This document shows, in pieces, positions 1 through 64,000 of a stretch of DNA of 64,000 nt; the first letter of the stretch is position 1, and every line of letters starts with the position of its first letter. Origin of the DNA: Bradyrhizobium sp. AZCC 1721 (GTDB lineage: Bacteria; Pseudomonadota; Alphaproteobacteria; Rhizobiales; Xanthobacteraceae); contig NZ_JAZHSB010000001.1 of NCBI RefSeq assembly GCF_036924715.1, positions 1,293,001 through 1,357,000 on the forward strand, in the 5' to 3' direction. A model generated the notes under the pieces. That model did no database searches. It saw nothing but the letters and a program-made list of their open reading frames with translations, and had not been told where the DNA came from. The translations under genes were made by a program, and so were the position numbers.

Positions 1-1115
1 AACGAAGGCCTGACCGGATAGGCCGGCGAACTCCGCCAGTCCCAGTTGGTCGGGCGCGCCGCAAAGGACGGACGAAACGCCGACAGCGCCGCACCGTCGG
101 TATTGGCAGCGGTGCGCCGGCCCTCGCGGGCGAGGCCATCCTTGAGCGCATGCACGATCAGCGCACGAACAAGCCCGGCGTTGCGAAACCGCACCTCGGT
201 CTTGGCCGGATGCACGTTGGCGTCGACCTCCTGCGGCGCCAGCGTCACGAACAGCGCGACGACCGGATGCCGGTCGCGCGGCAGATAGTCGGAATAGGCC
301 GCGCGCACCGCGCCGAGGATGAGCTTGTCGCGGACCGGGCGGCCGTTGACGAACAGATATTGCCCGAGCGCATTGGCGCGGGTCAGCGAGGGGGCGGCGG
401 CAAAGCCCTCGACCACGACGCCTTCGCGCTCGGAGCGCACTTCAATGGCGCAAGAACGGAAATCGTGACCCAAGATGTCGCCGAGCCGCGTCAGCCGGCC
501 CGCAGCACCCGGCAGCGCCGCGGCCCAGGTCACCGGCGCGCGTTCCTCGCCGGCCAAGGTGAAAGCGATGTCGGGCCGCGCCATCGCGAGGCGCCGCACC
601 ACTTCGCGGATCGCCTCGGCCTCGGTGCGGTCGGTCTTGAGGAATTTCAGCCGGGCGGGCGTTGCATAAAAGAGATCGCTGACCTCGACGCGGGTGCCTT
701 GCGACAGCGCGGCCGGCATGATCTGCGATTTCAGGCCGCCTTCGACCGACAGCGACCAGGCATGCGGTTCGCTGGCGTGGCGCGTGGTGATACCGAGCTT
801 CGCTACGGCGCCGATCGAGGGCAGGGCCTCGCCGCGAAAGCCCAGCGTTCGAATGCGTAACAGATCCTCATCATCGAGCTTCGAGGTGGCGTGACGGTCG
901 ACGGCGAGTGCGAGATCGCCATGAGTCATTCCGCTGCCGTCATCGATGATGCCGATCCGCCGCCTGCCGCCGCCATCGGTGAAAATGTCGACGCGGCTGG
1001 CGCTGGCGTCGATGGCGTTTTCGACCAGTTCCTTCACCACGCTCGCGGGACGCTCGACCACTTCGCCGGCGGCGATGCGGTTGACGACCTGTTCGGGAAG
1101 CTGGCGGACGGGCAT
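1..1115 (-). CDS. mutL: DNA mismatch repair protein MutL (N-terminal part, runs off the left edge)
   Basis: The reverse strand reads from an ATG at 1115 to the window edge, giving about 371 residues of MutL; the C-terminal dimerisation domain lies outside. MutL couples mismatch recognition by MutS to strand removal and is a GHKL ATPase. The ATPase motifs are visible: ELVENAIDA at residues 29-37 with the catalytic Glu at 32, DDGSGM at 58-63 and GFRGEA at 92-97, followed by the S5-like transducer domain. No stop or frameshift is seen. The start is fixed by the conserved opening MPVRQLPEQV. Confidence 0.97.
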   Translation of the reverse strand, partial: MPVRQLPEQVVNRIAAGEVVERPASVVKELVENAIDASASRVDIFTDGGGRRRIGIIDDGSGMTHGDLALAVDRHATSKLDDEDLLRIRTLGFRGEALPSIGAVAKLGITTRHASEPHAWSLSVEGGLKSQIMPAALSQGTRVEVSDLFYATPARLKFLKTDRTEAEAIREVVRRLAMARPDIAFTLAGEERAPVTWAAALPGAAGRLTRLGDILGHDFRSCAIEVRSEREGVVVEGFAAAPSLTRANALGQYLFVNGRPVRDKLILGAVRAAYSDYLPRDRHPVVALFVTLAPQEVDANVHPAKTEVRFRNAGLVRALIVHALKDGLAREGRRTAANTDGAALSAFRPSFAARPTNWDWRSSPAYPVRPS

Positions 1116-1419
1116 GAGGTCTCAGATCGATTCGAGGCTGGACGACGATTTTACGCGGCTACCGAGTCAAATGCATGTGTTCAAAATATTTTTACGGAAC
1201 TTTCCGGATGCTGCGGAGGCGCCGAATATGCGGTCTGCATGTGGCCAAGGATTCGCAAAATGACCTCGAAATCCCTGCACGATCACCACATCGCGCGGCT
1301 TGCATGGCGAGCGCACCGTTCGCGGATAACGACTGATCCGGCGATGAACATGTTCGGGTTGTGAACGGTGCCTGAAGAAACCGAACTGTTTGTCGTTCGA
1401 CAAAACCTTGGAGAAATGG
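1116..1419. other. Intergenic region between mutL and a small secreted-protein gene
   Basis: This 304-base gap separates divergently transcribed genes and should hold both promoters. It has an A/T-rich stretch around 1180-1200. Open frames crossing it on either strand have Arg/Ser-rich, shadow-like composition. I see no RNA gene or clear operator. Confidence 0.5.
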
Positions 1420-1711
1420 ATGAAGCTAGTGAAAACCTCGGCGATCGCGGTTGCAATCTCGGCTCTGCTTGCCGGTCCGGTACTGGGCGCAAGGCGCCTC
1501 ATCCGACACCCAGATCCGCGGCGGAGCAAAGGGCACGACCCAGATGCAGGGCGGCGCGGCGGGCAGCATGGACGAAGACGCGCCGGCGGGCGCCGCGGGC
1601 CAGAGGGCAGGCGCCAAGCCGGGTGCTAAAGGCACCGTCGGAGCGGGCGGTAGTGCAGCGCCGCCCAAGGCCACGGGCGGAGCGGCGACCCCTCCAGCAA
1701 GCAGCCGCTAA
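1420..1711 (+). pseudogene. Small secreted Gly/Ala-rich protein, broken by a one-base frameshift
   Basis: A good signal peptide starts at ATG 1420 (MKLVKTSAIAVAIS, then a hydrophobic stretch to GPVL) but the frame then becomes Arg-rich. Removing one G from the GGG at 1485-1487 restores a signal-peptidase site, VLA/QGASS, and joins the frame that runs to TAA at 1709-1711. The mature protein would be about 70 residues, rich in Gly, Ala, Gln and Pro, with repeated GGA units and no recognised domain. A terminator follows at 1759. The break could be a real mutation or a sequencing error; function unknown. Confidence 0.6.
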
Positions 1712-1758
1712 GTGCCTGGAGGAAACCCGCCTCCTCCGACGGGTTGCTCTCCAACAGA

Positions 1759-1789
1759 ACTCCGGCCGTGTGGCGGCCGGAGTTTTTTT
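1759..1789 (+). terminator. Rho-independent terminator
   Basis: A perfect 10-bp stem (ACTCCGGCCG / CGGCCGGAGT) with loop TGTGG is followed by seven T residues. It lies 48 bases after the stop of the small secreted-protein gene and ends that transcript. Confidence 0.9.
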
Positions 1790-1887
1790 GTGCCTCGACC
1801 GGCGACCCGCGAACCGAAAGCTCGGCCCGGCGGCTCTATTTGACGAGAACGCGCTGACATTCTTTCGCGCAATCAAAGGGAGCTGCT

Positions 1888-2092
1888 ATGTTTTATCGCA
1901 AGAATTTGCCGGGCTGGGAGCGGGCGATGCGGACGATCGGGGGCGTTGTGATGATCGCCTATGGGCTGCTCGGCATGCCCGGCACGACGGCCGGCTACCT
2001 GATCGCGGCCACCGGCGCGGTCGCAATCGCGACCGGATTTTTCGGCTTTTGTCCGATGCGCCATGGTCGGCCGCAGGCTTCCCTCATCATGA
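1888..2092 (+). other. DUF2892 gene footprint inside the fused frame
   Basis: This is the likely original extent of the DUF2892 gene if the two-base deletion near 2058/2059 is repaired. Its last residues would come from the +1 frame (AMVGRRLPSS) and its TGA would overlap the sigma-factor ATG by the common ATGA arrangement, implying translational coupling of a small two-helix membrane protein and the sigma factor. Confidence 0.55.
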
Positions 2093-2616
2093 GCGTGTTG
2101 GTCCGTGCGGGGCGCTTCAATCCCTCGCTGATCGAGGCCGCTCGCGGCGGCGACACCGCGGCGCGGGTGTCGCTGATCGCAGCCGCTCAGCCGGATATCC
2201 GCCGCTATGCCGCACGCAGTTGCCGCGCGGCCGATATCGACGACGCGGTTCAGGAAACGCTGCTGCTGTTGTACCGGCGGGTCGGCACGTTGCGCGCGGT
2301 GACGTCGTTTTCGGCGTGGCTGTTTTCGGTGGCGCGCCGCGCCTGCCTTCGCTTGCTGCGCCGCGCGACGGAAACACGGGCGGCCGACGATGCGAAGGCG
2401 CGCCTGGCGCATCTTGCGCCAGAAGACATTCGCATCGATCTTTCTCGCGCCATCCAGTCGCTGCCCGACCACTATCGCGAGGTGATACTGCTGCGCGATA
2501 TCGAGGAGTTGTCGATCGACGAGATCGCTGGTGTTCTTGGGTTGACACGCGAAAGCGTCAAGGTGCGCATTCACCGCGCGCGGATCATGATCCGGGAATA
2601 TCTAGTTCGCGATTGA
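1888..2616 (+). CDS. DUF2892 membrane segment fused in frame to an ECF sigma factor (probable frameshift fusion)
   Basis: As read, one 242-residue frame. Residues 1-58 match a DUF2892 (YgaP-like) inner-membrane protein with two hydrophobic helices ending in GFFGFCPM. From residue 68 (ATG 2089) it is a complete ECF sigma factor of about 175 residues: region 2 around DIDDAVQETLLLLYRR and region 4 around LSIDEIAGVLGLTRESVKVR. The fusion appears artificial: two extra bases after ATG 2056-2058 would restore the usual CPMCAMVGR ending and a TGA at 2090-2092 that overlaps the sigma ATG. The upstream sequence AAAGGGAG is a good ribosome site for 1888. No anti-sigma gene is adjacent. The sigma part is near certain; the fusion is doubtful. 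Confidence 0.8.
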   Translation: MFYRKNLPGWERAMRTIGGVVMIAYGLLGMPGTTAGYLIAATGAVAIATGFFGFCPMRHGRPQASLIMSVLVRAGRFNPSLIEAARGGDTAARVSLIAAAQPDIRRYAARSCRAADIDDAVQETLLLLYRRVGTLRAVTSFSAWLFSVARRACLRLLRRATETRAADDAKARLAHLAPEDIRIDLSRAIQSLPDHYREVILLRDIEELSIDEIAGVLGLTRESVKVRIHRARIMIREYLVRD

Positions 2617-2634
2617 GACGTCGTGATCGGCGGT

Positions 2635-3060
2635 TCAATCGTCAAAGCGCGCCGTGCGTTTCGCCTTGACGTCGCTGCGGCGCTTCTTGCCTTCCAGCCG
2701 CCGCTGCTTCGATCCGAAGGTCGGCTTGGTCGGTCGGCGCGGCGTCGGGCGGATCAGGGCCTCGCGCAACAATTCGAGCAGGCGATCGATGGCGTCGGCC
2801 CGGTTGCGCTCCTGGGTGCGGAAGCGCTGGGCGTGGATCACGATCACGCCCTCCTTGGTCATGCGCTGGCCGGCGAGCCGCACCAGCCGTGCGGCCGCAT
2901 CCTCCGGCAGCGCGATCTTGCGCGTGTCGAAACGGAGCTGCGCTGCGGTCGCGAGCTTGTTGACATTCTGCCCGCCCGGGCCGGAGGCGCGGACGAAGCC
3001 GATCTCAATGTCGTTTTCGTCAATCGTGAGGTCGCGGGAAACCCGCAGCATGGCGTTCAC
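2635..3060 (-). CDS. arfB: Alternative ribosome-rescue factor ArfB (YaeJ-type peptidyl-tRNA hydrolase)
   Basis: A 141-residue protein with the release-factor GGQ motif at residues 29-31 in the context SGPGGQNVNK, a class I release-factor-like catalytic domain, and a basic C-terminal tail (KQRRLEGKKRRSDVKAKR) of the kind that enters the empty mRNA channel of stalled ribosomes. It lacks codon-recognition domains, as expected for ArfB. It is convergent with the sigma-factor gene, with 18 bases between the stops. Confidence 0.93.
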   Translation of the reverse strand: MNAMLRVSRDLTIDENDIEIGFVRASGPGGQNVNKLATAAQLRFDTRKIALPEDAAARLVRLAGQRMTKEGVIVIHAQRFRTQERNRADAIDRLLELLREALIRPTPRRPTKPTFGSKQRRLEGKKRRSDVKAKRTARFDD

Positions 3061-3129
3061 CGGAATGCTAGAGAATCGGCGAATGCAAGATAGCGGTTTT
3101 GAATTGAAGCCGCTTGCCGCGCGCTCGGT

Positions 3130-3240
3130 CGTTCCCTCCCGCCTTGCGGGGGAGGGTTAGGGAGAGGGGTAAGCCACAAGCACCGGAACTCGCGGCCACC
3201 CCTCTCCCCAGCCCTCCCCCGCACGGGGGGAGGGAGCGCA
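3130..3240. repeat. Palindromic intergenic repeat (CCCTCCC/GGGAGGG family)
   Basis: Two hairpins (CCCTCCCGCCTTGCGGGGGA at 3134 onward and CCTCCCCCGCACGGGGGGAG near 3213) plus the outer pair GGAGAGGGG / CCCCTCTCC form a nested inverted repeat between arfB and the M16 gene. Related sequences occur near 48.8 kb and 63.4 kb. Confidence 0.75.
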
Positions 3241-3278
3241 GAGTGCCGTATCGCTAGAGTGTAGCTAAGCTTAAAGGC

Positions 3279-4649
3279 CTAGTTCGCTCTCGGCGGCGCC
3301 GCGGCGGGCTGCGCGGCGGCTTGCGGGGCGCGGCCGACGATCACGGTGAGCAAGCCCTGGCCCCACAGCTTCTGCGCCGCCTTTTTGGCGTCGTCCAGCG
3401 TGACCGCGTCGACCAGGGCATTGCGCTTCTCGATGTAGTCGATCGGCAGCTTGTCGAGCTGGTATTGCAGCAGTGCCTGCGCCAGCTTCGAAGAGGTGTC
3501 GAGCGCCAGCATCTGCGAGCCCTTGAGGTACGACTTGGCCTCGTCCAGCTCCTTCTGGGTCGGGCCTTCCTCGGCGATGCGGCGGATTTCCTTCTCGATC
3601 GCGTCCACCGTCTCACCGGCGCGGTCGGCACGGGTGCCGGTATTGCCGATGAACAGCGCGGAGCGATCCATCCAGAGCAGGGATTCATAAACGGAATAGG
3701 CAAGGCCGCGCTTTTCGCGCACCTCCCTGTAGAGCCGCGATGACAGCCCGCCGCCGCCGAGGATGTGGTTCACGACGTAGGCGGCCATGAAATTCGGATC
3801 GTGGCGGCGAACGCCGGGGCCGCCGAACGTCACCACGGTCTGCGGCACGTCGAGCGGCACGAACGCGCGCTGCGGCGGCTTGGTGGCCTCGACCTCGGCG
3901 ATCGGCGTGAGGCTGGCCTTGGCCGGCAGTCCGCCGAACGTCTTGTCCAGGAGCTTGCCGAGCGTGTCGGCATCGACGTCGCCGACCACAGCGATCCGCA
4001 AGTTATCCTTTGCAATCACGCGGCGGACGTAGTCCTTCATGTCGGCGACATCGATCTTCGGCACGCTGTCGAGCGTGCCGTTGGCCTGCCGGCCGTAGGG
4101 ATGATCGCCAAAAGCGACTTCCAGGAATTTACGGCTCGCCAGCGAGGTCGGGTTGGTGGTGTCGCGGCGCAGCCCGGAGAGCACCTGCGCGCGAATGCGC
4201 TCGACGTCGGCGGCATCGAAACGCGGCGAGGTCAGCGCCAGATGGAGCAGGCCGAAAGCCTCGTCCTTGTTGTCCTTGAGCATCCGAAGCGAGCCGCGGA
4301 AATAATCCCGGGTCGACGAAAAGCTCAGTTCGATGGCGCGGCGCTCGAGGCGCTCGTGGAAGGTTTTGGAATCGAGATCGCCGGAGCCTTCATCGAGCAG
4401 GCTGGCGACCATGTTGCCGACGCCGGACTTGCCGGCCGGATCCTGGGCGGCGCCGCCGGCGAAGGCGTATTCCATCGCTATCAGCGGCACAGTGGCGTCC
4501 TGCACGAACCAGGCCTCGATGCCGCCAGGCGAGACCAGCCGCTGGATCTTGGCTGCGGCGTGCGACGGGCTCGCCGCCAGCAACAGCAGGACGGTGACGG
4601 CGATCAGGGCGGATGCGAGGCGCTGCGCGGAAATCGAAAAACGGATCAC
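3279..4649 (-). CDS. M16 (pitrilysin-family) zinc-peptidase-like protein, non-catalytic partner
   Basis: Exported 456-residue protein with a signal peptide ending near PSHA. It has both M16 halves, including the C-terminal GGGLSSRLYREVREKRGLAY segment that shapes the substrate site. The position of the HxxEH zinc motif reads NMVASLLDEG, so metal ligands are missing; in this family such subunits pair with a catalytic subunit. The GTG start at 4649 overlaps the TGA of the catalytic M16 gene (GTGA), so the two are co-translated. An in-frame extension to 4724 exists but runs inside the neighbour and would bury the signal peptide. Confidence 0.9.
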   Translation of the reverse strand: MIRFSISAQRLASALIAVTVLLLLAASPSHAAAKIQRLVSPGGIEAWFVQDATVPLIAMEYAFAGGAAQDPAGKSGVGNMVASLLDEGSGDLDSKTFHERLERRAIELSFSSTRDYFRGSLRMLKDNKDEAFGLLHLALTSPRFDAADVERIRAQVLSGLRRDTTNPTSLASRKFLEVAFGDHPYGRQANGTLDSVPKIDVADMKDYVRRVIAKDNLRIAVVGDVDADTLGKLLDKTFGGLPAKASLTPIAEVEATKPPQRAFVPLDVPQTVVTFGGPGVRRHDPNFMAAYVVNHILGGGGLSSRLYREVREKRGLAYSVYESLLWMDRSALFIGNTGTRADRAGETVDAIEKEIRRIAEEGPTQKELDEAKSYLKGSQMLALDTSSKLAQALLQYQLDKLPIDYIEKRNALVDAVTLDDAKKAAQKLWGQGLLTVIVGRAPQAAAQPAAAPPRAN

Positions 4650-6037
4650 GAGCGCTTCTCCTCGCGTTTTTGCGCGGTATCCTTGATCAGATAGCCCGTC
4701 ACCGAGCGTTTCTTGTCGAGCCATTTCTGCGCGGCGTCACGGACCTGCTCGGCGGTGACGGCGCGAATCCGGTCCGGCCAGCTCCTGATGTCGTCGATGG
4801 AAAGCCCCGTGGTCAGCGCGCCGCCATACCAGCGCGCCAGCGTGGCCTGGTTGTCCTGGGCGTAGATCGCTTCCGCAATCAACTGGGTCTTGACCCGCTC
4901 GAGATCCTCGGCGCGGGCCGGGTTTTGGATGACCTCCGCGATCACGCCGTCGATCACCTGCTCTACTTGCGAAAACTCCACGCCGGGCTTTGGCGAAACC
5001 GAGATCGAGAACTGCGAGGGATCCAGCGCGGTGCCCTGGTAACCGGCACCGGCGCTGATCGCGAGCTGACGGTCGATTACCAGTGCGCGATAGAGATAGG
5101 AGTTGGAGCCGCCGCCCATCAGCTGCGCGAGCACGTCGAGCGCCGGGCCTTCGCCGGCCGCAGCGGTCGTGGAAGAGGGGACGAGATAATAGCGCCGCAG
5201 GCTGGTCTGTTCGACGCGCGGATCGGACAGCGTCACCGTGCGCGGTGCCGCTGGCACCGGCTCCTGCGGGCGGATTCGTTGCGCCGCAATGGCCGGCTGC
5301 GCCGGGATGCCGCCATAGGCCTTCTCGACCATCGCTTGGACTTCCTTGGCATCGACGTCGCCCGCGATCACCAGGATCGCGTTGTTCGGCGCGTAGAAGC
5401 GCTTGTAGAACGCCAGCGCATCCTCGCGGTCGAGCTTCTCGATCTCCTGGCGCCAGCCGATCACCGGGCGGCCATAGGGATGGTTGAGATACAGCGCCGC
5501 CATGATCTGCTCGGTGAGCCGGGCGTCCGGATTGTTGGCGACCCGCATGTTGAATTCCTCGAGCACGACATCGCGCTCGGGAAGCACGTTCTCATCCTTG
5601 AGGATGAGGCCGGTCATGCGGTCGGCCTCGAATTCCATCATTTTCGCCAACTGCTCGCGCGGCACGCGCTGGAAATAGCCGGTGTAATCGAGCGAGGTGA
5701 AGGCGTTCTCGTTGCCGCCGATCCGCAGCACGGTCTGCGAAAATTCACCGGCGGGATGTTTCGCGGTCCCCTTGAACATCAGATGTTCGAGGAAGTGCGC
5801 CAGTCCGGATTTGCCCGGCGTCTCGTCGGCGGAGCCGACCTTGTACCACATCATCTGCGTGACGACGGGCGTGCGGTGATCCGGGATCACCACGACTTGC
5901 AGGCCGTTGTCGAGGGTGAAGCTGGCGGGACGTTCCGACGTGACCGTGGTCTGGGCGAATGCGCCGCCGGCGGAGAAAGCAAACGTCGAGATGAGGGCTA
6001 TCGCGAGAGAAACGGCAAGACGGTGTGAGGACATCAT
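4646..6037 (-). CDS. M16 zinc metallopeptidase, catalytic subunit
   Basis: A 463-residue protein with an N-terminal signal peptide (cleavage near GGAFA). The inverted zinc motif HFLEH is at residues 81-85 in the context SGLAHFLEHLMFKGT, with the downstream Glu-rich helix. It is the active partner of the HxxEH-less gene that follows. Such periplasmic pairs are expected to degrade peptides; the substrate is unknown. Confidence 0.93.
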   Translation of the reverse strand: MMSSHRLAVSLAIALISTFAFSAGGAFAQTTVTSERPASFTLDNGLQVVVIPDHRTPVVTQMMWYKVGSADETPGKSGLAHFLEHLMFKGTAKHPAGEFSQTVLRIGGNENAFTSLDYTGYFQRVPREQLAKMMEFEADRMTGLILKDENVLPERDVVLEEFNMRVANNPDARLTEQIMAALYLNHPYGRPVIGWRQEIEKLDREDALAFYKRFYAPNNAILVIAGDVDAKEVQAMVEKAYGGIPAQPAIAAQRIRPQEPVPAAPRTVTLSDPRVEQTSLRRYYLVPSSTTAAAGEGPALDVLAQLMGGGSNSYLYRALVIDRQLAISAGAGYQGTALDPSQFSISVSPKPGVEFSQVEQVIDGVIAEVIQNPARAEDLERVKTQLIAEAIYAQDNQATLARWYGGALTTGLSIDDIRSWPDRIRAVTAEQVRDAAQKWLDKKRSVTGYLIKDTAQKREEKRS

Positions 6038-6201
6038 GACCTATCTGGCGCTAAAATTCCGCAAAGCTGGTTGCCGGCCCTGCGAAACGAATCCGCGCAA
6101 ATGTTAGAAGTAACCCGACAAAACCGTTCGGGATCAAAGCCGCGGCATCGTACACCGCGCTTGGTTCCGGCAATCGTCACGATGGCGAGAGATCAGCTTA
6201 A

Positions 6202-6918
6202 CTAATCGCCATATTTGCCCTTGGCCGGATTATATTCCTTGTTCAGCGATTCCTTCGGTCCGGTGCCGTAGGCAAAATTGGACGACGGTGTCTGGTAGCC
6301 GGGCGGAGGCTGGGTCAGCGATTCCCGCGTCGGCTCACCCTTGAAGGGAGCCGTTTCGGTCTTGCTGCCACCGAACAGGCCGCTGAAGCCGCCGTTATAG
6401 CCGAGCTGCGACGGGCTCAGGATCGGATTGTTGTTGGAGGTGCCAGGCTGCACCGGATCATTGTCCTTGCGCGCGGGCGCCGCGGTCTTGCCTACCGCGA
6501 GTTCGGCCGGCGTCAGGATGCGGGACGCTTCACGCGGGTCCTTGTTCTCTTTCTTGCGGGCCGCAATGGCCGCCTTGCGGCGCTGCTCGTCGGGGTCCTT
6601 TGGCCAGTTCGGCGCCTTCGCGTCGGCCGCGGCCGCGGCTGGCGGCGGCAAATCCAGCTTGGGTGGAACGACCAGCGGGGAGCGCTCGCGGTATTCGATG
6701 CCGCGATTTTCCATGTTGGTGCCGCCAAGGCCGCGCATGATGCCTTCGATGATCTTTTCCTCGAAGGTCTTGTCGTCTTCGTCCTCGTCGTCAGCCGCGC
6801 GCACGGGGCCAGCGGCCATCACGAGACCTATGCCGAGAGCGATGGCGGCGAACCGCAGCGCCCGGGTGAGCGAGCTGGTCTGCATCATCCAGAAGAAGCG
6901 GGGTTCGGTCTCGCGCAT
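6202..6918 (-). CDS. Exported hypothetical protein
   Basis: About 238 residues from the ATG at 6918; a nearby ATG at 6885 gives a cleaner signal peptide (MQTSSLTRALRF, then a hydrophobic core to GPVRA). The mature start is very acidic (DDEDEDDKTFEEK), followed by a Pro/Ala linker, a basic stretch (RRKAAIAARKKENKD) and a Gly/Asn/Pro-rich C-terminus. No domain is recognised. It sits in the same-strand cluster between lspA and the M16 pair, 91 bases after lspA, so it may belong to the ileS-lspA transcript. Confidence 0.75.
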   Translation of the reverse strand: MRETEPRFFWMMQTSSLTRALRFAAIALGIGLVMAAGPVRAADDEDEDDKTFEEKIIEGIMRGLGGTNMENRGIEYRERSPLVVPPKLDLPPPAAAAADAKAPNWPKDPDEQRRKAAIAARKKENKDPREASRILTPAELAVGKTAAPARKDNDPVQPGTSNNNPILSPSQLGYNGGFSGLFGGSKTETAPFKGEPTRESLTQPPPGYQTPSSNFAYGTGPKESLNKEYNPAKGKYGD

Positions 6919-7009
6919 CGCGCTGTTCCCATTCCAATTTCTGCAACACGCGGGGGCCGGGCTTAAGGGGCCTAACGGCGCCAGACCGCAGGGGTCGTAT
7001 CGGCCGGGA

Positions 7010-7528
7010 TCAGGGCGCTTTTGCGGCGGGTACCCCCAGGAACGAGTCATACAATAGGCCCGCTACCCCGGCAACAATGGCCACATCCGCAAGGTTAAAC
7101 ACGTACCAATTGAAGGTTTTTCCCCCGATCTCGATGTGGAACAGGGCGAAATCGACCACCGCGCCGTGCACGAATCGGTCGATGCCGTTGCCGAGCGCGC
7201 CGCCGATGATCAGGCCGAGCGCCAGCGTCGCGAGACGCGTGCTGGAGCGTGCCATCCAGATCCCCAGCACGATCACCGCAATCGCCTTGATCGCCATCAG
7301 CGCAAGCTGGGCGAGTTGGTTATCGCTCTGGAACCAGCCGAAGCTGATCCCGACGTTCCAGGCCAGCACCAGGTCGAAGAACGGCGTGACCCTGACCGCG
7401 CCGCGATTGGCGAGATCGAAGACGTAGAGCAACCAAAGCTTCGAGGCCTGGTCGATCACCAGCGTCACGAGCGCGGCAACGGCGCCGGCGCGAAGGTGAG
7501 GGGTCACGAAGCGCTCCTTGCCGGACAC
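7010..7528 (-). CDS. lspA: Lipoprotein signal peptidase (signal peptidase II)
   Basis: A 172-residue inner-membrane aspartyl protease that cleaves the signal peptide of diacylglyceryl-prolipoproteins. Four membrane helices are visible. The catalytic Asp motifs are GNGIDRFVHGAVVDF and NLADVAI. The GTG start at 7528 directly abuts the TAA of ileS (TAAGTG), so the two are translationally coupled; a second in-frame GTG at 7507 is possible. Linkage of ileS and lspA is common in proteobacteria. Confidence 0.95.
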   Translation of the reverse strand: MSGKERFVTPHLRAGAVAALVTLVIDQASKLWLLYVFDLANRGAVRVTPFFDLVLAWNVGISFGWFQSDNQLAQLALMAIKAIAVIVLGIWMARSSTRLATLALGLIIGGALGNGIDRFVHGAVVDFALFHIEIGGKTFNWYVFNLADVAIVAGVAGLLYDSFLGVPAAKAP

Positions 7529-10500
7529 TTATCTCGCCTTCTTCTTTTTCTTCTTTTTCGACGCGGTCGCAGACGACTTTCTTCCCGCCTTCTTGGCGGT
7601 CTTTTTGTCCGCCTTCTTTACCGCTTTCTTCTTAGCTCCCTTCTTGGCCGCCTTCGTTGCCGAAGCTGCCTTTTTGGATTTGGCGGCTTTCCTGACCTTG
7701 GCTTTCTTGGCTTTGGCTTTCTTGGCCGTGGTTTTGTTGGCCGCGGTCTTGTTGGCCTTGGCTTTCTTCGTTGTGGCCTTCTTGGCTGCAGCCTTTTTGG
7801 GTTCTGCTTTCTTGACTTCGGCCTTGGGTTCGGGGGCGCTCTTGGCCTTCGCCTCGCTCTTGGCTTGCTCGGCCTCCGCGGTTTCCAAAACCTTCCTGGC
7901 TCTGACCTTCTTGGCAGTCGTGTCCGCCGTCACCTTTCCTGAACCGGCCTGCTCCGGCGCTTCCTCTGCTTGTTGCGGTTGTTCTACAGGTTGCTGCTCG
8001 ACCAACGCGACAGGCCTGGCGGCCGCTACGGCTGCATCGGCCGGCTTATGGCCCTCGGCAAGCGCCTTCCATTCCCGCAACGCTTGCGCGTCGCGCGGGG
8101 AGACGTCGGGATACTCGGCGTCTTCGCCAACCGTGGGCAGGATCTTCCACGACCGCGCGCATTTAGTGCCAACTGCCCTTTCGACCACAACGGCGACGCC
8201 GGGCACGTCGGCGAGGCTGAATGCGCTGGCCGGCGCATCGTCGTTGGTCACCATCGCGTTCGAAGTGATGCAGACCTCGGCCAGATCGATGTCGAGCAGC
8301 GTGTTGAAGATATTCTTGTCCGACACATAGACCAGCGGCGAGGCCTCGAGCGATGAGCCGATGTTCTTGGCCGCGCGTTCGACTTCGAGCGCGCCGGTGA
8401 CGACACGGCGGACGTCGCGAATGGTCTCCCACTTCTCCGCCAACTTCTCGTCGCGGAATTGGTCAAAACTTTCGGGGAACAGCGTCAGGTGCACCGAGGC
8501 TCCCGCGTCCGGCTTGTACATCCGCCACGCCTCTTCGGTCGTGAAGCTGAGCACCGGCGCCAGCCAGCGCAGGATCGCATCGCAGATGATGTCGATCGCG
8601 GTCAGCGCTGCCTTGCGCGTGACCGAGGACGGCGGATCGCAGTAGAGCGCGTCCTTGCGGATATCGAAATAGAACGCCGACAATTCGCTGTTCATGAACG
8701 CCGCCAGCGTCGCGACCACGGTCTTGTAGTCGAACTCGGCATAGGCCTGGCGCACGATTGTCGCGCGTTTCGCCAGTTCGTGCAGCATCAAGCGTTCCAG
8801 CTCGGGCATGTCGCCATGGGCGACCGCGTCGGCCGGGTTGAAATGATGCAGCGTGCCGAGCATCCAGCGGATCGAGTTGCGCAGCTTGCGATAGGTCTCG
8901 ATGGTGTTCTTGAGGATCTCCGGTCCGATGCGCTGGTCGTCGGCATAGTCGGTGGCGGAGACCCACAGCCGCAGGATATCCGCGCCCGAATCCTTCATCA
9001 CCTTCTGCGGCTCGACGGTGTTGCCGAGCGACTTCGACATCTTGCGGCCGTTCTCGTCCAGCGTGAAGCCGTGAGTCAGCACCACGTCATAGGGCGCGCG
9101 GCCGCGGGTGCCCGCGCTTTCCAAGAGCGAGGAATGAAACCAGCCGCGATGCTGGTCGCTGCCCTCGAGATACATCACGGTGTCCTCGCCGCCATCGACC
9201 TTACGGACGATGTTGCCAAGGCTTGGAAAATTCTGGCGGTCCTCCAGCACGAAGGCATGCGTCGAGCCGGAGTCGAACCAGACGTCGAGGATGTCGTCGA
9301 TCTTTTTCCAGTCTTCGCCAGCGCGTTCGCCCAGGAAACGTTCACGTGCGCCGTCCATGTACCAGGCGTCGGCCCCTTCCTCCATGAAGGCTTCGACGAT
9401 GCGCTGGTTGACGATGTCGTCCTGCAGGATTTCGGCGGAGCCGTCGCCCTTCTCGCGCACGAACACGGCGATCGGCACGCCCCAGGCGCGCTGGCGCGAG
9501 ATCACCCAGTCCGGGCGGCCGGCGATCATGCCGTTGATGCGATTCTGCCCTGCGGGCGGCACCCATTGCGTCACCGAGATCGATTTCAGAGCCCGGTTCC
9601 GCAAAGTGTCATCGCCGGCCATCGTCATGGGGGTATTCACACCACTGCCCCAAACCAGCTTGTTTGGAGTGATTGCTTTATCCATCGCGATGAACCATTG
9701 CGGCGTGTTGCGGAAGATCACCGGCTTCTTCGAGCGCCAGGAATGCGGATACTGATGCTTGAGCCGCCCGCGCGCCAAAAGCTTGCCGGCCTCGACCAGC
9801 GCCTTGATGACGGCATCGTTGGCGTCGCCCTTCTCGCCCTTGTCGTTGATGACGCGCCTGCCGGTGAAGCCAGGAGCGTGATCGGTGAAAGCACCGTTCT
9901 CGTCGACGGTGTAGGGGATGGCGGTGTTGATGCCGCGTTGATCGAGTTCACGCGCATTTGCCGTCCAGACGTCGAAGTCTTCGCGGCCATGGCCCGGTGC
10001 GGTATGGACGAAGCCGGTACCGGTGTCGTCGGTGACATGGTCGCCGGGCAACAGCGGCACCATGAACTCGTAGCCACCGCTAAATCCCTTTAACGGATGG
10101 GCACATTCCACGGCGTCGAGCGTATCGCCGGGCAGGTCGCGCACCTTTTCATAGGCGGTGACGCGCGCCTGCTTGAATACTTCTACTGCAAGAGCATCGG
10201 CGAGGATCAGAAGATCGCCGGTCTTCGCCCAATTGTCGGCAGGCGCATCTGTGACCTTGTAGAGGCCATAGGCGATCTTCGGCGAGAACGAGATGGCGCG
10301 GTTGCCGGGCAGCGTCCACGGCGTCGTGGTCCAGATCACCACGGAAGCCTCGGCCAGCGCGCCATGCGCCGGCGAGGTGACCGGAAACTTCACCCAGACC
10401 ATGTCGGAGGTGTAGTCCTCGTACTCGACCTCGGCTTCGGCCAGCGCGGTCTTCTCGACCACGCTCCACATCACGGGCTTGGAGCCGCGATAGAGCGTGC

Positions 10501-11077
10501 CGTTGGCGGCGAACTTCATCAATTCGCGCGCGATCTGGGCTTCGGCCGGATAGCTCATGGTGGCGTAGGGGTGGTCCCAATCGCCGATGATGCCGAGCCG
10601 CTTGAACTCCTCACGCTGTACGTTGAGCCAGTGCGTCGCATAGGCGCGGCACTCCTTGCGGAACGCCACCATCGCGGTGGAGTCGCGGAAGTCCGGCTTC
10701 GGCTTGCCCTTGGAGCGGTAGTTCTCTTCCTCGATCTTCCATTCGATCGGCAGGCCGTGACAGTCCCAGCCCGGCACGTAGTTGGAATCGAAGCCGAGCA
10801 TCTGCTGGCTCTTGGTCACGACGTCCTTGAGGATCTTGTTCAGCGCGTGGCCGATATGGATGTTGCCGTTGGCATAGGGCGGCCCGTCATGCAGCACGAA
10901 TTTGGCGCGGCCCTGCGCGCTCTCGCGCAGCTTTCCGTAGAGGTCGATCCCGTTCCAGTATTTGAGGATCTCCGGCTCGCGCTGCGGCAGGCCGGCGCGC
11001 ATCGGGAATTCCGTCTGCGGCAGGAACAGGGTTTTCGAATAATCTGTGACGTCGGACTTTTGCGGCTGTTGGGACAT
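7529..11077 (-). CDS. ileS: Isoleucyl-tRNA synthetase with a histone-H1-like C-terminal tail
   Basis: A class I synthetase charging tRNA-Ile, 1182 residues from [14 protein letters not shown] is at residues 74-77 and KMSKS at about 679-683; the editing and anticodon-binding domains are in place and the enzyme body ends near residue 1000 ([14 protein letters not shown], then REWKALAEG). The remaining roughly 180 residues are extra: a Gln/Pro/Ala linker, then about 130 residues of Lys/Ala repeats of the KKA type ending in a run of Lys. This tail resembles bacterial histone-H1-like proteins. An in-frame extension to 11209 lacks synthetase similarity. Confidence 0.97.
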
Positions 11078-11270
11078 GAATGCTCTGGTTTGGCTCGAAG
11101 ACGGCGCTGAAAAGCGGATATCGCGGGGTGAACAGGGAAATCCCGGTCTTGCGCCGAGCCAAAGCTCAGGCGGAAGCCGGGCCGCTAATGCTGATGGTGC
11201 GCCGCGCAAACATGGGGCTTTCCATAGCAGGGGGCCGGGAAAATCGCAAAGCCTGCTGGCGGGCGGACTG

Positions 11271-11825
11271 TCAGCCCTGTCGCGACCGGGCCGGGTTTCC
11301 CGCGACGGTGACGCCCGCGCCGACGTCCCGCGTGACCACGCTGCCGGCGCCGATTACGGCGCCATCACCGATCGTGACGCCGGGCAGGATGATGGCGCCG
11401 CCGCCGATCCAGACATCGCTGCCGATTCGCACCGGACGGCCGAATTCAAGGCCGGTTCGCCGCGTTTCGGCATCGCGCGGGTGGTCGGCGGCGTAGATTT
11501 GCGTCGCCGGTCCGATCTGGGTGCGGTCGCCGATCGTCACCTCGACCACGTCGAGGATGACGCAATTGAAGTTGAGAAACACCTCATCGCTGAGCTGTAT
11601 ATTGTAGCCATAGTCGCAAAAGAACGGCGGACGGATCACGGCGCCGGTGCCGACACGGCCGAAATGGGCCGATAGCAGCGCATGCCGCTCGGACACAGGC
11701 GCAGCCAGCGCCGCATTGTAGCGCGCGAGCCAGGCCTTGTTGGCGGCGGCATCCGCCTGCAGTTCGGGATCGCCAGGGCGATAGAGTTCGCCGGCCAGCA
11801 TTTTTTGCTTTTCGGTCTTGCTCAA
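11271..11825 (-). CDS. Maltose/galactoside O-acetyltransferase family (left-handed beta-helix)
   Basis: A 184-residue hexapeptide-repeat acetyltransferase of the Maa/LacA/NodL group. The N-terminal Mac-type domain ([14 protein letters not shown]) is followed by hexapeptide repeats ([33 protein letters not shown]) with the catalytic His in the AADHP loop. It overlaps ribF by ATGA. The C-terminus, GNPARSRQG, is shorter than usual. It sits between ribF and ileS, genes often adjacent. The acceptor sugar cannot be told; a NodL-like role is possible but not supported by context. Confidence 0.88.
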
Positions 11826-12805
11826 CCGATCACTCCAAGCTTGGGAAAAGCATCCGGAGCGGCAGCCAGCCGCTCGCGGGCGCGCGCGCTGTCGTCGTCC
11901 ATCTGCCGGATCAACGCGTCGATCGAGTCGAATTTAAGTTCGTCCCGGATGAAGCCGATGAAGGCGATATCGAGCACCGCGCCGTAGAGGTCGCCCTTGA
12001 AGTCGAACAGGAACACTTCCAACAGCGGGGCGCCGTTGTCGAAAGTCGGGCGGCGGCCGAAGCTTGCGACGGCGTCGAAGCGCACATGATCCTTTCCTTG
12101 CCCGTGGCCGACCCGCACCGCATAGATGCCATGCTTGAGGCTGCAATTCTTGTCGAGGCGGATGTTGGCGGTGGGGTATCCGAGGTCACGGCCGCGCTTG
12201 TCGCCATGGATCACCGCGCCGCTGACGAACCACGGTCCGCCCAGCATGGCGGTGGCTTCGTCGATCTGGCCCTCCGCCAGCGCCATGCGGATCGCGCTGG
12301 AGGACACCGGCCGCTCCTCGATATCGACATGGGCCTGAACGTCGACCTCGATGCCGAGCCGCGGCCCCTCGCTGACCAACAGGCTCGGCGAACCGGCCCG
12401 TCCCTTGCCGAAATGAAAGTCGTAGCCAACGGCAATGCCGCTGACGCCGAGCCGCCCGATCAGGTCATGGTGAATGAAATCTTGCGCCGAGGTTCCGGCG
12501 CGGGTCTTGTCGAAGGTCATCACGACCGCGCCGTTCAGTCCCGTTCCGGCCAGCAGCCGCAGCTTGTTGGTCTCGTCGGAGAGGCGGAACTGGGGGCTGT
12601 TCGGGCTGAAAAAGCTGCGCGGATGCGGCTCGAAAGTGACGGCAAAGGCCGGCTTGCCGTGGGCGCGGCCCATCCGCAAAGCCGCGTCAATCACGGCCCG
12701 GTGGCCCAGATGGACGCCGTCGAAATTGCCCATCGCGACCACCGCCCCGCGGGGGATGTCGGCGGCAGGGGTCGCGTCTCGGATAACGGTAAAACCAGTT
12801 GTCAT
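11822..12805 (-). CDS. ribF: Bifunctional riboflavin kinase / FMN adenylyltransferase
   Basis: A 327-residue enzyme converting riboflavin to FMN and then FAD. The N-terminal nucleotidyltransferase motif GNFDGVHLGH is near residue 27; the C-terminal kinase domain begins around GDKRGRDLGYPTANI. It heads the ribF-maa-ileS-lspA series and overlaps the acetyltransferase gene by 4 bases. Confidence 0.96.
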   Translation of the reverse strand: MTTGFTVIRDATPAADIPRGAVVAMGNFDGVHLGHRAVIDAALRMGRAHGKPAFAVTFEPHPRSFFSPNSPQFRLSDETNKLRLLAGTGLNGAVVMTFDKTRAGTSAQDFIHHDLIGRLGVSGIAVGYDFHFGKGRAGSPSLLVSEGPRLGIEVDVQAHVDIEERPVSSSAIRMALAEGQIDEATAMLGGPWFVSGAVIHGDKRGRDLGYPTANIRLDKNCSLKHGIYAVRVGHGQGKDHVRFDAVASFGRRPTFDNGAPLLEVFLFDFKGDLYGAVLDIAFIGFIRDELKFDSIDALIRQMDDDSARARERLAAAPDAFPKLGVIG

Positions 12806-13016
12806 TTCAGGGATTCTTGGTCTCGGTGAAGGCGGCCGGACGGTGACGCGGCGCCGCCGTCGAAGTCAAGCCGGGCGCGGCGGGTCAAAACGGATGCAGT
12901 CCGGTGTCGTCGGGTTAACGGGCTGTTTAACGGCTGATGCTACAGGTGGGGGGAGGACTGCGGGTCCCGCAGGCCTGTCGATTTTTTGTGGCGTAAAGCG
13001 TCGAGTGGGGGAAAAG

Positions 13017-13412
13017 ATGGCGGTTGATTTGTCCATGCCGGTTCTGGTGGTTGATGACTACAGCACCATGATCCGCATCATCCGAAATCTTTTGAAGCAA
13101 CTCGGCTTCGACAACATCGACGACGCCAGCGACGGCTCGGCCGCGCTGAACAAAATGCGCAGCAAGAAATACGGACTGGTGATCTCGGACTGGAACATGG
13201 AGCCGATGACCGGCTACGACCTGCTCAAGGAAGTCCGCGCCGACCCCAACCTTGCCACCACGCCCTTCATCATGATCACGGCGGAATCCAAGACCGAGAA
13301 CGTGATCGCCGCCAAGAAGGCCGGCGTGAACAATTACATCGTCAAGCCGTTCAACGCGGCGACGCTGAAGACCAAGATCGAGGCGGTCTTCCCGGACATG
13401 GCGACGGCGTAA
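13017..13412 (+). CDS. CheY-like single-domain response regulator
   Basis: A 131-residue receiver domain with no output domain. The acidic pocket VVDDY, the phospho-acceptor Asp in ISDWNMEPMTG, the conserved Thr in MITAES and Lys in VKPF are all present, so it should be phosphorylatable. It most resembles chemotaxis CheY proteins. It lies divergently beside ribF, and a TipF-like gene lies 1 kb away, suggesting a motility or polarity link, though no other che gene is in the window. TTAA half-sites at 12914-12929 upstream are spaced 8, not 7, bases. Confidence 0.93.
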   Translation: MAVDLSMPVLVVDDYSTMIRIIRNLLKQLGFDNIDDASDGSAALNKMRSKKYGLVISDWNMEPMTGYDLLKEVRADPNLATTPFIMITAESKTENVIAAKKAGVNNYIVKPFNAATLKTKIEAVFPDMATA

Positions 13413-13579
13413 GGCGCCTGGTCTCCAGCTCGCTCCAATTCTCGTGATGCCCGGCCCAATCCCGGGCATGCTGCGCTCTCATGAGCCCTACCAGGTCTTG
13501 CGTTTTCGGATGATGTAAGGCCCATTCCTACTTTGCATGGGGTTGTTTTCGCAATTTTGAGTCCGGTGCAGCGATGCAC

Positions 13580-14434
13580 CTACCACCGCAGCTCCCGCAT
13601 CAGCGCGCGGGGCGGGTGACCGAACAGCTCTTTCACCGAGGCCGGGTCGAGCTGGTCGATGCCCTCGAACTCCTCGGAATGGATGCCGCGGGTGAGGAAA
13701 AGACAATCGATTCCGAAGCCGTGCGCGCCGGTGAGATCGGTCCGCACCGAATCCCCGATGGCCAGCACGCGGTCGAGCGGTGCCGAATGGCCGCGGCGCT
13801 CGGCGGCGAGCGCCATCGCGCGTTCATAAATCGGCCGGTGCGGCTTGCCGTAGAAGATCGCCTCGCCGCCGAGCTCGCGATAAAGCTCGGCGATCGCGCC
13901 GGCGCAATAGATCAGCCGGTCGCCGCGTTCGACGACGATGTCGGGGTTGGCGCAGACCAGCGGCAGTTTGTGCTCGCGCGCCTGCAGCAGCATCGCGCGA
14001 TAGTCTTCCGCCGATTCGGTTTCATCGTCGAACAGGCCGGTGCAGATGATGTAGTCGGCCTGCTCCAGCGGCGCCATCACGGCGTCGAGTCCGCGATGGA
14101 TCGAGGAGTCCCGTTCCGGACCGATCCAGAATATCTTCTTGCCGGGGTGATCGGCGACGAAACTCCGGGTCAGGTCCCCGGAACTGACGATGGCGTCGTA
14201 GGTTTCGTCGGCGACGCCGAGCTTGCGCAATTGGCGCTGCACGGAATCGGCCGGCCGCGGTGCGTTGGTGATCAGGATGACGGTAGCTCCGCGCTGGCGG
14301 CAGGTGTGCAGCGCCTCGCAGGCTTCGGGGAAGGACTCCAGCCCATTGTGCACCACGCCCCAGATATCGGACAGGATGACCTCGACGCCGTCCATGAGGT
14401 CGCGTAGCCGCTCGACGAAGCGCAATGAGGTCAT
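13580..14434 (-). CDS. HAD-superfamily hydrolase, class IIA (NagD-like, TIGR01459 type)
   Basis: A 284-residue phosphatase. The nucleophile motif appears as LSDIWGVVHNG, the Thr motif as LITNAPR, and the C-terminal HAD Asp in LAIGDSVRTDLTGAHGFG. Having Trp where most HADs have Asp at the second position of the DxD motif (DIW) is a feature of this subgroup. Substrate unknown. It is co-directional with the EAL protein gene that follows at 16 bases. Confidence 0.88.
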   Translation of the reverse strand: MTSLRFVERLRDLMDGVEVILSDIWGVVHNGLESFPEACEALHTCRQRGATVILITNAPRPADSVQRQLRKLGVADETYDAIVSSGDLTRSFVADHPGKKIFWIGPERDSSIHRGLDAVMAPLEQADYIICTGLFDDETESAEDYRAMLLQAREHKLPLVCANPDIVVERGDRLIYCAGAIAELYRELGGEAIFYGKPHRPIYERAMALAAERRGHSAPLDRVLAIGDSVRTDLTGAHGFGIDCLFLTRGIHSEEFEGIDQLDPASVKELFGHPPRALMRELRW

Positions 14435-14449
14435 GATTCCGGAAGCCCG

Positions 14450-15922
14450 TTAGCCCGGTCCCGCGGCACGGCGCGCCAACGCGGCATTGCCGGTCGCGCG
14501 CATCGGGGGCTCCGCGGCCTGGCTGGCCATGGGGACGGGGTTGCTGGGGCCATTGGGGCTGCCGGATTCCTTGTTCGCTGTCGCCCCGCCGGTAGCAGAT
14601 GCCCCCTCGGGCCGCAACGGCCGCGGCGGTGCAAACAGAAAGCCCTGTCCAAACCGCACGTCATAGTCGAGCAGGTCCACCACCGCGCGCTCGCCCTCGA
14701 TCTTCTCGGCGATCAGGTCGATGCCGAAACGGCCGAGCAGGTCGGAAAGATCGGAAGGGTGGATGTCCGAGGTCGAGCTCTGCTTGGGATCGAGCAGCAA
14801 TGCCGCGGGCACCTTGATGAAACGGACGCCGCGATCGGCGAGGTCGCGCGGCTCGATCCGCAAGTCGGTGACATGGTCGATCGAGAAACGATAACCACGC
14901 TGCGACAGCGCGGCCAGATTCTCGATTTCGGTCGGGCGGAGATTGCGGAACGTCGCCTGCTTGAACTCGAGCACGAAGGAGGGCGCCAGCGCCCGATTGG
15001 CCTCGAGGAAGTCGAGGCATTGCGCGAAATTGGCGGCATTGCCGAGCGTCGCCGCAGAGACGTTGCAGAACACGCCGACGTCCTTGTTGCGCACCATCAG
15101 GCGGCGCAGCACCTGGATACAGCGCAGCATCACCATGTGATCGATTTTGCCGATCAACCCGCCGGCTTCGGCGGTGGGGATGAAATCATCGGCGGCGAGG
15201 ATCTGATCCCTGTCGTCGCGCAGCCGCGTCACCGCCTCGTAGAAGCGCACCTTGCGCTGCGGCAGCGTCACCATCGGCTGCAGGTAGATGTCGAGCCGGT
15301 TTTCCTCGACGGCGTTCTTCACCGCGGCGAGCAGTTGCGGCTGGTTGCGCGAGGGCGGAGCGGCTTCCGCGGCAGTTGCAGCCGCTGCCGGCCTTGCGGC
15401 AGCAGCCGGTGCGGGCCTGGCGACGATCGGCGCGGCTTGCTCCGCGGCGACCGCCGGTTCGCTCGGAGGTTCGGGATCCGGCCGGCCGGCCGGGGCGGGG
15501 GGCGCCGCCGCCGCGCCCGCGGCCAACAGATCCTCATGGCCCGCCACCGAGACGGCCAGTTGCTTGACCAGGACGCCGAGCTCGTTGATTTCGCCGACCA
15601 CCGCCTGGATGCGGTCGGAGCTTGCGGAATTCGCCGACACCAGGCGGCCCTCGACGGCGGCGAGCCGGCGGCCGAATTCGGCGACCTGACGGGCGAGGTC
15701 GGCGGTGCCACGGGAAAGATCGGCGATCTGGCCGCCGACATCCGAGCGGTCGCGCAACCGCATCGATACGGCGTTGTAAAGGATCAGGAAGGTCAGCGCG
15801 GTGAGCGCCACGATCGCGGATTCGGTGCCGTTGAAGCCCGCCACCGTATGCAGGACGAGGCCGAGCGAGGCTGCAACCAGCACCATGCAGATGGCGATGA
15901 AAATCGTCGAAATGCGAATCAT
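14450..15922 (-). CDS. Membrane-anchored EAL-domain protein, TipF-like
   Basis: A 490-residue protein: two membrane helices (about 5-25 and 32-52), a coiled coil (about 60-130), an Ala/Pro linker and a C-terminal EAL domain. This layout matches TipF, which binds c-di-GMP and positions the flagellum in Caulobacter. The EAL signature reads EAV, and the usual DDFG reads IDHVTD, so one metal-binding Asp is replaced by His; the Asn (FCNVSAAT), Glu (LEFKQ), Lys (FIKVP) and GQGFLF are kept. Binding without hydrolysis is therefore likely. The start at 15922 was chosen because the helix begins there; an extension to 16081 lacks similarity. Confidence 0.85.
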   Translation of the reverse strand: MIRISTIFIAICMVLVAASLGLVLHTVAGFNGTESAIVALTALTFLILYNAVSMRLRDRSDVGGQIADLSRGTADLARQVAEFGRRLAAVEGRLVSANSASSDRIQAVVGEINELGVLVKQLAVSVAGHEDLLAAGAAAAPPAPAGRPDPEPPSEPAVAAEQAAPIVARPAPAAAARPAAAATAAEAAPPSRNQPQLLAAVKNAVEENRLDIYLQPMVTLPQRKVRFYEAVTRLRDDRDQILAADDFIPTAEAGGLIGKIDHMVMLRCIQVLRRLMVRNKDVGVFCNVSAATLGNAANFAQCLDFLEANRALAPSFVLEFKQATFRNLRPTEIENLAALSQRGYRFSIDHVTDLRIEPRDLADRGVRFIKVPAALLLDPKQSSTSDIHPSDLSDLLGRFGIDLIAEKIEGERAVVDLLDYDVRFGQGFLFAPPRPLRPEGASATGGATANKESGSPNGPSNPVPMASQAAEPPMRATGNAALARRAAGPG

Positions 15923-16108
15923 GTCGCGCGCTACGCCTTCAGGTCCGAACTGTGCTCCCCCGGGAAAACACGGAAGTTTCAGGCATCGTCTGACTTGCGC
16001 ATTCCCCAGCGGAGCAACCTTAGCATCAATGTTGATTCGCAGAGCTAGTGTTCTTTGAACACGGCCGGAACCTGCGATCAAAGCGGTGCAACGGCCAGCG
16101 TTGCGCCG

Positions 16109-16687
16109 TCAAACGTCCGAGTGCCGCGCATGCCATCGCCGTCGCGTTGCCGCCAGGCCCAGTAATGTCGCCATCAGGATTAGACCGGCCTGCAGATGCC
16201 TGTCGCCTCCCGGGGATCGGCGCCGAGCACGGCTGCGCGTGGAAGGTGCCGAGGGCGCCTGCAAAATTGACCTGGCGGTGTCCCGCGTCGCTTCGATCTG
16301 GTCCGGTTCAATCGGACTGGCCTTGATCGCGACGCGCAGGCGGCTTGTAAGCGAAGGAAACTGCGGCGGCCTTTGTCTGAGTTTGGCGGCGGCGAGCCCG
16401 GCGCAAATCGCGGCGATTATCGCGAGCAATGCGCCGATCGCGCCGAAGGCCCAAAACGGCCCGTAATGGATCTCGATCCAGCGAAACAGCGCGGTCATGC
16501 CGACCAGGCAAGCGGCGATCAAGAAAATGCCCGCTGCTGCGAACAGGCCTGCGGCGATGGCATAGGAAGTCATCGTTCCGGTCGCCTGATGGGTCCGATC
16601 TCGCAAATACGACCGCGTCGCCAGCTTGACCTGATTCAGCTTCAGTCCGATCGCGGCGCGCAGCAAGCCGCTCGAAGGCGCGAGCAT
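16109..16687 (-). CDS. Putative actinobacterial-holin-X-like membrane protein
   Basis: A 192-residue protein with two adjacent membrane helices (about 45-67 and 78-105), a basic cytoplasmic stretch and a weaker hydrophobic segment near the C-terminus. The pattern (GLFAAAGIFLIAACLVGMTA, then AFGAIGALLAIIAAICAG) fits the phage-holin-3_6 type family, which in rhizobia is chromosomal and not tied to phage. There are no phage genes around it. Function unknown. Confidence 0.7.
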   Translation of the reverse strand: MLAPSSGLLRAAIGLKLNQVKLATRSYLRDRTHQATGTMTSYAIAAGLFAAAGIFLIAACLVGMTALFRWIEIHYGPFWAFGAIGALLAIIAAICAGLAAAKLRQRPPQFPSLTSRLRVAIKASPIEPDQIEATRDTARSILQAPSAPSTRSRARRRSPGGDRHLQAGLILMATLLGLAATRRRWHARHSDV

Positions 16688-16789
16688 TTCCGCAACCCTC
16701 CGCCGGTGGAGGCAGGATCGCCTCCGCCAAACGTAATGAACGCGGGGTCGTTTCGAATGTTCCTGCCCGGTCAGAGCCGATGCTGGCGC

Positions 16790-18136
16790 TTACGCCGTCG
16801 CTCGGATCACCTTGGCGACCTTGTCCATAATCTCGCCGATCTGGTCTTCGGTGATAATCAGGGGCGGCGTCAGCGCGAGCGTATCGCCGGCCACCCGTAG
16901 CATCAGATCATGGTCGTGGAAGGCGCTGTTGAGCCCGGCAAAGCCGCGCTTGCCCGGCGCATCCGCAACCGGTGCGAGATCGATGCCGGCGGTCAGGCCG
17001 ATGGTGCGGATATCCACCACACCCGGCTCGTTGCGCAGCGACATCACGGCGTCGGCGAATTTCGGCTCGAGTTCACGCGCGCGCTCGAACAGTTTTTCGT
17101 CGCGATAGATGTCGAGGGTGGCAAGAGCCGCGGCGCAGGCCAGCGGGTGCGCGGAATAGGTGTAGCCATGGGCCAGCTCCACCACATGTTCCGGGCCACT
17201 CATGAAAGCATCATGGATGGTGTCGCGCACCAGCACGCCGCCCATCGGCGCGGCGCCATTGGTAACACCCTTGGCGAAGGTCAGCATGTCGGGCACCACA
17301 CCATAGCGTTCGGCGGCAAAGGCAAAGCCGAGCCGGCCATAGCCGGTGATGACCTCGTCGAAGATCAGCAAGATGCCGTGCTTCTGGGTGATCTCGCGCA
17401 GCCGCTTGAGATAGCCCTTCGGTGCCGGGAGCACGCCGGTCGAGCCAGCCATCGGCTCGACGATCACGGCAGCGATGGTGTTGGCGCCGTGCAGGTTGAC
17501 GAGCCGTTCGAGCTCGTCGGCGAAATGCGCGCCATATTCCGGCTCGCCCTTGCTGAACGCCTGCTTCTCGCGATCATAGGTCGCCGGCAGATGGTCGACG
17601 CCGGTGAGCAGCGAGCCGAACAGTTTTCGGTTGCCGACGATGCCGCCGACGGCGGTGCCGCCGAAGCCGACGCCGTGATAGCCGCGCTCGCGGCCGATCA
17701 GGCGCATGCGGCTGCCCTGGCCGTTGATCTGGTGATAGGCCAGCGCGATCTTGAGCGCGGTGTCGGCCGCTTCCGAGCCGGAGTTGCAGAAGAACACGTG
17801 GTCGAGCCCATCGGGCGCCAGCTCGGCGATGCGGCTCGCAAGTTCGAAGGCCTGCGGGATGCCGAACTGGAACGGCGGCGCGTAGTCCAGCGCCTCGGCC
17901 TGCTTGGCGATCGCCGACGAAATCTCGGTGCGGCCGTGTCCGGCATTGGTGCACCACATGCCCGAGGCACCGTCGATGATCTTGCGACCGTCGACGGTGA
18001 AGTAGTGCATGTCTTTCGCGCCGGCGAGCAGCCGCGGGTTCTTCTTGAACGCCCGGTTCGCGGTGAACGGCATCCAGTGCGCGGCGAGATCGTTCGGAAC
18101 GTTGACGGGGGTGGGGCGGGGGCTCTTATCCAGCAT
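16790..18136 (-). CDS. Class III aminotransferase (omega-amino acid:pyruvate / beta-alanine:pyruvate type)
   Basis: A 448-residue PLP enzyme. The PLP Lys is in TFAKGVTNG, the cofactor Asp in LIFDEVITGYGRLG, and the phosphate-binding SGSEAADTALK is near residue 120. The N-terminal LAAHWMPFTANRAFK is typical of omega-amino acid:pyruvate aminotransferases that act on beta-alanine and other terminal amines. It stands alone, with no dehydrogenase partner nearby, so the exact substrate is open. Confidence 0.92.
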   Translation of the reverse strand: MLDKSPRPTPVNVPNDLAAHWMPFTANRAFKKNPRLLAGAKDMHYFTVDGRKIIDGASGMWCTNAGHGRTEISSAIAKQAEALDYAPPFQFGIPQAFELASRIAELAPDGLDHVFFCNSGSEAADTALKIALAYHQINGQGSRMRLIGRERGYHGVGFGGTAVGGIVGNRKLFGSLLTGVDHLPATYDREKQAFSKGEPEYGAHFADELERLVNLHGANTIAAVIVEPMAGSTGVLPAPKGYLKRLREITQKHGILLIFDEVITGYGRLGFAFAAERYGVVPDMLTFAKGVTNGAAPMGGVLVRDTIHDAFMSGPEHVVELAHGYTYSAHPLACAAALATLDIYRDEKLFERARELEPKFADAVMSLRNEPGVVDIRTIGLTAGIDLAPVADAPGKRGFAGLNSAFHDHDLMLRVAGDTLALTPPLIITEDQIGEIMDKVAKVIRATA

Positions 18137-18240
18137 GGAAGGCCTCTTCAGCTTTAACGTCGGATTTGCCCCAAGGTATCAGTTTCGTCGCGACACGGGA
18201 ACGCCACCACGACGTGATATTTTTCGCGTAACCGGACAGT

Positions 18241-19206
18241 TCAGAGATCGGCTGCCGCGATCCAGAATACTTCGCCCTCGGAATCCTCGGTGTCGAGCCA
18301 GAGCAGCGGCAGTTGCGGATAGGCGGCTTCCAGTTGCGGGCGGCAGCGGCCGATCTCGCATAACAGTCCGCCCTGCGGCGTCAGGTGCGCGGCCGCCTCG
18401 TCGAGGATGCGCCTGACAATGTCGAGCCCATCGAAGCCGCCATCGAAGGCGAGTTTCGGTTCGGCTCGGCATTCGCGCGGCAGGCCGGCCATGCCTTCCG
18501 CGTCGACATAGGGCGGATTGGAAATGATGAGATCGTAGCGCTTATCCCCCAGCGGCTTGAACAGATCGCCGCGGTACAGCGTGAGCCTGTCCTGAAGCCC
18601 GTAATCGCCGACATTGCGCGCGGCGACTTCGAGCGCATCCTTGGAGATATCCACGGCGTCGATCGCCGCATTCGGAAAATTCCGGCTGGCCAGGACGGCA
18701 AGACAGCCCGAGCCGGTGCACAGATCGAGCACGCTTTCCACCGTGTCAGGATCCGAGATCAGCGAGCCCGCCTCGTCATCGCCATCGCGGCCGAAATGCT
18801 GGTCCAGTAATTCGCCGATGAAGGAGCGCGGCACGATGGTGCGCTCGTCGACGTAAAACGGCAGGCCGCGCATGTAGATTTTGTTGACGAGATAGGCGGC
18901 GGGCTTTCGCGTGGTGACGCGGCGCGCGATCAGATCGAGGACCTTCTTGCCTTCGGCGGCGGTGACGCGCGCGGTCGCGAACGTCTCGAACTGGTCGGGG
19001 TGCAGGTGCAGCGCTTCGCAGACCAGGAATGCGGCTTCGGCAAGCGGATCGGTGGTGCCGTGCGCAAATACCAGTTTGGCCTCGACGAAGCGGCTGACCG
19101 CATAGCGGACGAAATCGAGCAGCGTCAGCAGTTCTCCCGCGCCGACCTTGGGAAGTCTCGATGTGGTCTGGCCGCGCTTCGCCGCCGGCTTGGTGCGCTT
19201 GGCCAT
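18241..19206 (-). CDS. prmB: Ribosomal protein L3 N5-glutamine methyltransferase
   Basis: A 321-residue SAM-dependent methyltransferase of the PrmB/HemK group. The SAM motif is VLDLCTGSGCLAVLA and the Gln-binding motif is ISNPPYVD. The N-terminal region with ERTIVPRSFIGELL distinguishes PrmB from PrmC. Its ATG shares one base with the moaE stop (TGATG), so it is the last gene of the pgsA-moaD-moaE-prmB chain. Confidence 0.93.
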   Translation of the reverse strand: MAKRTKPAAKRGQTTSRLPKVGAGELLTLLDFVRYAVSRFVEAKLVFAHGTTDPLAEAAFLVCEALHLHPDQFETFATARVTAAEGKKVLDLIARRVTTRKPAAYLVNKIYMRGLPFYVDERTIVPRSFIGELLDQHFGRDGDDEAGSLISDPDTVESVLDLCTGSGCLAVLASRNFPNAAIDAVDISKDALEVAARNVGDYGLQDRLTLYRGDLFKPLGDKRYDLIISNPPYVDAEGMAGLPRECRAEPKLAFDGGFDGLDIVRRILDEAAAHLTPQGGLLCEIGRCRPQLEAAYPQLPLLWLDTEDSEGEVFWIAAADL

Positions 19207-19673
19207 CAGGACTTGGTCCAGCGCGTGGCGGCGGCGTCGTCATGATCGCGCGCTTCGATCCAGCTCGCGCCTTTTTCGCTTTCCTCGCGCTTCCAGAACG
19301 GCGCGTTGGTCTTCAGATAATCCATCAGGAATTCCGCCGCTTCGAAGGCCGCCTGGCGGTGCGGCGAGGCGGTTACCACGAGCACGATGTTCTCGCCCGG
19401 CGCGATGCGGCCGAACCGGTGAATGATGGTGAGACCCTGCAGCGGCCAGCGCGACAGCGCCTCGTCGGCGTGGCGGCCGATCTCGGCTTCGGCCATGCCG
19501 GGATAATGCTCGAGCGTCAGTGCTGCGATCGGCTCGCCGTTCTCGCTGCCACGGCAGATGCCGCTGAAGGTGACGACGGCGCCGATATCGGTGCGGCCTC
19601 TGGTGAGCGCCGCGATCTCCTGCGCAGCGTCGAAATCCGCTTCCTGGATGCGAATGGTCGCGGTGACGGACAT
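19206..19673 (-). CDS. moaE: Molybdopterin synthase catalytic subunit
   Basis: A 155-residue MoaE, which transfers sulfur from MoaD to precursor Z to make the molybdopterin dithiolene. Typical motifs are visible: GAVVTFSGICRG, LEHYPGMAE, HRFGRIAPGE and VTASPHRQAAFEA, and the Lys-rich C-terminal KTNAPFWKRE that holds the active-site Lys. It follows moaD after 6 bases. Confidence 0.97.
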   Translation of the reverse strand: MSVTATIRIQEADFDAAQEIAALTRGRTDIGAVVTFSGICRGSENGEPIAALTLEHYPGMAEAEIGRHADEALSRWPLQGLTIIHRFGRIAPGENIVLVVTASPHRQAAFEAAEFLMDYLKTNAPFWKREESEKGASWIEARDHDDAAATRWTKS

Positions 19674-19679
19674 AGTAAG

Positions 19680-19931
19680 TCAGCCGCCGGTCATCGGCGG
19701 GAAGAATGCAATCTCGCGTGCGCCTGATATCACGGCATCCGGCTTGACATGAGCCTGGTCGATCGCGGCGCGGATCACCTTCGGCTTCTCGAAGGCATGG
19801 GCGTAAGCCTCGCCACGGCTGGAAAGCCATCCGATCAGATCGGCAACGGTGCGCACGTCGGCCGGCGGTTCGACGGTTTCTTCGGCGACGCCGACCCGCT
19901 CACGCACCCAGGCGAAATATTTGACCCTCAT
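19680..19931 (-). CDS. moaD: Molybdopterin synthase sulfur-carrier subunit
   Basis: An 83-residue ubiquitin-like sulfur carrier that ends in the Gly-Gly needed for thiocarboxylation (FFPPMTGG). It opens MRVKYFAWVRERVG. Its ATG overlaps the pgsA TGA (ATGA) and moaE follows immediately. Confidence 0.96.
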   Translation of the reverse strand: MRVKYFAWVRERVGVAEETVEPPADVRTVADLIGWLSSRGEAYAHAFEKPKVIRAAIDQAHVKPDAVISGAREIAFFPPMTGG

Positions 19932-20542
19932 CCCTCATCCTCCTTGATGAGGTGATGGATGCCGGCGCGGAAATAGTCCCAGCCGGTGTAGATCGTGAAG
20001 AGCGCCGACATCCACAACAGGACGATCCCGATCAGGGTGGTCGCAGGTAGGAGTTGCTCGCCCGCCTCGCCCGCGATCAGGAAGCCGATTGCGACCAACT
20101 GGATCGTGGTCTTCCATTTCGCCAGCTTGGTCACGGGTACGCTGACCCGCAACGCCGCGAGATATTCCCTCAAGCCCGAGACCAGGATCTCGCGGCACAG
20201 GATCACGATGGCGGCCCACAGGGTCCAGCCGTGGATGCTGCTATCGGCGGCCAGCATCAAGAGGCAGGACGCTACCAGGAGCTTGTCGGCGATCGGGTCG
20301 AGCATCCGGCCAAAGGCGGATTGCTGGTCCCAAATTCGCGCATAGTAGCCATCGAGGTAATCAGTCACGGCGGCGGCGAGAAAGACCGCCAGCGCTACCC
20401 AGCGCAGCCAGAGCGGGCCGTCCTGGATGGATTGGGCGAAAACGCAGCCGACCACCACCGGAATGGCGGCAATACGGGCGTAGGTTAGAATGTTCGGCAG
20501 GGACAGGGTCTTGGCCTGTCCCTTGGTTGTCGCGATGTTCAT
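19928..20542 (-). CDS. pgsA: CDP-diacylglycerol--glycerol-3-phosphate 3-phosphatidyltransferase
   Basis: A 204-residue membrane enzyme for the committed step of phosphatidylglycerol synthesis. The CDP-alcohol phosphotransferase motif is complete: DYLDGYYAR, then GRMLDPIADK. It has about five membrane helices. The start MNIATTKGQAK at 20542 fits the family; a longer frame to 20623 is unlikely. It lies between uvrC and moaD. Confidence 0.95.
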   Translation of the reverse strand: MNIATTKGQAKTLSLPNILTYARIAAIPVVVGCVFAQSIQDGPLWLRWVALAVFLAAAVTDYLDGYYARIWDQQSAFGRMLDPIADKLLVASCLLMLAADSSIHGWTLWAAIVILCREILVSGLREYLAALRVSVPVTKLAKWKTTIQLVAIGFLIAGEAGEQLLPATTLIGIVLLWMSALFTIYTGWDYFRAGIHHLIKEDEG

Positions 20543-20653
20543 CCGTCTTACCAATACCGCTGGAGCGTGAAGGTCAACCGTGCGGATGTAGATCATCTGT
20601 CGCAGGCGACGCCCAAATGACATGCCTCTCGACGCGAAGTCCCCTTAACCCGC

Positions 20654-22708
20654 CTATGCATGGAAAAACTCAAAGATCTTGCGGGCGCTCTCGGCGCTAA
20701 CGCCTGGAACCTTGCCGAGGTCCGCGATCGAGGCCCGCTCGATCTCCTTCAGTGTTCCGAAGTGGTGCAGCAAGGCACGTTTGCGTGACGGGCCGATGCC
20801 CGGGATTTCCTGCAAGCCCGCTTCCCGGATGTCCTTTTTCCGCAGTTTGCGGTGCGAGCCGATCACGAAGCGATGCGCCTCGTCGCGCAGCCGCTGGATG
20901 AAATACAGCACGGGATCGCGTGGTTCGAGCTTGATGGCTTCGCGGTCAGGCATGAACAGGGTCTCGCGCCCGGCATCGCGGTCCGGGCCTTTTGCCACGG
21001 CCATCAGGCAGACCTGCGTCAGTCCCAGACCCTGGAAAATTTCCCTGACGGCGTTGAGCTGGCCACGGCCGCCATCGATGATGACGAGGTCGGGCCATTG
21101 CGGAAACGAATCATCGTCGGCCTTGGCCGCATCGCCCTCCGGCGGCTTCAACAGCCGCTTGAAGCGCCGTTCCAGCACTTCGCGCATCATCGCGTAGTCG
21201 TCGCCGGGCGTCAGTCCCTCGGACTTGATGTTGAACTTGCGATACTGGTTTTTGATAAAGCCATCCGGTCCCGCCACGATCATTGCACCGACCGCGTTGG
21301 TGCCCTGGATGTGACTGTTGTCGTAGACCTCGATGCGCTTCGGCACCTGCGGCAGTCCTAATGTGCTCGCCATCGCTTCCAGGAGCCGGCCCTGGGTCGC
21401 GGTATCGGCGAGCTTGCGGCCGAGCGCCTCGCGCGCATTGGTCAGCGCATGCGTGACCAGTTCTTTTTTCTCGCCGCGCTTCGGCACCGAGATTTCGACT
21501 TTGTAGCCAGCCTTCACGCACAGGGCGTCGGCCAGCAGCGCGCACTCCTCGATCTCATGCGACAGCAAGATGAGTTTTGGTGGCGGCTTGTCGTCGTAGA
21601 ATTGTGCGAGGAACGAGGCCAAGACTTCCTGCGGCGTGAACGACTTTTCCGCGCGTGGAAAATAGGCGCGGTTGCCCCAGTTCTGGCCGGTGCGGAAGAA
21701 GAACACTTCGACGCAGGAATAGCCGCCTTCCTGATGGATGGCGAACACGTCGGCCTCTTCCACTGTGCGGGGATTGATGCCCTGCTGCGACTGGATCGCC
21801 GACAGCGCGGCGAGACGATCGCGATAGAGCGCCGCGGTCTCGAATTCGAGCTCGTTCGATGCCTTCTCCATCTCGGCTGCGAGCAGCTCCTTCACCGCAT
21901 GGCTGCGGCCGGACAGGAAATCGGTCGCCTCGCGCACCAGCTCGCCATAGCCGGGGAAGTCGATCTCACGGGTGCAGGGCCCGGAGCAGCGGCGGATCTG
22001 GTACAGCAGGCAGGGCCGCGTGCGGCTTTCGAAAAAGCCGTCGGTGCAGGAGCGGATCAGGAACGCGCGCTGCAGCGCCGTGATGGTGCGGTTGACGGCG
22101 CCGGCGGATGCGAACGGCCCGAAATATCGTCCGGGCCTGGTCTGGGCTCCGCGATGCTTGAGGATCTGCGGCGCCCAATGGTCGCCTGTGATCAGGATGT
22201 AGGGGAACGATTTGTCGTCGCGTAGCTGCACGTTGAAGCGTGGCCGTAGCTGCTTGATCAGGTTGGCTTCCAGCAGCAGCGCTTCGGTCTCGGTCGTGGT
22301 GGAAACGATCTCGACCGTGACGGTCGCCGCGATCATCCGAAGGATGCGCGCCGGCAAGGGCGCGTTGACGCGGGCGTAGGAGGCAAGCCGCTTGCGAACG
22401 TTTTTCGCCTTGCCGACGTACAGCACATCGCTGGCGGTATTGAGCATGCGGTAGACGCCGGGAGAGGTCGGTGCCAGCCGCACCGCGTTTTCGATGGCTG
22501 CGTGGCCGACCGCCAGCGGGCCTTCGGCAATCGCATCAGTGGGCTCCTCGGGGGCTTCCGGCAGGCGCGCCTCGTCGTCCTCCTCGGCGGCAGATGTCGC
22601 GGGATCGACGTCGGCGGCGGCAGTCAGGTCCTGGGGCGGCAAATCCGGCTGGGAACTCCGCCGCGCCTTGCGCGGGGGCTGCGGATGGTCGGTAGAATCG
22701 TGATCCAT
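20654..22708 (-). CDS. uvrC: UvrABC excinuclease subunit C
   Basis: A 684-residue nucleotide-excision-repair nuclease. Domains in order: an acidic, Pro-rich N-terminal extension of about 75 residues, the GIY-YIG nuclease ([19 protein letters not shown]), a cysteine cluster ([16 protein letters not shown]), the UVR motif, the RNase-H-like C-terminal nuclease ([10 protein letters not shown]) and tandem helix-hairpin-helix motifs at the end. The ATG at 22708 is retained because the acidic extension is common in the genus. Confidence 0.97.
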
Positions 22709-22816
22709 GGGCCTAAATTAAGCGCTGCAGGGCGGCATCGCCAGCGCTCGCGGCGCGCTCTTCGTGGAGACGCTGGTAACGCTTCCTTAAGACTGATGAG
22801 TGGGCGCTAACCCGGC

Positions 22817-22831
22817 TTAACAACCCTTTAA
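22817..22831. promoter_or_regulatory. CtrA-type binding site upstream of the porin-like gene
   Basis: A perfect TTAA-N7-TTAA (TTAACAACCCTTTAA) lies 99 bases before the ATG of the outer-membrane protein gene, and a third TTAA follows one base later. This is the full consensus for the alphaproteobacterial cell-cycle regulator CtrA. In sequence of this G+C content it is rare by chance. Confidence 0.65.
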
Positions 22832-22929
22832 CTTAAAACTCTCGATAAATCTTACCGGAAAAAGGTGGAGTTCCGTAACCAGGCCGGTTTCTCGCCGGCA
22901 GGGTCGCGGCAGTTGCGTGGAGTTGGGGG

Positions 22930-23556
22930 ATGAGCAGGCTTGTGTGGGGCGCGCTGGCGCTGATCGCTACCGGCTGGACCACGTCGGCGCGGGCGGCCGA
23001 CCTCTACGGATCGCGCCCGCCCTTGACAGTCAACCAGACGCAGTTCGGCCCCGATAGCTGGGCTGGCCCCTATCTCGGCGGCAACCTCGGCTATGCCTGG
23101 GGCTCGGTCGCGAACAATCCGACCAAGCCGTCCGGTTTCGTCGGCGGCGTTCAAGCCGGCTACAATTGGCAGAACGGCGGACCGTGGGTGTTCGGTCTCG
23201 AAGGCGACATCCAGGCGACCGGCGCCGAAGAAACCTTCGCGCCATGGAAATTTTCCAACCCTTGGTTCGGCACGATTCGCGGCCGCGCCGGCTACGCGTT
23301 CAACAACATCTTGTTCTTCGGCACCGGCGGTCTCGCCTTCGGCGAGCTGCGCGCTACTACCTTTGGCCTGACGGAATCTCATACCAATGTGGGCTGGACG
23401 CTCGGCGCCGGCGCCGAAGTGGGACTCGCGCCGAATTGGAGCGCCAAGATCGAATATCTCTATGTCGATCTGGCCAACAGCAACTTCGTTATTACGGGTG
23501 CGTCGAACGGTTACCGGTTCGGCCTGATACGGGCCGGCGTGAACTGGCACTTCTAA
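22930..23556 (+). CDS. Outer-membrane beta-barrel protein (Omp25/Omp31-like)
   Basis: A 208-residue exported protein; the signal peptide is cleaved near ARAADLYGS. It shows the family pattern WAGPYLGGNLGYAWG, repeated amphipathic strands with aromatic/Gly turns (GFVGGVQAGYNWQ, GTIRGRAGYAF, KIEYLYVDL) and ends in Phe, as outer-membrane barrels do. It is preceded by a CtrA-type site and followed by a terminator. Confidence 0.92.
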   Translation: MSRLVWGALALIATGWTTSARAADLYGSRPPLTVNQTQFGPDSWAGPYLGGNLGYAWGSVANNPTKPSGFVGGVQAGYNWQNGGPWVFGLEGDIQATGAEETFAPWKFSNPWFGTIRGRAGYAFNNILFFGTGGLAFGELRATTFGLTESHTNVGWTLGAGAEVGLAPNWSAKIEYLYVDLANSNFVITGASNGYRFGLIRAGVNWHF

Positions 23557-23581
23557 GAAAAGAAACTGGCGGCGACCACCT

Positions 23582-23612
23582 CCCGGCGGCAGTAAGTCGC
23601 CGGGATTTTTTT
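23582..23612 (+). terminator. Rho-independent terminator of the outer-membrane protein gene
   Basis: A CCCGGCG / CGCCGGG stem with a 9-base loop, followed after one A by seven T residues, 25 bases after the stop codon. Confidence 0.88.
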
Positions 23613-23719
23613 GCCTTCAGGCCGCGGGCATTGCAAATCTCCACGCTGTGGACGGCGACGCCATGCCCAGCGCAATCTTCGCAGCAAGAATTCAGTCCGC
23701 GTTCAACGTGAGCGTCAGC

Positions 23720-23935
23720 TCACGATGAAATCACCAGGTTGACCGCCTTGGGGCCTTTGCCCTTCTTATCCGGTTCGACCTCGAACGTAATGCGCTGCCC
23801 TTCAGTCAAATCCTTCAATCCGGCCCGCTCGACGGCGGTGATGTGCACGAACACATCGCGGCCGCCGTCATCGGGCTTGATGAAGCCGTAGCCGCGTTCT
23901 CCGTTGAAGAACTTGACTGTTCCAGTCATGGCCAT
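23720..23935 (-). CDS. Cold-shock-domain protein
   Basis: A 71-residue single CSD protein that binds single-stranded RNA or DNA. RNP1-like NGERGYGFIKPD and RNP2-like DVFVHITAV are present. Start chosen at ATG 23935 (MAMTGTVKFF); the second Met, at 23929, is also possible. The upstream in-frame sequence has no similarity to the family. Confidence 0.93.
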   Translation of the reverse strand: MAMTGTVKFFNGERGYGFIKPDDGGRDVFVHITAVERAGLKDLTEGQRITFEVEPDKKGKGPKAVNLVISS

Positions 23936-24197
23936 CGGGAAACTCCTCCCCCGTATTGCTCTGCCGTTACGCGCATCTCGCGCATCGGCCGACCGGACAT
24001 TCGCTGCCGGAAGCTTGGCCACCTGAGCTGATCGGATTCACGCCGCCGATCGACCCGGATTCTTATTCGGCCTTGATCACTCCGCCGCAACCATTCGCGG
24101 AAGCGGAACGTAAAGCCAGTCCCAACGGACTGAGCATAATACGGTTTCGCGTAAATTGCCTACGGCGATTCGCACTTTCCACCGGCCGCGCCGAGGC

Positions 24198-25058
24198 TCA
24201 CGGCTTGGGCGTTTCCAGCCTGAACCGGCCGGCCCCGCCCTGGCCGAGCGGTTTTTCTAGCTCGGGTAGAATTGTCTTCAACTCACCGGCCAGCGTCCAC
24301 GGCGGATTGACGATTAGGAGGCCGGTGGAGGCGAGGGGGCCGCCCGGCTCCTGCGGCGCAACGCTGAATTCAAGCCGCAGACATTTCCCGGCCGGCCTGC
24401 TGGCCGCGGCAGCGCTTGCGACGAGCCGTGCCAGCGTGTCGGTGGCGCGCCGGCTCTTCACGGGATACCAGATCAGATAGCTGCCGGTCGGCCACTTCGC
24501 GTAGGCTTCGGCGAATCCGCCGGCCAGCCGCTCGAATTCGTCTTGTTGCTCGAACGAGGGGTCGATCAGCACCAAGCCGCGCCGCTCGTTTGGAGGCACG
24601 AAGGCCGGCAACGCCGTCCAGCCGTCGAGATCGACCACCCGCGCCTGGCTGTCGCGGCGCAGCGCATCGATCAATTGCCTGCGGGCATTGGGCTCGATTT
24701 CACAGGCCGTGAGGCGGTCCTGCGGCCGCAGCAGAGCGCGGGCGATCAGGGGCGATCCCGGATAGGCCTCGAGCCGGCCCGGCGCATTGAATGCCCTGAT
24801 GATATCGAGATAGGGAGTCACCAGCGGCAGCGCGCTTTCCGAGAACCGCGCCTGCATTACCCGCGCAATGCCGGTCAGCCATTCGCGGCCGCGGCGCGCC
24901 TCCTCAGCCGTGAGATCATAGCGCCCGGCGCCGGCATGGGTGTCGATGACGCGAAACGGGGCCTGCTTTTCCTGCAGATAGGTCAGCATGCGTACCAACA
25001 CGATGTGCTTGATGACATCGGCAAAGCCGCCGGCGTGAAAGGCGTGTCGGTAGTTCAT
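24198..25058 (-). CDS. rlmJ: 23S rRNA (adenine-N6) methyltransferase RlmJ
   Basis: A 286-residue enzyme methylating A2030 of 23S rRNA. The family opening MNYRHAFHAGGFADVIKH fixes the start at 25058. SAM-binding IDTHAGAGRYDL is near residue 39. The catalytic motif, usually DPPY, reads DPSFE (VLIDPSFEQQDEF), a Ser replacing the second Pro. The substitution may be tolerated but is worth noting. The gene is divergent from the accessory patch that follows. Confidence 0.92.
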   Translation of the reverse strand: MNYRHAFHAGGFADVIKHIVLVRMLTYLQEKQAPFRVIDTHAGAGRYDLTAEEARRGREWLTGIARVMQARFSESALPLVTPYLDIIRAFNAPGRLEAYPGSPLIARALLRPQDRLTACEIEPNARRQLIDALRRDSQARVVDLDGWTALPAFVPPNERRGLVLIDPSFEQQDEFERLAGGFAEAYAKWPTGSYLIWYPVKSRRATDTLARLVASAAAASRPAGKCLRLEFSVAPQEPGGPLASTGLLIVNPPWTLAGELKTILPELEKPLGQGGAGRFRLETPKP

Positions 25059-25116
25059 GGCAATCGGCCGACCAATTGAGAAGACGTATTGTCTTCTACT
25101 CGTCGGGGCCGGGCTT

Positions 25117-25151
25117 GTCCTGCTTCGCGAAACGCTTCGGAGGACCAGGGC
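25117..25151 (+). repeat. Left copy of a short direct repeat flanking the accessory patch
   Basis: The 19 bases GTCCTGCTTCGCGAAACGC occur here at 25117-25135 and again at 27277-27295, same orientation. The next bases are also similar (TTCGGAGGACCAGGG here, CTCAGGATCAGGG there). The interval is about 2.16 kb and holds the ArsR cassette. Confidence 0.6.
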
Positions 25152-25166
25152 TCCGGCGTGCCTCCG

Positions 25167-25355
25167 ATGAGCGAACGATGTGTTCACCTGATCGGCGCTG
25201 ACGCTGTCAGGTCCGCCGGCCACGCAATGCGATCCGCCGCTGATCGAATGCAGAGCGCGGCGGCGAACATGGAGCGCGCCTTCGAGAGCCACCAGCGCTT
25301 TCTCGAAGACTGGCTGAGCCGGTTCGAGCAAATCATGGAGCGGAAGAATGGCTAA
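25167..25355 (+). CDS. Small hypothetical protein, helical
   Basis: 62 residues from ATG 25167 ([18 protein letters not shown]). The sequence is predicted to be mostly amphipathic helix with heptad-like Ala/Met/Arg spacing and an acidic/aromatic end ([18 protein letters not shown]). Family not recognised. Its stop overlaps the next frame by 8 bases, suggesting coupled translation. It lies just inside the left repeat. Confidence 0.5.
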
Positions 25356-25650
25356 GACGTTGACCAAACTGCAATTCAGCAATCCGCTGATGGCCACCCG
25401 CACCGAGGAGTCGTTCCACCTCAGCACGCTGCTCGACCTCGTCGGGAGGGACGGGTTCTTCGCCGGCAACGACCTGCTGGCGGTGTCGTCGTTCTACCCC
25501 GGCCTCGAGCTAGCCATCACGGGCGTGCACTGGTTCACCGGGCTGCCGCTGGTCGGCGCGCAGATCCTGATGGTTCTGCTGGCGCAATCGTCATCTGACA
25601 AGACCCGCCTGATTTCTTCCGACTTGACGCATGCCGATATCGGCATATGA
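25348..25650 (+). CDS. Hypothetical protein, possibly truncated at the cassette junction
   Basis: 100 residues starting ATGGCTAAG, overlapping the upstream small gene by 8 bases. Residues 1-75 read as a plausible protein with a hydrophobic C-terminal half ([19 protein letters not shown]). The last 25 residues ([20 protein letters not shown]) are encoded by the promoter and operator of the arsR gene, so the native C-terminus may have been lost when the downstream cassette was joined. Family not recognised. Confidence 0.4.
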
Positions 25651-25651
25651 T
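25624..25651 (+). promoter_or_regulatory. Promoter with a 16-bp palindromic operator in its spacer (arsR cassette)
   Basis: A -35 box TTGACG (25624-25629) and a -10 box TATGAT (25646-25651) are separated by 16 bases. The perfect palindrome ATGCCGATATCGGCAT (25631-25646) fills nearly the whole spacer. Seven bases after the -10 box comes ATG 25659, so transcription probably starts at or just before the start codon, giving a leaderless mRNA. A repressor bound to the palindrome would block RNA polymerase directly, which fits ArsR autoregulation. Confidence 0.7.
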
Positions 25652-25658
25652 GGCGCCC

Positions 25659-26000
25659 ATGGCACGAGCAGCGACGACGTCGGACATCTTCAACGCGATC
25701 GCCGAGCCGCAGCGCCGGGAAATCCTGGTACTGCTGCGGATGGGTGAGCGGCCAGTGACCGAGTTGGCCCAGGAGCTGGGGATGACCCAGCCGGGGGCAT
25801 CCAAACACCTGCGGGTGCTCCGGGAGGTCGGGCTGGTCCGGGACCGCAAGGCAGGCAAGCAGCGCCTGTACGGCATTGACGCCCGCAAGCTGCGACCGGT
25901 CCATGAGTGGACTGGCGGGTTCGAGCGGTTCTGGAATGAGAGCTTTGACCGGCTGGACGCGTACGTGCAGGACCTCAAGCAGGCAAGGCAGAAGGAGTGA
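25659..26000 (+). CDS. ArsR-family winged-helix regulator
   Basis: 113 residues from ATG 25659. The winged helix reads IFNAIAEPQRREILVLL, VTELAQELGMTQPGASKHLRVL and DRKAGKQRLYGI. No Cys pair is present in the recognition helix, so it is not a classic metal sensor; this subgroup is usually linked to SRPBCC genes. The in-frame ATGs at 25647 and 25650 overlap the -10 box and are less likely starts. The next gene begins 3 bases after its stop. Codon choice resembles actinobacterial genes more than the neighbours (inference from reading). Confidence 0.9.
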   Translation: MARAATTSDIFNAIAEPQRREILVLLRMGERPVTELAQELGMTQPGASKHLRVLREVGLVRDRKAGKQRLYGIDARKLRPVHEWTGGFERFWNESFDRLDAYVQDLKQARQKE

Positions 26001-26003
26001 CCG

Positions 26004-26510
26004 ATGGCCGCGACAGGACGCGACGCGCGAGCGCAGTCAGCGACGGCCGACCGCGAGATCGTGATCTCCCGCGTCATCGATGGCCCGCGGGAACTGGTGT
26101 TCGAGGCATTCACCGAAGTCCGGCATCTGTCGCGATGGTGGGGACCGGAGGGATTCACCACCACCACGCGGGCGTTCGAGTTCCGCGTCGGCGGGGAGTG
26201 GGACTTCGTGATGCACGGACCGGACGGGACGGACTACCAGGAGTGGATCTCCTGGACCGAGATCGCCCCGCCGGAGCGGATCGCGATGCTGCATGGTGAG
26301 TCCCGCGGCGACCCGAACGCCTTTGAGTCGGTCCTCACGTTCGGGCCCGACGGCGCGGCGACCCGGATCGAGATGCGCACGGTGTTCCCCACCAAGGAGC
26401 TGCGCGACGAGGCGGTCGAGAAGTACCACGCGATCGAGGGCGGCCAGCAGACCCTGAGCAAACTGGCTGCCTACGTCACCGAGATCGTTCGAAAAGGAGT
26501 TGAGGACTGA
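26004..26510 (+). CDS. SRPBCC / AHSA1-type ligand-binding protein
   Basis: 168 residues with the START-like helix-grip fold signature of the AHSA1 family: VIDGPRELVFEAFTEVRHLS, RWWGPEGFTTTT and GGEWDFVMHGPDG, ending with a long C-terminal helix. Such proteins bind hydrophobic ligands; those next to ArsR regulators may sense or clear the inducer, but no ligand is known here. The gene ends in TGATGG, its stop overlapping the start of the next gene. Confidence 0.9.
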   Translation: MAATGRDARAQSATADREIVISRVIDGPRELVFEAFTEVRHLSRWWGPEGFTTTTRAFEFRVGGEWDFVMHGPDGTDYQEWISWTEIAPPERIAMLHGESRGDPNAFESVLTFGPDGAATRIEMRTVFPTKELRDEAVEKYHAIEGGQQTLSKLAAYVTEIVRKGVED

Positions 26511-27130
26511 TGGCCGGGAGGGTGTTCTTTAGCGTGTCGATGTCGCTGGACGGGTTCATCGCGCCCGAGTCCCTCGAGGATTTGATGGGGCAGCAGTGGA
26601 TGGAACTGCAGCAGTGGATGTTCCCGCAGCGGTTCATCCGGGAGAATCTGAACCTCGGCGAGGGCGGCGAGGAGGGGCGCGACAACGACATTGTGCGGGA
26701 GACGTTCGAGCGCACCGGCGCGAGCGTGATGGGCAAGCGCATGTTCGACGCCGGCGAGCAGGCTTGGCCGGAGGAGGCGCCGTTCCACACGCCGGTCTTC
26801 GTCGTGACGCACGAGAAGCGTGACCCCTGGGAGCGGCTGGGTGGGACCACCTTTCACTTCGTCAATGACGGCATCGAGTCCGCGCTCGATCAGGCTCGCG
26901 AGGCCGCCGGCGACCGAGACGTCCGTATCGCGGGCGGCGGCGCAACGATTCTGGAGTACGTGAACGCTGGCCTGATCGACGAGTTCTCGATCGCGCTCTC
27001 ACCCGTGCTGTTCGGCTCCGGAATCCGCCTGTTCGAGGGCGTGGACGCGGGCCGCGTGGCCCTGGAGCCGGTCCGCGCGGAGCCGACGCGGCGGGTGACC
27101 CACCTAACCTACGCAGTCCGGGAGCGGTAA
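26510..27130 (+). CDS. Dihydrofolate reductase-like protein (RibD C-terminal family)
   Basis: 206 residues. It opens GRVFFSVSMSLDGFIAPE, the typical start of the RibD-C/YyaP family, with NADPH-binding DVRIAGGGATILEYVNAGLIDE and LSPVLFGSGIRLFE near the C-terminus. It is likely an NAD(P)H-dependent reductase of unknown substrate, not a folate enzyme. It shares one base with the SRPBCC gene and ends the three-gene operon. Confidence 0.9.
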   Translation: MAGRVFFSVSMSLDGFIAPESLEDLMGQQWMELQQWMFPQRFIRENLNLGEGGEEGRDNDIVRETFERTGASVMGKRMFDAGEQAWPEEAPFHTPVFVVTHEKRDPWERLGGTTFHFVNDGIESALDQAREAAGDRDVRIAGGGATILEYVNAGLIDEFSIALSPVLFGSGIRLFEGVDAGRVALEPVRAEPTRRVTHLTYAVRER

Positions 27131-27459
27131 CTGTCTCGACCTCAGCGCTCCCCGCCGAGGTCAGCAGCGCGGTGAGGTCCTCGAAGCTCTGAGCGTCAGG
27201 AAGGGCGAGCGTTCGGGCTGCGATCTCGGCCTGAAAACCCGGCGAAGCCTTGGCGAAGACGGGATGGCGAAGACGGGTCCTGCTTCGCGAAACGCCTCAG
27301 GATCAGGGCCAAAATGTCGGCGACGTTTTGCTGCAGATAGGTCCCGGCCATCCACGTGTCTTGCAGATGACGATAAGCCGTGGATGACCGGGAACGCAGA
27401 CAACTCTAGGCAGTCTGCGCAAAGCGGCCGCCATGCCTGGCATGGCGGTAAGCGGGTCT
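27131..27459. other. Intergenic region with the right repeat copy and a decayed palindromic repeat
   Basis: A 329-base gap between convergent genes. It contains a short tandem (GGCGAAGACGGG twice, about 27252-27277), the right copy of the 19-base direct repeat (27277), and at 27330-27425 a degenerate palindrome (CGCAGACAA...GCAGTCTGCGCA) related to the repeat at 35.8 kb. No gene is seen. Confidence 0.6.
27277..27310 (+). repeat. Right copy of the short direct repeat flanking the accessory patch
   Basis: GTCCTGCTTCGCGAAACGC, identical over 19 bases to 25117-25135, then a diverged continuation. It may be a recombination or attachment site, or two copies of a dispersed genomic repeat. Confidence 0.6.
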
Positions 27460-28143
27460 TCAGCCGCCCCGTACCGGCGGCATCACCACCTCGTCACGCC
27501 GGCAGGCGCGGCGGTCGATTTCGTCGCAGGCGCGGAATTCCATGTCCTTGCTCAGGCAGACCCGCACCTCGCTCAGGCGCCGGCTCGAGCAGGTCACCGA
27601 AATCGCCGAACTGCTCAAGCCCGGGTTGATCTTGATAAAGGCCTCCTCGACATCGCCGGGGGCGATGGTCTTCTGCTCCGGCAATTGCAGGAATTCCTCG
27701 GGAATCTTTACCGCCGCGCGCGCCTTCCGGATGCTCTCGAAATAGGCTCGCGCGCCAAGGCCCGAACAGGTGCCGTGCTTGTCCCACTCGTTGAAGATCA
27801 GGCCGGGCGCCGGCATCAGGTCCAGCATCGAGGTCATGATGTTGCGATCGAGCCGCGGCGAGGGCCGCTGGCAATATTCGGGAAAGCCGCGCTCATATTG
27901 CGGCCACAGGCCGTGAACCACGAAGGAATAGGGGCGGCTGCACTGGGCCTGTGATCGCCCGCTATTGCCGCGCTCAGCCGCCGCCTCGCAGAAGGAGGGC
28001 GACCAGGAAAGAGCCAGGACATAAAAATCGAATTCGCCTGGCGCGTTCTGCCGGCGGTCTTGTGCGGACGCTGTCCCGGCCAGGACGACAACAAGAGCCA
28101 GCGAAATCAGAAGCCGCGAAATAATGATGGACCCGTGCATCAA
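27460..28143 (-). CDS. Ribonuclease T2 family protein, secreted
   Basis: 227 residues with a signal peptide (cleavage near TASAQD). Both RNase T2 active-site segments are present: CAS I FVVHGLWPQ and CAS II NEWDKHGTC, with their catalytic His residues, so it should be an active endoribonuclease making 3' nucleotides in the periplasm or outside. Several Cys residues could form disulfides. It stands alone after the accessory patch. Confidence 0.94.
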   Translation of the reverse strand: MMHGSIIISRLLISLALVVVLAGTASAQDRRQNAPGEFDFYVLALSWSPSFCEAAAERGNSGRSQAQCSRPYSFVVHGLWPQYERGFPEYCQRPSPRLDRNIMTSMLDLMPAPGLIFNEWDKHGTCSGLGARAYFESIRKARAAVKIPEEFLQLPEQKTIAPGDVEEAFIKINPGLSSSAISVTCSSRRLSEVRVCLSKDMEFRACDEIDRRACRRDEVVMPPVRGG

Positions 28144-28264
28144 ACGCCCCCTCTACTCGACTACCGGGAGCCTAGCAGGGAGTCGGAACATTTCAAGAAC
28201 AAAATTGGATCAATCCCACAATCGGCCCGAGTCAGCCGGGATCGCTTGCCGGATTTCAGGGCGA

Positions 28265-28726
28265 TCAGGGCCGCGCGGCCCTGCAGCCGGGGCTGTAGGC
28301 CCAGTTGCGGTCAAGCCCGGTCACGCACCATTCGACGCCCTGGCCGAAGCCGGCAAAGCCGCCATCCTCGATGATCGAGTAGTGCACGGTGCGCATCTTG
28401 CCGTCGCTCAGCATCACGTCACCGCTGCAGTAGCGGCGCGGAATGTTGTCGGACTGCCATGGCCGAAAGGCGGTTTCATGGATCCGGCTGTAACCGGTAA
28501 TCGTCAGCGCCGAATTCCAGAACTTGCTCTCTTTCTCCTGGAACTGGTACGCGATCGTCGATAGCGCCCGCTCGCATTCGGCGACGCGGCCGTCATAGCG
28601 TGGGCCGAACAACCCGAAATTGAGCTCCATGGGGTTGGCGGCCTGCGCGGCCTGGCTGGAGACCAACAAAGCGAGCGCCGCTGCCGTCAGGCCGAGTGCT
28701 CTCAAGGATGTGAACAAATTGCGCAT
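28265..28726 (-). CDS. Exported hypothetical protein
   Basis: 153 residues from ATG 28726, with a signal peptide ending near AAQA. The mature part has four Cys (ECERAL, YCSGDV, EWCVTG, PGCRAARP), suggesting two disulfides, and a lysozyme-size Trp/Tyr-rich body. No family recognised. It is divergent from the next small exported gene, 164 bases away. Confidence 0.8.
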   Translation of the reverse strand: MRNLFTSLRALGLTAAALALLVSSQAAQAANPMELNFGLFGPRYDGRVAECERALSTIAYQFQEKESKFWNSALTITGYSRIHETAFRPWQSDNIPRRYCSGDVMLSDGKMRTVHYSIIEDGGFAGFGQGVEWCVTGLDRNWAYSPGCRAARP

Positions 28727-28890
28727 GGGAATCCGCCGGTAAGCCAACGCATGGACGGTGCCGCGAAGCCCTGACAAGGTCAAGTGCAGCGCGGCAACAC
28801 CTGACAGCCAAGTCCGCCTCGTGCCGCAAGCATTCTTTTCACGGCCATCGGTGCACACTATGGTGCGGTTCGAGCGAAATGGAGTCTGCG

Positions 28891-29187
28891 ATGCGAAGAA
28901 TTGTGGCCGCGAGCCTGATTGCCATGGGTGGAATGCTGGCCTGCCCGCCGGCGCAAGCAGACCTGGACCGGGTGCCACCGTTCAAGGGCAACGACACCGG
29001 CGGCATCATCGCCTATCCGCTCGCGATGCAGGCTGACGCCCGCCAGCTCGCCGTCGATCACTGCGCCCGCTACGGCAAGGTGGTGAAATTCCTCGGCGTG
29101 CAGCCCAATTACGGCGGCTACGTTTCCTTTGCCTGCCGCTGGGTGCCCTATGGCGCCGCTGAGCGGCCGCTGCGCACGCTTTACTGA
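28891..29187 (+). CDS. Small exported hypothetical protein
   Basis: 98 residues from ATG 28891 (MRRIVAASLIAMGG), signal peptide ending near AQA. The mature protein of about 75 residues has two Cys (HCARYG, FACRW) and ends in LRTLY. It is of a kind widespread in Bradyrhizobium but without an assigned function. An upstream ATG at 28879 is also in frame. Confidence 0.75.
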   Translation: MRRIVAASLIAMGGMLACPPAQADLDRVPPFKGNDTGGIIAYPLAMQADARQLAVDHCARYGKVVKFLGVQPNYGGYVSFACRWVPYGAAERPLRTLY

Positions 29188-29293
29188 GCGCTGCCGCTAC
29201 CTGTTTTCCGGCTGGACATGTTTTCGCCACGCGGAGCGTGTGTTCACTTCGCGCGAAGACGAGTGCCATGGAAGAATTCAGCGGGGCCCACCC

Positions 29294-29830
29294 ATGAGAC
29301 GACTGCTTCTTGTATCTTGTTCGGCCGTTGGTGTGCTTGCTCTGTTGCCGGCAAGCGGCGCTATCGCCGTGGAGTTGCCGGTGCGCAAGGCCGGCCTGTG
29401 GGAGATGAAAGTGGTGAGCACGGGCTCGCCGTCATCCGAGATGACGATGCACCAATGCACCGACGAGACCACCGACAAGGGCATGAGCACCGCAATGTCG
29501 CCGTTGGCCAAGGAGATCTGCTCCAAGCAGGATATCCAGAAGACCGCAACCGGCTATGTCACGGATTCCGTCTGCGGCGTCGCCGGGATCACGGTCAAAT
29601 CCCGTGCCGAGATCACCGGCGACTTCAATTCCGCCTACACCGTAAAATCGACCTCGCAGAGTGAGGGCGGCATGGCCGGCGCCGCGCGCGACAACAGCTC
29701 GACGATCGAGGCCAAATGGGTCGGCGCCTGCAAGGCGGATCAGAAGCCAGGCGACATCATCATGCCCGGCGGCATGAAGATGAACATCAAGGACATGGAA
29801 AAGCTGAAGGCGCTGATTCCGAAGAAGTAG
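29294..29830 (+). CDS. DUF3617 family exported protein
   Basis: 178 residues; signal peptide to about residue 25 (GAIAVELPVRKAGLWEMK). The segment RKAGLWEMKVVSTG and the regular spacing of Cys residues (CTDETT, CSKQDI, CGVAG, CKADQKPGD) fit DUF3617, a periplasmic family of unknown role. A hairpin with a T-run follows at 29919. Confidence 0.85.
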   Translation: MRRLLLVSCSAVGVLALLPASGAIAVELPVRKAGLWEMKVVSTGSPSSEMTMHQCTDETTDKGMSTAMSPLAKEICSKQDIQKTATGYVTDSVCGVAGITVKSRAEITGDFNSAYTVKSTSQSEGGMAGAARDNSSTIEAKWVGACKADQKPGDIIMPGGMKMNIKDMEKLKALIPKK

Positions 29831-29868
29831 GGGAAGTAACGAGGTCGCAGAATCTATCGCGGCGAATT

Positions 29869-29991
29869 GTCGTCCCTGCGAACGCAAGGGACCCATACAC
29901 CGTGCCGCAAATTTTGAGAGCCGCCGTTCAACGGCTTTTTGTTCAACAACGAAGCCCTGTGGTTATGGGTCCCTGCGTTTGCAGGGACGAC
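29869..29991. repeat. GTCGTCCCTGCG palindromic element, copy A (123 bp)
   Basis: Ends are an imperfect inverted repeat: GTCGTCCCTGCGAACGCAAG at the left and its counterpart GTCCCTGCGTTTGCAGGGAC then GAC at the right. Each arm is itself a hairpin. Related elements occur at 36135, 37628 and 42664. Confidence 0.85.
29919..29940 (+). terminator. Likely Rho-independent terminator after the DUF3617 gene
   Basis: An AGCCG / CGGCT stem is followed by five T residues. It lies inside the centre of a palindromic repeat copy, so it may have been supplied by the repeat. Confidence 0.55.
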
Positions 29992-30003
29992 ACAGTTCGG
30001 TAC

Positions 30004-31389
30004 CTACACCGGCACCCTTACCGCCGCGCGCAGGCCGCCCATCGGGCTGTCGCCGAGCGTGATGTCGCCGCCGTGCGAGCGGGCGATGTCGCGGGCAATG
30101 GCGAGGCCGAGGCCCGTGCCGCCCTCGTCCTGGTTGCGGGCGTCGTCGAGCCGCAGGAACGGCTTGAACACTTCCTCGCGCATATTGACCGGAATGCCCG
30201 GCCCGTCGTCGTCGACCGTCACCGTCAGATAGCGGTGATCGCGGTGGCCCGTGATGGCGACCGTGTTGGCGTGGCGCGCCGCATTGGAAACCAGGTTGGC
30301 AATGCAGCGCTTGAACGAGGCTGGCTTCACCGTCACCACCGGCAGGCCGTGGAACGTCACGGTTGCGGTATGGCCGTGGCGTTCGGCGTCGCTGCGCAAC
30401 TCCTCCAGCGCCATCGCCATATCGGTCGGCTGCGCGATCTCGCCGCTGTCGCCGCGCGCGAAGGCGAGATAGGCCTCTAGCATGCCGGACATTTCGTCGA
30501 CGTCCTTGCGCATGCCGTCGACTTCGGGACTGTCGCCGATCAGCGCCAGCTCGAGCTTGAAGCGGGTCAGGATGGTGCGCAAATCGTGGCTGACGCCGGC
30601 GAGCATCGCGGTGCGCTGATCGATCGAGCGTTCGACGCGGGCCTTCATCTCCAGGAATGCCTGTGCCGCCTGCCGCACCTCCCGCGCGCCGCGCGGACGG
30701 AAATTCGGCACCTCGCGGCCCTTGCCGAAACTTTCGGCGGCGTCCGCCAGCCGCAGGATTGGCCTGATCTGGTTGCGCAGGAACAGCACCGCGACGATCA
30801 GCAGGATCGAGGAGGTGCCGAGCATCCAGAAGATGAAAATCTCCGAATTGGAGGCATAGGCGGCGCTGCGCTGCGCGAACACGCGCATCACGGCATCGTC
30901 GAGCTGGATGCGGATTTCAACCAGATTGGACTTGCCGACGGTATCGATCCAGAACGGGCGGCGGATCTGGCGGCCGATCTGCGACGACAGGGTCTGGTCG
31001 AGCAGCGAGAAGAATGGTTTCGGCCCGGGCTGCGGCATATCGCCGACGGGAAGAAAATCGACGACCAGTTGCAGCCGCTGCCCGATGTGGCGCAACTGCG
31101 CGCGGTCCTTGTCCTGCGGAAAGGCCTTGTAGACGTCGATCAGGCTGGCGATGTCCTGCACCACGGCCGCCGACAGGCGCCGTGTCACCGTGTTCCAGTG
31201 CCGCTCCATGAACACGAACGCCACGACCGTTTGCAGGATCACCATCGGCACGATCATGATCAGGAGCGCCCGGGCATAGAGGCCGGTCGGCATCCAGCCC
31301 TTGAACGCGTTACCCATCCAGCCATTGGCCCTGGAGACGCGTTGCGACGCGTTGCGGATGAACGTCAGGCCGGTGTCGAGCGTGCTCAT
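30004..31389 (-). CDS. Membrane sensor histidine kinase (EnvZ-like)
   Basis: 461 residues: membrane helix at about 38-60, a periplasmic domain of about 115 residues, a second helix near 180-200, HAMP, then the kinase core. The H-box is GVSHDLRTILTRFKLEL, N-box NLVSNAARHA, and G-boxes DDGPGIP and GGTGLGLAIARDIARSHGG. All catalytic boxes are intact. It follows the OmpR-type regulator by 8 bases, forming a two-component system with a MarR gene at the head. Confidence 0.95.
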   Translation of the reverse strand: MSTLDTGLTFIRNASQRVSRANGWMGNAFKGWMPTGLYARALLIMIVPMVILQTVVAFVFMERHWNTVTRRLSAAVVQDIASLIDVYKAFPQDKDRAQLRHIGQRLQLVVDFLPVGDMPQPGPKPFFSLLDQTLSSQIGRQIRRPFWIDTVGKSNLVEIRIQLDDAVMRVFAQRSAAYASNSEIFIFWMLGTSSILLIVAVLFLRNQIRPILRLADAAESFGKGREVPNFRPRGAREVRQAAQAFLEMKARVERSIDQRTAMLAGVSHDLRTILTRFKLELALIGDSPEVDGMRKDVDEMSGMLEAYLAFARGDSGEIAQPTDMAMALEELRSDAERHGHTATVTFHGLPVVTVKPASFKRCIANLVSNAARHANTVAITGHRDHRYLTVTVDDDGPGIPVNMREEVFKPFLRLDDARNQDEGGTGLGLAIARDIARSHGGDITLGDSPMGGLRAAVRVPV

Positions 31390-31397
31390 GAGCTGGC

Positions 31398-32138
31398 TCA
31401 GGGCGACGCAACCAGGCGATAGCCGATGCCGCGCGCCGCCTGCAGGAACAGCGGATTGGCGGGATCGCGCTCGATCTTGCGCCGCAGCCGGTTGATCTGC
31501 ACGTCGACTGCGCGCTCGTTCACCGTGCCGCCGCCGGTCAGCGCCGCGCGCGGCACCGTTTCGCCGGGACTGGCGGCCAGGATGCGCAGCATTTCGCGCT
31601 CGCGGTCGGTCAGGTGAACGATCTCCTCGCCCTGGCGCAGTTCGCCACGATCGAGATGGAAAATGTAGGGGCCGAACGCGATCTGCTCCAGCGCCTCCAC
31701 CGGCGGCGGCGCGGAGCGCTTGAGGATATTGCCGATCCGCAAGATCAGCTCGCGCGGCTCGAACGGCTTCGCAACATAATCGTCGGCGCCGATCTGCAGG
31801 CCCTCGATCCGCGCCTCCGCCTCGTGACGCGCCGTCAGCATGATGATCGGCACCGACGAGGAGGTGCGAATGAATCGCGCCAGGTCGAACCCGGTTTCGC
31901 CGGGCATCATGACGTCGAGGATCAGGAGGTCGAAATGCAGGCCGAGCAGTTTTGCGCGCGCATCGCCCGCGCTTGAGGCAGTGGTGACGCGATAGCCCTC
32001 GCCGGTCAGAAACCGCGACAACAGATCGCGGATACGGCGGTCGTCGTCGACCAAGAGCAGATGCGGGGCGTCATCAGCCAGTTGCCGCGGCGCGCGCGTG
32101 GTGGCTGCAGCGATGGTTGCTCCTTGCGGCACGGTCAC
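31398..32138 (-). CDS. OmpR-family response regulator (PetR-like)
   Basis: 246 residues: receiver domain with the phospho-Asp in LLILDVMMPGETG and Lys in VAKPFEP, then a winged-helix DNA-binding domain (ERAVDVQINRLRRKIERDP). It starts with GTG at 32138, which overlaps the marR stop (GTGA). A MarR gene followed by an OmpR regulator recalls petP-petR of Rhodobacter capsulatus, where petR precedes the cytochrome bc1 genes; no bc1 genes are here, so the name is only an analogy. Confidence 0.94.
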   Translation of the reverse strand: MTVPQGATIAAATTRAPRQLADDAPHLLLVDDDRRIRDLLSRFLTGEGYRVTTASSAGDARAKLLGLHFDLLILDVMMPGETGFDLARFIRTSSSVPIIMLTARHEAEARIEGLQIGADDYVAKPFEPRELILRIGNILKRSAPPPVEALEQIAFGPYIFHLDRGELRQGEEIVHLTDREREMLRILAASPGETVPRAALTGGGTVNERAVDVQINRLRRKIERDPANPLFLQAARGIGYRLVASP

Positions 32139-32683
32139 TCCCTTGGCTTCTTGCTGCCGATCCCGAAGATCGCCTCCAACACCTTGTCGGGGTCGTCGCG
32201 ATCGATCATCGCGCGCAGGAACTCGCTGATCGCGGCGACACCTTCGGGATTGATGTCCCGGAGCGCGCGGGTGATGCGATCGGTCTGCAGCCCTGCGAGC
32301 TTTGCCACCAACGCTTCGCCCTTCGGGGTGGCGTAAAGAAGGCGCTGCCGGCGGTCGTTATTGCCGGTCTTCTGGATGATGTAGCCCTCATCGAGCAACT
32401 GCTTGAGCACCCGGCCAAGCGACTGCTTGGTGATCCGCAACACGTCCAGGAGGTCGGCGACCTTGAGGCCGGGGTAGCGGTAGACGAAATGCATCACGCG
32501 GTGATGGGCGCGGCCGAACCCGAAAGCCTCGAGCTCATGGTCGGCGTCGCCGACGAAGTCGCGATAGGCGAAGAACAGCAGCTCGATAATGTCCCAGCGA
32601 AATTCGCCAGCCCGCGGGGCAGGGCTGGCGGCCTCCTGCGAATCGGAGGCCACGGAGCCCTTTGAGAAATTTATGTCAGTCAT
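32135..32683 (-). CDS. MarR-family transcriptional regulator (PetP-like)
   Basis: 182 residues from ATG 32683 (MTDINFSKG). The winged helix reads HRVMHFVYRYPGLKVADLLDVLRITKQSLGRVLKQLLDEGYI, with the wing NDRRQRLLYATPKG. Its start codon lies inside a perfect inverted repeat, suggesting it represses its own operon. It is translationally coupled to the response regulator downstream. Confidence 0.92.
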   Translation of the reverse strand: MTDINFSKGSVASDSQEAASPAPRAGEFRWDIIELLFFAYRDFVGDADHELEAFGFGRAHHRVMHFVYRYPGLKVADLLDVLRITKQSLGRVLKQLLDEGYIIQKTGNNDRRQRLLYATPKGEALVAKLAGLQTDRITRALRDINPEGVAAISEFLRAMIDRDDPDKVLEAIFGIGSKKPRE

Positions 32684-32692
32684 GTTGACATA
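32672..32692 (-). promoter_or_regulatory. Candidate MarR autoregulatory operator
   Basis: TATGTCA-N7-TGACATA is a perfect 7-bp inverted repeat whose spacer covers the marR ATG (32681-32683). Half-sites are one helical turn and a half apart, suitable for a MarR dimer. Being centred on the start codon, it would block transcription elongation or initiation of the marR-ompR-kinase operon. Confidence 0.6.
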
Positions 32693-33015
32693 TCTTGGGT
32701 TCAATGTTACAAAACTGCCAGCCACGACGAAACTTTAGGTCGTTTCGAACCTGGTGACGTGTCAGGCAGCCGGAAAAAGCCAGCGATGGCGGCAACGGCC
32801 GCAAATGGATTACCGTGCGATTGTCGAGCGGCATTTCGGCAAACATACTGGACTTCGGCATCCCGCAAAAGCATGTCCTCGACCGACATGACGGCGACGG
32901 AAGCCGGCCGCAAGGCCGGTGATGGTGAAGTCCAGACCTGTGAAGGCCCGGAAGACGCATGCCGGCGCCAATATGGGTGCCGATTTCCAATAGCGGGAAG
33001 CAAGGGCAAAGGGGA
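32693..33015. other. Intergenic region between marR and ilvE
   Basis: About 320 bases between divergent genes. It includes a 6-bp hairpin CGAAAC/GTTTCG at 32728-32747 and the ilvE ribosome site AAGGGGA just before 33016. I see no leader peptide or attenuator and no further gene. Confidence 0.5.
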
Positions 33016-34092
33016 ATGAGTTTGAAATTCGAAATCCGGCCTGCGGCGAATCCAACCCCTGAGAGGGAGCGCGCGGCCAAGCTCGTGGACCCGGGCTTCG
33101 GCCGGATTTTCACCGATCACATGGCCATCGTCCGCTACAACCAGGCGAACGGCTGGCATGACGCGCGGGTCGAGGCTCGCGCGAATTTCCCGCTCGATCC
33201 GGCGACAGCCGTCCTGCACTACGCGCAGGAGATTTTCGAAGGCCTCAAGGCCTATAAGCGCGACAACGGCGTGAACCTGTTCCGCCCCGACGCCAACGCG
33301 AGGCGCTTCAACAATTCGGCTGAGCGCATGGCCATGGCGCCGCTGCCCGAGGCTATCTTCATCGAAGCGGTCGAGCAGATCGTGCGCATCGACAGCGTCT
33401 GGATACCGGGCGGCGAGGGCAGTCTCTACTTGCGGCCCTTCATGATCGCGAGCGAGATATTCCTCGGCGTGAAGCCATCGGCGGAATACATCTTCGCCGT
33501 CATCGCCTCGCCGGTCGGCTCCTATTTCAAGGGCGGACCTGCGCCGGTGTCGATCTGGGTGTCGGAGAATTACACGCGCGCCGCGATCGGCGGCACCGGG
33601 GCCGTCAAATGCGGCGGCAATTACGCCGCGAGCCTGCGCGCGCAGGCTGAGGCCATCCAGCACGGCTGCGATCAGGTCGTTTTTCTCGACGCGATCGAAC
33701 GCCGCTACATCGAGGAGCTCGGCGGCATGAACGTCTTCTTCGTGTTCGACGACGGCTCGCTCTCGACGCCGCCGCTCGGCACCATCCTGCCGGGCATCAC
33801 CCGCGATTCGATCATCGCGCTGGCAAAGGATTCCGGCACGGTCGTGCGCGAGGAGCCCTACACGATCGACCAGTGGCGCGCGGATGCCGCCAGCGGAAAA
33901 CTGAAAGAGGCGTTCGCCTGCGGTACCGCAGCCGTCATCTCGCCGATCGGCAAGGTGTGCTCGGCGAGCGGCGATTTTCTGATCAGCGGCGGCGTCGCCG
34001 GCCCTGTCGCCATGGGGCTGCGCAAGAAGCTCGTCGATATCCAGTACGGCCGTGCGGCGGACCCGCACGACTGGATCAGAAAGGTCCTGTGA
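33016..34092 (+). CDS. ilvE: Branched-chain amino acid aminotransferase
   Basis: 358 residues, PLP fold type IV, the last step of Ile, Leu and Val synthesis. The PLP Lys lies in AVKCGGNYAASLRAQ, followed by QVVFLDAIERRYIEELGGMN, diagnostic of the BCAT group (ilvE, class II type). Start chosen at ATG 33016 after AAGGGG; an in-frame ATG at 32959 would add 19 residues without similarity. Confidence 0.96.
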   Translation: MSLKFEIRPAANPTPERERAAKLVDPGFGRIFTDHMAIVRYNQANGWHDARVEARANFPLDPATAVLHYAQEIFEGLKAYKRDNGVNLFRPDANARRFNNSAERMAMAPLPEAIFIEAVEQIVRIDSVWIPGGEGSLYLRPFMIASEIFLGVKPSAEYIFAVIASPVGSYFKGGPAPVSIWVSENYTRAAIGGTGAVKCGGNYAASLRAQAEAIQHGCDQVVFLDAIERRYIEELGGMNVFFVFDDGSLSTPPLGTILPGITRDSIIALAKDSGTVVREEPYTIDQWRADAASGKLKEAFACGTAAVISPIGKVCSASGDFLISGGVAGPVAMGLRKKLVDIQYGRAADPHDWIRKVL

Positions 34093-34251
34093 CCGGCGGC
34101 GGAATCGTTCCGCTGCTTCTGCAATCGCAGGGTTGCCGGGTGTGGCCGGATCTTTCCGTCATGGCCGGGACGAGCCAGCATGATGAATTCTGGTTCCTGT
34201 GCAGACGAGGCCGCGCTTGCCGCGTCCGGCGCGCGCTGATAGGACCGCCGT

Positions 34252-35775
34252 ATGCGTGACAATACCCAAAAGCCCAAAAAACCGCAGAAACTGAAGGCGC
34301 GGCTGCCGCGTGGGCTCGAGGACCGTGGCCCGGCCGCGATTGCGGCCACGCGCCAGATGGTCGAGAAAATCCGCGAGGTCTACGAGCGCTACGGTTTCGA
34401 GCCGGTGGAAACGCCGGCAATGGAGTTCACCGACGCGCTCGGCAAATTCCTGCCCGACCAGGACCGGCCGAACGAGGGCGTGTTCTCGTTCCAGGACGAC
34501 GACGAGCAGTGGATCTCGCTGCGCTACGATCTGACCGCGCCGCTGGCGCGCTATGTGGCGGAGAATTTCGACGCGCTGCCGAAGCCGTATCGCAGCTACC
34601 GCGCCGGTTACGTCTATCGCAACGAGAAGCCAGGTCCCGGCCGCTTCCGCCAGTTCATGCAGTTCGATGCCGACACGGTGGGCTCGGCCTCGCCGGCGGC
34701 GGACGCTGAGATGTGCATGATGGCCGCCGATACGATGGAAGCGCTCGGCATTCCCCGCGGCAGCTATGTCGTGAAGGTGAATAACCGCAAGGTGCTGGAT
34801 GGCGTGATGGAGTCGATCGGCATCGGTGGCGATGAGTATGCAGGCAAGCGGCTTGCCGTGCTGCGCGCGATCGACAAGCTCGACCGGCTTGGGAAGGATA
34901 ATGTTCATCTCCTTTTGACAAGTGGTCGCAAGGATGAGAGCGGCGATTTTACCAAGGGCGCCGGGCTGGATGATCTGGCCGCGGCGTACATTCTTTCAGT
35001 CGTAACTTTTAGTCCGTTCGTTGAGTCCGGACCGAGTGCAATCGTTGAGAGCTGGAATAAGCGCCTTGAAGAAAACGAAGCCAAGCAGGGGTTCAAGGAG
35101 CTTGATGAGATACATTTACTCGTAAAGGCCGCAGGGTATGAACAGGATCGGATTCGGATCGATCCTTCCGTTGTTCGTGGTCTCGAGTACTACACCGGTC
35201 CTGTGTACGAAGTGGAACTATTGCTTGAAACTAGGGACGAAAAAGGCCGGCCAGTACAATTCGGCTCGGTCGGCGGGGGCGGACGGTACGACGGTCTCGT
35301 CTCGCGCTTCCGCGGCGAGCCGGTGCCGGCAACGGGCTTTTCGATCGGCGTGTCGCGCTTGCAGGCGGCGCTGACGATGCTCGGCAAGCTCGACACGCGC
35401 CCGGATTTCGGTCCCGTCGTGGTCACCGTGTTCGATCGCGATCGTGTCGCCGACTACCAAAAAATGGTCGCGCAGTTGCGCAACGAGAACATTCGCGCCG
35501 AGCTCTATCTCGGTAATCCCAAGAACATGGGCAACCAGCTCAAATATGCCGACCGCCGCAATTCGCCCTGCGTCATCATCCAGGGTTCGGATGAAAAGGC
35601 GCGCGGTGAAATCCAGATCAAGGACCTGATCGAAGGCGCGAAAGCCGCGGCTGCGATCGCCTCCAACCAGGAATGGCGCGAGACTCGCCCCGCTCAGTTT
35701 TCCTGCGCCGAAAGCGAGATCGTCGCACGCGTGCGCGAGGTGCTGGCGCGCCATGATGTGAAGTGGGGCAACTGA
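34252..35775 (+). CDS. hisS: Histidyl-tRNA synthetase
   Basis: 507 residues, class II synthetase. Motif 2 appears in [13 protein letters not shown], the His-A loop in [15 protein letters not shown], motif 3 around [13 protein letters not shown], and a C-terminal anticodon domain ([10 protein letters not shown]). A segment at about 34890-35275 uses different codons from the rest (for example TTA, ACT, AGT, CTT, GTT), giving an A/T-richer patch inside an otherwise G+C-rich gene. The frame is intact throughout. Confidence 0.96.
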
Positions 35776-35778
35776 TTT

Positions 35779-35886
35779 TGTCATACGCGGGCTTGACCCG
35801 CGTATCCATCATCAAAATGATGGATTGCCGGGCGCAGACAAGTTTACGTAGTCTGCGCAGGCAGCCTATTATGCCCGGCAATGACA
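35779..35886. repeat. Compound palindromic repeat after hisS
   Basis: Three nested hairpins: TACGCGGGCTTGACCCGCGTA, ATCCATCAT/ATGATGGAT, and GCAGAC/GTCTGC, with outer arms TGTCAT...ATGACA and TGCCGGGC/GCCCGGCA. It lies between hisS and the tautomerase gene and resembles a decayed copy near 27.4 kb. Confidence 0.75.
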
Positions 35887-35923
35887 ATTTACCGAACAAG
35901 CAAAAACAAAGGGAGCACTACCG

Positions 35924-36127
35924 ATGCCTGAGATCACCATCAGCATGGCCGCCGGCCGGACCGAAGAACAGAAAGTCGGCATGATGCGCGACATCACCCA
36001 GGCGCTGGTGAAGAACCTCGGCGTCGATGCGGAAGCTGTCGTGATCCAGATCAACGAGGCGCCGCTCACCCACAAGATGAAGGGCGGCAAGACGTTCGTG
36101 GAACGAGCTGCAGCGGCGAAGAAGTAG
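35924..36127 (+). CDS. 4-oxalocrotonate tautomerase family protein
   Basis: 67 residues. Catalytic Pro follows the initiator Met (MPEITISMAAGRTEEQK), and the small beta-alpha-beta fold with Arg12 is as in 4-OT enzymes. Homologues tautomerise 2-hydroxymuconate or related dicarboxylates; no catechol meta-cleavage genes are nearby, so the substrate is unknown. Confidence 0.9.
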   Translation: MPEITISMAAGRTEEQKVGMMRDITQALVKNLGVDAEAVVIQINEAPLTHKMKGGKTFVERAAAAKK

Positions 36128-36134
36128 CTCTCCC

Positions 36135-36257
36135 GTCGTCCCTGCGAACGCAGGGACCCATAACCACCAATATTAGTTGTTGGGCGAAGCTGGAGCTCCA
36201 GCTTGCCGTAACAATGGATATGTGTGGTTATGGGTCCCGGCTCAAGGCCGGGACGAC
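36135..36257. repeat. GTCGTCCCTGCG palindromic element, copy B (123 bp)
   Basis: The left arm GTCGTCCCTGCGAACGCAGG continues into GACCCATAACCAC; the right arm is GTGGTTATGGGTCCCGGCTC, ending in GGGACGAC. The centre contains the extra palindrome AAGCTGGAGCTCCAGCTT. Confidence 0.9.
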
Positions 36258-36278
36258 AGCGGTTTTGCGGAAGCATCC

Positions 36279-36674
36279 ATGGACGCACGCGACTTCATCA
36301 AGATCGGCATGAGCGCGGAACGGACGCTGGTCGTGCCGCCCGAGCGCACGGTCGGGCATTTCGTGCCTGATATGCCGATGGTCTATGCGACGCCGATGAT
36401 GATTCTGGAAATGGAGATGGCCTCGAGCGACGCCATCAGAGGCCATCTTCAGCCGGGTTGGATCACGGTTGGCACCGAGGTCGATATCCGCCATCTCGGC
36501 GCCTCGCTGGTCGGCGCGACGGTACGCGTCACGGGAAAGGTCGTAACCGTCGAGCGCCGCGTGATCCGCTTCGAAGTCGAAGCCTTCGAAGGCGAGCGCA
36601 GAATAGGCGACGGCCGCCACGCCCGCGGTCTCGTCAATGTCGAGACGTTCACGAAGAGGCTTGCAGGGAAGTAG
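36279..36674 (+). CDS. Hotdog thioesterase, FlK-like family
   Basis: 131 residues. The hotdog signature is in VPPERTVGHFVPDMPMVYAT and MEMASSDAIRGHLQPGWITVGTEVDIRHL, resembling fluoroacetyl-CoA thioesterase-like proteins. It is probably an acyl-CoA thioesterase. Start at ATG 36279, right after repeat copy B; an upstream in-frame start would read through the repeat. Confidence 0.85.
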   Translation: MDARDFIKIGMSAERTLVVPPERTVGHFVPDMPMVYATPMMILEMEMASSDAIRGHLQPGWITVGTEVDIRHLGASLVGATVRVTGKVVTVERRVIRFEVEAFEGERRIGDGRHARGLVNVETFTKRLAGK

Positions 36675-36690
36675 CGGCGACCGCCGAACC

Positions 36691-36780
36691 GTAGGGTGGG
36701 CAAAGGCGCGCTTGCGCCGTGCCCACCATCCGGCACCGTGCTCGCAATGGTGGGCACGCTTGCGCTTTGCCCACCCTACG
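36691..36780. repeat. GTAGGGTGGGCAAAG palindromic repeat
   Basis: A 90-bp inverted repeat: GTAGGGTGGGCAAAGGCGC at the left pairs with GCGCTTTGCCCACCCTAC at the right, with internal GTGCCCACCAT/ATGGTGGGCAC. It sits between convergent genes and may help end both transcripts. Confidence 0.88.
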
Positions 36781-36787
36781 ATTCCGT

Positions 36788-37606
36788 CTACTTCGCCAAC
36801 TCCTTCGAGCGCTTCGTCGCCGCGGCGATCGCGCGGATCATCAGCGGCTGCAGGCCGTCCTTGGCCATCAGCACCTCCAGCGCGGCCGCGGTGGTGCCGC
36901 CGGGTGAGGTGACGTTCTGGCGCAGCGTGGCCGAAGCAAGTTCCGAGCGGTGCAGCAATTCGCCGGAGCCGGCGACGGTTTCGCGCGCGAGCTTCGTTGC
37001 AAGCTCCGCCGGCAGACCGGCCTCGACGCCGGCGCGCGCGAGCTCTTCGGCGAGCAGGAACACGTAGGCCGGGCCGGAGCCGGACACGGCCGTCACCGCA
37101 TCCATCAGGCTTTCGTCCTCGACCCATTCGACCGAGCCGGTGGCGCGCAGCAGCGCATCGGCCGTGGCGCGTTGCACGGCGCTGACATTTTTCGCCGCGA
37201 CCGCAACCGTGATGCCGCGGCCGATCGCGGCCGGCGTGTTCGGCATCGCGCGAACCACCATGCCGCCGCAGACTTCTTCAAGTGCCGCAATGGTCGTGCC
37301 CGCCATGATCGAGACGACGAGCGTGTTCGCTCCGACGAAGGGCTTCAGCGCCGGCCCCGCTTCGCGGAACGTCTGCGGCTTAACCGCCATCACCAGCGTA
37401 TCGACTGTACCCGCGTCCTTCGGATTGAGGCGGATGCCTTGCGCCGCCAGTGCTCCGATCTCAGCGGATGGCTGCGGCTCGATCACGATCACGCGGCTTG
37501 CGTCGAGCCCGCCGGCCAGCCAGCCGGTCAGCATCGCGCCGCCCATCTTGCCGGCGCCAGCCAGCGCAATGGTGCCATGGAGATTTTGGAGTGTGTTGGT
37601 ATTCAC
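36788..37606 (-). CDS. proC: Pyrroline-5-carboxylate reductase
   Basis: 272 residues, the last step of proline synthesis. The N-terminal Rossmann motif is IALAGAGKMGGAMLTGW; the C-terminal signature includes AVSGSGPAYVFLLAEELARAGVEAGL and VTSPGGTTAAALEVL. The start is taken as GTG 37606, eight residues before the Rossmann strand; no ATG lies in frame nearby. Confidence 0.95.
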   Translation of the reverse strand: MNTNTLQNLHGTIALAGAGKMGGAMLTGWLAGGLDASRVIVIEPQPSAEIGALAAQGIRLNPKDAGTVDTLVMAVKPQTFREAGPALKPFVGANTLVVSIMAGTTIAALEEVCGGMVVRAMPNTPAAIGRGITVAVAAKNVSAVQRATADALLRATGSVEWVEDESLMDAVTAVSGSGPAYVFLLAEELARAGVEAGLPAELATKLARETVAGSGELLHRSELASATLRQNVTSPGGTTAAALEVLMAKDGLQPLMIRAIAAATKRSKELAK

Positions 37607-37627
37607 GGTGTCACCATGAATTCTGCC

Positions 37628-37752
37628 GTCGTCCCTGCGAACGCAGGGACCCATAATCACCGGCGGTTTTAGTAAAGCTCGGGAGGGGCCACAAGCAGTT
37701 TGCTTGAGCCGTGAGGTCACGGAGTACGGGTCCCTGCTTTCGCAGGGACGAC
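37628..37752. repeat. GTCGTCCCTGCG palindromic element, copy C (125 bp)
   Basis: Same arms as copies A, B and D (GTCGTCCCTGCGAACGCAGG at the left; GGGTCCCTGCTTTCGCAGGG then ACGAC at the right), with an unrelated centre. It lies between proC and the YbjN-like gene. Confidence 0.88.
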
Positions 37753-37777
37753 ACTGTGCGTGTGGAAGCGGCGGGAC

Positions 37778-38278
37778 TTACGCCTCGCCCTCGGTATCGA
37801 ACATGGCCGCGCTCATGGCTTCCACGGCGCTCTTTCCCGCCCAGACCACGAACTGGAACGCGGGGTAGTAGCGCTCGCAGGCGTGGATGGCGCCGGCCAG
37901 CATGACCTCGCATTGCGCGGTCGAGGCGGTCAGCCCGCCCGGCAGCAGCAGCGCTTGCCGGTACATGATCATGCCGGTGTGGTTCCAGATGTCGAAATGG
38001 CCGACCCATAATTGTTCGTTGATCGCCGCGATCAGCCGCTGCACTTCCGCGCGGCGTGCGGGGGGAATCTTCATGTCGAACGCGGAGGCCAGGTGCAGCG
38101 CCTCGATCTCCGCCATCCAGGTGAAGGAGAGCTGGTAGTCGGTCCAGTTCCCCTTGGAGACGATCGTGACTTCGTCTTCGCCGGAGCGCTCGAACGCCCA
38201 GTTGTTTTCGGCGGCGATGTCCTCGACGGCCGCGAGCGGGTTGTTCCGGGAATCAATAATGCCTTCGAGGAGGGACAT
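37778..38278 (-). CDS. YbjN-domain protein
   Basis: 166 residues from ATG 38278 (MSLLEGIIDSRNNPL). It matches YbjN-like sensory-transduction regulators: WTDYQLSFTWMAEIEALHLASAFD and an aromatic C-terminal helix (ACERYYPAFQFVVWAGKS). The family has a type III chaperone-like fold; its role is unclear. Confidence 0.88.
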   Translation of the reverse strand: MSLLEGIIDSRNNPLAAVEDIAAENNWAFERSGEDEVTIVSKGNWTDYQLSFTWMAEIEALHLASAFDMKIPPARRAEVQRLIAAINEQLWVGHFDIWNHTGMIMYRQALLLPGGLTASTAQCEVMLAGAIHACERYYPAFQFVVWAGKSAVEAMSAAMFDTEGEA

Positions 38279-38834
38279 GCCGTCTCGACCTTGTTTTTGA
38301 ATTCTTCTGATACGCACCCAAGGGGACGGCACGCGTTGAACTGATGCGGTGCCGCCGACTGCAATCCCCCGTTCGCGGATCATCCCGGGGCCTGCCGAGA
38401 TCAAGTGATGTGATTTGCGGAATCCGCGCAACTGACCCCTGAGTCCGTCCACAGGCCAAAGCGGCGTCGTCCACAGTTGAACGCGGTCATACCTATTAAT
38501 TTGAGAACAAACCGGAATCGGATTCGAGCGCTACGGAGTCTAAGACGCCGGAGGAAATTGGGCAGGTCCGCCACAATGGTTAATTTGTGGTTAATTTTCC
38601 CGGCATCGTCTCGCTTTCTCGGCCTGGCGCGGAGACGGCACATACTGAAGCCGTGCAATTGACAGCCGCGCGGGCCGGGGCGCATATTTTCGTTCGGGTG
38701 GATACGACCCGCTGCTTGCGCCCTGTTGAGGGTACGGTGAATGTATCGAGCCGCTTCAGGCACCCTTTGCCCAAGCGAACGAGTCAGTAACGCAAGCGCC
38801 TGACATTTTCTCGTTCGCCAATGCAGAGGATCCC
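38279..38834. other. Long intergenic region with a CtrA-type site and two GTCCACAG boxes
   Basis: 556 bases between divergent genes. It holds two GTCCACAG sequences (38447-38454 and 38469-38476, 22 bases apart, same orientation), an A/T-richer stretch (38490-38600) and a perfect TTAA-N7-TTAA at 38580. No convincing gene. An unannotated small RNA is possible. Confidence 0.5.
38580..38594. promoter_or_regulatory. CtrA-type binding site upstream of the LON-domain gene
   Basis: TTAATTTGTGGTTAA is a perfect TTAA-N7-TTAA. It is 240 bases from the LON-domain gene start and 302 from the YbjN gene start, in the A/T-rich part of the intergenic region. Confidence 0.6.
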
Positions 38835-39659
38835 ATGCGTGATTTCCGCGATGCAAAGGCTATGGCGCACACCCTGCGCGAGGCCCTGAAGGCCAAATCT
38901 GTTTCCTTAACCCACAGCGAGAGCCTCGAACTGGTCGCGAGGACGCTCGGCTTTCCGGACTGGAATTTTCTGGCTGCGAAGATTCAAGCGAGCCAGCCGG
39001 CTTCATCGGAGACGCCGCGGCCGGCCACGGGCTTGAAGGCGACGCCGGCGCGGCCGGTGGTTCCGATCGTGCCGATGCGGGACCTCGTTCTGTTTCCGCA
39101 AATGTTTGCGCCGATCTTTGTCGGGCGCGACAAGACGAAGCGCGCGATCGAGCGCGCTCTAGCGACCGATCGCCGAGTTCTCGTGCTTACGCAGCAGCGC
39201 TCCGGCGACGACGATCCGGCGCTGGATGCGCTTTACTCGGTGGGTACAACCGCAGACGTGATCCATTGCGTTGCGCTGCCGGACGGCACTCTCAAGGCCT
39301 TTGTATCCGGCCTCGAACGCGCTTTGGTCGTCAGGCGCAAGGAGGAAGAATTTTTGGCAGCGGAGATTGCGCCATGCGTGGAGAGCCGCGGCCGGACGGC
39401 GGATGCCACTGCGCTGTGCGGAGCCGTCATCGAAGCCTACAGGGTCTATGCGAATCTCGATCATACATCGCTGCCAAAGCCGCTTCAGGCGCGTCTGCGG
39501 CTGCCCAGCATCGAAGAGCCCGGGATGTTGGCCGATTCAGTTGCACCATTGCTGTCGGTCGGACTAGACCAGCGGCAGCAACTCCTGGAAACCAGCGATG
39601 TGGTTACGCGGCTTGAGAAGATTCTCGAGTTGCTGAAAGCCGGTCAACAGGCGGCTTGA
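38835..39659 (+). CDS. Glyoxalase-like small domain fused to a LON substrate-binding domain
   Basis: 274 residues. Residues 1-52 (MRDFRDAKAMAHTLREALK, then SLTHSESLELVARTLGFPDWNFL) match the small domain called glyoxalase-related (Glyoxalase_8 type) in many proteobacteria. After a Pro/Ala linker, residues 74-270 match the Lon N-terminal domain: VPIVPMRDLVLFPQMFAPIFVGR and regular helices ending VVTRLEKILELLKAG. There is no AAA+ ATPase or Ser-Lys protease part, so it may be an adaptor or decoy for Lon. Role unknown. Confidence 0.8.
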   Translation: MRDFRDAKAMAHTLREALKAKSVSLTHSESLELVARTLGFPDWNFLAAKIQASQPASSETPRPATGLKATPARPVVPIVPMRDLVLFPQMFAPIFVGRDKTKRAIERALATDRRVLVLTQQRSGDDDPALDALYSVGTTADVIHCVALPDGTLKAFVSGLERALVVRRKEEEFLAAEIAPCVESRGRTADATALCGAVIEAYRVYANLDHTSLPKPLQARLRLPSIEEPGMLADSVAPLLSVGLDQRQQLLETSDVVTRLEKILELLKAGQQAA

Positions 39660-39739
39660 AGAACCGGCGGGACCGCTTTCGGATTCGTGAATGTTTCGCC
39701 GTGCATCGGTATCTCCCGGACCGTTCGCAAATCGCCGCT

Positions 39740-40717
39740 TCACTCCGGCTTTAGCCCACCTGCGCGAACCACCTTGCCCCATTTCTCGGTCTCGTCTGCG
39801 ATCAGTTTGCCGAAATCGGCAGGCGAGCCCGGCATCGGCGCGCCGCCGATGGCGGCAAGCCGGGCCTTCATGCCGGGATCGGCGATCGCCGCGTTGATCT
39901 CCTTGTTGAGTTTGTCGACGACCTCGGCCGGCGTGTTCTTCGGTGCCGCAAAGCCGTACCACTGGCTGGCTTCATAGCCTGCCACGACATCGCCTACGGT
40001 CGGAACCTCCGGCAGCTCCGCCATGCGCGTGGCCGTCGTCACCGCGAGCGCGCGCAGCTTGCCGGTCTTGATGTGATCGGCGGTGCCGGGCGCGGCGGCA
40101 AACAGGATCTGCACCTGGCCGCTGATCAAGTCCGTCATTGCCGGCCCCTGGCCGCGATAGGGGACGTGGATCATGTCGACGCCGGTCATCATCTTGAACA
40201 ACTCGCCCGCCATGTGTGGCGCGCTGCCGCTGCCGGCGGAGGCCATGTTGACCTTTCCCGGGTTGGCTTTGGCGTAAGCGATGAATTCGGCCAAGGTCTG
40301 CGCCGGCACCGCGGGGTGCACCAGCACCACCATCGGCACACGAATGACGCCGGCCACCGGCGCAACGTCGCGGACGAAATTGAAATTGAGCTTTTCGTAG
40401 AGCGAGGCGTTGACCGCGTTTGGTACCGTCGCCAGCAACAGCGTGTAGCCATCGGGCGCCGCATTCACGACGGCCTCGGTGCCGATATTGCCGCCGGCGC
40501 CGGTGCGGTTCTCGACGACGAAGGGTTGCTTGAGATGGTCGGCCAGCCACTGGCCGATCAGCCGCGCCGTGATATCGACACCGCCTCCTGCAGCGAAGCC
40601 TGCGATGATCTTCGTCGGCCGCGTCGGATAATCGAGCGCGGAGGCCCGTCGCGGCAAGGCAGGCGCGGCGATGAGTGCGCCGGCCAGCTTGAGGAAATTC
40701 CGACGAAGAATTTTCAT
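39740..40717 (-). CDS. Tripartite tricarboxylate transporter receptor (Bug family)
   Basis: 325 residues; a Tat-like signal (MKILRRNFLKLAGA) precedes the mature domain. Family motifs: YPTRPTKIIAGFAAGGGVDITARL, VENRTGAGGNIGTEAV and PDGYTLLLAT. Bug proteins bind carboxylates in the periplasm. No TctA or TctB membrane subunits are adjacent, so it is an orphan receptor, as most are. Confidence 0.93.
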   Translation of the reverse strand: MKILRRNFLKLAGALIAAPALPRRASALDYPTRPTKIIAGFAAGGGVDITARLIGQWLADHLKQPFVVENRTGAGGNIGTEAVVNAAPDGYTLLLATVPNAVNASLYEKLNFNFVRDVAPVAGVIRVPMVVLVHPAVPAQTLAEFIAYAKANPGKVNMASAGSGSAPHMAGELFKMMTGVDMIHVPYRGQGPAMTDLISGQVQILFAAAPGTADHIKTGKLRALAVTTATRMAELPEVPTVGDVVAGYEASQWYGFAAPKNTPAEVVDKLNKEINAAIADPGMKARLAAIGGAPMPGSPADFGKLIADETEKWGKVVRAGGLKPE

Positions 40718-40906
40718 GTTGAGCGTCCCCCTGTTCTTGGCAAGCCTATCTCAATTGCCGCGGTTTGAGTAAAGGCAGCGATCCGGCAGGCCACATGCCC
40801 TGTTCCGGCGGCATGGGGACATGCCGATTCCCCATGCCAAAGAAGCTTGCTGACGGCCCGGCCTTGGTCATATCCTTATGCAGGTCGTCCATTCCGGGCG
40901 GCCGAT

Positions 40907-41051
40907 GTTCTCAGGGCGGGGCGAAAATCCCCACCGGCGGTAAGGGTGACGTAGCCCAAGCCCGCGAGCGCCTTCTTCTCGCCTGAGCAGAAGGGTCAGC
41001 AGATTCGGTGTGATTCCGAAGCCGACGGTTACAGTCCGGATGAAAGAGAAC
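40907..41051 (+). ncRNA. FMN riboswitch (RFN element)
   Basis: The closing stem GTTCTC (40907) pairs with GAGAAC (41046). Conserved RFN blocks are in order: AGGGCGGGGCGAAAATCCCC, CCGGCGGTAAG, AGCCCGCGAGCG, then CAGCAGATTCGGTG, TCCGAAGCCGACGGTTACAG and TCCGGATGAAAGAG. It lies 82 bases before ribH and should repress it when FMN is plentiful. Confidence 0.95.
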
Positions 41052-41132
41052 GGTTTGCGGCGGCCTCGCACCTTTGCGCGTGGGCTGGCGTCGTTCCGTA
41101 TGCCCTGATTCTGGTCCTGAAAGAGGAAAGCC

Positions 41133-41711
41133 ATGAATCAGATGTTGCAAGAGCCTGAAGTCCAATCCCAAGCAGCCGAAGCCCATCACGTTCCTGACGT
41201 GCCCGAGCGTCCGCCGGCGCCGGTGCATCCGCGTTTCGTCAAGCCGCAGCGCATCGCCTTCGTGCAGTCGTCGTGGCACCGCGACGTGGTCGAGGAATGC
41301 CGCATTGCCTTTCTTGAAGAGATCGAAGCGCGCCATATCACGCGCGCGCAGGTCGATCTGTTCGAAGTGCCGGGCTCGTTCGAAATACCGCTGCATGCGC
41401 AACTGCTCGCCAAGACGCGGCGCTACACCGCGATCGTGGCAGCAGGCCTCGTCGTCGACGGCGGCATCTATCGCCACGAATTCGTCGCCGACACCGTGAT
41501 CAAGGCGCTGATGGACGTGCAGCTCAGGACCGAGGTGCCGGTATTCTCGGCGGTGCTGACGCCGCAGCAATTCCATGAAAGCGCCGTGCACCACGAATTC
41601 TTCCGCAAGCATTTCGTCATCAAGGGCATCGAGGTAGCCGAAGCCTGCGCCAACACGCTACACAGCCTGGAGCGGCTGCGCGGTCAGGTCGCGGCGGGGA
41701 TTGGGGGGTAG
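41133..41711 (+). CDS. ribH: 6,7-dimethyl-8-ribityllumazine synthase, type II
   Basis: 192 residues. It condenses 5-amino-6-ribitylaminouracil with dihydroxybutanone phosphate, the step before riboflavin. FVQSSWHRDVVEECR, VPGSFEIPLHAQ and GGIYRHEFVADTVIKALMD (with the catalytic His) match the RibH2 type found in rhizobia and Brucella. The ribosome site AGAGGAAA is 5 bases before the ATG. It is a single-gene unit under the FMN riboswitch, not next to ribD, ribE or ribBA. Confidence 0.95.
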   Translation: MNQMLQEPEVQSQAAEAHHVPDVPERPPAPVHPRFVKPQRIAFVQSSWHRDVVEECRIAFLEEIEARHITRAQVDLFEVPGSFEIPLHAQLLAKTRRYTAIVAAGLVVDGGIYRHEFVADTVIKALMDVQLRTEVPVFSAVLTPQQFHESAVHHEFFRKHFVIKGIEVAEACANTLHSLERLRGQVAAGIGG

Positions 41712-41719
41712 CAAGTCCC

Positions 41720-41803
41720 CGTCATTGCGAGCGAAGCGAAGCAATCCATCTTGCCGCGAAAGAAGAATGGATTGCTTCGGTCGCTACGTTCCTCGCAATG
41801 ACG
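41720..41803. repeat. CGTCATTGCGAGCGAAGCG palindromic repeat, copy 1
   Basis: An 84-bp inverted repeat; CGTCATTGCGAGCGAAGCGA at the left pairs with the CCTCGCAATGACG end, and GCAATCCAT pairs with ATGGATTGC. A second copy is at 55411. The sequence is a familiar intergenic repeat of Bradyrhizobium. Confidence 0.92.
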
Positions 41804-41829
41804 AACGGAGCGCTTGATTGGAGGCCTCA

Positions 41830-42642
41830 ATGATTGCAACTGAGCAAACATCTTCCGATTGGCTCGGCCTGTCAGGCCGCGTCTGCGTGGTGACGGGCGG
41901 GGGAGGTGGGATCGGCCGCGCCGTTGCTCTCAGTCTTGCCCAGGCCGGCGCCCGCGTGGCCGCGATCGATCTCGATGAACGTGGCCTTGAGATAACGCGC
42001 GCCGAGCTCGGCAAGCTCGGCGCCAATCATGTGATCGCGCGCTGCGATACGACGGATGTCGAGAGCGTCACCACTGCGGCCGCGACGATCGAGAAATCGC
42101 TGGGGCCATGCAACGTGCTGGTCAACACCGCGGCCGTGCTGCGTCCGGGTGCGCTCGACGTCTTGACGCTTGCCGAATGGAACGCCGTTCTCTCCGTCAA
42201 CCTGACCGGCTATTTTCTTTGCGCGCAGGTGTTCGGCCGGCAGATGCGCGCGCTTGGCCACGGCAGTCTGGTTCACGTCGCGTCGATCGCAGGCAGCAAC
42301 GCGCAGGGGCAGAGCGGCGCCTACAGCGTCAGCAAGGCCGGCGTGATCATGCTGTCGCGGCAGCTCGCCAATGAATGGGGGCCGCACGGCATCCGCAGCA
42401 ATGTCGTCAGTCCCGGCATGGTGATCACGCCGATGAGCCAGGCGTTCTACGATACGCCCGGCGTCACCGAGCGCCGCGCCGCAGTCGTGCCGTTGCGGCG
42501 GGTCGGCATGCCGCAGGACATGGCCGATGCGATCCTGTTTCTCGCCAGCGATCGCGCGTCCTACGTCAATGGCGAGGAGATCATGGTCGATGGCGGCTAT
42601 GCCAATATGCTGATGAATTTGGTGCCGCGACCGGGATTTTGA
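41830..42642 (+). CDS. Short-chain dehydrogenase/reductase
   Basis: 270 residues, classical SDR. The cofactor motif is VVTGGGGGIGRA; Asn-Thr-Ala-Ala replaces the usual NNAG (LVNTAAVL); the catalytic Ser is in VASIAGSN and the YxxxK is YSVSK. The acidic end of the second strand (AIDLDE) indicates NAD(H). It ends VDGGYANM. A TTG at 41818 could add four residues. Substrate unknown. Confidence 0.9.
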   Translation: MIATEQTSSDWLGLSGRVCVVTGGGGGIGRAVALSLAQAGARVAAIDLDERGLEITRAELGKLGANHVIARCDTTDVESVTTAAATIEKSLGPCNVLVNTAAVLRPGALDVLTLAEWNAVLSVNLTGYFLCAQVFGRQMRALGHGSLVHVASIAGSNAQGQSGAYSVSKAGVIMLSRQLANEWGPHGIRSNVVSPGMVITPMSQAFYDTPGVTERRAAVVPLRRVGMPQDMADAILFLASDRASYVNGEEIMVDGGYANMLMNLVPRPGF

Positions 42643-42663
42643 GGAAAGGTTCGACTCCCTATC

Positions 42664-42782
42664 GTCGTCCCTGCGAAAGCAGGGACCCATAACCACAGGC
42701 GTGAGTTGTTAGGGGATTGCCGTCCCAGCGCAGCGCAAAACGATCATCGTGATTATGGGTCCCGGCTCAAGGCCGGGACGAC
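42664..42782. repeat. GTCGTCCCTGCG palindromic element, copy D (119 bp)
   Basis: Left arm GTCGTCCCTGCGAAAGCAGG into GACCCATAACCAC; right arm GTGATTATGGGTCCCGGCTC ending in GGGACGAC. It lies between the SDR gene and prs, whose stop is 13 bases away. Confidence 0.9.
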
Positions 42783-42795
42783 GAAGAGTTTGCGA

Positions 42796-43749
<954 letters not shown>

Positions 43750-43920
43750 CAACGCTTCTCCTCGCGCCTTGCTGGATACGACGTTCAGCATATCGAGAAA
43801 GTCCTCGGGAACCGGCGCTTTTTACGAGCGAGGAGATATCAGGCGGGTGGCTCGGCTGGCAACCCATTGATGTCGTTTTCCCGGTCAAAAATCGGCCGAT
43901 ACCGGACTTTACAGGGCTGT

Positions 43921-44541
43921 TTATTGGGCACTGAAGCTGAGCGCCCTGACGCCGGCCGCATCCTGGGCGGGTACCGTTTCTTCGGCACTCGCGACCGCGG
44001 GACCGCGGCGCTCCGGGGCCGGCGCAGGCGCTGCATCCGGGCTTCCGCTGACCATGCCGGACAGACCGCTGAGGCCGGCCTGCGCGATTTTCCGCAACAC
44101 GAGATCATCGGCCGCCGCCCAGGCGTCGCGGCCAGCCTTGCCGGCGGGCTCTTCGCCGGAAAGCCGCAGCGCGCGCTGCTGGTTGTTGTCATAGACGTCC
44201 CAGACCCAGGCGATCACGGTCTTGCCGCGAACCACTTGCGCCGAGAGATAGCTGCGCACGCGGTAGGATGCTCCGCCCTCACGCGAGACGATCGACAGGT
44301 TTCGGAGCTTCGATTCGCTGTCGAGCACGCTGACCATCCGGTCGAACACCTGCGGCGGCGGACCGTCGATCGATTCGAACGCCACGGTGGGACCGCCGCC
44401 CGCGCTCGGTGCCATCGCATACGAGCCGCTGGCCGCGCCGCCGCCGGCACAGCCACCGAGCGCGCAAGAAGCGACAAGCAGCGCCGCGGCCATCAAGGCG
44501 CGCGGAGTTTGCAGGCACGAAGCAATCAAGGTGTTCCTCAT
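43921..44541 (-). CDS. Hypothetical lipoprotein
   Basis: 206 residues with a lipobox at the end of the signal peptide (SCALGGC, Cys at residue 31), so it is lipidated and probably in the outer membrane, since no Asp follows the Cys. The middle has a compact domain (VFDRMVSVLDSESKLRNLSIV, then TVIAWVWDVYDNNQQRALRLSGEE) and the C-terminus is Pro/Ala-rich. No function known. Upstream it has TTAA half-sites spaced 6, not 7, bases. Confidence 0.85.
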   Translation of the reverse strand: MRNTLIASCLQTPRALMAAALLVASCALGGCAGGGAASGSYAMAPSAGGGPTVAFESIDGPPPQVFDRMVSVLDSESKLRNLSIVSREGGASYRVRSYLSAQVVRGKTVIAWVWDVYDNNQQRALRLSGEEPAGKAGRDAWAAADDLVLRKIAQAGLSGLSGMVSGSPDAAPAPAPERRGPAVASAEETVPAQDAAGVRALSFSAQ

Positions 44542-44673
44542 TGCCCCTGCGATATCGTTAAAATGTGTTAAGGTCTAGGGCAGCGCGTGGATAAGCTCGC
44601 CAAAAAGATTGCGTTCGGCTCGCCCCGTCTCTCCTTCTTGTTGCCAGAATTCTTCAACTTCGCAGGATCATCC

Positions 44674-44784
44674 ATGCGAGCCTTTGTCCTCGATCGCGAA
44701 TTTGCCTTCGCGCAATTGCCGGCGGCGCTCACCTACCTGGAAGCCGGCCGGGCGCGGGGAAAGGTGGTGCTGCGGGTGAAGTAG
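44674..44784 (+). pseudogene. C-terminal remnant of a zinc-type alcohol dehydrogenase / quinone reductase
   Basis: The 36 residues MRAFVLDREFAFAQLPAALT to GKVVLRVK match the last segment of MDR-superfamily dehydrogenases (…EAPAALRYLESG..FGKVVI…). No cofactor or catalytic domain is upstream; the frame before it is unrelated. It is likely the tail of a deleted gene lying against the pgeF stop. Confidence 0.65.
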
Positions 44785-44787
44785 GAA

Positions 44788-45555
44788 TTACTCGTTCGCC
44801 AGCGCGATCGCGTGCACGTGGCGGCCGTAGTCCGGCTCCTTCCGGTGCACCGAGCGGCGGTAGCTGTAGAAGCGCTCGTCGGAATAGGTGTCGACGCCGA
44901 GGTCGTCGATCATCAGGATGCCGGCATGTTCCAGCCGCATGCGGATGAAGCCGGCGAGGTCGAACATCGAATGTCCTGATCGAACCGAGGGAATGAAGAA
45001 CATTGCATTCTCCGCGTCGGCATCCAGGAAACGTTCGACGAATTCGCTGCCGACCTCGTAGGAGTGCTGGCGGATCAGCGGGCCGATGGCGGCGACGATG
45101 CCGGAGCGGTCGGCGCCGAGCTTTTCCATTGTGTCGATCGTGGATTCCAGGACGCCGGTCAGCGCGCCCTTCCAGCCGGCGTGTGCTGCGCCGATCACGC
45201 GGGCGGCCGGATCGGCGAACAGGATCGGCCCGCAATCCGCGGCAGTGACGCTGATGGCGATGCCTTCGGTGCGGGTGACGAGCGCGTCGGCGCGCGGCTT
45301 GTCGCCCTGCCATGGTCCGGTCGCCACCACGGCGTCGGGCGAGTGGATTTGGTGCACGCTGAGCAAGTGCTCGGGCGCAACGCCCATCTGCTCGGCCATC
45401 CGGCGGCGATTTTCCGCCACATTGGCCGGATCGTCATTGGAGCCGAGGCCGCCATTGAGTCCTTCGTAAATTCCACCGGATACTCCGCCCTCGCGGGTGA
45501 AGAACGCGTGGCGCAGCCCGGGAATGGCTGCGAGCAGCGACGATCCGAACGTCAT
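44788..45555 (-). CDS. pgeF: Peptidoglycan editing factor PgeF (YfiH / multicopper-oxidase-like)
   Basis: 255 residues. The zinc/copper ligand motifs are SVHQIHSPDAV, TAADCGPIL and GAAHAGWKGALTG. The family hydrolyses mis-incorporated L-Ser in muropeptides or oxidises phenolics. Its ATG overlaps the midA stop (ATGA). It is the third gene of the lgt-midA-pgeF operon. Confidence 0.92.
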   Translation of the reverse strand: MTFGSSLLAAIPGLRHAFFTREGGVSGGIYEGLNGGLGSNDDPANVAENRRRMAEQMGVAPEHLLSVHQIHSPDAVVATGPWQGDKPRADALVTRTEGIAISVTAADCGPILFADPAARVIGAAHAGWKGALTGVLESTIDTMEKLGADRSGIVAAIGPLIRQHSYEVGSEFVERFLDADAENAMFFIPSVRSGHSMFDLAGFIRMRLEHAGILMIDDLGVDTYSDERFYSYRRSVHRKEPDYGRHVHAIALANE

Positions 45556-46679
45556 GCTTTTTCGTCTCCCGGTGCCGGCGGTTCGTCGCTGAGGCCTGCG
45601 ACCGAGGTGAGATTTGGTTCGGTCACCGCAAGCACCTTGAACATCGATCCCATGCCGCCGCGGCCAGAGTCGGTCAGACGCTTGAGCGCGGCGGAAATAT
45701 CGGCGGAAACTTCCGCCGTGGCTTTTCCCATCAGCGTGACCGCCCGGGTCTCGATGCCGAGCCGCTTGAGGAATTCGCCCTGCGTCACCGGGCCGTGAAC
45801 GCGCGCGCCGACGTCTTCCGCGGCGCGCGCCAGCGCCTGGAAATCGACATGGGCGGTGACGTCGGCCTGGCCGGGATTTTTCAGGGGATCGGCAAAACTG
45901 TGCCGGGCGATAGCCTGGAAAGTATCGCCGGCGTCGCTGCGCAGATGGCCGTAATCGATGATCAGCGCCGCGCCGTCCTGGTCGCGCACCCGCGCCGCGA
46001 TCTTCATCATCTCGCTATCCGGCCGCCACTCGAACACGGCGCCGATCGGGGCCGCGCGCACCAGCGGCGGCAGCAACACCTCGAAGCGCGGGATCGGGTC
46101 ATCCGCGGCGGCGAATACCAGCTTGCCATTGGCATCGAGCTCGACGACGCGCTCGTGCCAGCCGGTTTCGCGCTTGACCACCTGATGGATCGGCAGCACG
46201 TCGAAATATTCGTTGGCGAGGATGACCGCGGGGCCCTCGGGCACGTCGTCGATGCTGTCATGCCAGGTGATGTTGCGCGCGCCGGATAGCGTTGCCTGCT
46301 GCTTCTCGCGCAGCACCGGATTGATCTCGACGAGATGGATCTGGATCGATTGATAGAGCGGCGGCAGCACGCGAACCGCGCGGAGCGCGTCCGCCATCAT
46401 GGTGCCGCGGCCGGGGCCGAGCTCGACCAGCCGCAGCGTCGGCGGCGAGCCGATCGCCTTCCAGACCGACGCCGTCCATAGCCCGAGCAGTTCGCCGAAC
46501 ATCTGGCTGACCTCGGGCGCGGTGGTGAAATCGCCCTCACGGCCCAATGGATCGCGCGACACGTAGTAGCCGTGCTCGGGATGCATCAGGCACAGCTCCA
46601 TGTACCGCCAGACCGGCATCGGGCCTGACGATCTGATCAGCTTGTGGATCTCCGACTGTAACGGCGAAAATTCGGTCAC
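45552..46679 (-). CDS. Class I SAM-dependent methyltransferase (MidA / NDUFAF7 family)
   Basis: 375 residues from a GTG at 46679. The SAM motif is RLVELGPGRGTMMADALRAV; FDVLPIHQVV and the C-terminal TAHVDFQALARAAE are typical of the COG1565 family. Its mitochondrial relative NDUFAF7 methylates an Arg of complex I subunit NDUFS2; the bacterial role is presumably similar but unproven. The gene starts 9 bases after the lgt stop. Confidence 0.9.
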   Translation of the reverse strand: MTEFSPLQSEIHKLIRSSGPMPVWRYMELCLMHPEHGYYVSRDPLGREGDFTTAPEVSQMFGELLGLWTASVWKAIGSPPTLRLVELGPGRGTMMADALRAVRVLPPLYQSIQIHLVEINPVLREKQQATLSGARNITWHDSIDDVPEGPAVILANEYFDVLPIHQVVKRETGWHERVVELDANGKLVFAAADDPIPRFEVLLPPLVRAAPIGAVFEWRPDSEMMKIAARVRDQDGAALIIDYGHLRSDAGDTFQAIARHSFADPLKNPGQADVTAHVDFQALARAAEDVGARVHGPVTQGEFLKRLGIETRAVTLMGKATAEVSADISAALKRLTDSGRGGMGSMFKVLAVTEPNLTSVAGLSDEPPAPGDEKA

Positions 46680-46687
46680 GGCCTGCC

Positions 46688-47539
46688 TTAAGTCGACTTC
46701 TCTATATGCTGCGGCGTCTCGCGGCGCCATGCCATCATGATCAGGATGGCTCCGGCAATGATCATCGGTACCGACAGCAGCATACCCATGGTCAGCCCGA
46801 GCTGGGGATTCCACAAAAATCCGAGCTGAGGATCGGGCTCGCGGAAGAATTCGCTGGTAATGCGCGCAAGACCATAGATCGCAATGAAGCTGCCGAGGAT
46901 CAGGCCCGGCCGTTTCAACGCGCCCATCCGGATCATCGCCGCCAGGATGACGAACAGCAGGATGCCCTCCAATCCGGCTTCATAGAGCTGGCTCGGATGC
47001 CGCGGCAGCGGCCCGCCGTCGGGGAACACCATGGCCCAGGGCACGCCGGAATCCGCCGGCCGTCCCCACAATTCGCCCTTGATGAAATTGGCAAGGCGCC
47101 CGAGGAATATTCCGATCGGGGCGACGGCGGTCGTGATGTCGCCAAGCGACAGGATGGAGATATTGTTCGTGCGCGCAAACAGCATCACCGCGGCGACGCA
47201 GCCGAGAAAGCCGCCATGGAAGGACATGCCACCTTCCCAGAGTTTGAAAATGGCGATGGGGTTCTGGATGAAGATGGCCGGGTTGTAGAACAGCACGTAG
47301 CCGGTGCGGCCGCCGACGATGATGCCGATCGTAACCCAGAGAATGAAGTCGTCGAGCTGCACGGGTGCGATCGGCGCCGGCCCGCCCCATAATTTCTCTT
47401 TCCTGATCAGCGCGCGCGCATAGATCCATCCGAGCACGATGCCGCAGATATAGGCCAGCGCATACCATCGGATCGCGAACGGTCCGATCGAGATGGCGAC
47501 GGGATCGATTGCCGGGAAGGTTATGGTGAGAAAGGGCAT
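46688..47539 (-). CDS. lgt: Phosphatidylglycerol--prolipoprotein diacylglyceryl transferase
   Basis: 283 residues with seven membrane helices. The Lgt signature [14 protein letters not shown] and the His-Gly-Gly motif SFHGGFLG are present. It attaches diacylglycerol to lipobox Cys residues, acting before LspA (also in this window) on lipoproteins such as that at 43.9 kb. Confidence 0.97.
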
Positions 47540-47551
47540 CGGGCGGGAGGT

Positions 47552-48286
47552 CTATTGCGCGAGGTTGCGGCGATAGAGCGCCAGCAGACGCTCCCAGTGC
47601 CGCTCGGCAGCATCGCGGTGATAGACCGGCCGCTTCGGGAAAGCGAAGCCGTGATGAGTCCCGGGATAGATCTCGACCTCGTTGTTCGTGCCTTCCATTG
47701 CCTGCTTCACCTTGTCGATGATCTCCTGCGGCGCGTAGATGTCGGTCTCGGCGCAGGCGAAATAGAGTTCAGCCTTGGTCTTCGATGCAGCCAGATGCGG
47801 GCTGTCGGGCTGGTCGGTCGCGAGATGGGTGCCGTAGATCGAAGCCGCCGCCTTCACCCGATCCGGAAAATGCGTTGCCGCATTGACCGCGTAGCGGCCG
47901 CTCATGCAGTAGCCGACGGTGCCGACGATCTTCGTATCTGCGGCAGGTTGCGTCTCTGCGTAGGCGAGCAGAGCCTTGGTGTCCTCCATCACCATCGCGA
48001 TGTTGATGGAGTTCATGAAGCCGGACATCCGCTTGCGCTCGGGCGCTTCCGGATCAGGCGGTATCGGCCCCAGCTCCATGACGCCGGAGCGGTAATACAG
48101 GTTGGGCAGCATCACGTAATAGCCCGACGTGCCGAGCCGCCGCGCCATGTCGCGCAGTTCCTCGCGGATCGCCGGTGCGTCCATGTAGAAGATGATGACC
48201 GGGAAGGGGCCGCCGCGCTCAGGATGGGTGATGAAGGTCGTGGTCTTGCCGTCCTTGGTCGCAATATCGATCTGCTGGTCGATCAT
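47552..48286 (-). CDS. Dienelactone hydrolase family protein
   Basis: 244 residues, alpha/beta hydrolase. The nucleophile is Cys in VGYCMSGRYAV, with Asp in CAETDIYAP and His in THHGFAFP completing the triad, as in dienelactone hydrolase. Start chosen at ATG 48286 (MIDQQIDIATKDG). No catechol ortho-pathway genes are nearby, so the substrate is not known. Confidence 0.9.
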   Translation of the reverse strand: MIDQQIDIATKDGKTTTFITHPERGGPFPVIIFYMDAPAIREELRDMARRLGTSGYYVMLPNLYYRSGVMELGPIPPDPEAPERKRMSGFMNSINIAMVMEDTKALLAYAETQPAADTKIVGTVGYCMSGRYAVNAATHFPDRVKAAASIYGTHLATDQPDSPHLAASKTKAELYFACAETDIYAPQEIIDKVKQAMEGTNNEVEIYPGTHHGFAFPKRPVYHRDAAERHWERLLALYRRNLAQ

Positions 48287-48469
48287 GGGCGTTGCTTTTG
48301 CGTTGTGATTCTGGTGTCTGGCTGGCTGTTCGATACGATTGCAAGGAAACTGCAGCATGACAAGGCAAACGGCCGTCACGTTGGCGTTGAACCGCGCTCT
48401 TGAACGTTTCCCTTGGGATTGCCATTGTCTTGTCGTGACGATCAATTTGCAGCGACCGGAGCGTTTCAG

Positions 48470-48760
48470 ATGACCCAGACCAGCAATCGGTTTTTCGACG
48501 AGATCGGCCGTTTGATGAATGACGCCGCCGGCGCCGCCCAGGGTGTCAAGCGCGAGGTCGATACGGTCATGCGCAACCAGGCCGAGCGCATCCTGCGCGA
48601 TCTTGATGTCGTCAAGCGCGAGGAGTTCGACGTGGTCAAGGACATGGCCCGCCTGGCGCGTGAGGAGAACGAGGCGCTGAAGAGCCGGATTGCTGTTCTG
48701 GAAGCCAAGCTCGGCATTGCGCCGGCCACGCCGGATGCCGGCAGCATGGCGGACGGGTAG
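48470..48760 (+). CDS. ubiK: Ubiquinone biosynthesis accessory factor UbiK (YqiC family)
   Basis: 96 residues: an amphipathic N-terminal helix (FFDEIGRLMNDAAGAAQGV) and a C-terminal coiled coil (REENEALKSRIAVLEAKLG), the UbiK layout. UbiK forms complexes with UbiJ and promotes aerobic ubiquinone synthesis. Start at ATG 48470 (MTQTSNR). It is divergent from the dienelactone hydrolase gene. Confidence 0.88.
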   Translation: MTQTSNRFFDEIGRLMNDAAGAAQGVKREVDTVMRNQAERILRDLDVVKREEFDVVKDMARLAREENEALKSRIAVLEAKLGIAPATPDAGSMADG

Positions 48761-48768
48761 GGTTGTTA

Positions 48769-48964
48769 CCCTCCCCTGGAGGGGTCCGAGACGAGCGAAG
48801 CTCGCTCGTGGGTCGGCTCACATGGAGCGTAGCGAAATGTGAGACGGGGTGGGGTGATCTCTCCACTCGGGCACTGATCGAGGGGATGGACCGTCACCCC
48901 ACCCCGCCGCTTCGCGTCGACCCCCGAGCGAGCTTCGCTCGTCCGGACCCCTCCAGGGGAGGGT
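48769..48964. repeat. Large compound palindromic repeat (CCCTCCCCTGGAGGGG family)
   Basis: A ~196-bp inverted repeat: CCCTCCCCTGGAGGGGTCCG at the left matches CGGACCCCTCCAGGGGAGGG at the right; GAGCGAAGCTCGCTCG is an internal hairpin, and CGGGGTGGGGTGA matches TCACCCCACCCCG. It sits upstream of rplY. Confidence 0.9.
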
Positions 48965-49123
48965 GCAAACCTAAGAAAAATCCCTTCATTTCCTTGTCAT
49001 TTCGCCCCTTTGGGGCTAAAAGCCGGCCACGTCCGCAGCCCCCGCACCCCTGGAGGCTTGCTGTGGGACGCCAACGGGCCGCGATGCGGCCTTTAACTTT
49101 TTAGAAAACAAGGACTTAACACG
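48965..49123. other. Leader region of rplY
   Basis: About 160 bases without a gene between the palindromic repeat and rplY. It is A/T-richer at its end (TTTTTAGAAAACAAGGACTT), where the ribosome site lies. No structured element is recognised. Confidence 0.4.
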
Positions 49124-49846
49124 ATGGCGACCGTCAAGGAATTGAAGGCGACCGCGCGTCCGCAGAGCGGCAAGGGGGCCGCCCGGGCAGAGCGTCGCGC
49201 CGGGAGAGTGCCCGGAGTGATCTACGGCAACAACCAGCCCCCCGTGACCATCTCGGTCGACGACAAGGAACTGCGCCAGCGCATCCTGGCCGGCCGCTTC
49301 CTGACCACGCTGTTCGACATCGACCTCGAAGGTAAGAAGCACCGTGTGATTCCGCGCGACTTCCACCTCGATCCGGTGAAGGACTTCCCGCTCCATGTCG
49401 ACTTCCTGCGTCTCGGCGAAGGCGCAACCATCCGCGTCAGCGTGCCCCTGCATGTCGTGAACGGCGAAACTTCGCCCGGCGTCAAGCGCGGCGGCACCAT
49501 CAACGTCGTCACCCACACCATCGAGCTCGAATGCTCGGTCGACAACATCCCGCAGTATATCGAGGCCGATGCCGGCGCGCTGGAAATCAGCTACTCGCTG
49601 CATCTGTCCGACATCAAGCTCCCGACGGGCGTGAAGTCGCTGTCGCGCGAAGACGCAACGCTCGTGACCATCGTGCCGCCGTCCGGCTACGCCGAAGAGC
49701 AGAAGGCTGCGGCGGCTGCCGCGGCGGCAGGCACGGCCGCTCCGGCGGCGGGTGCCGCTCCGGCTGCTGCTGCCGCGCCTGCGGCGGGAGCTGCCGCTCC
49801 GGCGGCTGGCGCGAAGGCGCCGGCTGGTGGCGACAAGAAGAAGTAA
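49124..49846 (+). CDS. rplY: Ribosomal protein bL25 (CTC form)
   Basis: 240 residues: the 5S rRNA-binding L25 domain (about 1-95: SGKGAARAERRAGRVPGVIYG) followed by the TL5 beta domain (LHVVNGETSPGVKRGG, then NIPQYIEADAGALEI), and a low-complexity Ala/Pro/Gly C-terminal tail of about 50 residues ending GGDKKK. It heads an rplY-pth-ychF operon, a common arrangement. Confidence 0.96.
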   Translation: MATVKELKATARPQSGKGAARAERRAGRVPGVIYGNNQPPVTISVDDKELRQRILAGRFLTTLFDIDLEGKKHRVIPRDFHLDPVKDFPLHVDFLRLGEGATIRVSVPLHVVNGETSPGVKRGGTINVVTHTIELECSVDNIPQYIEADAGALEISYSLHLSDIKLPTGVKSLSREDATLVTIVPPSGYAEEQKAAAAAAAAGTAAPAAGAAPAAAAAPAAGAAAPAAGAKAPAGGDKKK

Positions 49847-49867
49847 GCAGCGGCAGGATGCCGCGTC

Positions 49868-50473
49868 ATGCGCCTGTTTGTTGGCCTAGGTAACCCCGGT
49901 TCGAAATACGCGAACAACCGGCACAACATCGGGTTCATGGCCGTCGATGAAATTGCGCGGCGTCACGGTTTCGCACCGTGGCGCCGCCGCTTTCAGGGCG
50001 AGACATCCGAAGGCACGCTGGATCGCGAGAAGGTCGTTCTGCTTCGGCCGACCACCTACATGAACGAGTCCGGGCGCGCGGTTCAGGAAGCCGCGAACTT
50101 TTTCAAGCTCGGCGCCTCCGACATCACCGTGTTTCAGGACGAACTCGAACTGCCGCCGGCGAAAGTCCGCGTCAAGGTCGGCGGCGGTATCGCCGGCCAC
50201 AACGGGCTGCGCTCGATCTCCTCGCATATCGGCAACGAATATCGCCGGGTGCGGCTAGGGATCGGCCATCCCGGCATCAAGGAGCTGGTGCACGGCCACG
50301 TGCTCTCGGATTTCGCCAAGAGCGACCGCGCCTGGGTGGAAGCCCTGTGCGCGGCGGTGGCCGAGAATGCCGGCTTGCTGGCGGCAGGGCACGACTCCTC
50401 GTTCCAGAACAAGGTGCATCTGGCGCTGCAAGCCAAGGGAATTTTCGACAAGGGTGATGATGGCGCGGCGTGA
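49868..50473 (+). CDS. pth: Peptidyl-tRNA hydrolase
   Basis: 201 residues. It recycles peptidyl-tRNA dropped by ribosomes. Catalytic His is in [11 protein letters not shown], with [13 protein letters not shown] and [12 protein letters not shown] completing the site. It begins 21 bases after rplY. Confidence 0.97.
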
Positions 50474-50512
50474 CGCGTCGTCGACCGTCAGCAACGAACT
50501 TCAGGACAAGTT

Positions 50513-51610
50513 ATGGGATTCAAATGCGGTATCGTTGGGCTGCCCAATGTCGGCAAGTCGACGCTGTTCAACGCGCTGACCGAGACGGCAGCGGCGCAGG
50601 CGGCGAATTATCCGTTCTGCACCATCGAGCCGAATGTCGGCGAAGTCGCCGTGCCTGATCCCAGGCTCGACAAGCTGTCGGCGATCGCAGGCTCGGCGCA
50701 AATCATCCCGACGCGGCTGACCTTCGTCGATATCGCAGGGCTCGTGCGCGGCGCCTCGAAGGGCGAGGGCCTCGGCAACCAGTTCCTCGCCACCATCCGC
50801 GAGGTCGACGCGGTCGCGCATGTGGTGCGGTGTTTTGAGGATTCCGACATCACCCATGTCGAAGGCAAGATCGCGCCGTTGGCCGACATCGAGACCATCG
50901 AGACCGAACTGATGCTCGCCGACCTCGACAGCCTGGAGAAGCGGGTCGACAATCTGACGAAAAAGGCCAAGGGCAACGACAAGGACGCCAAGGAAGCGCT
51001 CGACCTCGTTAACCGCGCCCTGGTGCTGCTGCGCGAGGGCAAACCGGCTCGGGCACTGGAGCGCAAGCCGGAGGAAGAGCGCGCCTTCGGCATGCTCGGC
51101 CTCTTGACGTCGAAGCCGGTGCTCTATGTCTGCAACGTCGAGGAAGGTTCGGCCAAGGAAGGCAACAGCTTCTCAAAACAGGTGTTCGAGCACGCCAAGA
51201 AGGAAGGCGCGGTCGCCGTAGTGATTTCGGCCAAGATCGAATCCGAGATCGCGACCCTGTCACGCGAGGAGCGCGCCGATTTCCTCGAGACGCTCGGCCT
51301 GGAAGAGGCCGGCCTCGACCGCCTGATCCGCGCCGGCTACCAGTTGCTCGATCTCATCACCTATTTCACCGTCGGTCCGAAGGAAGCCCGCGCCTGGACC
51401 ATCCACCGCGGCACCAAGGCGCCGGCGGCGGCCGGCGTGATCCATACCGATTTCGAAAAGGGCTTTATCCGGGCCGAGACCATCGCCTATGCCGATTACG
51501 TCGCGCTGAACGGCGAAGCCGGCGCCCGCGACGCCGGCAAGCTCAGGCTGGAAGGCAAGGAATATGTCGTCGCCGACGGCGACGTGATGCATTTCAGGTT
51601 TAATACGTGA
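50513..51610 (+). CDS. ychF: Redox-regulated ATPase YchF (Obg-family, OLA1-type)
   Basis: 365 residues. P-loop GLPNVGKSTLFNAL, switch region DIAGLVRGASKGEGLGNQFL, and a C-terminal TGS domain (TYFTVGPKEARAWTIHRG, ending VMHFRFN). The NxxE motif in place of NKxD (VCNVEEG) explains its ATP preference. It binds ribosomes and is third in the operon. Confidence 0.96.
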   Translation: MGFKCGIVGLPNVGKSTLFNALTETAAAQAANYPFCTIEPNVGEVAVPDPRLDKLSAIAGSAQIIPTRLTFVDIAGLVRGASKGEGLGNQFLATIREVDAVAHVVRCFEDSDITHVEGKIAPLADIETIETELMLADLDSLEKRVDNLTKKAKGNDKDAKEALDLVNRALVLLREGKPARALERKPEEERAFGMLGLLTSKPVLYVCNVEEGSAKEGNSFSKQVFEHAKKEGAVAVVISAKIESEIATLSREERADFLETLGLEEAGLDRLIRAGYQLLDLITYFTVGPKEARAWTIHRGTKAPAAAGVIHTDFEKGFIRAETIAYADYVALNGEAGARDAGKLRLEGKEYVVADGDVMHFRFNT

Positions 51611-51619
51611 GAGGTGGGC

Positions 51620-51763
51620 GTGCCCCGGACGCAGCGCAGCGCCATAAGCGCGTTACGCGCGTCTTCGACACGCTATGGCGGTGCGCTGCTGAGCCGGGGC
51701 CTATGCCGGCGTGGGTCCCGGCTCTGCGGAGCAGCGTTACACGCTGCACCGCGTCCGGGACAC
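51620..51763. repeat. GTGCCCCGGACGCAGCGCAG palindromic repeat
   Basis: A ~144-bp inverted repeat after ychF: the left CCCCGGACGCAGCGCAGC matches GCTGCACCGCGTCCGGGAC at the right, with inner hairpins such as AAGCGCGTTACGCGCGTCTT. The form is common in Bradyrhizobium intergenic regions. Confidence 0.85.
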
Positions 51764-51767
51764 GAAC

Positions 51768-52061
51768 TTACCGCATCCCGCCCTGGTCGCGGATCGCGCC
51801 GAGATGCTCGTTGATGCGGAAGACGATCAGGATGAATTCGGCGGCGATGCGCGAAAACACCACGCCGACCACGACGCCGGCGATCGAGGCCAACAGTAGG
51901 ACAAATCCGTAGAAGGGACTGATTGCCATGACGGACAAGCTCGACAAAATGCCGGCGATACCGAACAGTATGATCAAGCCGATAACCAGCCAGTAGAAAG
52001 TCTTGATAATCGTGGGCGTGATGAACCGATCCCACTGAAATAGATCCTGAAAATCGAGCAT
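51768..52061 (-). CDS. DUF4282 membrane protein
   Basis: 97 residues. The opening FQDLFQWDRFITPTIIKTFYW and two long membrane helices (about 22-45 and 52-80), ending FRINEHLGAIRDQ, fit DUF4282. Function unknown; single gene. Confidence 0.85.
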   Translation of the reverse strand: MLDFQDLFQWDRFITPTIIKTFYWLVIGLIILFGIAGILSSLSVMAISPFYGFVLLLASIAGVVVGVVFSRIAAEFILIVFRINEHLGAIRDQGGMR

Positions 52062-52263
52062 CGATGGTTCTCCGGCGACTCAAAGCCTGATCCCAGATGA
52101 CACAGGGCTAGCCTCGAAAACTGCTTCGGGCAAGCCGGGCGAGCGCCGGCAACGGTACTCGCCCGTGGCGAACGAGCCATGCGGGTGGGCGGGTTGAGAT
52201 TGCCGTAAATAACGGCCACAATCGGGCTTCCCCGCCGCAATCCTCAATCCAAATCCTCAATCG

Positions 52264-52725
52264 ATGACAACGCTGACCTTCGAAGACTTCACGCCCGGCC
52301 ATTTCGGCACGTTCGGACCGCGCCACGTCACGCGCGAGGAGATTTTGGCGTTCGCCGCCGAATTCGACCCGCAGCCGATGCATCTGGACGAGGTCGCCGC
52401 CAACGCGTCGATGCTCAAGGGGCTGTCCGGTTCGGGCTGGCATCTCGGCTCTCTCGTGATGCGGATGCTGTTCGACGGGTTTATCGGCCGCACTGCCTCG
52501 CTCGGCTCGCCCGGTGTCAACGAAATGCGCTGGCTGTCGCCGCTGCGCCCGGGCGATGACCTGACGCTGGATGTCAGCGTCGCGGAGGCCAGGATTTCGA
52601 AAAGCCGACCCGAGACCGGTATCGTGACCCTCAAGAGTACGATCCGCAACGCGGCCGGGGTCGTACTGTGCGAGATGGAGTCCCCGATGATCGTGCGCCG
52701 GCGCCTTGAAGCAGGAGCGGAGTAG
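52264..52725 (+). CDS. MaoC-like dehydratase (R-hydratase fold), first of a pair
   Basis: 153 residues. The hydratase motif is FAAEFDPQPMHLDE with catalytic Asp and His. It resembles monomeric hotdog halves that act on enoyl-CoA or related thioesters. It is followed after 2 bases by a second MaoC gene; the two may form a heterodimer. Confidence 0.88.
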   Translation: MTTLTFEDFTPGHFGTFGPRHVTREEILAFAAEFDPQPMHLDEVAANASMLKGLSGSGWHLGSLVMRMLFDGFIGRTASLGSPGVNEMRWLSPLRPGDDLTLDVSVAEARISKSRPETGIVTLKSTIRNAAGVVLCEMESPMIVRRRLEAGAE

Positions 52726-52727
52726 CG

Positions 52728-53207
52728 ATGCGTTTCTTCGAGGACATCGAGATCGGCGCGCAGCGCGAGTTTGGCTCGTTCACCTTCACAGCCGAAGACA
52801 TCAAGCGGTTTGCCGCGCAGTTCGATCCGCAGCGCTTTCACCTCGATGAGGAAGAGGGGCGCAAATCCCTGTTCGGGGGGCTGGCCGCATCGGGCTGGCA
52901 CGTTGCGGCGGTGTGCATGAAGCTCTTGGTCGCCGACGGCAAGCGATTGACGGCCGAGGCCGCCGCACGCGGTGAGAAGGTCGCGGTGTGGGGGCCGTCG
53001 CCGGGTTTTCGTGAATTGCGCTGGGTCAGGCCAGTGTTGGCGGGCGATACCGTCAGCTTTTCCAACCAGGTCGAAACCAAGCGGACCTCGGAGAAGCGTC
53101 CCGAATGGGGCATACTGCAAGCCCGCAATACCGGCACCAACCAGCGCGACGAAGTCGTGTTCTCGTTCCTCGCCACCGCGTTCGTGCCGCGACGGAATGC
53201 AGGTTAA
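52728..53207 (+). CDS. MaoC-like dehydratase, second of a pair
   Basis: 159 residues. The motif FAAQFDPQRFHLDEEEG has the catalytic Asp and His, followed by GLAASGWHVAAVCMKLLV. It is similar in sequence to the gene before it, suggesting tandem duplication and divergence. Substrate not known. Confidence 0.88.
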   Translation: MRFFEDIEIGAQREFGSFTFTAEDIKRFAAQFDPQRFHLDEEEGRKSLFGGLAASGWHVAAVCMKLLVADGKRLTAEAAARGEKVAVWGPSPGFRELRWVRPVLAGDTVSFSNQVETKRTSEKRPEWGILQARNTGTNQRDEVVFSFLATAFVPRRNAG

Positions 53208-53349
53208 TTGTAGTCCGGCGAAACATGGTTAGCCAATTGTTTCGTTAGTGCTTCGTAATCCACGACTCCACGAAACCGTTTTTTTGCTAACGCATTTTGA
53301 ACTTTCTGCCTGCCAAATGCGTCTCAGGGGAAGTACCGAGGGGATGAAA

Positions 53350-53493
53350 ATGGCAGATCGCAACGGCCTGAAATTCGTCGGCTTTGTCTTCGCAACCGTC
53401 ACGATGGCGGTGATGCTCACCGCCACGATGGTGGTGAAATCCTATGCCGACGGCGTTTACACGATCGAGGACACCGCGTTCGTCCGCCAGTAG
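53350..53493 (+). CDS. Small single-pass membrane protein
   Basis: 47 residues from ATG 53350 (MADRNGLKFVGFVFATVTMA) with one membrane helix and the short tail VKSYADGVYTIEDTAFVRQ. The ribosome site GAGGGGA is well placed; an alternative ATG at 53344 would add two residues. A comparable small protein seems conserved in Bradyrhizobium; function unknown. Confidence 0.65.
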   Translation: MADRNGLKFVGFVFATVTMAVMLTATMVVKSYADGVYTIEDTAFVRQ

Positions 53494-53535
53494 TTGCGGA
53501 TCGAGCAAGCATAGACGCCGAATCTCAAAAAAGAT

Positions 53536-53673
53536 TCAGCGGCTCCAGATCAACGTCATTGCCACGACCGCAAGCGTCAGCAATCCGACGAAGCGGATCA
53601 CGAGCGTGCCCATGCTATGCGACGATTGCCGCAACGGCATGGAATCCATGTTGTCTGGCTGAACGTTTTGCAT
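53536..53673 (-). CDS. Small single-pass membrane protein
   Basis: 45 residues from ATG 53673 (MQNVQPDNMDSMPLRQSS), with one C-terminal membrane helix (GTLVIRFVGLLTLAVVAMTLIW) and a basic end. An upstream in-frame ATG at 53772 gives extra residues of random composition. Function unknown. Confidence 0.55.
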   Translation of the reverse strand: MQNVQPDNMDSMPLRQSSHSMGTLVIRFVGLLTLAVVAMTLIWSR

Positions 53674-53766
53674 CGCCGGTGTGTCCCCAAAAAGGTGCCT
53701 GCCGCCAAGTGACGACATCCGTCCTTGGACGCGACCGTGCTTATAAAGTTCAGATCGAACACAGCC

Positions 53767-53803
53767 AAACAAAACCGCCGCGCTCCGGTACGGAACGCGG
53801 CGG
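53767..53803 (-). terminator. Rho-independent terminator of the 138-residue gene on the minus strand
   Basis: On the minus strand the stem CCGCCGCG...CGCGGCGG, extended by TCCG/CGGA around a TAC loop, is followed by TTTTGTTT. It lies 27 bases after the stop at 53830. Confidence 0.85.
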
Positions 53804-53829
53804 AGTGTCAGATTTTTGCAACGATCAGA

Positions 53830-54246
53830 TTAGGCGTTGCGCAGGCCGTCGGCGGCGCGCTTCCACTGCGTGACGTTGTCGGCAATCATGCGCGTCGACT
53901 TCATCGCCGCCTGGCTGAGCTGCGCATAGCCGGAGATCTCGCGCTGGACGCGCTGGCCTTCGGCATGGAGCAGGTCGCGGAGGCTTTCGAGTTCAGAAAT
54001 CAGCTTCTCGATTTCCGCCAGCGAGGTGCCGGCGACGCGCTGGATCAGCGAGTTGACGTTGTTGACGGTCGCTTCGGCATTGGCGTCGATCGGCATGGTG
54101 TCCGGGCCCACCGCGGGCCGGCGCAGATAGGCGATATCGTTGCGAACGAAATCGCGGATGCCGGCCTCGACTTCGGATACGGCGGCGAGATCGCCGTCGA
54201 CTTCCGGGTTCGGATCAGCTTGTTCGGAACGAATAGTGGCGTTCAT
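53830..54246 (-). CDS. Hypothetical protein, helical
   Basis: 138 residues, largely alpha-helical with a coiled-coil-like C-terminal half (IEKLISELESLRDLLHAEGQRVQREISGY cut here by eye into heptads). No signal peptide or membrane helix. No family is recognised, but it ends with a clear terminator and reads well, so it is real. Similar small genes are expected in related Bradyrhizobium. Confidence 0.8.
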   Translation of the reverse strand: MNATIRSEQADPNPEVDGDLAAVSEVEAGIRDFVRNDIAYLRRPAVGPDTMPIDANAEATVNNVNSLIQRVAGTSLAEIEKLISELESLRDLLHAEGQRVQREISGYAQLSQAAMKSTRMIADNVTQWKRAADGLRNA

Positions 54247-54429
54247 CGGCTATTCCTCTGTTTCGCTTTCAGGCGAGCGCGGACGTCCCCCGCACGACGA
54301 AGTGGAGCGGGTCCCATCTGTCCCGCCGATTTTGTCCGCATCTTGGCCAATCTGCGGCAATGATGGTTCATTCTCTGGGGTGGTGCCCTTGAGGCCGGAA
54401 AGCGCGTCAAACTGGGACGATTTCGGCCC

Positions 54430-55344
54430 TCACCAGCTACGCCTGAAGCCCGCGCTGAGGCTCTTGTTGGCGGCACCCGAGGGCGTTTCGCCGATCGAGC
54501 CGGAGATGGTGACGCCGTCGAACAGCTTCTGCTCGGCGCCGACCTTGCGCAGCCACTTGTCGTCGGATGTCGATAGCGTCTGGCCGGCGATCAGGCTGGT
54601 GCCGGTGTCGGCAATGCTGAGCTTTACCGACTGGTCGGTCTCGTAGCTGCTGGCCGGATGGCCGACGATGCCAGGCACCGGCACGATGCCTTGCTGGATC
54701 AGGTTGTAGTCGTTCTTCAGGGTCAGCGAATATTGCTCGCTGATCGGCAGCGATTTGCTCAAGGAAGTGCCGAGCTTGCTCTGCTCGGATCCGGGATCGA
54801 CCCGGGCCTCGACCGCGGTCGTGTCCCAAATCGAGCCAACGCCTGGGGCGGTAATCGCAGCCCACGCGGTGCCGGACGATTGCGGCAGGCTGCCGCCATT
54901 GGCAAGTTTTTCCGAGAGCAGTTCGGACGTCGTCACCGTGCCTTGCCGCGCGACCGTCATGTCGGCGCCGATCCGCGCATCCCAGAACGGCGAGATGGAT
55001 TGCTTGACCGATACCGCGGAGGTGCCGTTCGGTCTTTCATTGGCGGACCATGAGGCATCCGCGCTGGCAGCGCCTTTCGACGAATTGCCTCCCTTCGGCG
55101 CCTGAAAGCTCAGGGTCGATGCATCGACGTTGAGCTGGCTCCAGTCGAGCTTTTCGACGTCGATGTCCTTCATGATGTCGGCATCGTTGACGCTGGGAGC
55201 GGCCTCGGCTTCTTCAGCCTGCTGCATCTCCGCCTCGTCGTCGATCGGCGGCGTTTGTGCCGCCACAGCCAATATCGAAGCCAAACTTACGCCGGCCACC
55301 AGCATTGGCAGCCGCGCCCAGCCAAATCGCATTTTCGGAATCAT
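54430..55344 (-). CDS. Exported hypothetical protein, beta-rich
   Basis: 304 residues from ATG 55344 (MIPKMRFGWARLPML) with a signal peptide ending near AVAAQT. An acidic region (residues 34-60) precedes a long stretch of alternating polar/hydrophobic strands (SKLGTSLSKSLPISEQYSLTLK) ending in Trp, suggestive of an outer-membrane barrel. An in-frame extension to 55440 runs into the repeat at 55411, so is rejected. Function unknown. Confidence 0.75.
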   Translation of the reverse strand: MIPKMRFGWARLPMLVAGVSLASILAVAAQTPPIDDEAEMQQAEEAEAAPSVNDADIMKDIDVEKLDWSQLNVDASTLSFQAPKGGNSSKGAASADASWSANERPNGTSAVSVKQSISPFWDARIGADMTVARQGTVTTSELLSEKLANGGSLPQSSGTAWAAITAPGVGSIWDTTAVEARVDPGSEQSKLGTSLSKSLPISEQYSLTLKNDYNLIQQGIVPVPGIVGHPASSYETDQSVKLSIADTGTSLIAGQTLSTSDDKWLRKVGAEQKLFDGVTISGSIGETPSGAANKSLSAGFRRSW

Positions 55345-55410
55345 TGCCCGCCCGCATTCCAAGTCGCGCCAACAATGCGTTTGTTTTAGTGCGAAATTAT
55401 GACCGCGCTT

Positions 55411-55496
55411 CGTCATTGCGAGCGAAGCGAAGCAATCCATAGCGCCGCAAGCCGAGGCATGGATTGCTTCGTCGCTTGCGCTCCTCGCAAGGACGG
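55411..55496. repeat. CGTCATTGCGAGCGAAGCG palindromic repeat, copy 2
   Basis: Same family as 41720-41803: CGTCATTGCGAGCGAAGCGA into AGCAATCCAT, then ATGGATTGCTTCGTCGC. The right arm here has decayed (CTCCTCGCAAGGACG). Confidence 0.9.
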
Positions 55497-55506
55497 CATC
55501 TGGGAG

Positions 55507-55941
55507 TTACACCGCCATCCGTGGCAGGTGAATCGGGTAGCCCACGGTCTGCTCGACCAGATCGAAGGTGTCGACCAGCACGCGCAAGTTGGTCAGGCGG
55601 CCGGCCCTGAACTGGGCGAAATGGGCGATGCGCAGGCTGATCGGCTTGTTCGAATCCAGCGCGGTCAGCGAATAGCGCATCATCGAGGCGGCCGTATCCA
55701 CTCCCAGCATGATCGATTCGCGGTCGAAGCGGTGGACGCGGAAATTGTCCGCAATCTGCCTGATCACCTCCATCACGGCCGCCTTGCCGCGGCGCTGGCC
55801 GAAGAACGGAAACATATCGATCGGTCCATAGATCGCCCAGTCGACCTCCTCGTCGAGCAGGGTTTCGAGATCGGCGGGCTGGCGTTCATTGATCGCACGA
55901 TGCAACGCGCGCGAAAAACGCCAGAGACTATGCTCTGTCAT
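55507..55941 (-). CDS. NTF2-like (SnoaL-type) protein, first of two paralogues
   Basis: 144 residues. The NTF2 fold is suggested by ALHRAINERQPADLETLLDEEVDW, FGQRRGKAAVMEVIRQI and the C-terminal sheet (RIAHFAQFRAGRLTNLRVLVDTFDLVEQ). It shares GPIDMFPFFGQRRGKA and DTFDLVEQ with the gene at 56165, so the two are tandem paralogues. Possible activity: ketosteroid isomerase-like or ligand binding. Confidence 0.85.
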   Translation of the reverse strand: MTEHSLWRFSRALHRAINERQPADLETLLDEEVDWAIYGPIDMFPFFGQRRGKAAVMEVIRQIADNFRVHRFDRESIMLGVDTAASMMRYSLTALDSNKPISLRIAHFAQFRAGRLTNLRVLVDTFDLVEQTVGYPIHLPRMAV

Positions 55942-56164
55942 TTTGATTTGGTCCTAAAAACTGGATTTCAAAACGGCAATCGCGCCCAATCGGGCGTCTT
56001 CATCGACGCCGGGGCCGAAATGCCGGACTTTCACTGTTGCAGCCAGAAATAGAGCAGTTTCGCCAGAACGCAATTGCCGTTTTTGCAATGCACAAATGCG
56101 ACTGTTTTGGCCGCATTATCGGTCGTGGCGGCGCACCGGCTCGCGCTGAATAATGACGAAGGCG

Positions 56165-56614
56165 CTAAATCAGCTCCGGCTTTCTACCGGTCAGGATCGC
56201 GGCGACGTCGCGTTCGAGCAGTTGCTGGACCAGATCGAAGGTGTCGATGATTTCCCTGATCTGGCTGATCTTGCCGTCGCGCAGCGTGTAGAAGCCGGCG
56301 ATGTCGAACTGCACCATGCGCTGGTTGATGCTCTTGCGGAAGAACACGCGGATGAACGCGGCCGCCTTGTCGCCCTCGACCACCAGGATGGGCACCTCGC
56401 AGCGCAGTTCGGAATAGCGGGCGCGGACGGCGTTCCACATCTCGCGCATTTCGGCCTTGCCGCGGCGATGGCCCATATGCGGCAGGATGTCGATCGGGGC
56501 GTTGGCGAGCGACTCGATGTCGTCTGTGCAGCGCGCCAGCGCGCCTTCGACGTCACCGGAATACAGGACGTTGAGGAAATCCAGTACGCGCTGACGATGA
56601 GATTCCTCGGTCAT
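56165..56614 (-). CDS. NTF2-like (SnoaL-type) protein, second paralogue
   Basis: 149 residues: LDFLNVLYSGDVEGALARC, the shared APIDILPHMGHRRGKAEMRE, and IAGFYTLRDGKISQIREIIDTFDLVQQ. It aligns with the upstream-in-map paralogue and has the same length class. Same strand, 223 bases apart, with its own start. Confidence 0.85.
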   Translation of the reverse strand: MTEESHRQRVLDFLNVLYSGDVEGALARCTDDIESLANAPIDILPHMGHRRGKAEMREMWNAVRARYSELRCEVPILVVEGDKAAAFIRVFFRKSINQRMVQFDIAGFYTLRDGKISQIREIIDTFDLVQQLLERDVAAILTGRKPELI

Positions 56615-56891
56615 TCGTCCACCCCGTCTGGGTTCGATCCGGCTCTGCGGCCCAGTCCAAGGGAAGGGCAGGGAAGGGCGGAGGGATCAATCAGCAAAGC
56701 AACCTACAGTATGTGACGTGGTGGTTTCCAAAAGGTTCACTGCCGCGATGCGACGACGCAGCGAAGACGCGCGGAGCCTGTCATCGGGCCGCGCTGCGTG
56801 CGGACCCGTTGGCGCTCCTCACTATTGAGGGCTTATGACACGATAAGATTAGCGCTAGGCCAGGATACTGCTGCCGCTTCTGTCCTGCCGG
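56615..56891. other. Intergenic region between the second NTF2-like gene and a small ORF
   Basis: About 277 bases with no gene seen. The sequence GAACC-N16-CGTC on the minus strand (near 56720-56740) is only loosely like a general-stress sigma promoter and is not claimed. Confidence 0.3.
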
Positions 56892-57068
56892 CTAAGCGGC
56901 GTCTTTGGTTGCGATCATCGTCCGGATGTCGTCGGCCAGTTCGCGGTAATGCAAGCCGAGGCGCAGGTATAGCTCGCGCTTCGCCCCATCCGACGTCAAC
57001 TTGCCGATCAAATCGCATTCGGCAGCGAGAGTCTCGAACCGCTCCAATTTGGCTTCAAGGTCGGTCAT
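56892..57068 (-). CDS. Small hypothetical protein (58 residues)
   Basis: ATG at 57068 to TAG at 56892: begins MTDLEAKLERFETLAAECDL and ends DIRTMIATKDAA. It is charged and helical, with one Cys, and codon use (third-position G/C) fits the neighbours. The opening TDLEAKLERFETLAAEC recalls small conserved rhizobial proteins of unknown role. Too short to identify further. Confidence 0.65.
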   Translation of the reverse strand: MTDLEAKLERFETLAAECDLIGKLTSDGAKRELYLRLGLHYRELADDIRTMIATKDAA

Positions 57069-57444
57069 GACGCGTCTCCCCTAACGCCCACCAAGGGGAT
57101 CAGCTTACGCCTTCATTTTACGTCACGGCTAACATCGTTATCGGATAGAACTAATTTTACAGCCTCGGCGATTGCGCGGACGCTCCGGCAATCGTTGCCC
57201 GGCAATTTGCCTCGGGAAACGTCATCATTCCCAAGGGGAGGCAAAGCCTCCTGGCCGGTTATCCGGATGAGTGGGCGTCGGAGAATGCCCAGCTCACGAC
57301 CAATCGGCGGACGCTTTGAGTGCACCCGCGGACGGAGACGTTGGGCCACGCTTTCTGGTGGCGCGAGCAGACATTGGCCACCGGAAGAAACGCCGATGTG
57401 TTATTATGCCGGCGCCAACGTCGCACAAATGACGCGGTGTTCAG
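57069..57444. other. Intergenic region upstream of the HD-domain gene
   Basis: 376 bases. A weak 78-codon minus-strand frame (57113-57349) has no similarity and is not called. The last part is A/T-rich (TGTGTTATTATG, near 57395) and may carry the promoter of the HD gene. Nothing else is seen. Confidence 0.4.
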
Positions 57445-58293
57445 ATGATCACAATCCCGGAACTGGTGGCGCAAGCCTTGGGGTCGTTTCTGGCCTCGGA
57501 TACCAGGAGCAGGTTTGGCTCCTCTCAAGCCCGGCTGGCTGAACTTCTCCCCTATGCAGCCAGGCTCACATTGGAATGCATCGGCAACAGCGACGCCCTG
57601 TATCACAACATCGAACACACCATGCTCGTGACCCTTGCCGGGCACGATATCCTGATGGGCCGGGCGATGCTGCGGCCAACGACGCCAGACGACTACGCCA
57701 ATTTCATCCTGGCGTGCCTCACCCACGACATCGGATACGTGCGCGGAATCGTCCAGGGAGATGACGGGGATTCCTATGTCGCAGATCTCAGCGGCCGTAC
57801 TGTTCGCTTGGCGCGAGGTTCATCCGATGCCGCGCTGGGAGCCTACCATGTGGACCGCTCGAAGCTGTTCGTCTTCGAGCGGCTCGACACCGCCGACGAG
57901 GTCGATGCGAGCCGGATCGCCAGGGCAATCGAGTATACGCGATTTCCCTATGTTGATTCATCGTCGAACGACGAGCTGATCGAAGAAGAGGGCCTGTTGC
58001 TGCGCGCGGCCGACCTCATCGGGCAGCTCGGCGATCCCAACTACCTGAAAAAAGCCAATGCCCTGTTCTACGAATTTGAAGAAGTCGGCATGAACAAAAC
58101 GCTCGGCTACCAGACGCCGGCAGACGTCGTTTACAAATATCCGCAGTTCTATTGGAACAACGTCGCGCCGCAAATCCAGACGGCGATACGCTATCTCAAT
58201 GTCACATCGAGTGGACGGCAATGGATAGCAAACCTGCACAGCAACGTTTTCCGGGCCGAGCGCGAAATGAACCTGTCCGGCCCGCAGCCGTGA
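57445..58293 (+). CDS. HD-domain metalloprotein (Npun_R2479-like)
   Basis: 282 residues. HD-type ligands: the YHNIEHTMLVTLAGHD segment and LTHDIGYVRGIV, then ELIEEEGLLLRAADLIGQLGDP. The order His...His-Asp...Asp matches metal-dependent phosphohydrolases. It most resembles the cyanobacterial Npun_R2479-type group. Substrate unknown. Confidence 0.82.
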   Translation: MITIPELVAQALGSFLASDTRSRFGSSQARLAELLPYAARLTLECIGNSDALYHNIEHTMLVTLAGHDILMGRAMLRPTTPDDYANFILACLTHDIGYVRGIVQGDDGDSYVADLSGRTVRLARGSSDAALGAYHVDRSKLFVFERLDTADEVDASRIARAIEYTRFPYVDSSSNDELIEEEGLLLRAADLIGQLGDPNYLKKANALFYEFEEVGMNKTLGYQTPADVVYKYPQFYWNNVAPQIQTAIRYLNVTSSGRQWIANLHSNVFRAEREMNLSGPQP

Positions 58294-58338
58294 TCTTGGC
58301 CTGCTCGCTCCGCGTGGATCGAGCGCCGTCCGCCTGCG

Positions 58339-59031
58339 CTAGCCGTGATAGCTCGGCGAATTCCGCGCGAGCCCATCGAACGCGTCGAGCAGCCGCTCGC
58401 GCCAAGCATAGACCTGATCGTCCTCCATCAGCAGCTTGAACGGGCTGACCACGCGCGCCCACTGGAACGCGCCGAACACGATATAGTCCGCATAGTTCGC
58501 TGCCGTGCCGCCGAGGTACGGCTGCGTCCGCAATGTCAGCCGCAGCGGATCGAGGCTTTTGCGAAAACCTTCGACCGCCTTGTCGCGGTCGGCCATGATG
58601 TCTTCCAGCTTCTTGCCAAAGCGCGCCTCGCGCGACGCGCGGAAATAGGCGGCATCCTCCGGCTTCAGGTTGAGCGGGACGTCGGCGATGATGAGCGGAA
58701 ATATACCGCCGATCACGCCATCGCCCCACCAGTTCAGCATCCGTCCCATAGCGCGGCCGCCCTCGCCACCGAACAGCGACGGCCGGTCCGGATACTTGTC
58801 TTCGAGATAGTTGGCGATGGTCCAGGAATCGACGACCGCGCTGTCGCCGTCGAGCAGCACCGGCACCTTCTCCGAGCCATGCGGCGCGATCGCGCTTTTC
58901 TCGGTGAAGCGCCAGGGAATCGTCTCCGCCGACAGCCCCTTATGCGCTAGCGCCATCCGCGTTCGCCAGCAGAATGGGCTGAACGGACGGGATGGATCGG
59001 TACCGACGAGTTCGTAGAGTTTGAGGGACAT
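58339..59031 (-). CDS. Glutathione S-transferase-like protein (LigE/beta-etherase-like)
   Basis: 230 residues: N-terminal thioredoxin fold (MSLKLYELVGTDPSRPFSPF with CWRTRMALAHKGL; PVLLDGDSAVVDSWTIANYLE) and a helical C-terminal domain (AANYADYIVFGAFQWARVV). The FSPFCWR active-site region recalls bacterial beta-etherases but activity is unproven. Confidence 0.88.
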   Translation of the reverse strand: MSLKLYELVGTDPSRPFSPFCWRTRMALAHKGLSAETIPWRFTEKSAIAPHGSEKVPVLLDGDSAVVDSWTIANYLEDKYPDRPSLFGGEGGRAMGRMLNWWGDGVIGGIFPLIIADVPLNLKPEDAAYFRASREARFGKKLEDIMADRDKAVEGFRKSLDPLRLTLRTQPYLGGTAANYADYIVFGAFQWARVVSPFKLLMEDDQVYAWRERLLDAFDGLARNSPSYHG

Positions 59032-59104
59032 GCGATATTGTGCGCGAAGTCAGCGTTTGAAACAACAACCGTCATTGCAATGACGACGGAGTGCGGTCTG
59101 CCCG

Positions 59105-59245
59105 TTCCCGTCATGCCCCGCCACCGGGTCGGCCGAACGGCCGCCCGATGACGGGCTCCGGCGGGGCATCCAGTACGCCGAGACGCTAGTGGAGTCACGG
59201 CCGCCCGTGGTTACTGGATCATCCGCCTTCGCGGATGATGACAGC
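59105..59245. repeat. Palindromic repeat between two GST genes
   Basis: Inverted arms CGTCATGCCCCGCCACCGGG and GGCTCCGGCGGGGCATCCAG plus hairpins around GGATCATCCGCCTTCGCGGA TGATGAC. A typical compound intergenic repeat. Confidence 0.7.
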
Positions 59246-59270
59246 GGGGTGCGGTGAGAACAACGGAACC

Positions 59271-59978
59271 CTACCGCACCACAGCCGCGGTCTGCCCGAA
59301 CAGGATTCGGCGCTCCTCCTCGGTGCGGTTGACGGGCTGGCCAAAGTTCGGATTGACCTCTTTCGCCTTGGCATAGGCGCGCTCGGTCGCGGGGCGGGCG
59401 CGGATGGTCTCCAGCCAGCGCTTCAGATGCGGGAAGTCGTCAATGTTCTGGCTCTGGTTCTTGTAAGGCACGATCCAGGGATAGCTCGCCATGTCGGCGA
59501 TCGAATAGTCGCCCGCGATGAACTCGCGATCGGTCAGACGCTTGTTGAGCACGCCGTAGAGCCGGTTGGTCTCGTTCACGTAGCGGTCGATCGCGTATTT
59601 GATCTTGTCCTGGGCGTAGTTGGAGAAGTGATGGTTCTGCCCGGCCATCGGCCCGAGATTGCCCATCTGCCAGAACGTCCACTGGATCGCGTCATAGCGG
59701 CCGTAGAGATCGGACGGCAGAAACTTTCCGGTCTTCTCGGCGAGATACAGCAGCATCGCGCCGGACTCGAAGATCGAAATCGGTTTTCCTCCGCCCTTGG
59801 GTTCATGATCGACCATCGCGGGGATGCGGTTATTCGGCGCGATCGCCAGAAACTCCGGCTTGAACTGGTCGCCTTTGCCGATGTTGACCGGAAATATTTT
59901 GTACTTCAGCCCGGTCTCTTCGAGGAACATCGTGATCTTGTGGCCGTTCGGCGTGGTCCAGTAGTGAAGGTCGATCAT
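59271..59978 (-). CDS. Glutathione S-transferase / disulfide-bond oxidoreductase (YghU/YfcG-like)
   Basis: 235 residues. The N-terminus WTTPNGHKITMFLEE is the Nu-class pattern (Thr-Pro-Asn-Gly-X-Lys), with PAMVDHEPKGGGKPISIFESGAMLLYLAEKTG and YSIADMASYPWIVPYKNQ. This class reduces organic disulfides with glutathione. Start chosen at ATG 59978; the in-frame region up to 60320 is unrelated. Confidence 0.92.
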   Translation of the reverse strand: MIDLHYWTTPNGHKITMFLEETGLKYKIFPVNIGKGDQFKPEFLAIAPNNRIPAMVDHEPKGGGKPISIFESGAMLLYLAEKTGKFLPSDLYGRYDAIQWTFWQMGNLGPMAGQNHHFSNYAQDKIKYAIDRYVNETNRLYGVLNKRLTDREFIAGDYSIADMASYPWIVPYKNQSQNIDDFPHLKRWLETIRARPATERAYAKAKEVNPNFGQPVNRTEEERRILFGQTAAVVR

Positions 59979-60112
59979 GGGGCGATCCTGCTGGTTGAAA
60001 TCCGTGCATCGCAAGAAAGATGCGGATGCATGAAATTGATCGGACCGATGTCCCAAGTCAATGCGGGCTAAGGGCGTCGCGCGGAAATGTGATGACGGCC
60101 GGCGACGCGGGA

Positions 60113-60361
60113 TCAGCGTTGCGGCACGCCGATGCGGCCGTGCTCGCGCAGCAGCTTTTCGCCTGATGCGGTGACGGTCACCATCAGTCCGGTTCCGGCG
60201 ATGGTTTCGCGAGTGACGTAGCCGCGATCGGACGCGTCTTCCCAGATCGTCAGGCGCGGACAGGAGGTCCGCCAGGTCGCGACCACTTCTGCGTAATTCC
60301 GCGGCTCGCGGGCGACCCATTCGACGAAGTCGAGCACCAGTGGATCTGCAGCATCCGACAT
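60113..60361 (-). CDS. Small hypothetical protein
   Basis: 82 residues from ATG 60361 (MSDAADPLVLDFVEWVARE). A helix-turn-helix-like pattern (PRNYAEVVATWRTSCPRLTIW) followed by a beta wing (GLMVTVTASGEKLLREHG) suggests a winged-helix fold. Close to the TauE/SafE gene (13 bases). Function unknown. Confidence 0.75.
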   Translation of the reverse strand: MSDAADPLVLDFVEWVAREPRNYAEVVATWRTSCPRLTIWEDASDRGYVTRETIAGTGLMVTVTASGEKLLREHGRIGVPQR

Positions 60362-60374
60362 CAGCCCTCTCCCT

Positions 60375-61151
60375 TCAGAAGGAAGCAACCGAGCCGTGAA
60401 CCAGCAACAGCCAGCTTCCATAGAGAATGTAATAGCCGGCCACCGTCGTAATCAGCCGGTTGGCCCAGGTACGAAACTGCGCGTCGCTCATCGCCTCAAG
60501 AATCCGCCGCGCCAGTGTGGTGCCGAGCATCGAGGCCACGATCGCAACCGCGGCCAGCACGGGATCGAGCGTCGCGGCCTGGTCGATGATGCCGCCGAAA
60601 TAGATCAGTTTGGTGAGATGGCTGACGACCTGGCAGGTTGCCTTGGTGGCGACCACCTCGCGGCGGCCGAAATTGCCGCCGAGAAAGAACGTGTCCATCA
60701 GCGGGCCGGAGACGCCGGTCATCAGCATCAGGCCCATGCAGATGAAGCCGTAGAACGAGCCCTGCCAGATGCTGTCCGGGTTCGGCTTGAGGTTCTTCGG
60801 CATCAGCCGCGCCATGAACGGCGTGGCCCCGAGCAACAGCAAGGCAATGGGCTTGTCCGGCACGTAGCGGGTCAGCGACCAGACGCCGAGCGCCAGCGCG
60901 CAGCCGATCAGATAGACGAACACCGGCCGCCAGCGGATATGCGCCCGCCACAGAAATGCGCGCCAGCCATTCGACGCCATCTGCGTGATCGCGTGCAGCA
61001 CCATGGCGGTGGGCAGCGGCATCAGCATCAACAGCACGCCGATCAGGATCATCCCGCCGGCCATGCCGAACAGGCCGGACAGGAAGGCTGTCGCGACCAT
61101 CAAGGCACCGAGCGCTGCGATCATCAGGGCCGTCATCGGCAATCTCCACAT
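60375..61151 (-). CDS. TauE/SafE-family sulfite/anion exporter-like membrane protein
   Basis: 258 residues with about seven or eight membrane helices. The family pattern is FLSGLFGMAGGMILIG near the start and GVSGPLMDTFFLGGNFGRREVVATKATCQ in the middle. Members export sulfite, sulfoacetate and related organosulfur anions. Start at ATG 61151 (MWRLPMTAL). Divergent from the LysR gene, which may control it. Confidence 0.88.
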   Translation of the reverse strand: MWRLPMTALMIAALGALMVATAFLSGLFGMAGGMILIGVLLMLMPLPTAMVLHAITQMASNGWRAFLWRAHIRWRPVFVYLIGCALALGVWSLTRYVPDKPIALLLLGATPFMARLMPKNLKPNPDSIWQGSFYGFICMGLMLMTGVSGPLMDTFFLGGNFGRREVVATKATCQVVSHLTKLIYFGGIIDQAATLDPVLAAVAIVASMLGTTLARRILEAMSDAQFRTWANRLITTVAGYYILYGSWLLLVHGSVASF

Positions 61152-61226
61152 GACATTTCTGCCGTGCTTGTCGCAGCTACGCAAACCGAGTTATCTTGCT
61201 CTGGCATCAGTTTTCCTGAGGGTCAT

Positions 61227-62132
61227 GTGCGGCGGCTGCTCTTTCTCAACGGCATCAAGGCGTTCGAAGCGGCAGCGCGCACCGGCAGCTTCGCCGCCGC
61301 CGGGACCGAGCTCAACGTCTCCGCCGCCGCCGTCAGCCGGATGGTGCATCTGTTGGAAGAGCGGCTGGGCGTGGCGCTGTTCGAGCGCAAGGCCAACCGA
61401 CTCGTGACCACCGCCGCCGGCCGCGCCTATCAGAACGGGCTGACGCCGATCTTCGACGCGCTGGCGAGCCTGACCGCGCAGGTGACGGCGCCCGCAAGCG
61501 TCCGCGTGCTGACCATCGGCGTCGGGCCGACCTTTGCGATGAAATGGCTGATCCCGCGGCTGGCGGATTTCCGCAAGGAAGAACCCGACATCGACGTCCG
61601 TATCACCACCGGCGGCGCCGCGGTGCCGTTCGGCGAGGACTGGAGCTGCGGCATCAAGCTCGGCGACGGCGAATGGCCCGGCCTGATCGCCGAGCCGTTG
61701 TTTGCGGCCGATCTGCTTCCGGTCTGCGCGCCGCGCCTTGCGGGCGCGCTCAAACGTCCCGGCGACCTGAAGGGGCCGACGCTGCTGCGAGTGGCGCATT
61801 CGCCCGACGACTGGCCGTCATGGCTCGAGGCCGCCGGCACCGCTCGCATCAGCGCCCGCGGACCGGAGTTCGAGTTTTACGGCCAGGCGCTGCAGGCCGC
61901 CGTCGACGGCCTCGGCATCGCCATGGGCATCCGCCCCTATATCGACGATGACCTTGCGGCCGGCCGGCTGGTCGCGCCGTTTGCGTTAAGTGTGCCGAAA
62001 GGCATGCGCTGGTATCTGGTGTATCGCGGCTTCAGCACCGGGCAGCGCGATTTCGCCGCGTTCCGGCGCTGGATCGTTCGCGCGGCAGCGGAGCCCGCCA
62101 CGCGCCGCAGGGGCCACAGACATGCCGGATGA
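61227..62132 (+). CDS. LysR-family transcriptional regulator
   Basis: 301 residues starting GTG 61227. The N-terminal winged helix reads FEAAARTGSFAAAGTELNVSAAAVSRMVHLLEERLGV ALFERKANR; the C-terminal substrate-binding domain is GcvA-like (WSCGIKLGDGEWPGL, ending FAAFRRWIV). It is divergent from the TauE/SafE gene and overlaps the next gene by 11 bases. Confidence 0.9.
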   Translation: MRRLLFLNGIKAFEAAARTGSFAAAGTELNVSAAAVSRMVHLLEERLGVALFERKANRLVTTAAGRAYQNGLTPIFDALASLTAQVTAPASVRVLTIGVGPTFAMKWLIPRLADFRKEEPDIDVRITTGGAAVPFGEDWSCGIKLGDGEWPGLIAEPLFAADLLPVCAPRLAGALKRPGDLKGPTLLRVAHSPDDWPSWLEAAGTARISARGPEFEFYGQALQAAVDGLGIAMGIRPYIDDDLAAGRLVAPFALSVPKGMRWYLVYRGFSTGQRDFAAFRRWIVRAAAEPATRRRGHRHAG

Positions 62133-63342
62133 GAAGATCGAAACGCTGGTGATTGGCGGCGGCCAGGCCGGCCTCGTGATGAGCTACCGCCTCAAGCAGC
62201 GCGGACTGTCGCATCTGGTGCTCGAGCGCCACCGGATCGCCGAACGCTGGCGCAGCGAACGCTGGGACGGATTGATATTCCAGTTTCCGAACTGGTCGGT
62301 GCGGCTGCCGGACTTTCCATTTCCGCACAGCGATCCCGATGGGTTCTCGGATACGGCCACCATCATCAAATTTATCGAGGCCTATGCGGATTTCGTCGCG
62401 CCGCCGATCCGCTGCGGCGTCGCGGTGACGCGGCTGTCGCAGCGCGACGGCGGGCGCTTTATCGCCGAGACCACGGATGGCACGATCGAAGCTGACAATG
62501 TCGTCGTCGCCACCGGACCCTATCAGCGCAGCGTCATCCCGGACCTGTTGCGCGATCATCCGGTGTTTCAGGTGCGTGCCGCCGACTACAGGAATCCCGA
62601 ACAGCTTCCGCCGGGCGCGGTGCTGGTGGCCGGCGCCGGTGCGTCCGGCGCGCAGATCGCCGAGGAATTGTTGCAGGCCGGGCGGCGCGTCTATCTCTCG
62701 GTCGGACGGCATCGCCGCCTGCCGCGCCGCTATCGCAGCCGCGACCTGATCTGGTGGCTCGCCGAAATGCAGCTCGACCAGATCACCCCGGAGGAGCGCG
62801 GGCAAGCGCGCCTCGGCCCGGTGATTTCGGGCGCCTATGGCGGACGCAGCATCGATTTCCGCGACTTCGCCGCCCGCGGCATGATCTTGCTCGGACGTCT
62901 CGACGCCGCCGATGGCGGCGTGCTCGACATTGCGTCGGGTCTCGACAAAAGCCTTGGCGACGGCGACATCGCCTTCACCACCTTCCTCGACACTGTCGAT
63001 GAATATGTGAAACGGCGCCGCCTGGAGCTGCCGGAAGAGCCCGGCGCCCGCGCGACGCTTCCCGACCCGCCTTGCGTCACCGCGCCGCTCACGCGCCTCG
63101 ACCTCGCCGCGGAGGGCATCTCTTCGATCATCTGGGCGACCGGCTACGGCGTCGATTTCGGCTGGATCGATATCCCGGTCCTCGACGCCCGCGGCGAAGC
63201 GGTTCATCGCAATGGCATCTCAGCCGTATCCGGCCTGTACTTCCTCGGTCTCCAATGGCTGTCGAAGATGAACTCCTCGTTCCTGCCAGGCGTCGGCGAC
63301 GATGCCGTGGTGCTCGCGGATCATATTTTGGCGCGGCGCTGA
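62122..63342 (+). CDS. Flavin-containing monooxygenase-like oxidoreductase
   Basis: 406 residues. FAD-binding IGGGQAGLVMSYRLKQRGL at the N-terminus, GRNWRSERWD-type motif seen as ERWRSERWDGL, NADPH-binding VLVAGAGASGAQIAEELLQAG near 190, and the ATG-type IIWATGYGVDFGW. It is of the YUC/FMO or Baeyer-Villiger-like class. Its ATG (62122) overlaps the end of lysR, so it is co-transcribed with it. Confidence 0.9.
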   Translation: MPDEKIETLVIGGGQAGLVMSYRLKQRGLSHLVLERHRIAERWRSERWDGLIFQFPNWSVRLPDFPFPHSDPDGFSDTATIIKFIEAYADFVAPPIRCGVAVTRLSQRDGGRFIAETTDGTIEADNVVVATGPYQRSVIPDLLRDHPVFQVRAADYRNPEQLPPGAVLVAGAGASGAQIAEELLQAGRRVYLSVGRHRRLPRRYRSRDLIWWLAEMQLDQITPEERGQARLGPVISGAYGGRSIDFRDFAARGMILLGRLDAADGGVLDIASGLDKSLGDGDIAFTTFLDTVDEYVKRRRLELPEEPGARATLPDPPCVTAPLTRLDLAAEGISSIIWATGYGVDFGWIDIPVLDARGEAVHRNGISAVSGLYFLGLQWLSKMNSSFLPGVGDDAVVLADHILARR

Positions 63343-63354
63343 GCACTCGCTTCC

Positions 63355-63492
63355 AACCTCGCCCCGCTTGCGGGGAGAGGTCGGATCGCCCTTGCGATCC
63401 GGGTGAGGGGGTACAGGTCTATCCATGAATCACAACTCGTGGAGCGAGCCCCTCACCCCAACCCTCTCCCCGTGAAGGGCGGGGAGAGGGAG
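63355..63492. repeat. CCTCTCCCCG palindromic repeat
   Basis: Hairpin GCCCCGCTTGCGGGGAGAGG and GGATCGCCCTTGCGATCC, with the right arms CCCTCACCCCAACCCTCTCC and GGGCGGGGAGAGGG. A standard Bradyrhizobium intergenic repeat, related to that at 3130. Confidence 0.85.
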
Positions 63493-63603
63493 CTAACTGC
63501 CGAAACGCCACCGAAAAAACCTCCGCGACATGTGAACTCCTTCACATCTCCCTCTGCCGCGTCGTGCTCTGGTCGCGCCATGCGCAATTCCGGGGGACGC
63601 GCC

Positions 63604-63816
63604 ATGATCTATGGCGGCTTTGAAATCCAGTCGTTCGAAGCAGGGAGAGGGCTATGGCACGCCAGGATTCAACGGGCCGACCAGGAGCCGGTGGTGATCG
63701 ACGGCCTGGCGTTTCCGACCCTCGAAGTCGGCTTCGCCTGGTCGGATCCGGAAGCGGCGATCGCGGATGCGAAAGCCCATATCGATCGTTTCATGCCGCG
63801 GTTCGCGATTCCGTAA
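63604..63816 (+). CDS. Small hypothetical protein
   Basis: 70 residues from ATG 63604 (MIYGGFEIQSFEAGRGLWHA), preceded by GGGGGA. A small beta-sheet domain (RIQRADQEPVVIDGLAFPTLEVGFAWSD split by eye) with a C-terminal helix. Probably a short conserved protein of unknown role. An upstream ATG at 63580 is less supported. Confidence 0.7.
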   Translation: MIYGGFEIQSFEAGRGLWHARIQRADQEPVVIDGLAFPTLEVGFAWSDPEAAIADAKAHIDRFMPRFAIP

Positions 63817-63848
63817 GCACGACCGGCGGAACTGCCGGCCGCATCTCT

Positions 63849-64000
63849 TTGCCCCTGCCCGAACAGACCCTGCAAGCGACGCCGGTGCTTTCGAGCTGCC
63901 CGGATTGCAGCGCATCGCTCGCGGTGCTGCGCATCATTCCCGGCCGTGCCGGCGCCGAATACTGGACCATGCGATGCACGCGCTGCGGCGGGATCCATCT
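63849..64000 (+). CDS. Zinc-ribbon-like hypothetical protein (partial, runs off the right edge)
   Basis: Frame reading LPLPEQTLQATPVLSSCPDC, then RCTRCGGIHL to the window edge, with two CxxC pairs that suggest a zinc ribbon. The start is uncertain: TTG at 63849 is the only candidate I see. Function unknown. Confidence 0.5.
   Translation, partial: MPLPEQTLQATPVLSSCPDCSASLAVLRIIPGRAGAEYWTMRCTRCGGIH

Follow-up and report, generated by a model that had tools for sequence, protein, structure and literature searches.

The operon at 25659-27130 of the 64,000-nucleotide stretch of Bradyrhizobium sp. AZCC 1721 DNA analyzed here (the window) consists of three co-directional genes behind one promoter, encoding in this order an ArsR-family protein, an SRPBCC protein and a RibD_C reductase. 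Our main reading, to which we assign a probability of roughly 0.6, is that this operon is a self-contained cassette obtained from an actinobacterium, which is autorepressed via a dyad in its promoter and induced by a non-metal signal, and whose SRPBCC protein and reductase act on the compound. The features are listed by their positions in the window.

25153..27231, no strand: horizontally acquired insert of about 2.08 kb, from the empty-site alignment with the close relative G210
25587..25622, plus strand: upstream flank ATCGTCATCTGACAAGACCCGCCTGATT..., present in many actinobacterial copies and absent from others
25624..25651, plus strand: promoter TTGACG-N16-TATGAT (-35, 25624-25629; -10, 25646-25651)
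25631..25646, no strand: predicted operator dyad ATGCCGATATCGGCAT, a perfect 16-bp palindrome with the family consensus ATNCCNATATNGGNAT
25659..26000, plus strand: gene 1, ArsR-family repressor, 113 aa (PF01022, 6e-14; NF033788, 2.5e-24)
25990..25997, plus strand: Shine-Dalgarno sequence AGAAGGAG of gene 2, by direct sequence reading
26004..26510, plus strand: gene 2, SRPBCC/AHSA1 helix-grip protein, 168 aa (PF08327, 6e-24)
26492..26499, plus strand: Shine-Dalgarno sequence AAAAGGAG of gene 3, by direct sequence reading
26510..27130, plus strand: gene 3, NADPH-type reductase of the RibD_C or "dihydrofolate reductase" family, 206 aa (PF01872, 9e-15)
27138..27162, plus strand: possible weak terminator hairpin GACCTCAGCG/CGCCGAGGTC, with a conserved form in 12 of 80 loci

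The promoter was the sole promoter-like match within 25000-27500 (10/12; mean of shuffles, 0.3). Its spacer is filled by the dyad ATGCCGATATCGGCAT, which overlaps the -10 by its final base (25646). The palindrome was rejected as significant on its own: the window contains 7 perfect 16-bp palindromes, where uniform base use would predict about 1, the six others being located at 15478, 23402, 28267, 33632, 36188, and 59070. What lies far beyond chance is that the dyad is conserved over 81 loci, has a symmetric information profile, and occurs about once per genome, at the cassette. Twelve of the 16 positions were near-invariant across the 81 sites and the variable positions 3, 6, 11, and 14 were mirror-symmetric, resulting in the consensus ATNCCNATATNGGNAT; all 12 fixed positions were matched in 66 loci and at least 11 in 79. 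The sites included perfect dyads that differ in sequence, namely ATGCCGATATCGGCAT, ATACCCATATGGGTAT, and TTTCCCATATGGGAAA, as well as ATTCCCATATGGGAAT in L155. No clear covariation was found between the paired positions 3/14 and 6/11 across the 81 loci (p 0.02 and 0.24; 0.18 and 0.53 with distinct sites only), suggesting that the half-sites tolerate mismatch; as the values were not significant on distinct sites, covariation was rejected as proof of the dyad. The -35 hexamer TTGACG was present in 62 and the -10 hexamer TATGAT in 69 of the 81 loci. Upstream of the ArsR gene, only the block from the -35 to the ATG was common to all loci and the outer DNA varied between many of them; the flank at 25587..25622 is either hitchhiking sequence or an auxiliary site.

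The operator pattern ATNCCNATATNGGNAT occurs a single time in the 7.15-Mb host genome, at the ArsR-SRPBCC-reductase operon. In 14 of 15 other genomes it was found once or twice each, one site by coordinates always lying at the cassette, and sites beyond the cassette in these genomes numbered 3, compared to 2 for a reversed control pattern. As the operator occurs about once per genome, ArsR most likely has one target, its own promoter. The proposal in the earlier note of an operator palindrome in the promoter spacer is thus supported at the sequence level by conservation, symmetry, near-unique occurrence, and a fixed geometry relative to promoter and start.

The mechanically called open reading frame of gene 1 starts at 25647 (MMAP...), but relatives place the start at MARAATT (25659). 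Of the 81 loci, 76 have ATG and 5 have GTG at the position equivalent to 25659, and annotated plasmid copies share this start; we therefore regard 25659 as the ArsR start. This ATG follows 7 nt downstream of the -10, and the corresponding distance was 6 to 8 nt in the 77 loci scored, so a leaderless ArsR message is predicted. If transcription begins at the promoter at 25624-25651, there is no room for a Shine-Dalgarno sequence in front of gene 1. Genes 2 and 3 have Shine-Dalgarno sequences of the AAGGAG type; the junction of genes 1 and 2 is tight (TGA at 25998-26000, ATG at 26004), and genes 2 and 3 overlap by TGATG at 26508-26512. Autorepression and a leaderless start of the first gene are well-supported predictions, and the earlier suggestion of a leaderless start agrees with the conserved start position and its distance to the -10. 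The hairpin at 27138..27162 was rejected as a terminator, since its fold was no better than that of shuffled sequences (z -0.59), and no Rfam match to a regulatory RNA was found.

We scanned about 85,000 species genomes and found a reductase relative encoded at 416 loci. Of these 416, the 80 best were 85 to 97% identical and nearly all actinobacterial, and in nearly all of these 80 the order and spacing of the three genes were kept. The cassette proteins share 77 to 97% identity with their actinobacterial counterparts. Among 297 Actinomycetes, 25 carried the reductase, at 69 to 94% identity over the search alignment. The gene order was kept in 25 Actinomycetes loci with 64 to 94% reductase identity, and the operator was matched exactly in 22 of these 25 loci and nearly in the remaining 3. 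In Pseudomonadota, a reductase with more than 50% identity was present in 2 of 299 genomes, both Bradyrhizobium, and a cassette copy with 86 to 100% identity was present in 5 of 243 Bradyrhizobium genomes. UvrC served as a control: the window protein was 36 to 40% identical to that of the cassette-holding actinobacterial and Chloroflexota genomes and 86 to 97% identical to that of other Bradyrhizobium. At four-fold sites the identity between the cassette and actinobacterial copies reached 0.92, where base composition would give 0.38 by chance, and in a DNA tree with uneven deep support the Bradyrhizobium copies were nested among actinobacterial ones. An actinobacterial origin of the operon is strongly supported by these comparisons, in line with the donor named in the earlier note: actinobacterial matches dominate the protein search and the best relatives are not Bradyrhizobium throughout. 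This does not hold true for leaderlessness, which the note had also taken as a pointer to actinobacteria. In B. japonicum USDA 110, 320 transcription start sites lie 0 to 10 nt upstream of start codons, 192 of them exactly at the start codon (PMC4842269), although leaderless transcripts are far more frequent in M. smegmatis, with 24% (PMC6448022). Since leaderless messages also occur natively in Bradyrhizobium, this inference is weak; the donor assignment rests on the other evidence.

Copies were found on Streptomyces and Rhodococcus plasmids, in surroundings unlike each other and several with transposases or recombinases nearby; phage and viral collections contained no cassette copy. The dN/dS values of 0.09 to 0.32 against five close copies show purifying selection on each of the three genes. 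Reductase homologues with 40 to 50% identity in other genomes mostly lacked ArsR or SRPBCC partners nearby.

The nearest relative, G210 (UvrC 97% identical), has the same neighborhood without the insert. The sequences at window positions 20489-25152 and 27228-29832 adjoin each other in G210, with 25152 joining 27228-27232; G210 carries its own cassette about 2.9 Mb from its uvrC. The insert is likewise absent from this site in the Bradyrhizobium genomes G153, G190, and G064, which have cassettes elsewhere. As four other genomes carry copies elsewhere and have an empty site here, more than one acquisition by Bradyrhizobium is the simplest reading; later moves of the cassette within a genome are possible. 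Terminal inverted repeats are missing from the insert (25153-27231), its ends share no more than a 2-bp CT repeat, and none of its genes was recognized as transposase-like; it does not classify as a transposable element. Transposon, integron or phage cargo was rejected in view of the missing inverted repeats and the lack of phage or viral relatives. The left 430 bp (25153-25585) gave no plasmid or phage match and no second copy in the genome; the only partial matches were in L022 and L040, where they precede the operon.

The assignment of the first protein to the ArsR/SmtB winged-helix family is clear (PF01022, HTH_5, 52.1 bits; gathering score, 22). The protein has no cysteine and only two histidines (H50 and H82), and cysteine is absent in 77 of 84 ArsR homologues. 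Neither a cysteine-based metal site of the ELCVCDL-like type nor the helix-5 His/Asp pattern was found in it, and it scored far under the cut-off of the equivalog metal-sensor models. The lack of cysteine agrees with the earlier statement that the metal-binding cysteine pair is missing and, with the lack of the helix-5 histidine pattern, disfavors a metal signal. Matches of ArsR to Csa3/CARF models derived from the winged helix alone and the other two proteins gave no such match, and a role in a defense system was rejected.

The second protein belongs to the AHSA1/SRPBCC family (PF08327, 85 bits; gathering score, 22.1) and shows a helix-grip fold in the model (pLDDT 86). In a Foldseek search the best match was 1xuv (MM0500), and further fold matches included Ms6760 (3uid), to which it is also related by sequence (1.5e-7), and abscisic-acid receptors. 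Proteins with the helix-grip fold usually bind hydrophobic or aromatic ligands. In Bradyrhizobium G064 (L004, around 2108-2119) the SRPBCC gene is cleanly gone, and the reductase start directly follows the ArsR stop with the ribosome-binding site retained. As this strain lost the SRPBCC gene yet retains the other two, the protein may be dispensable there.

The third protein is a member of the RibD_C family (PF01872, 55.4 bits; gathering score, 24.1), and its homologues have an invariant GG at 142-143. The "DHFR" label used before is loose: the protein is not a true DHFR, as a Pfam search gave no PF00186 match up to an E value of 0.01. The closest solved relative is the Chloroflexus aurantiacus bifunctional deaminase-reductase domain protein (PDB 3KGY, E 2e-70), for which, to our knowledge, no reaction has been assigned. 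The AlphaFold model of the reductase (pLDDT 41) was not used.

The closest described counterpart is the M. tuberculosis unit Rv2034-Rv2035-Rv2036, also three co-expressed genes with ArsR first and an SRPBCC-type protein (polyketide_cyc2) second; Rv2034 is a proven autorepressor that binds a palindrome at its own start codon, as shown by footprint and gel shift (PMC3338718). The operon in the window likewise has a palindrome at its own promoter and start, here known from conserved sequence, and groups with this type in that respect. The Rv2034 operator is CCGTAAGT-N4-ACTTACGG beside the start codon, whereas that of the window operon is ATNCCNATATNGGNAT in the promoter spacer; the third gene, here for a RibD_C reductase, is a different one; and Rv2034 acts on further promoters, whereas the window ArsR appears to have a single target. 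By analogy, the operon would work like Rv2034-Rv2035, with which it shares the first two components, with a different operator sequence and third gene. The co-transcribed ArsR/SRPBCC pair MSMEG_6762-MSMEG_6760 of M. smegmatis is also similar, including the SRPBCC fold (3uid); for this pair no reductase was reported, and cell death occurred upon over-expression of the ArsR protein (PMC9416677). SdpR autorepressors (NF033789) share the ArsR fold and the logic of autorepression, but the window operon has no SdpI-like membrane partner and its ArsR reached 60.1 bits, under the cut-off of 100, and is no member of the SdpR family. A search of the open-licence literature, which misses most subscription journals, revealed no report on an ArsR-SRPBCC-RibD_C triad. 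The module was previously considered undescribed; within the literature searched this applies to the combination with RibD_C but not to autorepressed ArsR-SRPBCC pairs, which are known in mycobacteria (PMC3338718, PMC9416677).

Bradyrhizobium also has native loci (L009-L012, L016-L018, L020, and L021) with adjacent homologues of all three proteins, which share 39 to 42% (reductase), 41 to 43% (ArsR), and 30 to 33% (SRPBCC) identity with the window proteins. In these loci the reductase gene comes first, followed by ArsR-SRPBCC with a separate intergenic promoter, and TTAACC/GGTTA-type repeats (TTAACC/GGTTATTTAACC) instead of ATNCCNATATNGGNAT lie near the ArsR start, a putative operator of another type, the second for this set of genes. 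The occurrence of the three families in another order and with another promoter indicates that their association recurs.

In the proposed mechanism, an ArsR dimer would bind ATNCCNATATNGGNAT between the -35 and the -10 and block RNA polymerase, so that the operon would repress itself, with essentially no other target, in a negative-feedback loop. Transcription would begin at or beside the ATG at 25659, yielding ArsR from a leaderless message, and genes 2 and 3 would be translated via their Shine-Dalgarno sites. Release of the repressor would require a non-metal signal; small compounds, organic or redox-active, and metabolites are the probable candidates. Judged from their families, the SRPBCC protein may bind or convert the inducing compound and the RibD_C reductase may reduce it or its product with NADPH. 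Our best guess is that the unit is inducible and that it binds and reduces a small compound, toxic or signaling in nature, with detoxification as a possible role. Arguments against this mechanism are the missing covariation of the variable operator pairs, the loss of SRPBCC in G064, the lack of partners near most reductase homologues with 40 to 50% identity, and the fact that no neighboring gene hints at the compound. More speculatively, and rather unlikely in our view, the operon may represent a mobile class in which an ArsR-SRPBCC two-protein chemical sensor is combined with interchangeable enzymes, here RibD_C, and spreads between phyla as a complete unit. The SRPBCC protein would then capture or process the ligand to which ArsR responds, and the unit would bring its own promoter and operator, with a leaderless repressor requiring no ribosome-binding site.

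An unlikely alternative, drawn by analogy, is a toxin-antitoxin-like selfish module in which ArsR and SRPBCC form a regulator/toxin pair, the reductase is a passenger, and spread is due to maintenance. Such a pairing was proposed earlier for both Rv2034-Rv2035 and MSMEG_6762-6760, the window SRPBCC protein resembles Ms6760 in sequence and fold, and Ms6760, co-transcribed with its ArsR, is a predicted toxin; over-expression, however, was non-toxic for the SRPBCC protein and toxic for ArsR (PMC9416677). The mobility of the cassette and its presence on plasmids fit such a module, which would account for autorepression and for spread without a useful reaction, but G064 retains ArsR and reductase without SRPBCC, and the reductase is as conserved as the other genes. 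Some RibD_C proteins, for example M. tuberculosis Rv2671, can substitute for DHFR. A backup of the folate pathway, in which the reductase provides DHFR or RibD activity, confers tolerance to antifolates, and is induced by these or by folates, would be compatible with the RibD_C family membership; we regard it as quite improbable, since the PF00186 match is missing, TIGR01508 gave just 20.7 bits (cut-off, 186), the best solved relative has no assigned reaction, and we know of no tie of the ArsR/SRPBCC pair to folate.

The match to NF033788, a "metalloregulator" subfamily of NCBIfam, would agree with a sensor for a metal or metalloid with a non-cysteine site. This is very unlikely, given the rarity of cysteine among the homologues, two histidines that lie outside the helix-5 pattern of CzrA-type sensors, the low scores with the equivalog models, and an operon without a transporter. 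Least credible, to the point of being negligible, is a native, vertically inherited Bradyrhizobium operon with a coincidental palindrome. Perfect 16-bp palindromes are indeed not rare in the window, but the operator is conserved across loci, and the few close copies in Bradyrhizobium lie at other chromosomal sites and are nested among actinobacterial sequences; vertical origin was rejected by the empty site in G210 and the UvrC control.

The cassette of actinobacterial origin thus unites three genes that recur together, behind a promoter/operator that hardly varies, across many actinobacterial families and on Streptomyces and Rhodococcus plasmids, with probably more than one entry into Bradyrhizobium. 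Given this wide recurrence and the probable repeated entry, something in soil presumably favors the genes by selection. Because there is one operator and it is exactly defined, the unit can serve directly as a reporter in screens for the inducer. The operon could reveal which non-metal ligand an ArsR protein binds and which reaction is catalyzed by a RibD_C reductase group for which a structure has been solved.

Several minor observations concern individual copies and the borders of the insert. On the Rhodococcus plasmid pDK3 (L107, 5028-6001), about 120 extra bases compared to other copies separate ArsR and reductase, and the listed annotation, which is incomplete, contains no SRPBCC gene. 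Two short open frames in or beside the left part of the insert, 25348-25650 and 25089-25355, gave no Pfam or NCBIfam match; the former gave no plasmid match and the latter no phage match. A 42-bp stretch (25375-25416) is also present in Nonomuraea cypriaca (L040), where it lies immediately in front of the operon. The right end of the insert (27131-27231) is common to L022-L024 and L075 and resembles, on the minus strand, the 3′ part of a convergent gene that the junction truncates. The sequence GTCCTGCTTCGCGAAACGC(T/C)TC is found on both sides of the insert (25117-25138 and 27277-27298) and may be a genus repeat family; as similar sequence flanks the empty site in G210, it predates the insertion. 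Beside the insertion junction, at 27251-27277, TGGCGAAGACGGGA is tandemly duplicated, with a single copy in G210.
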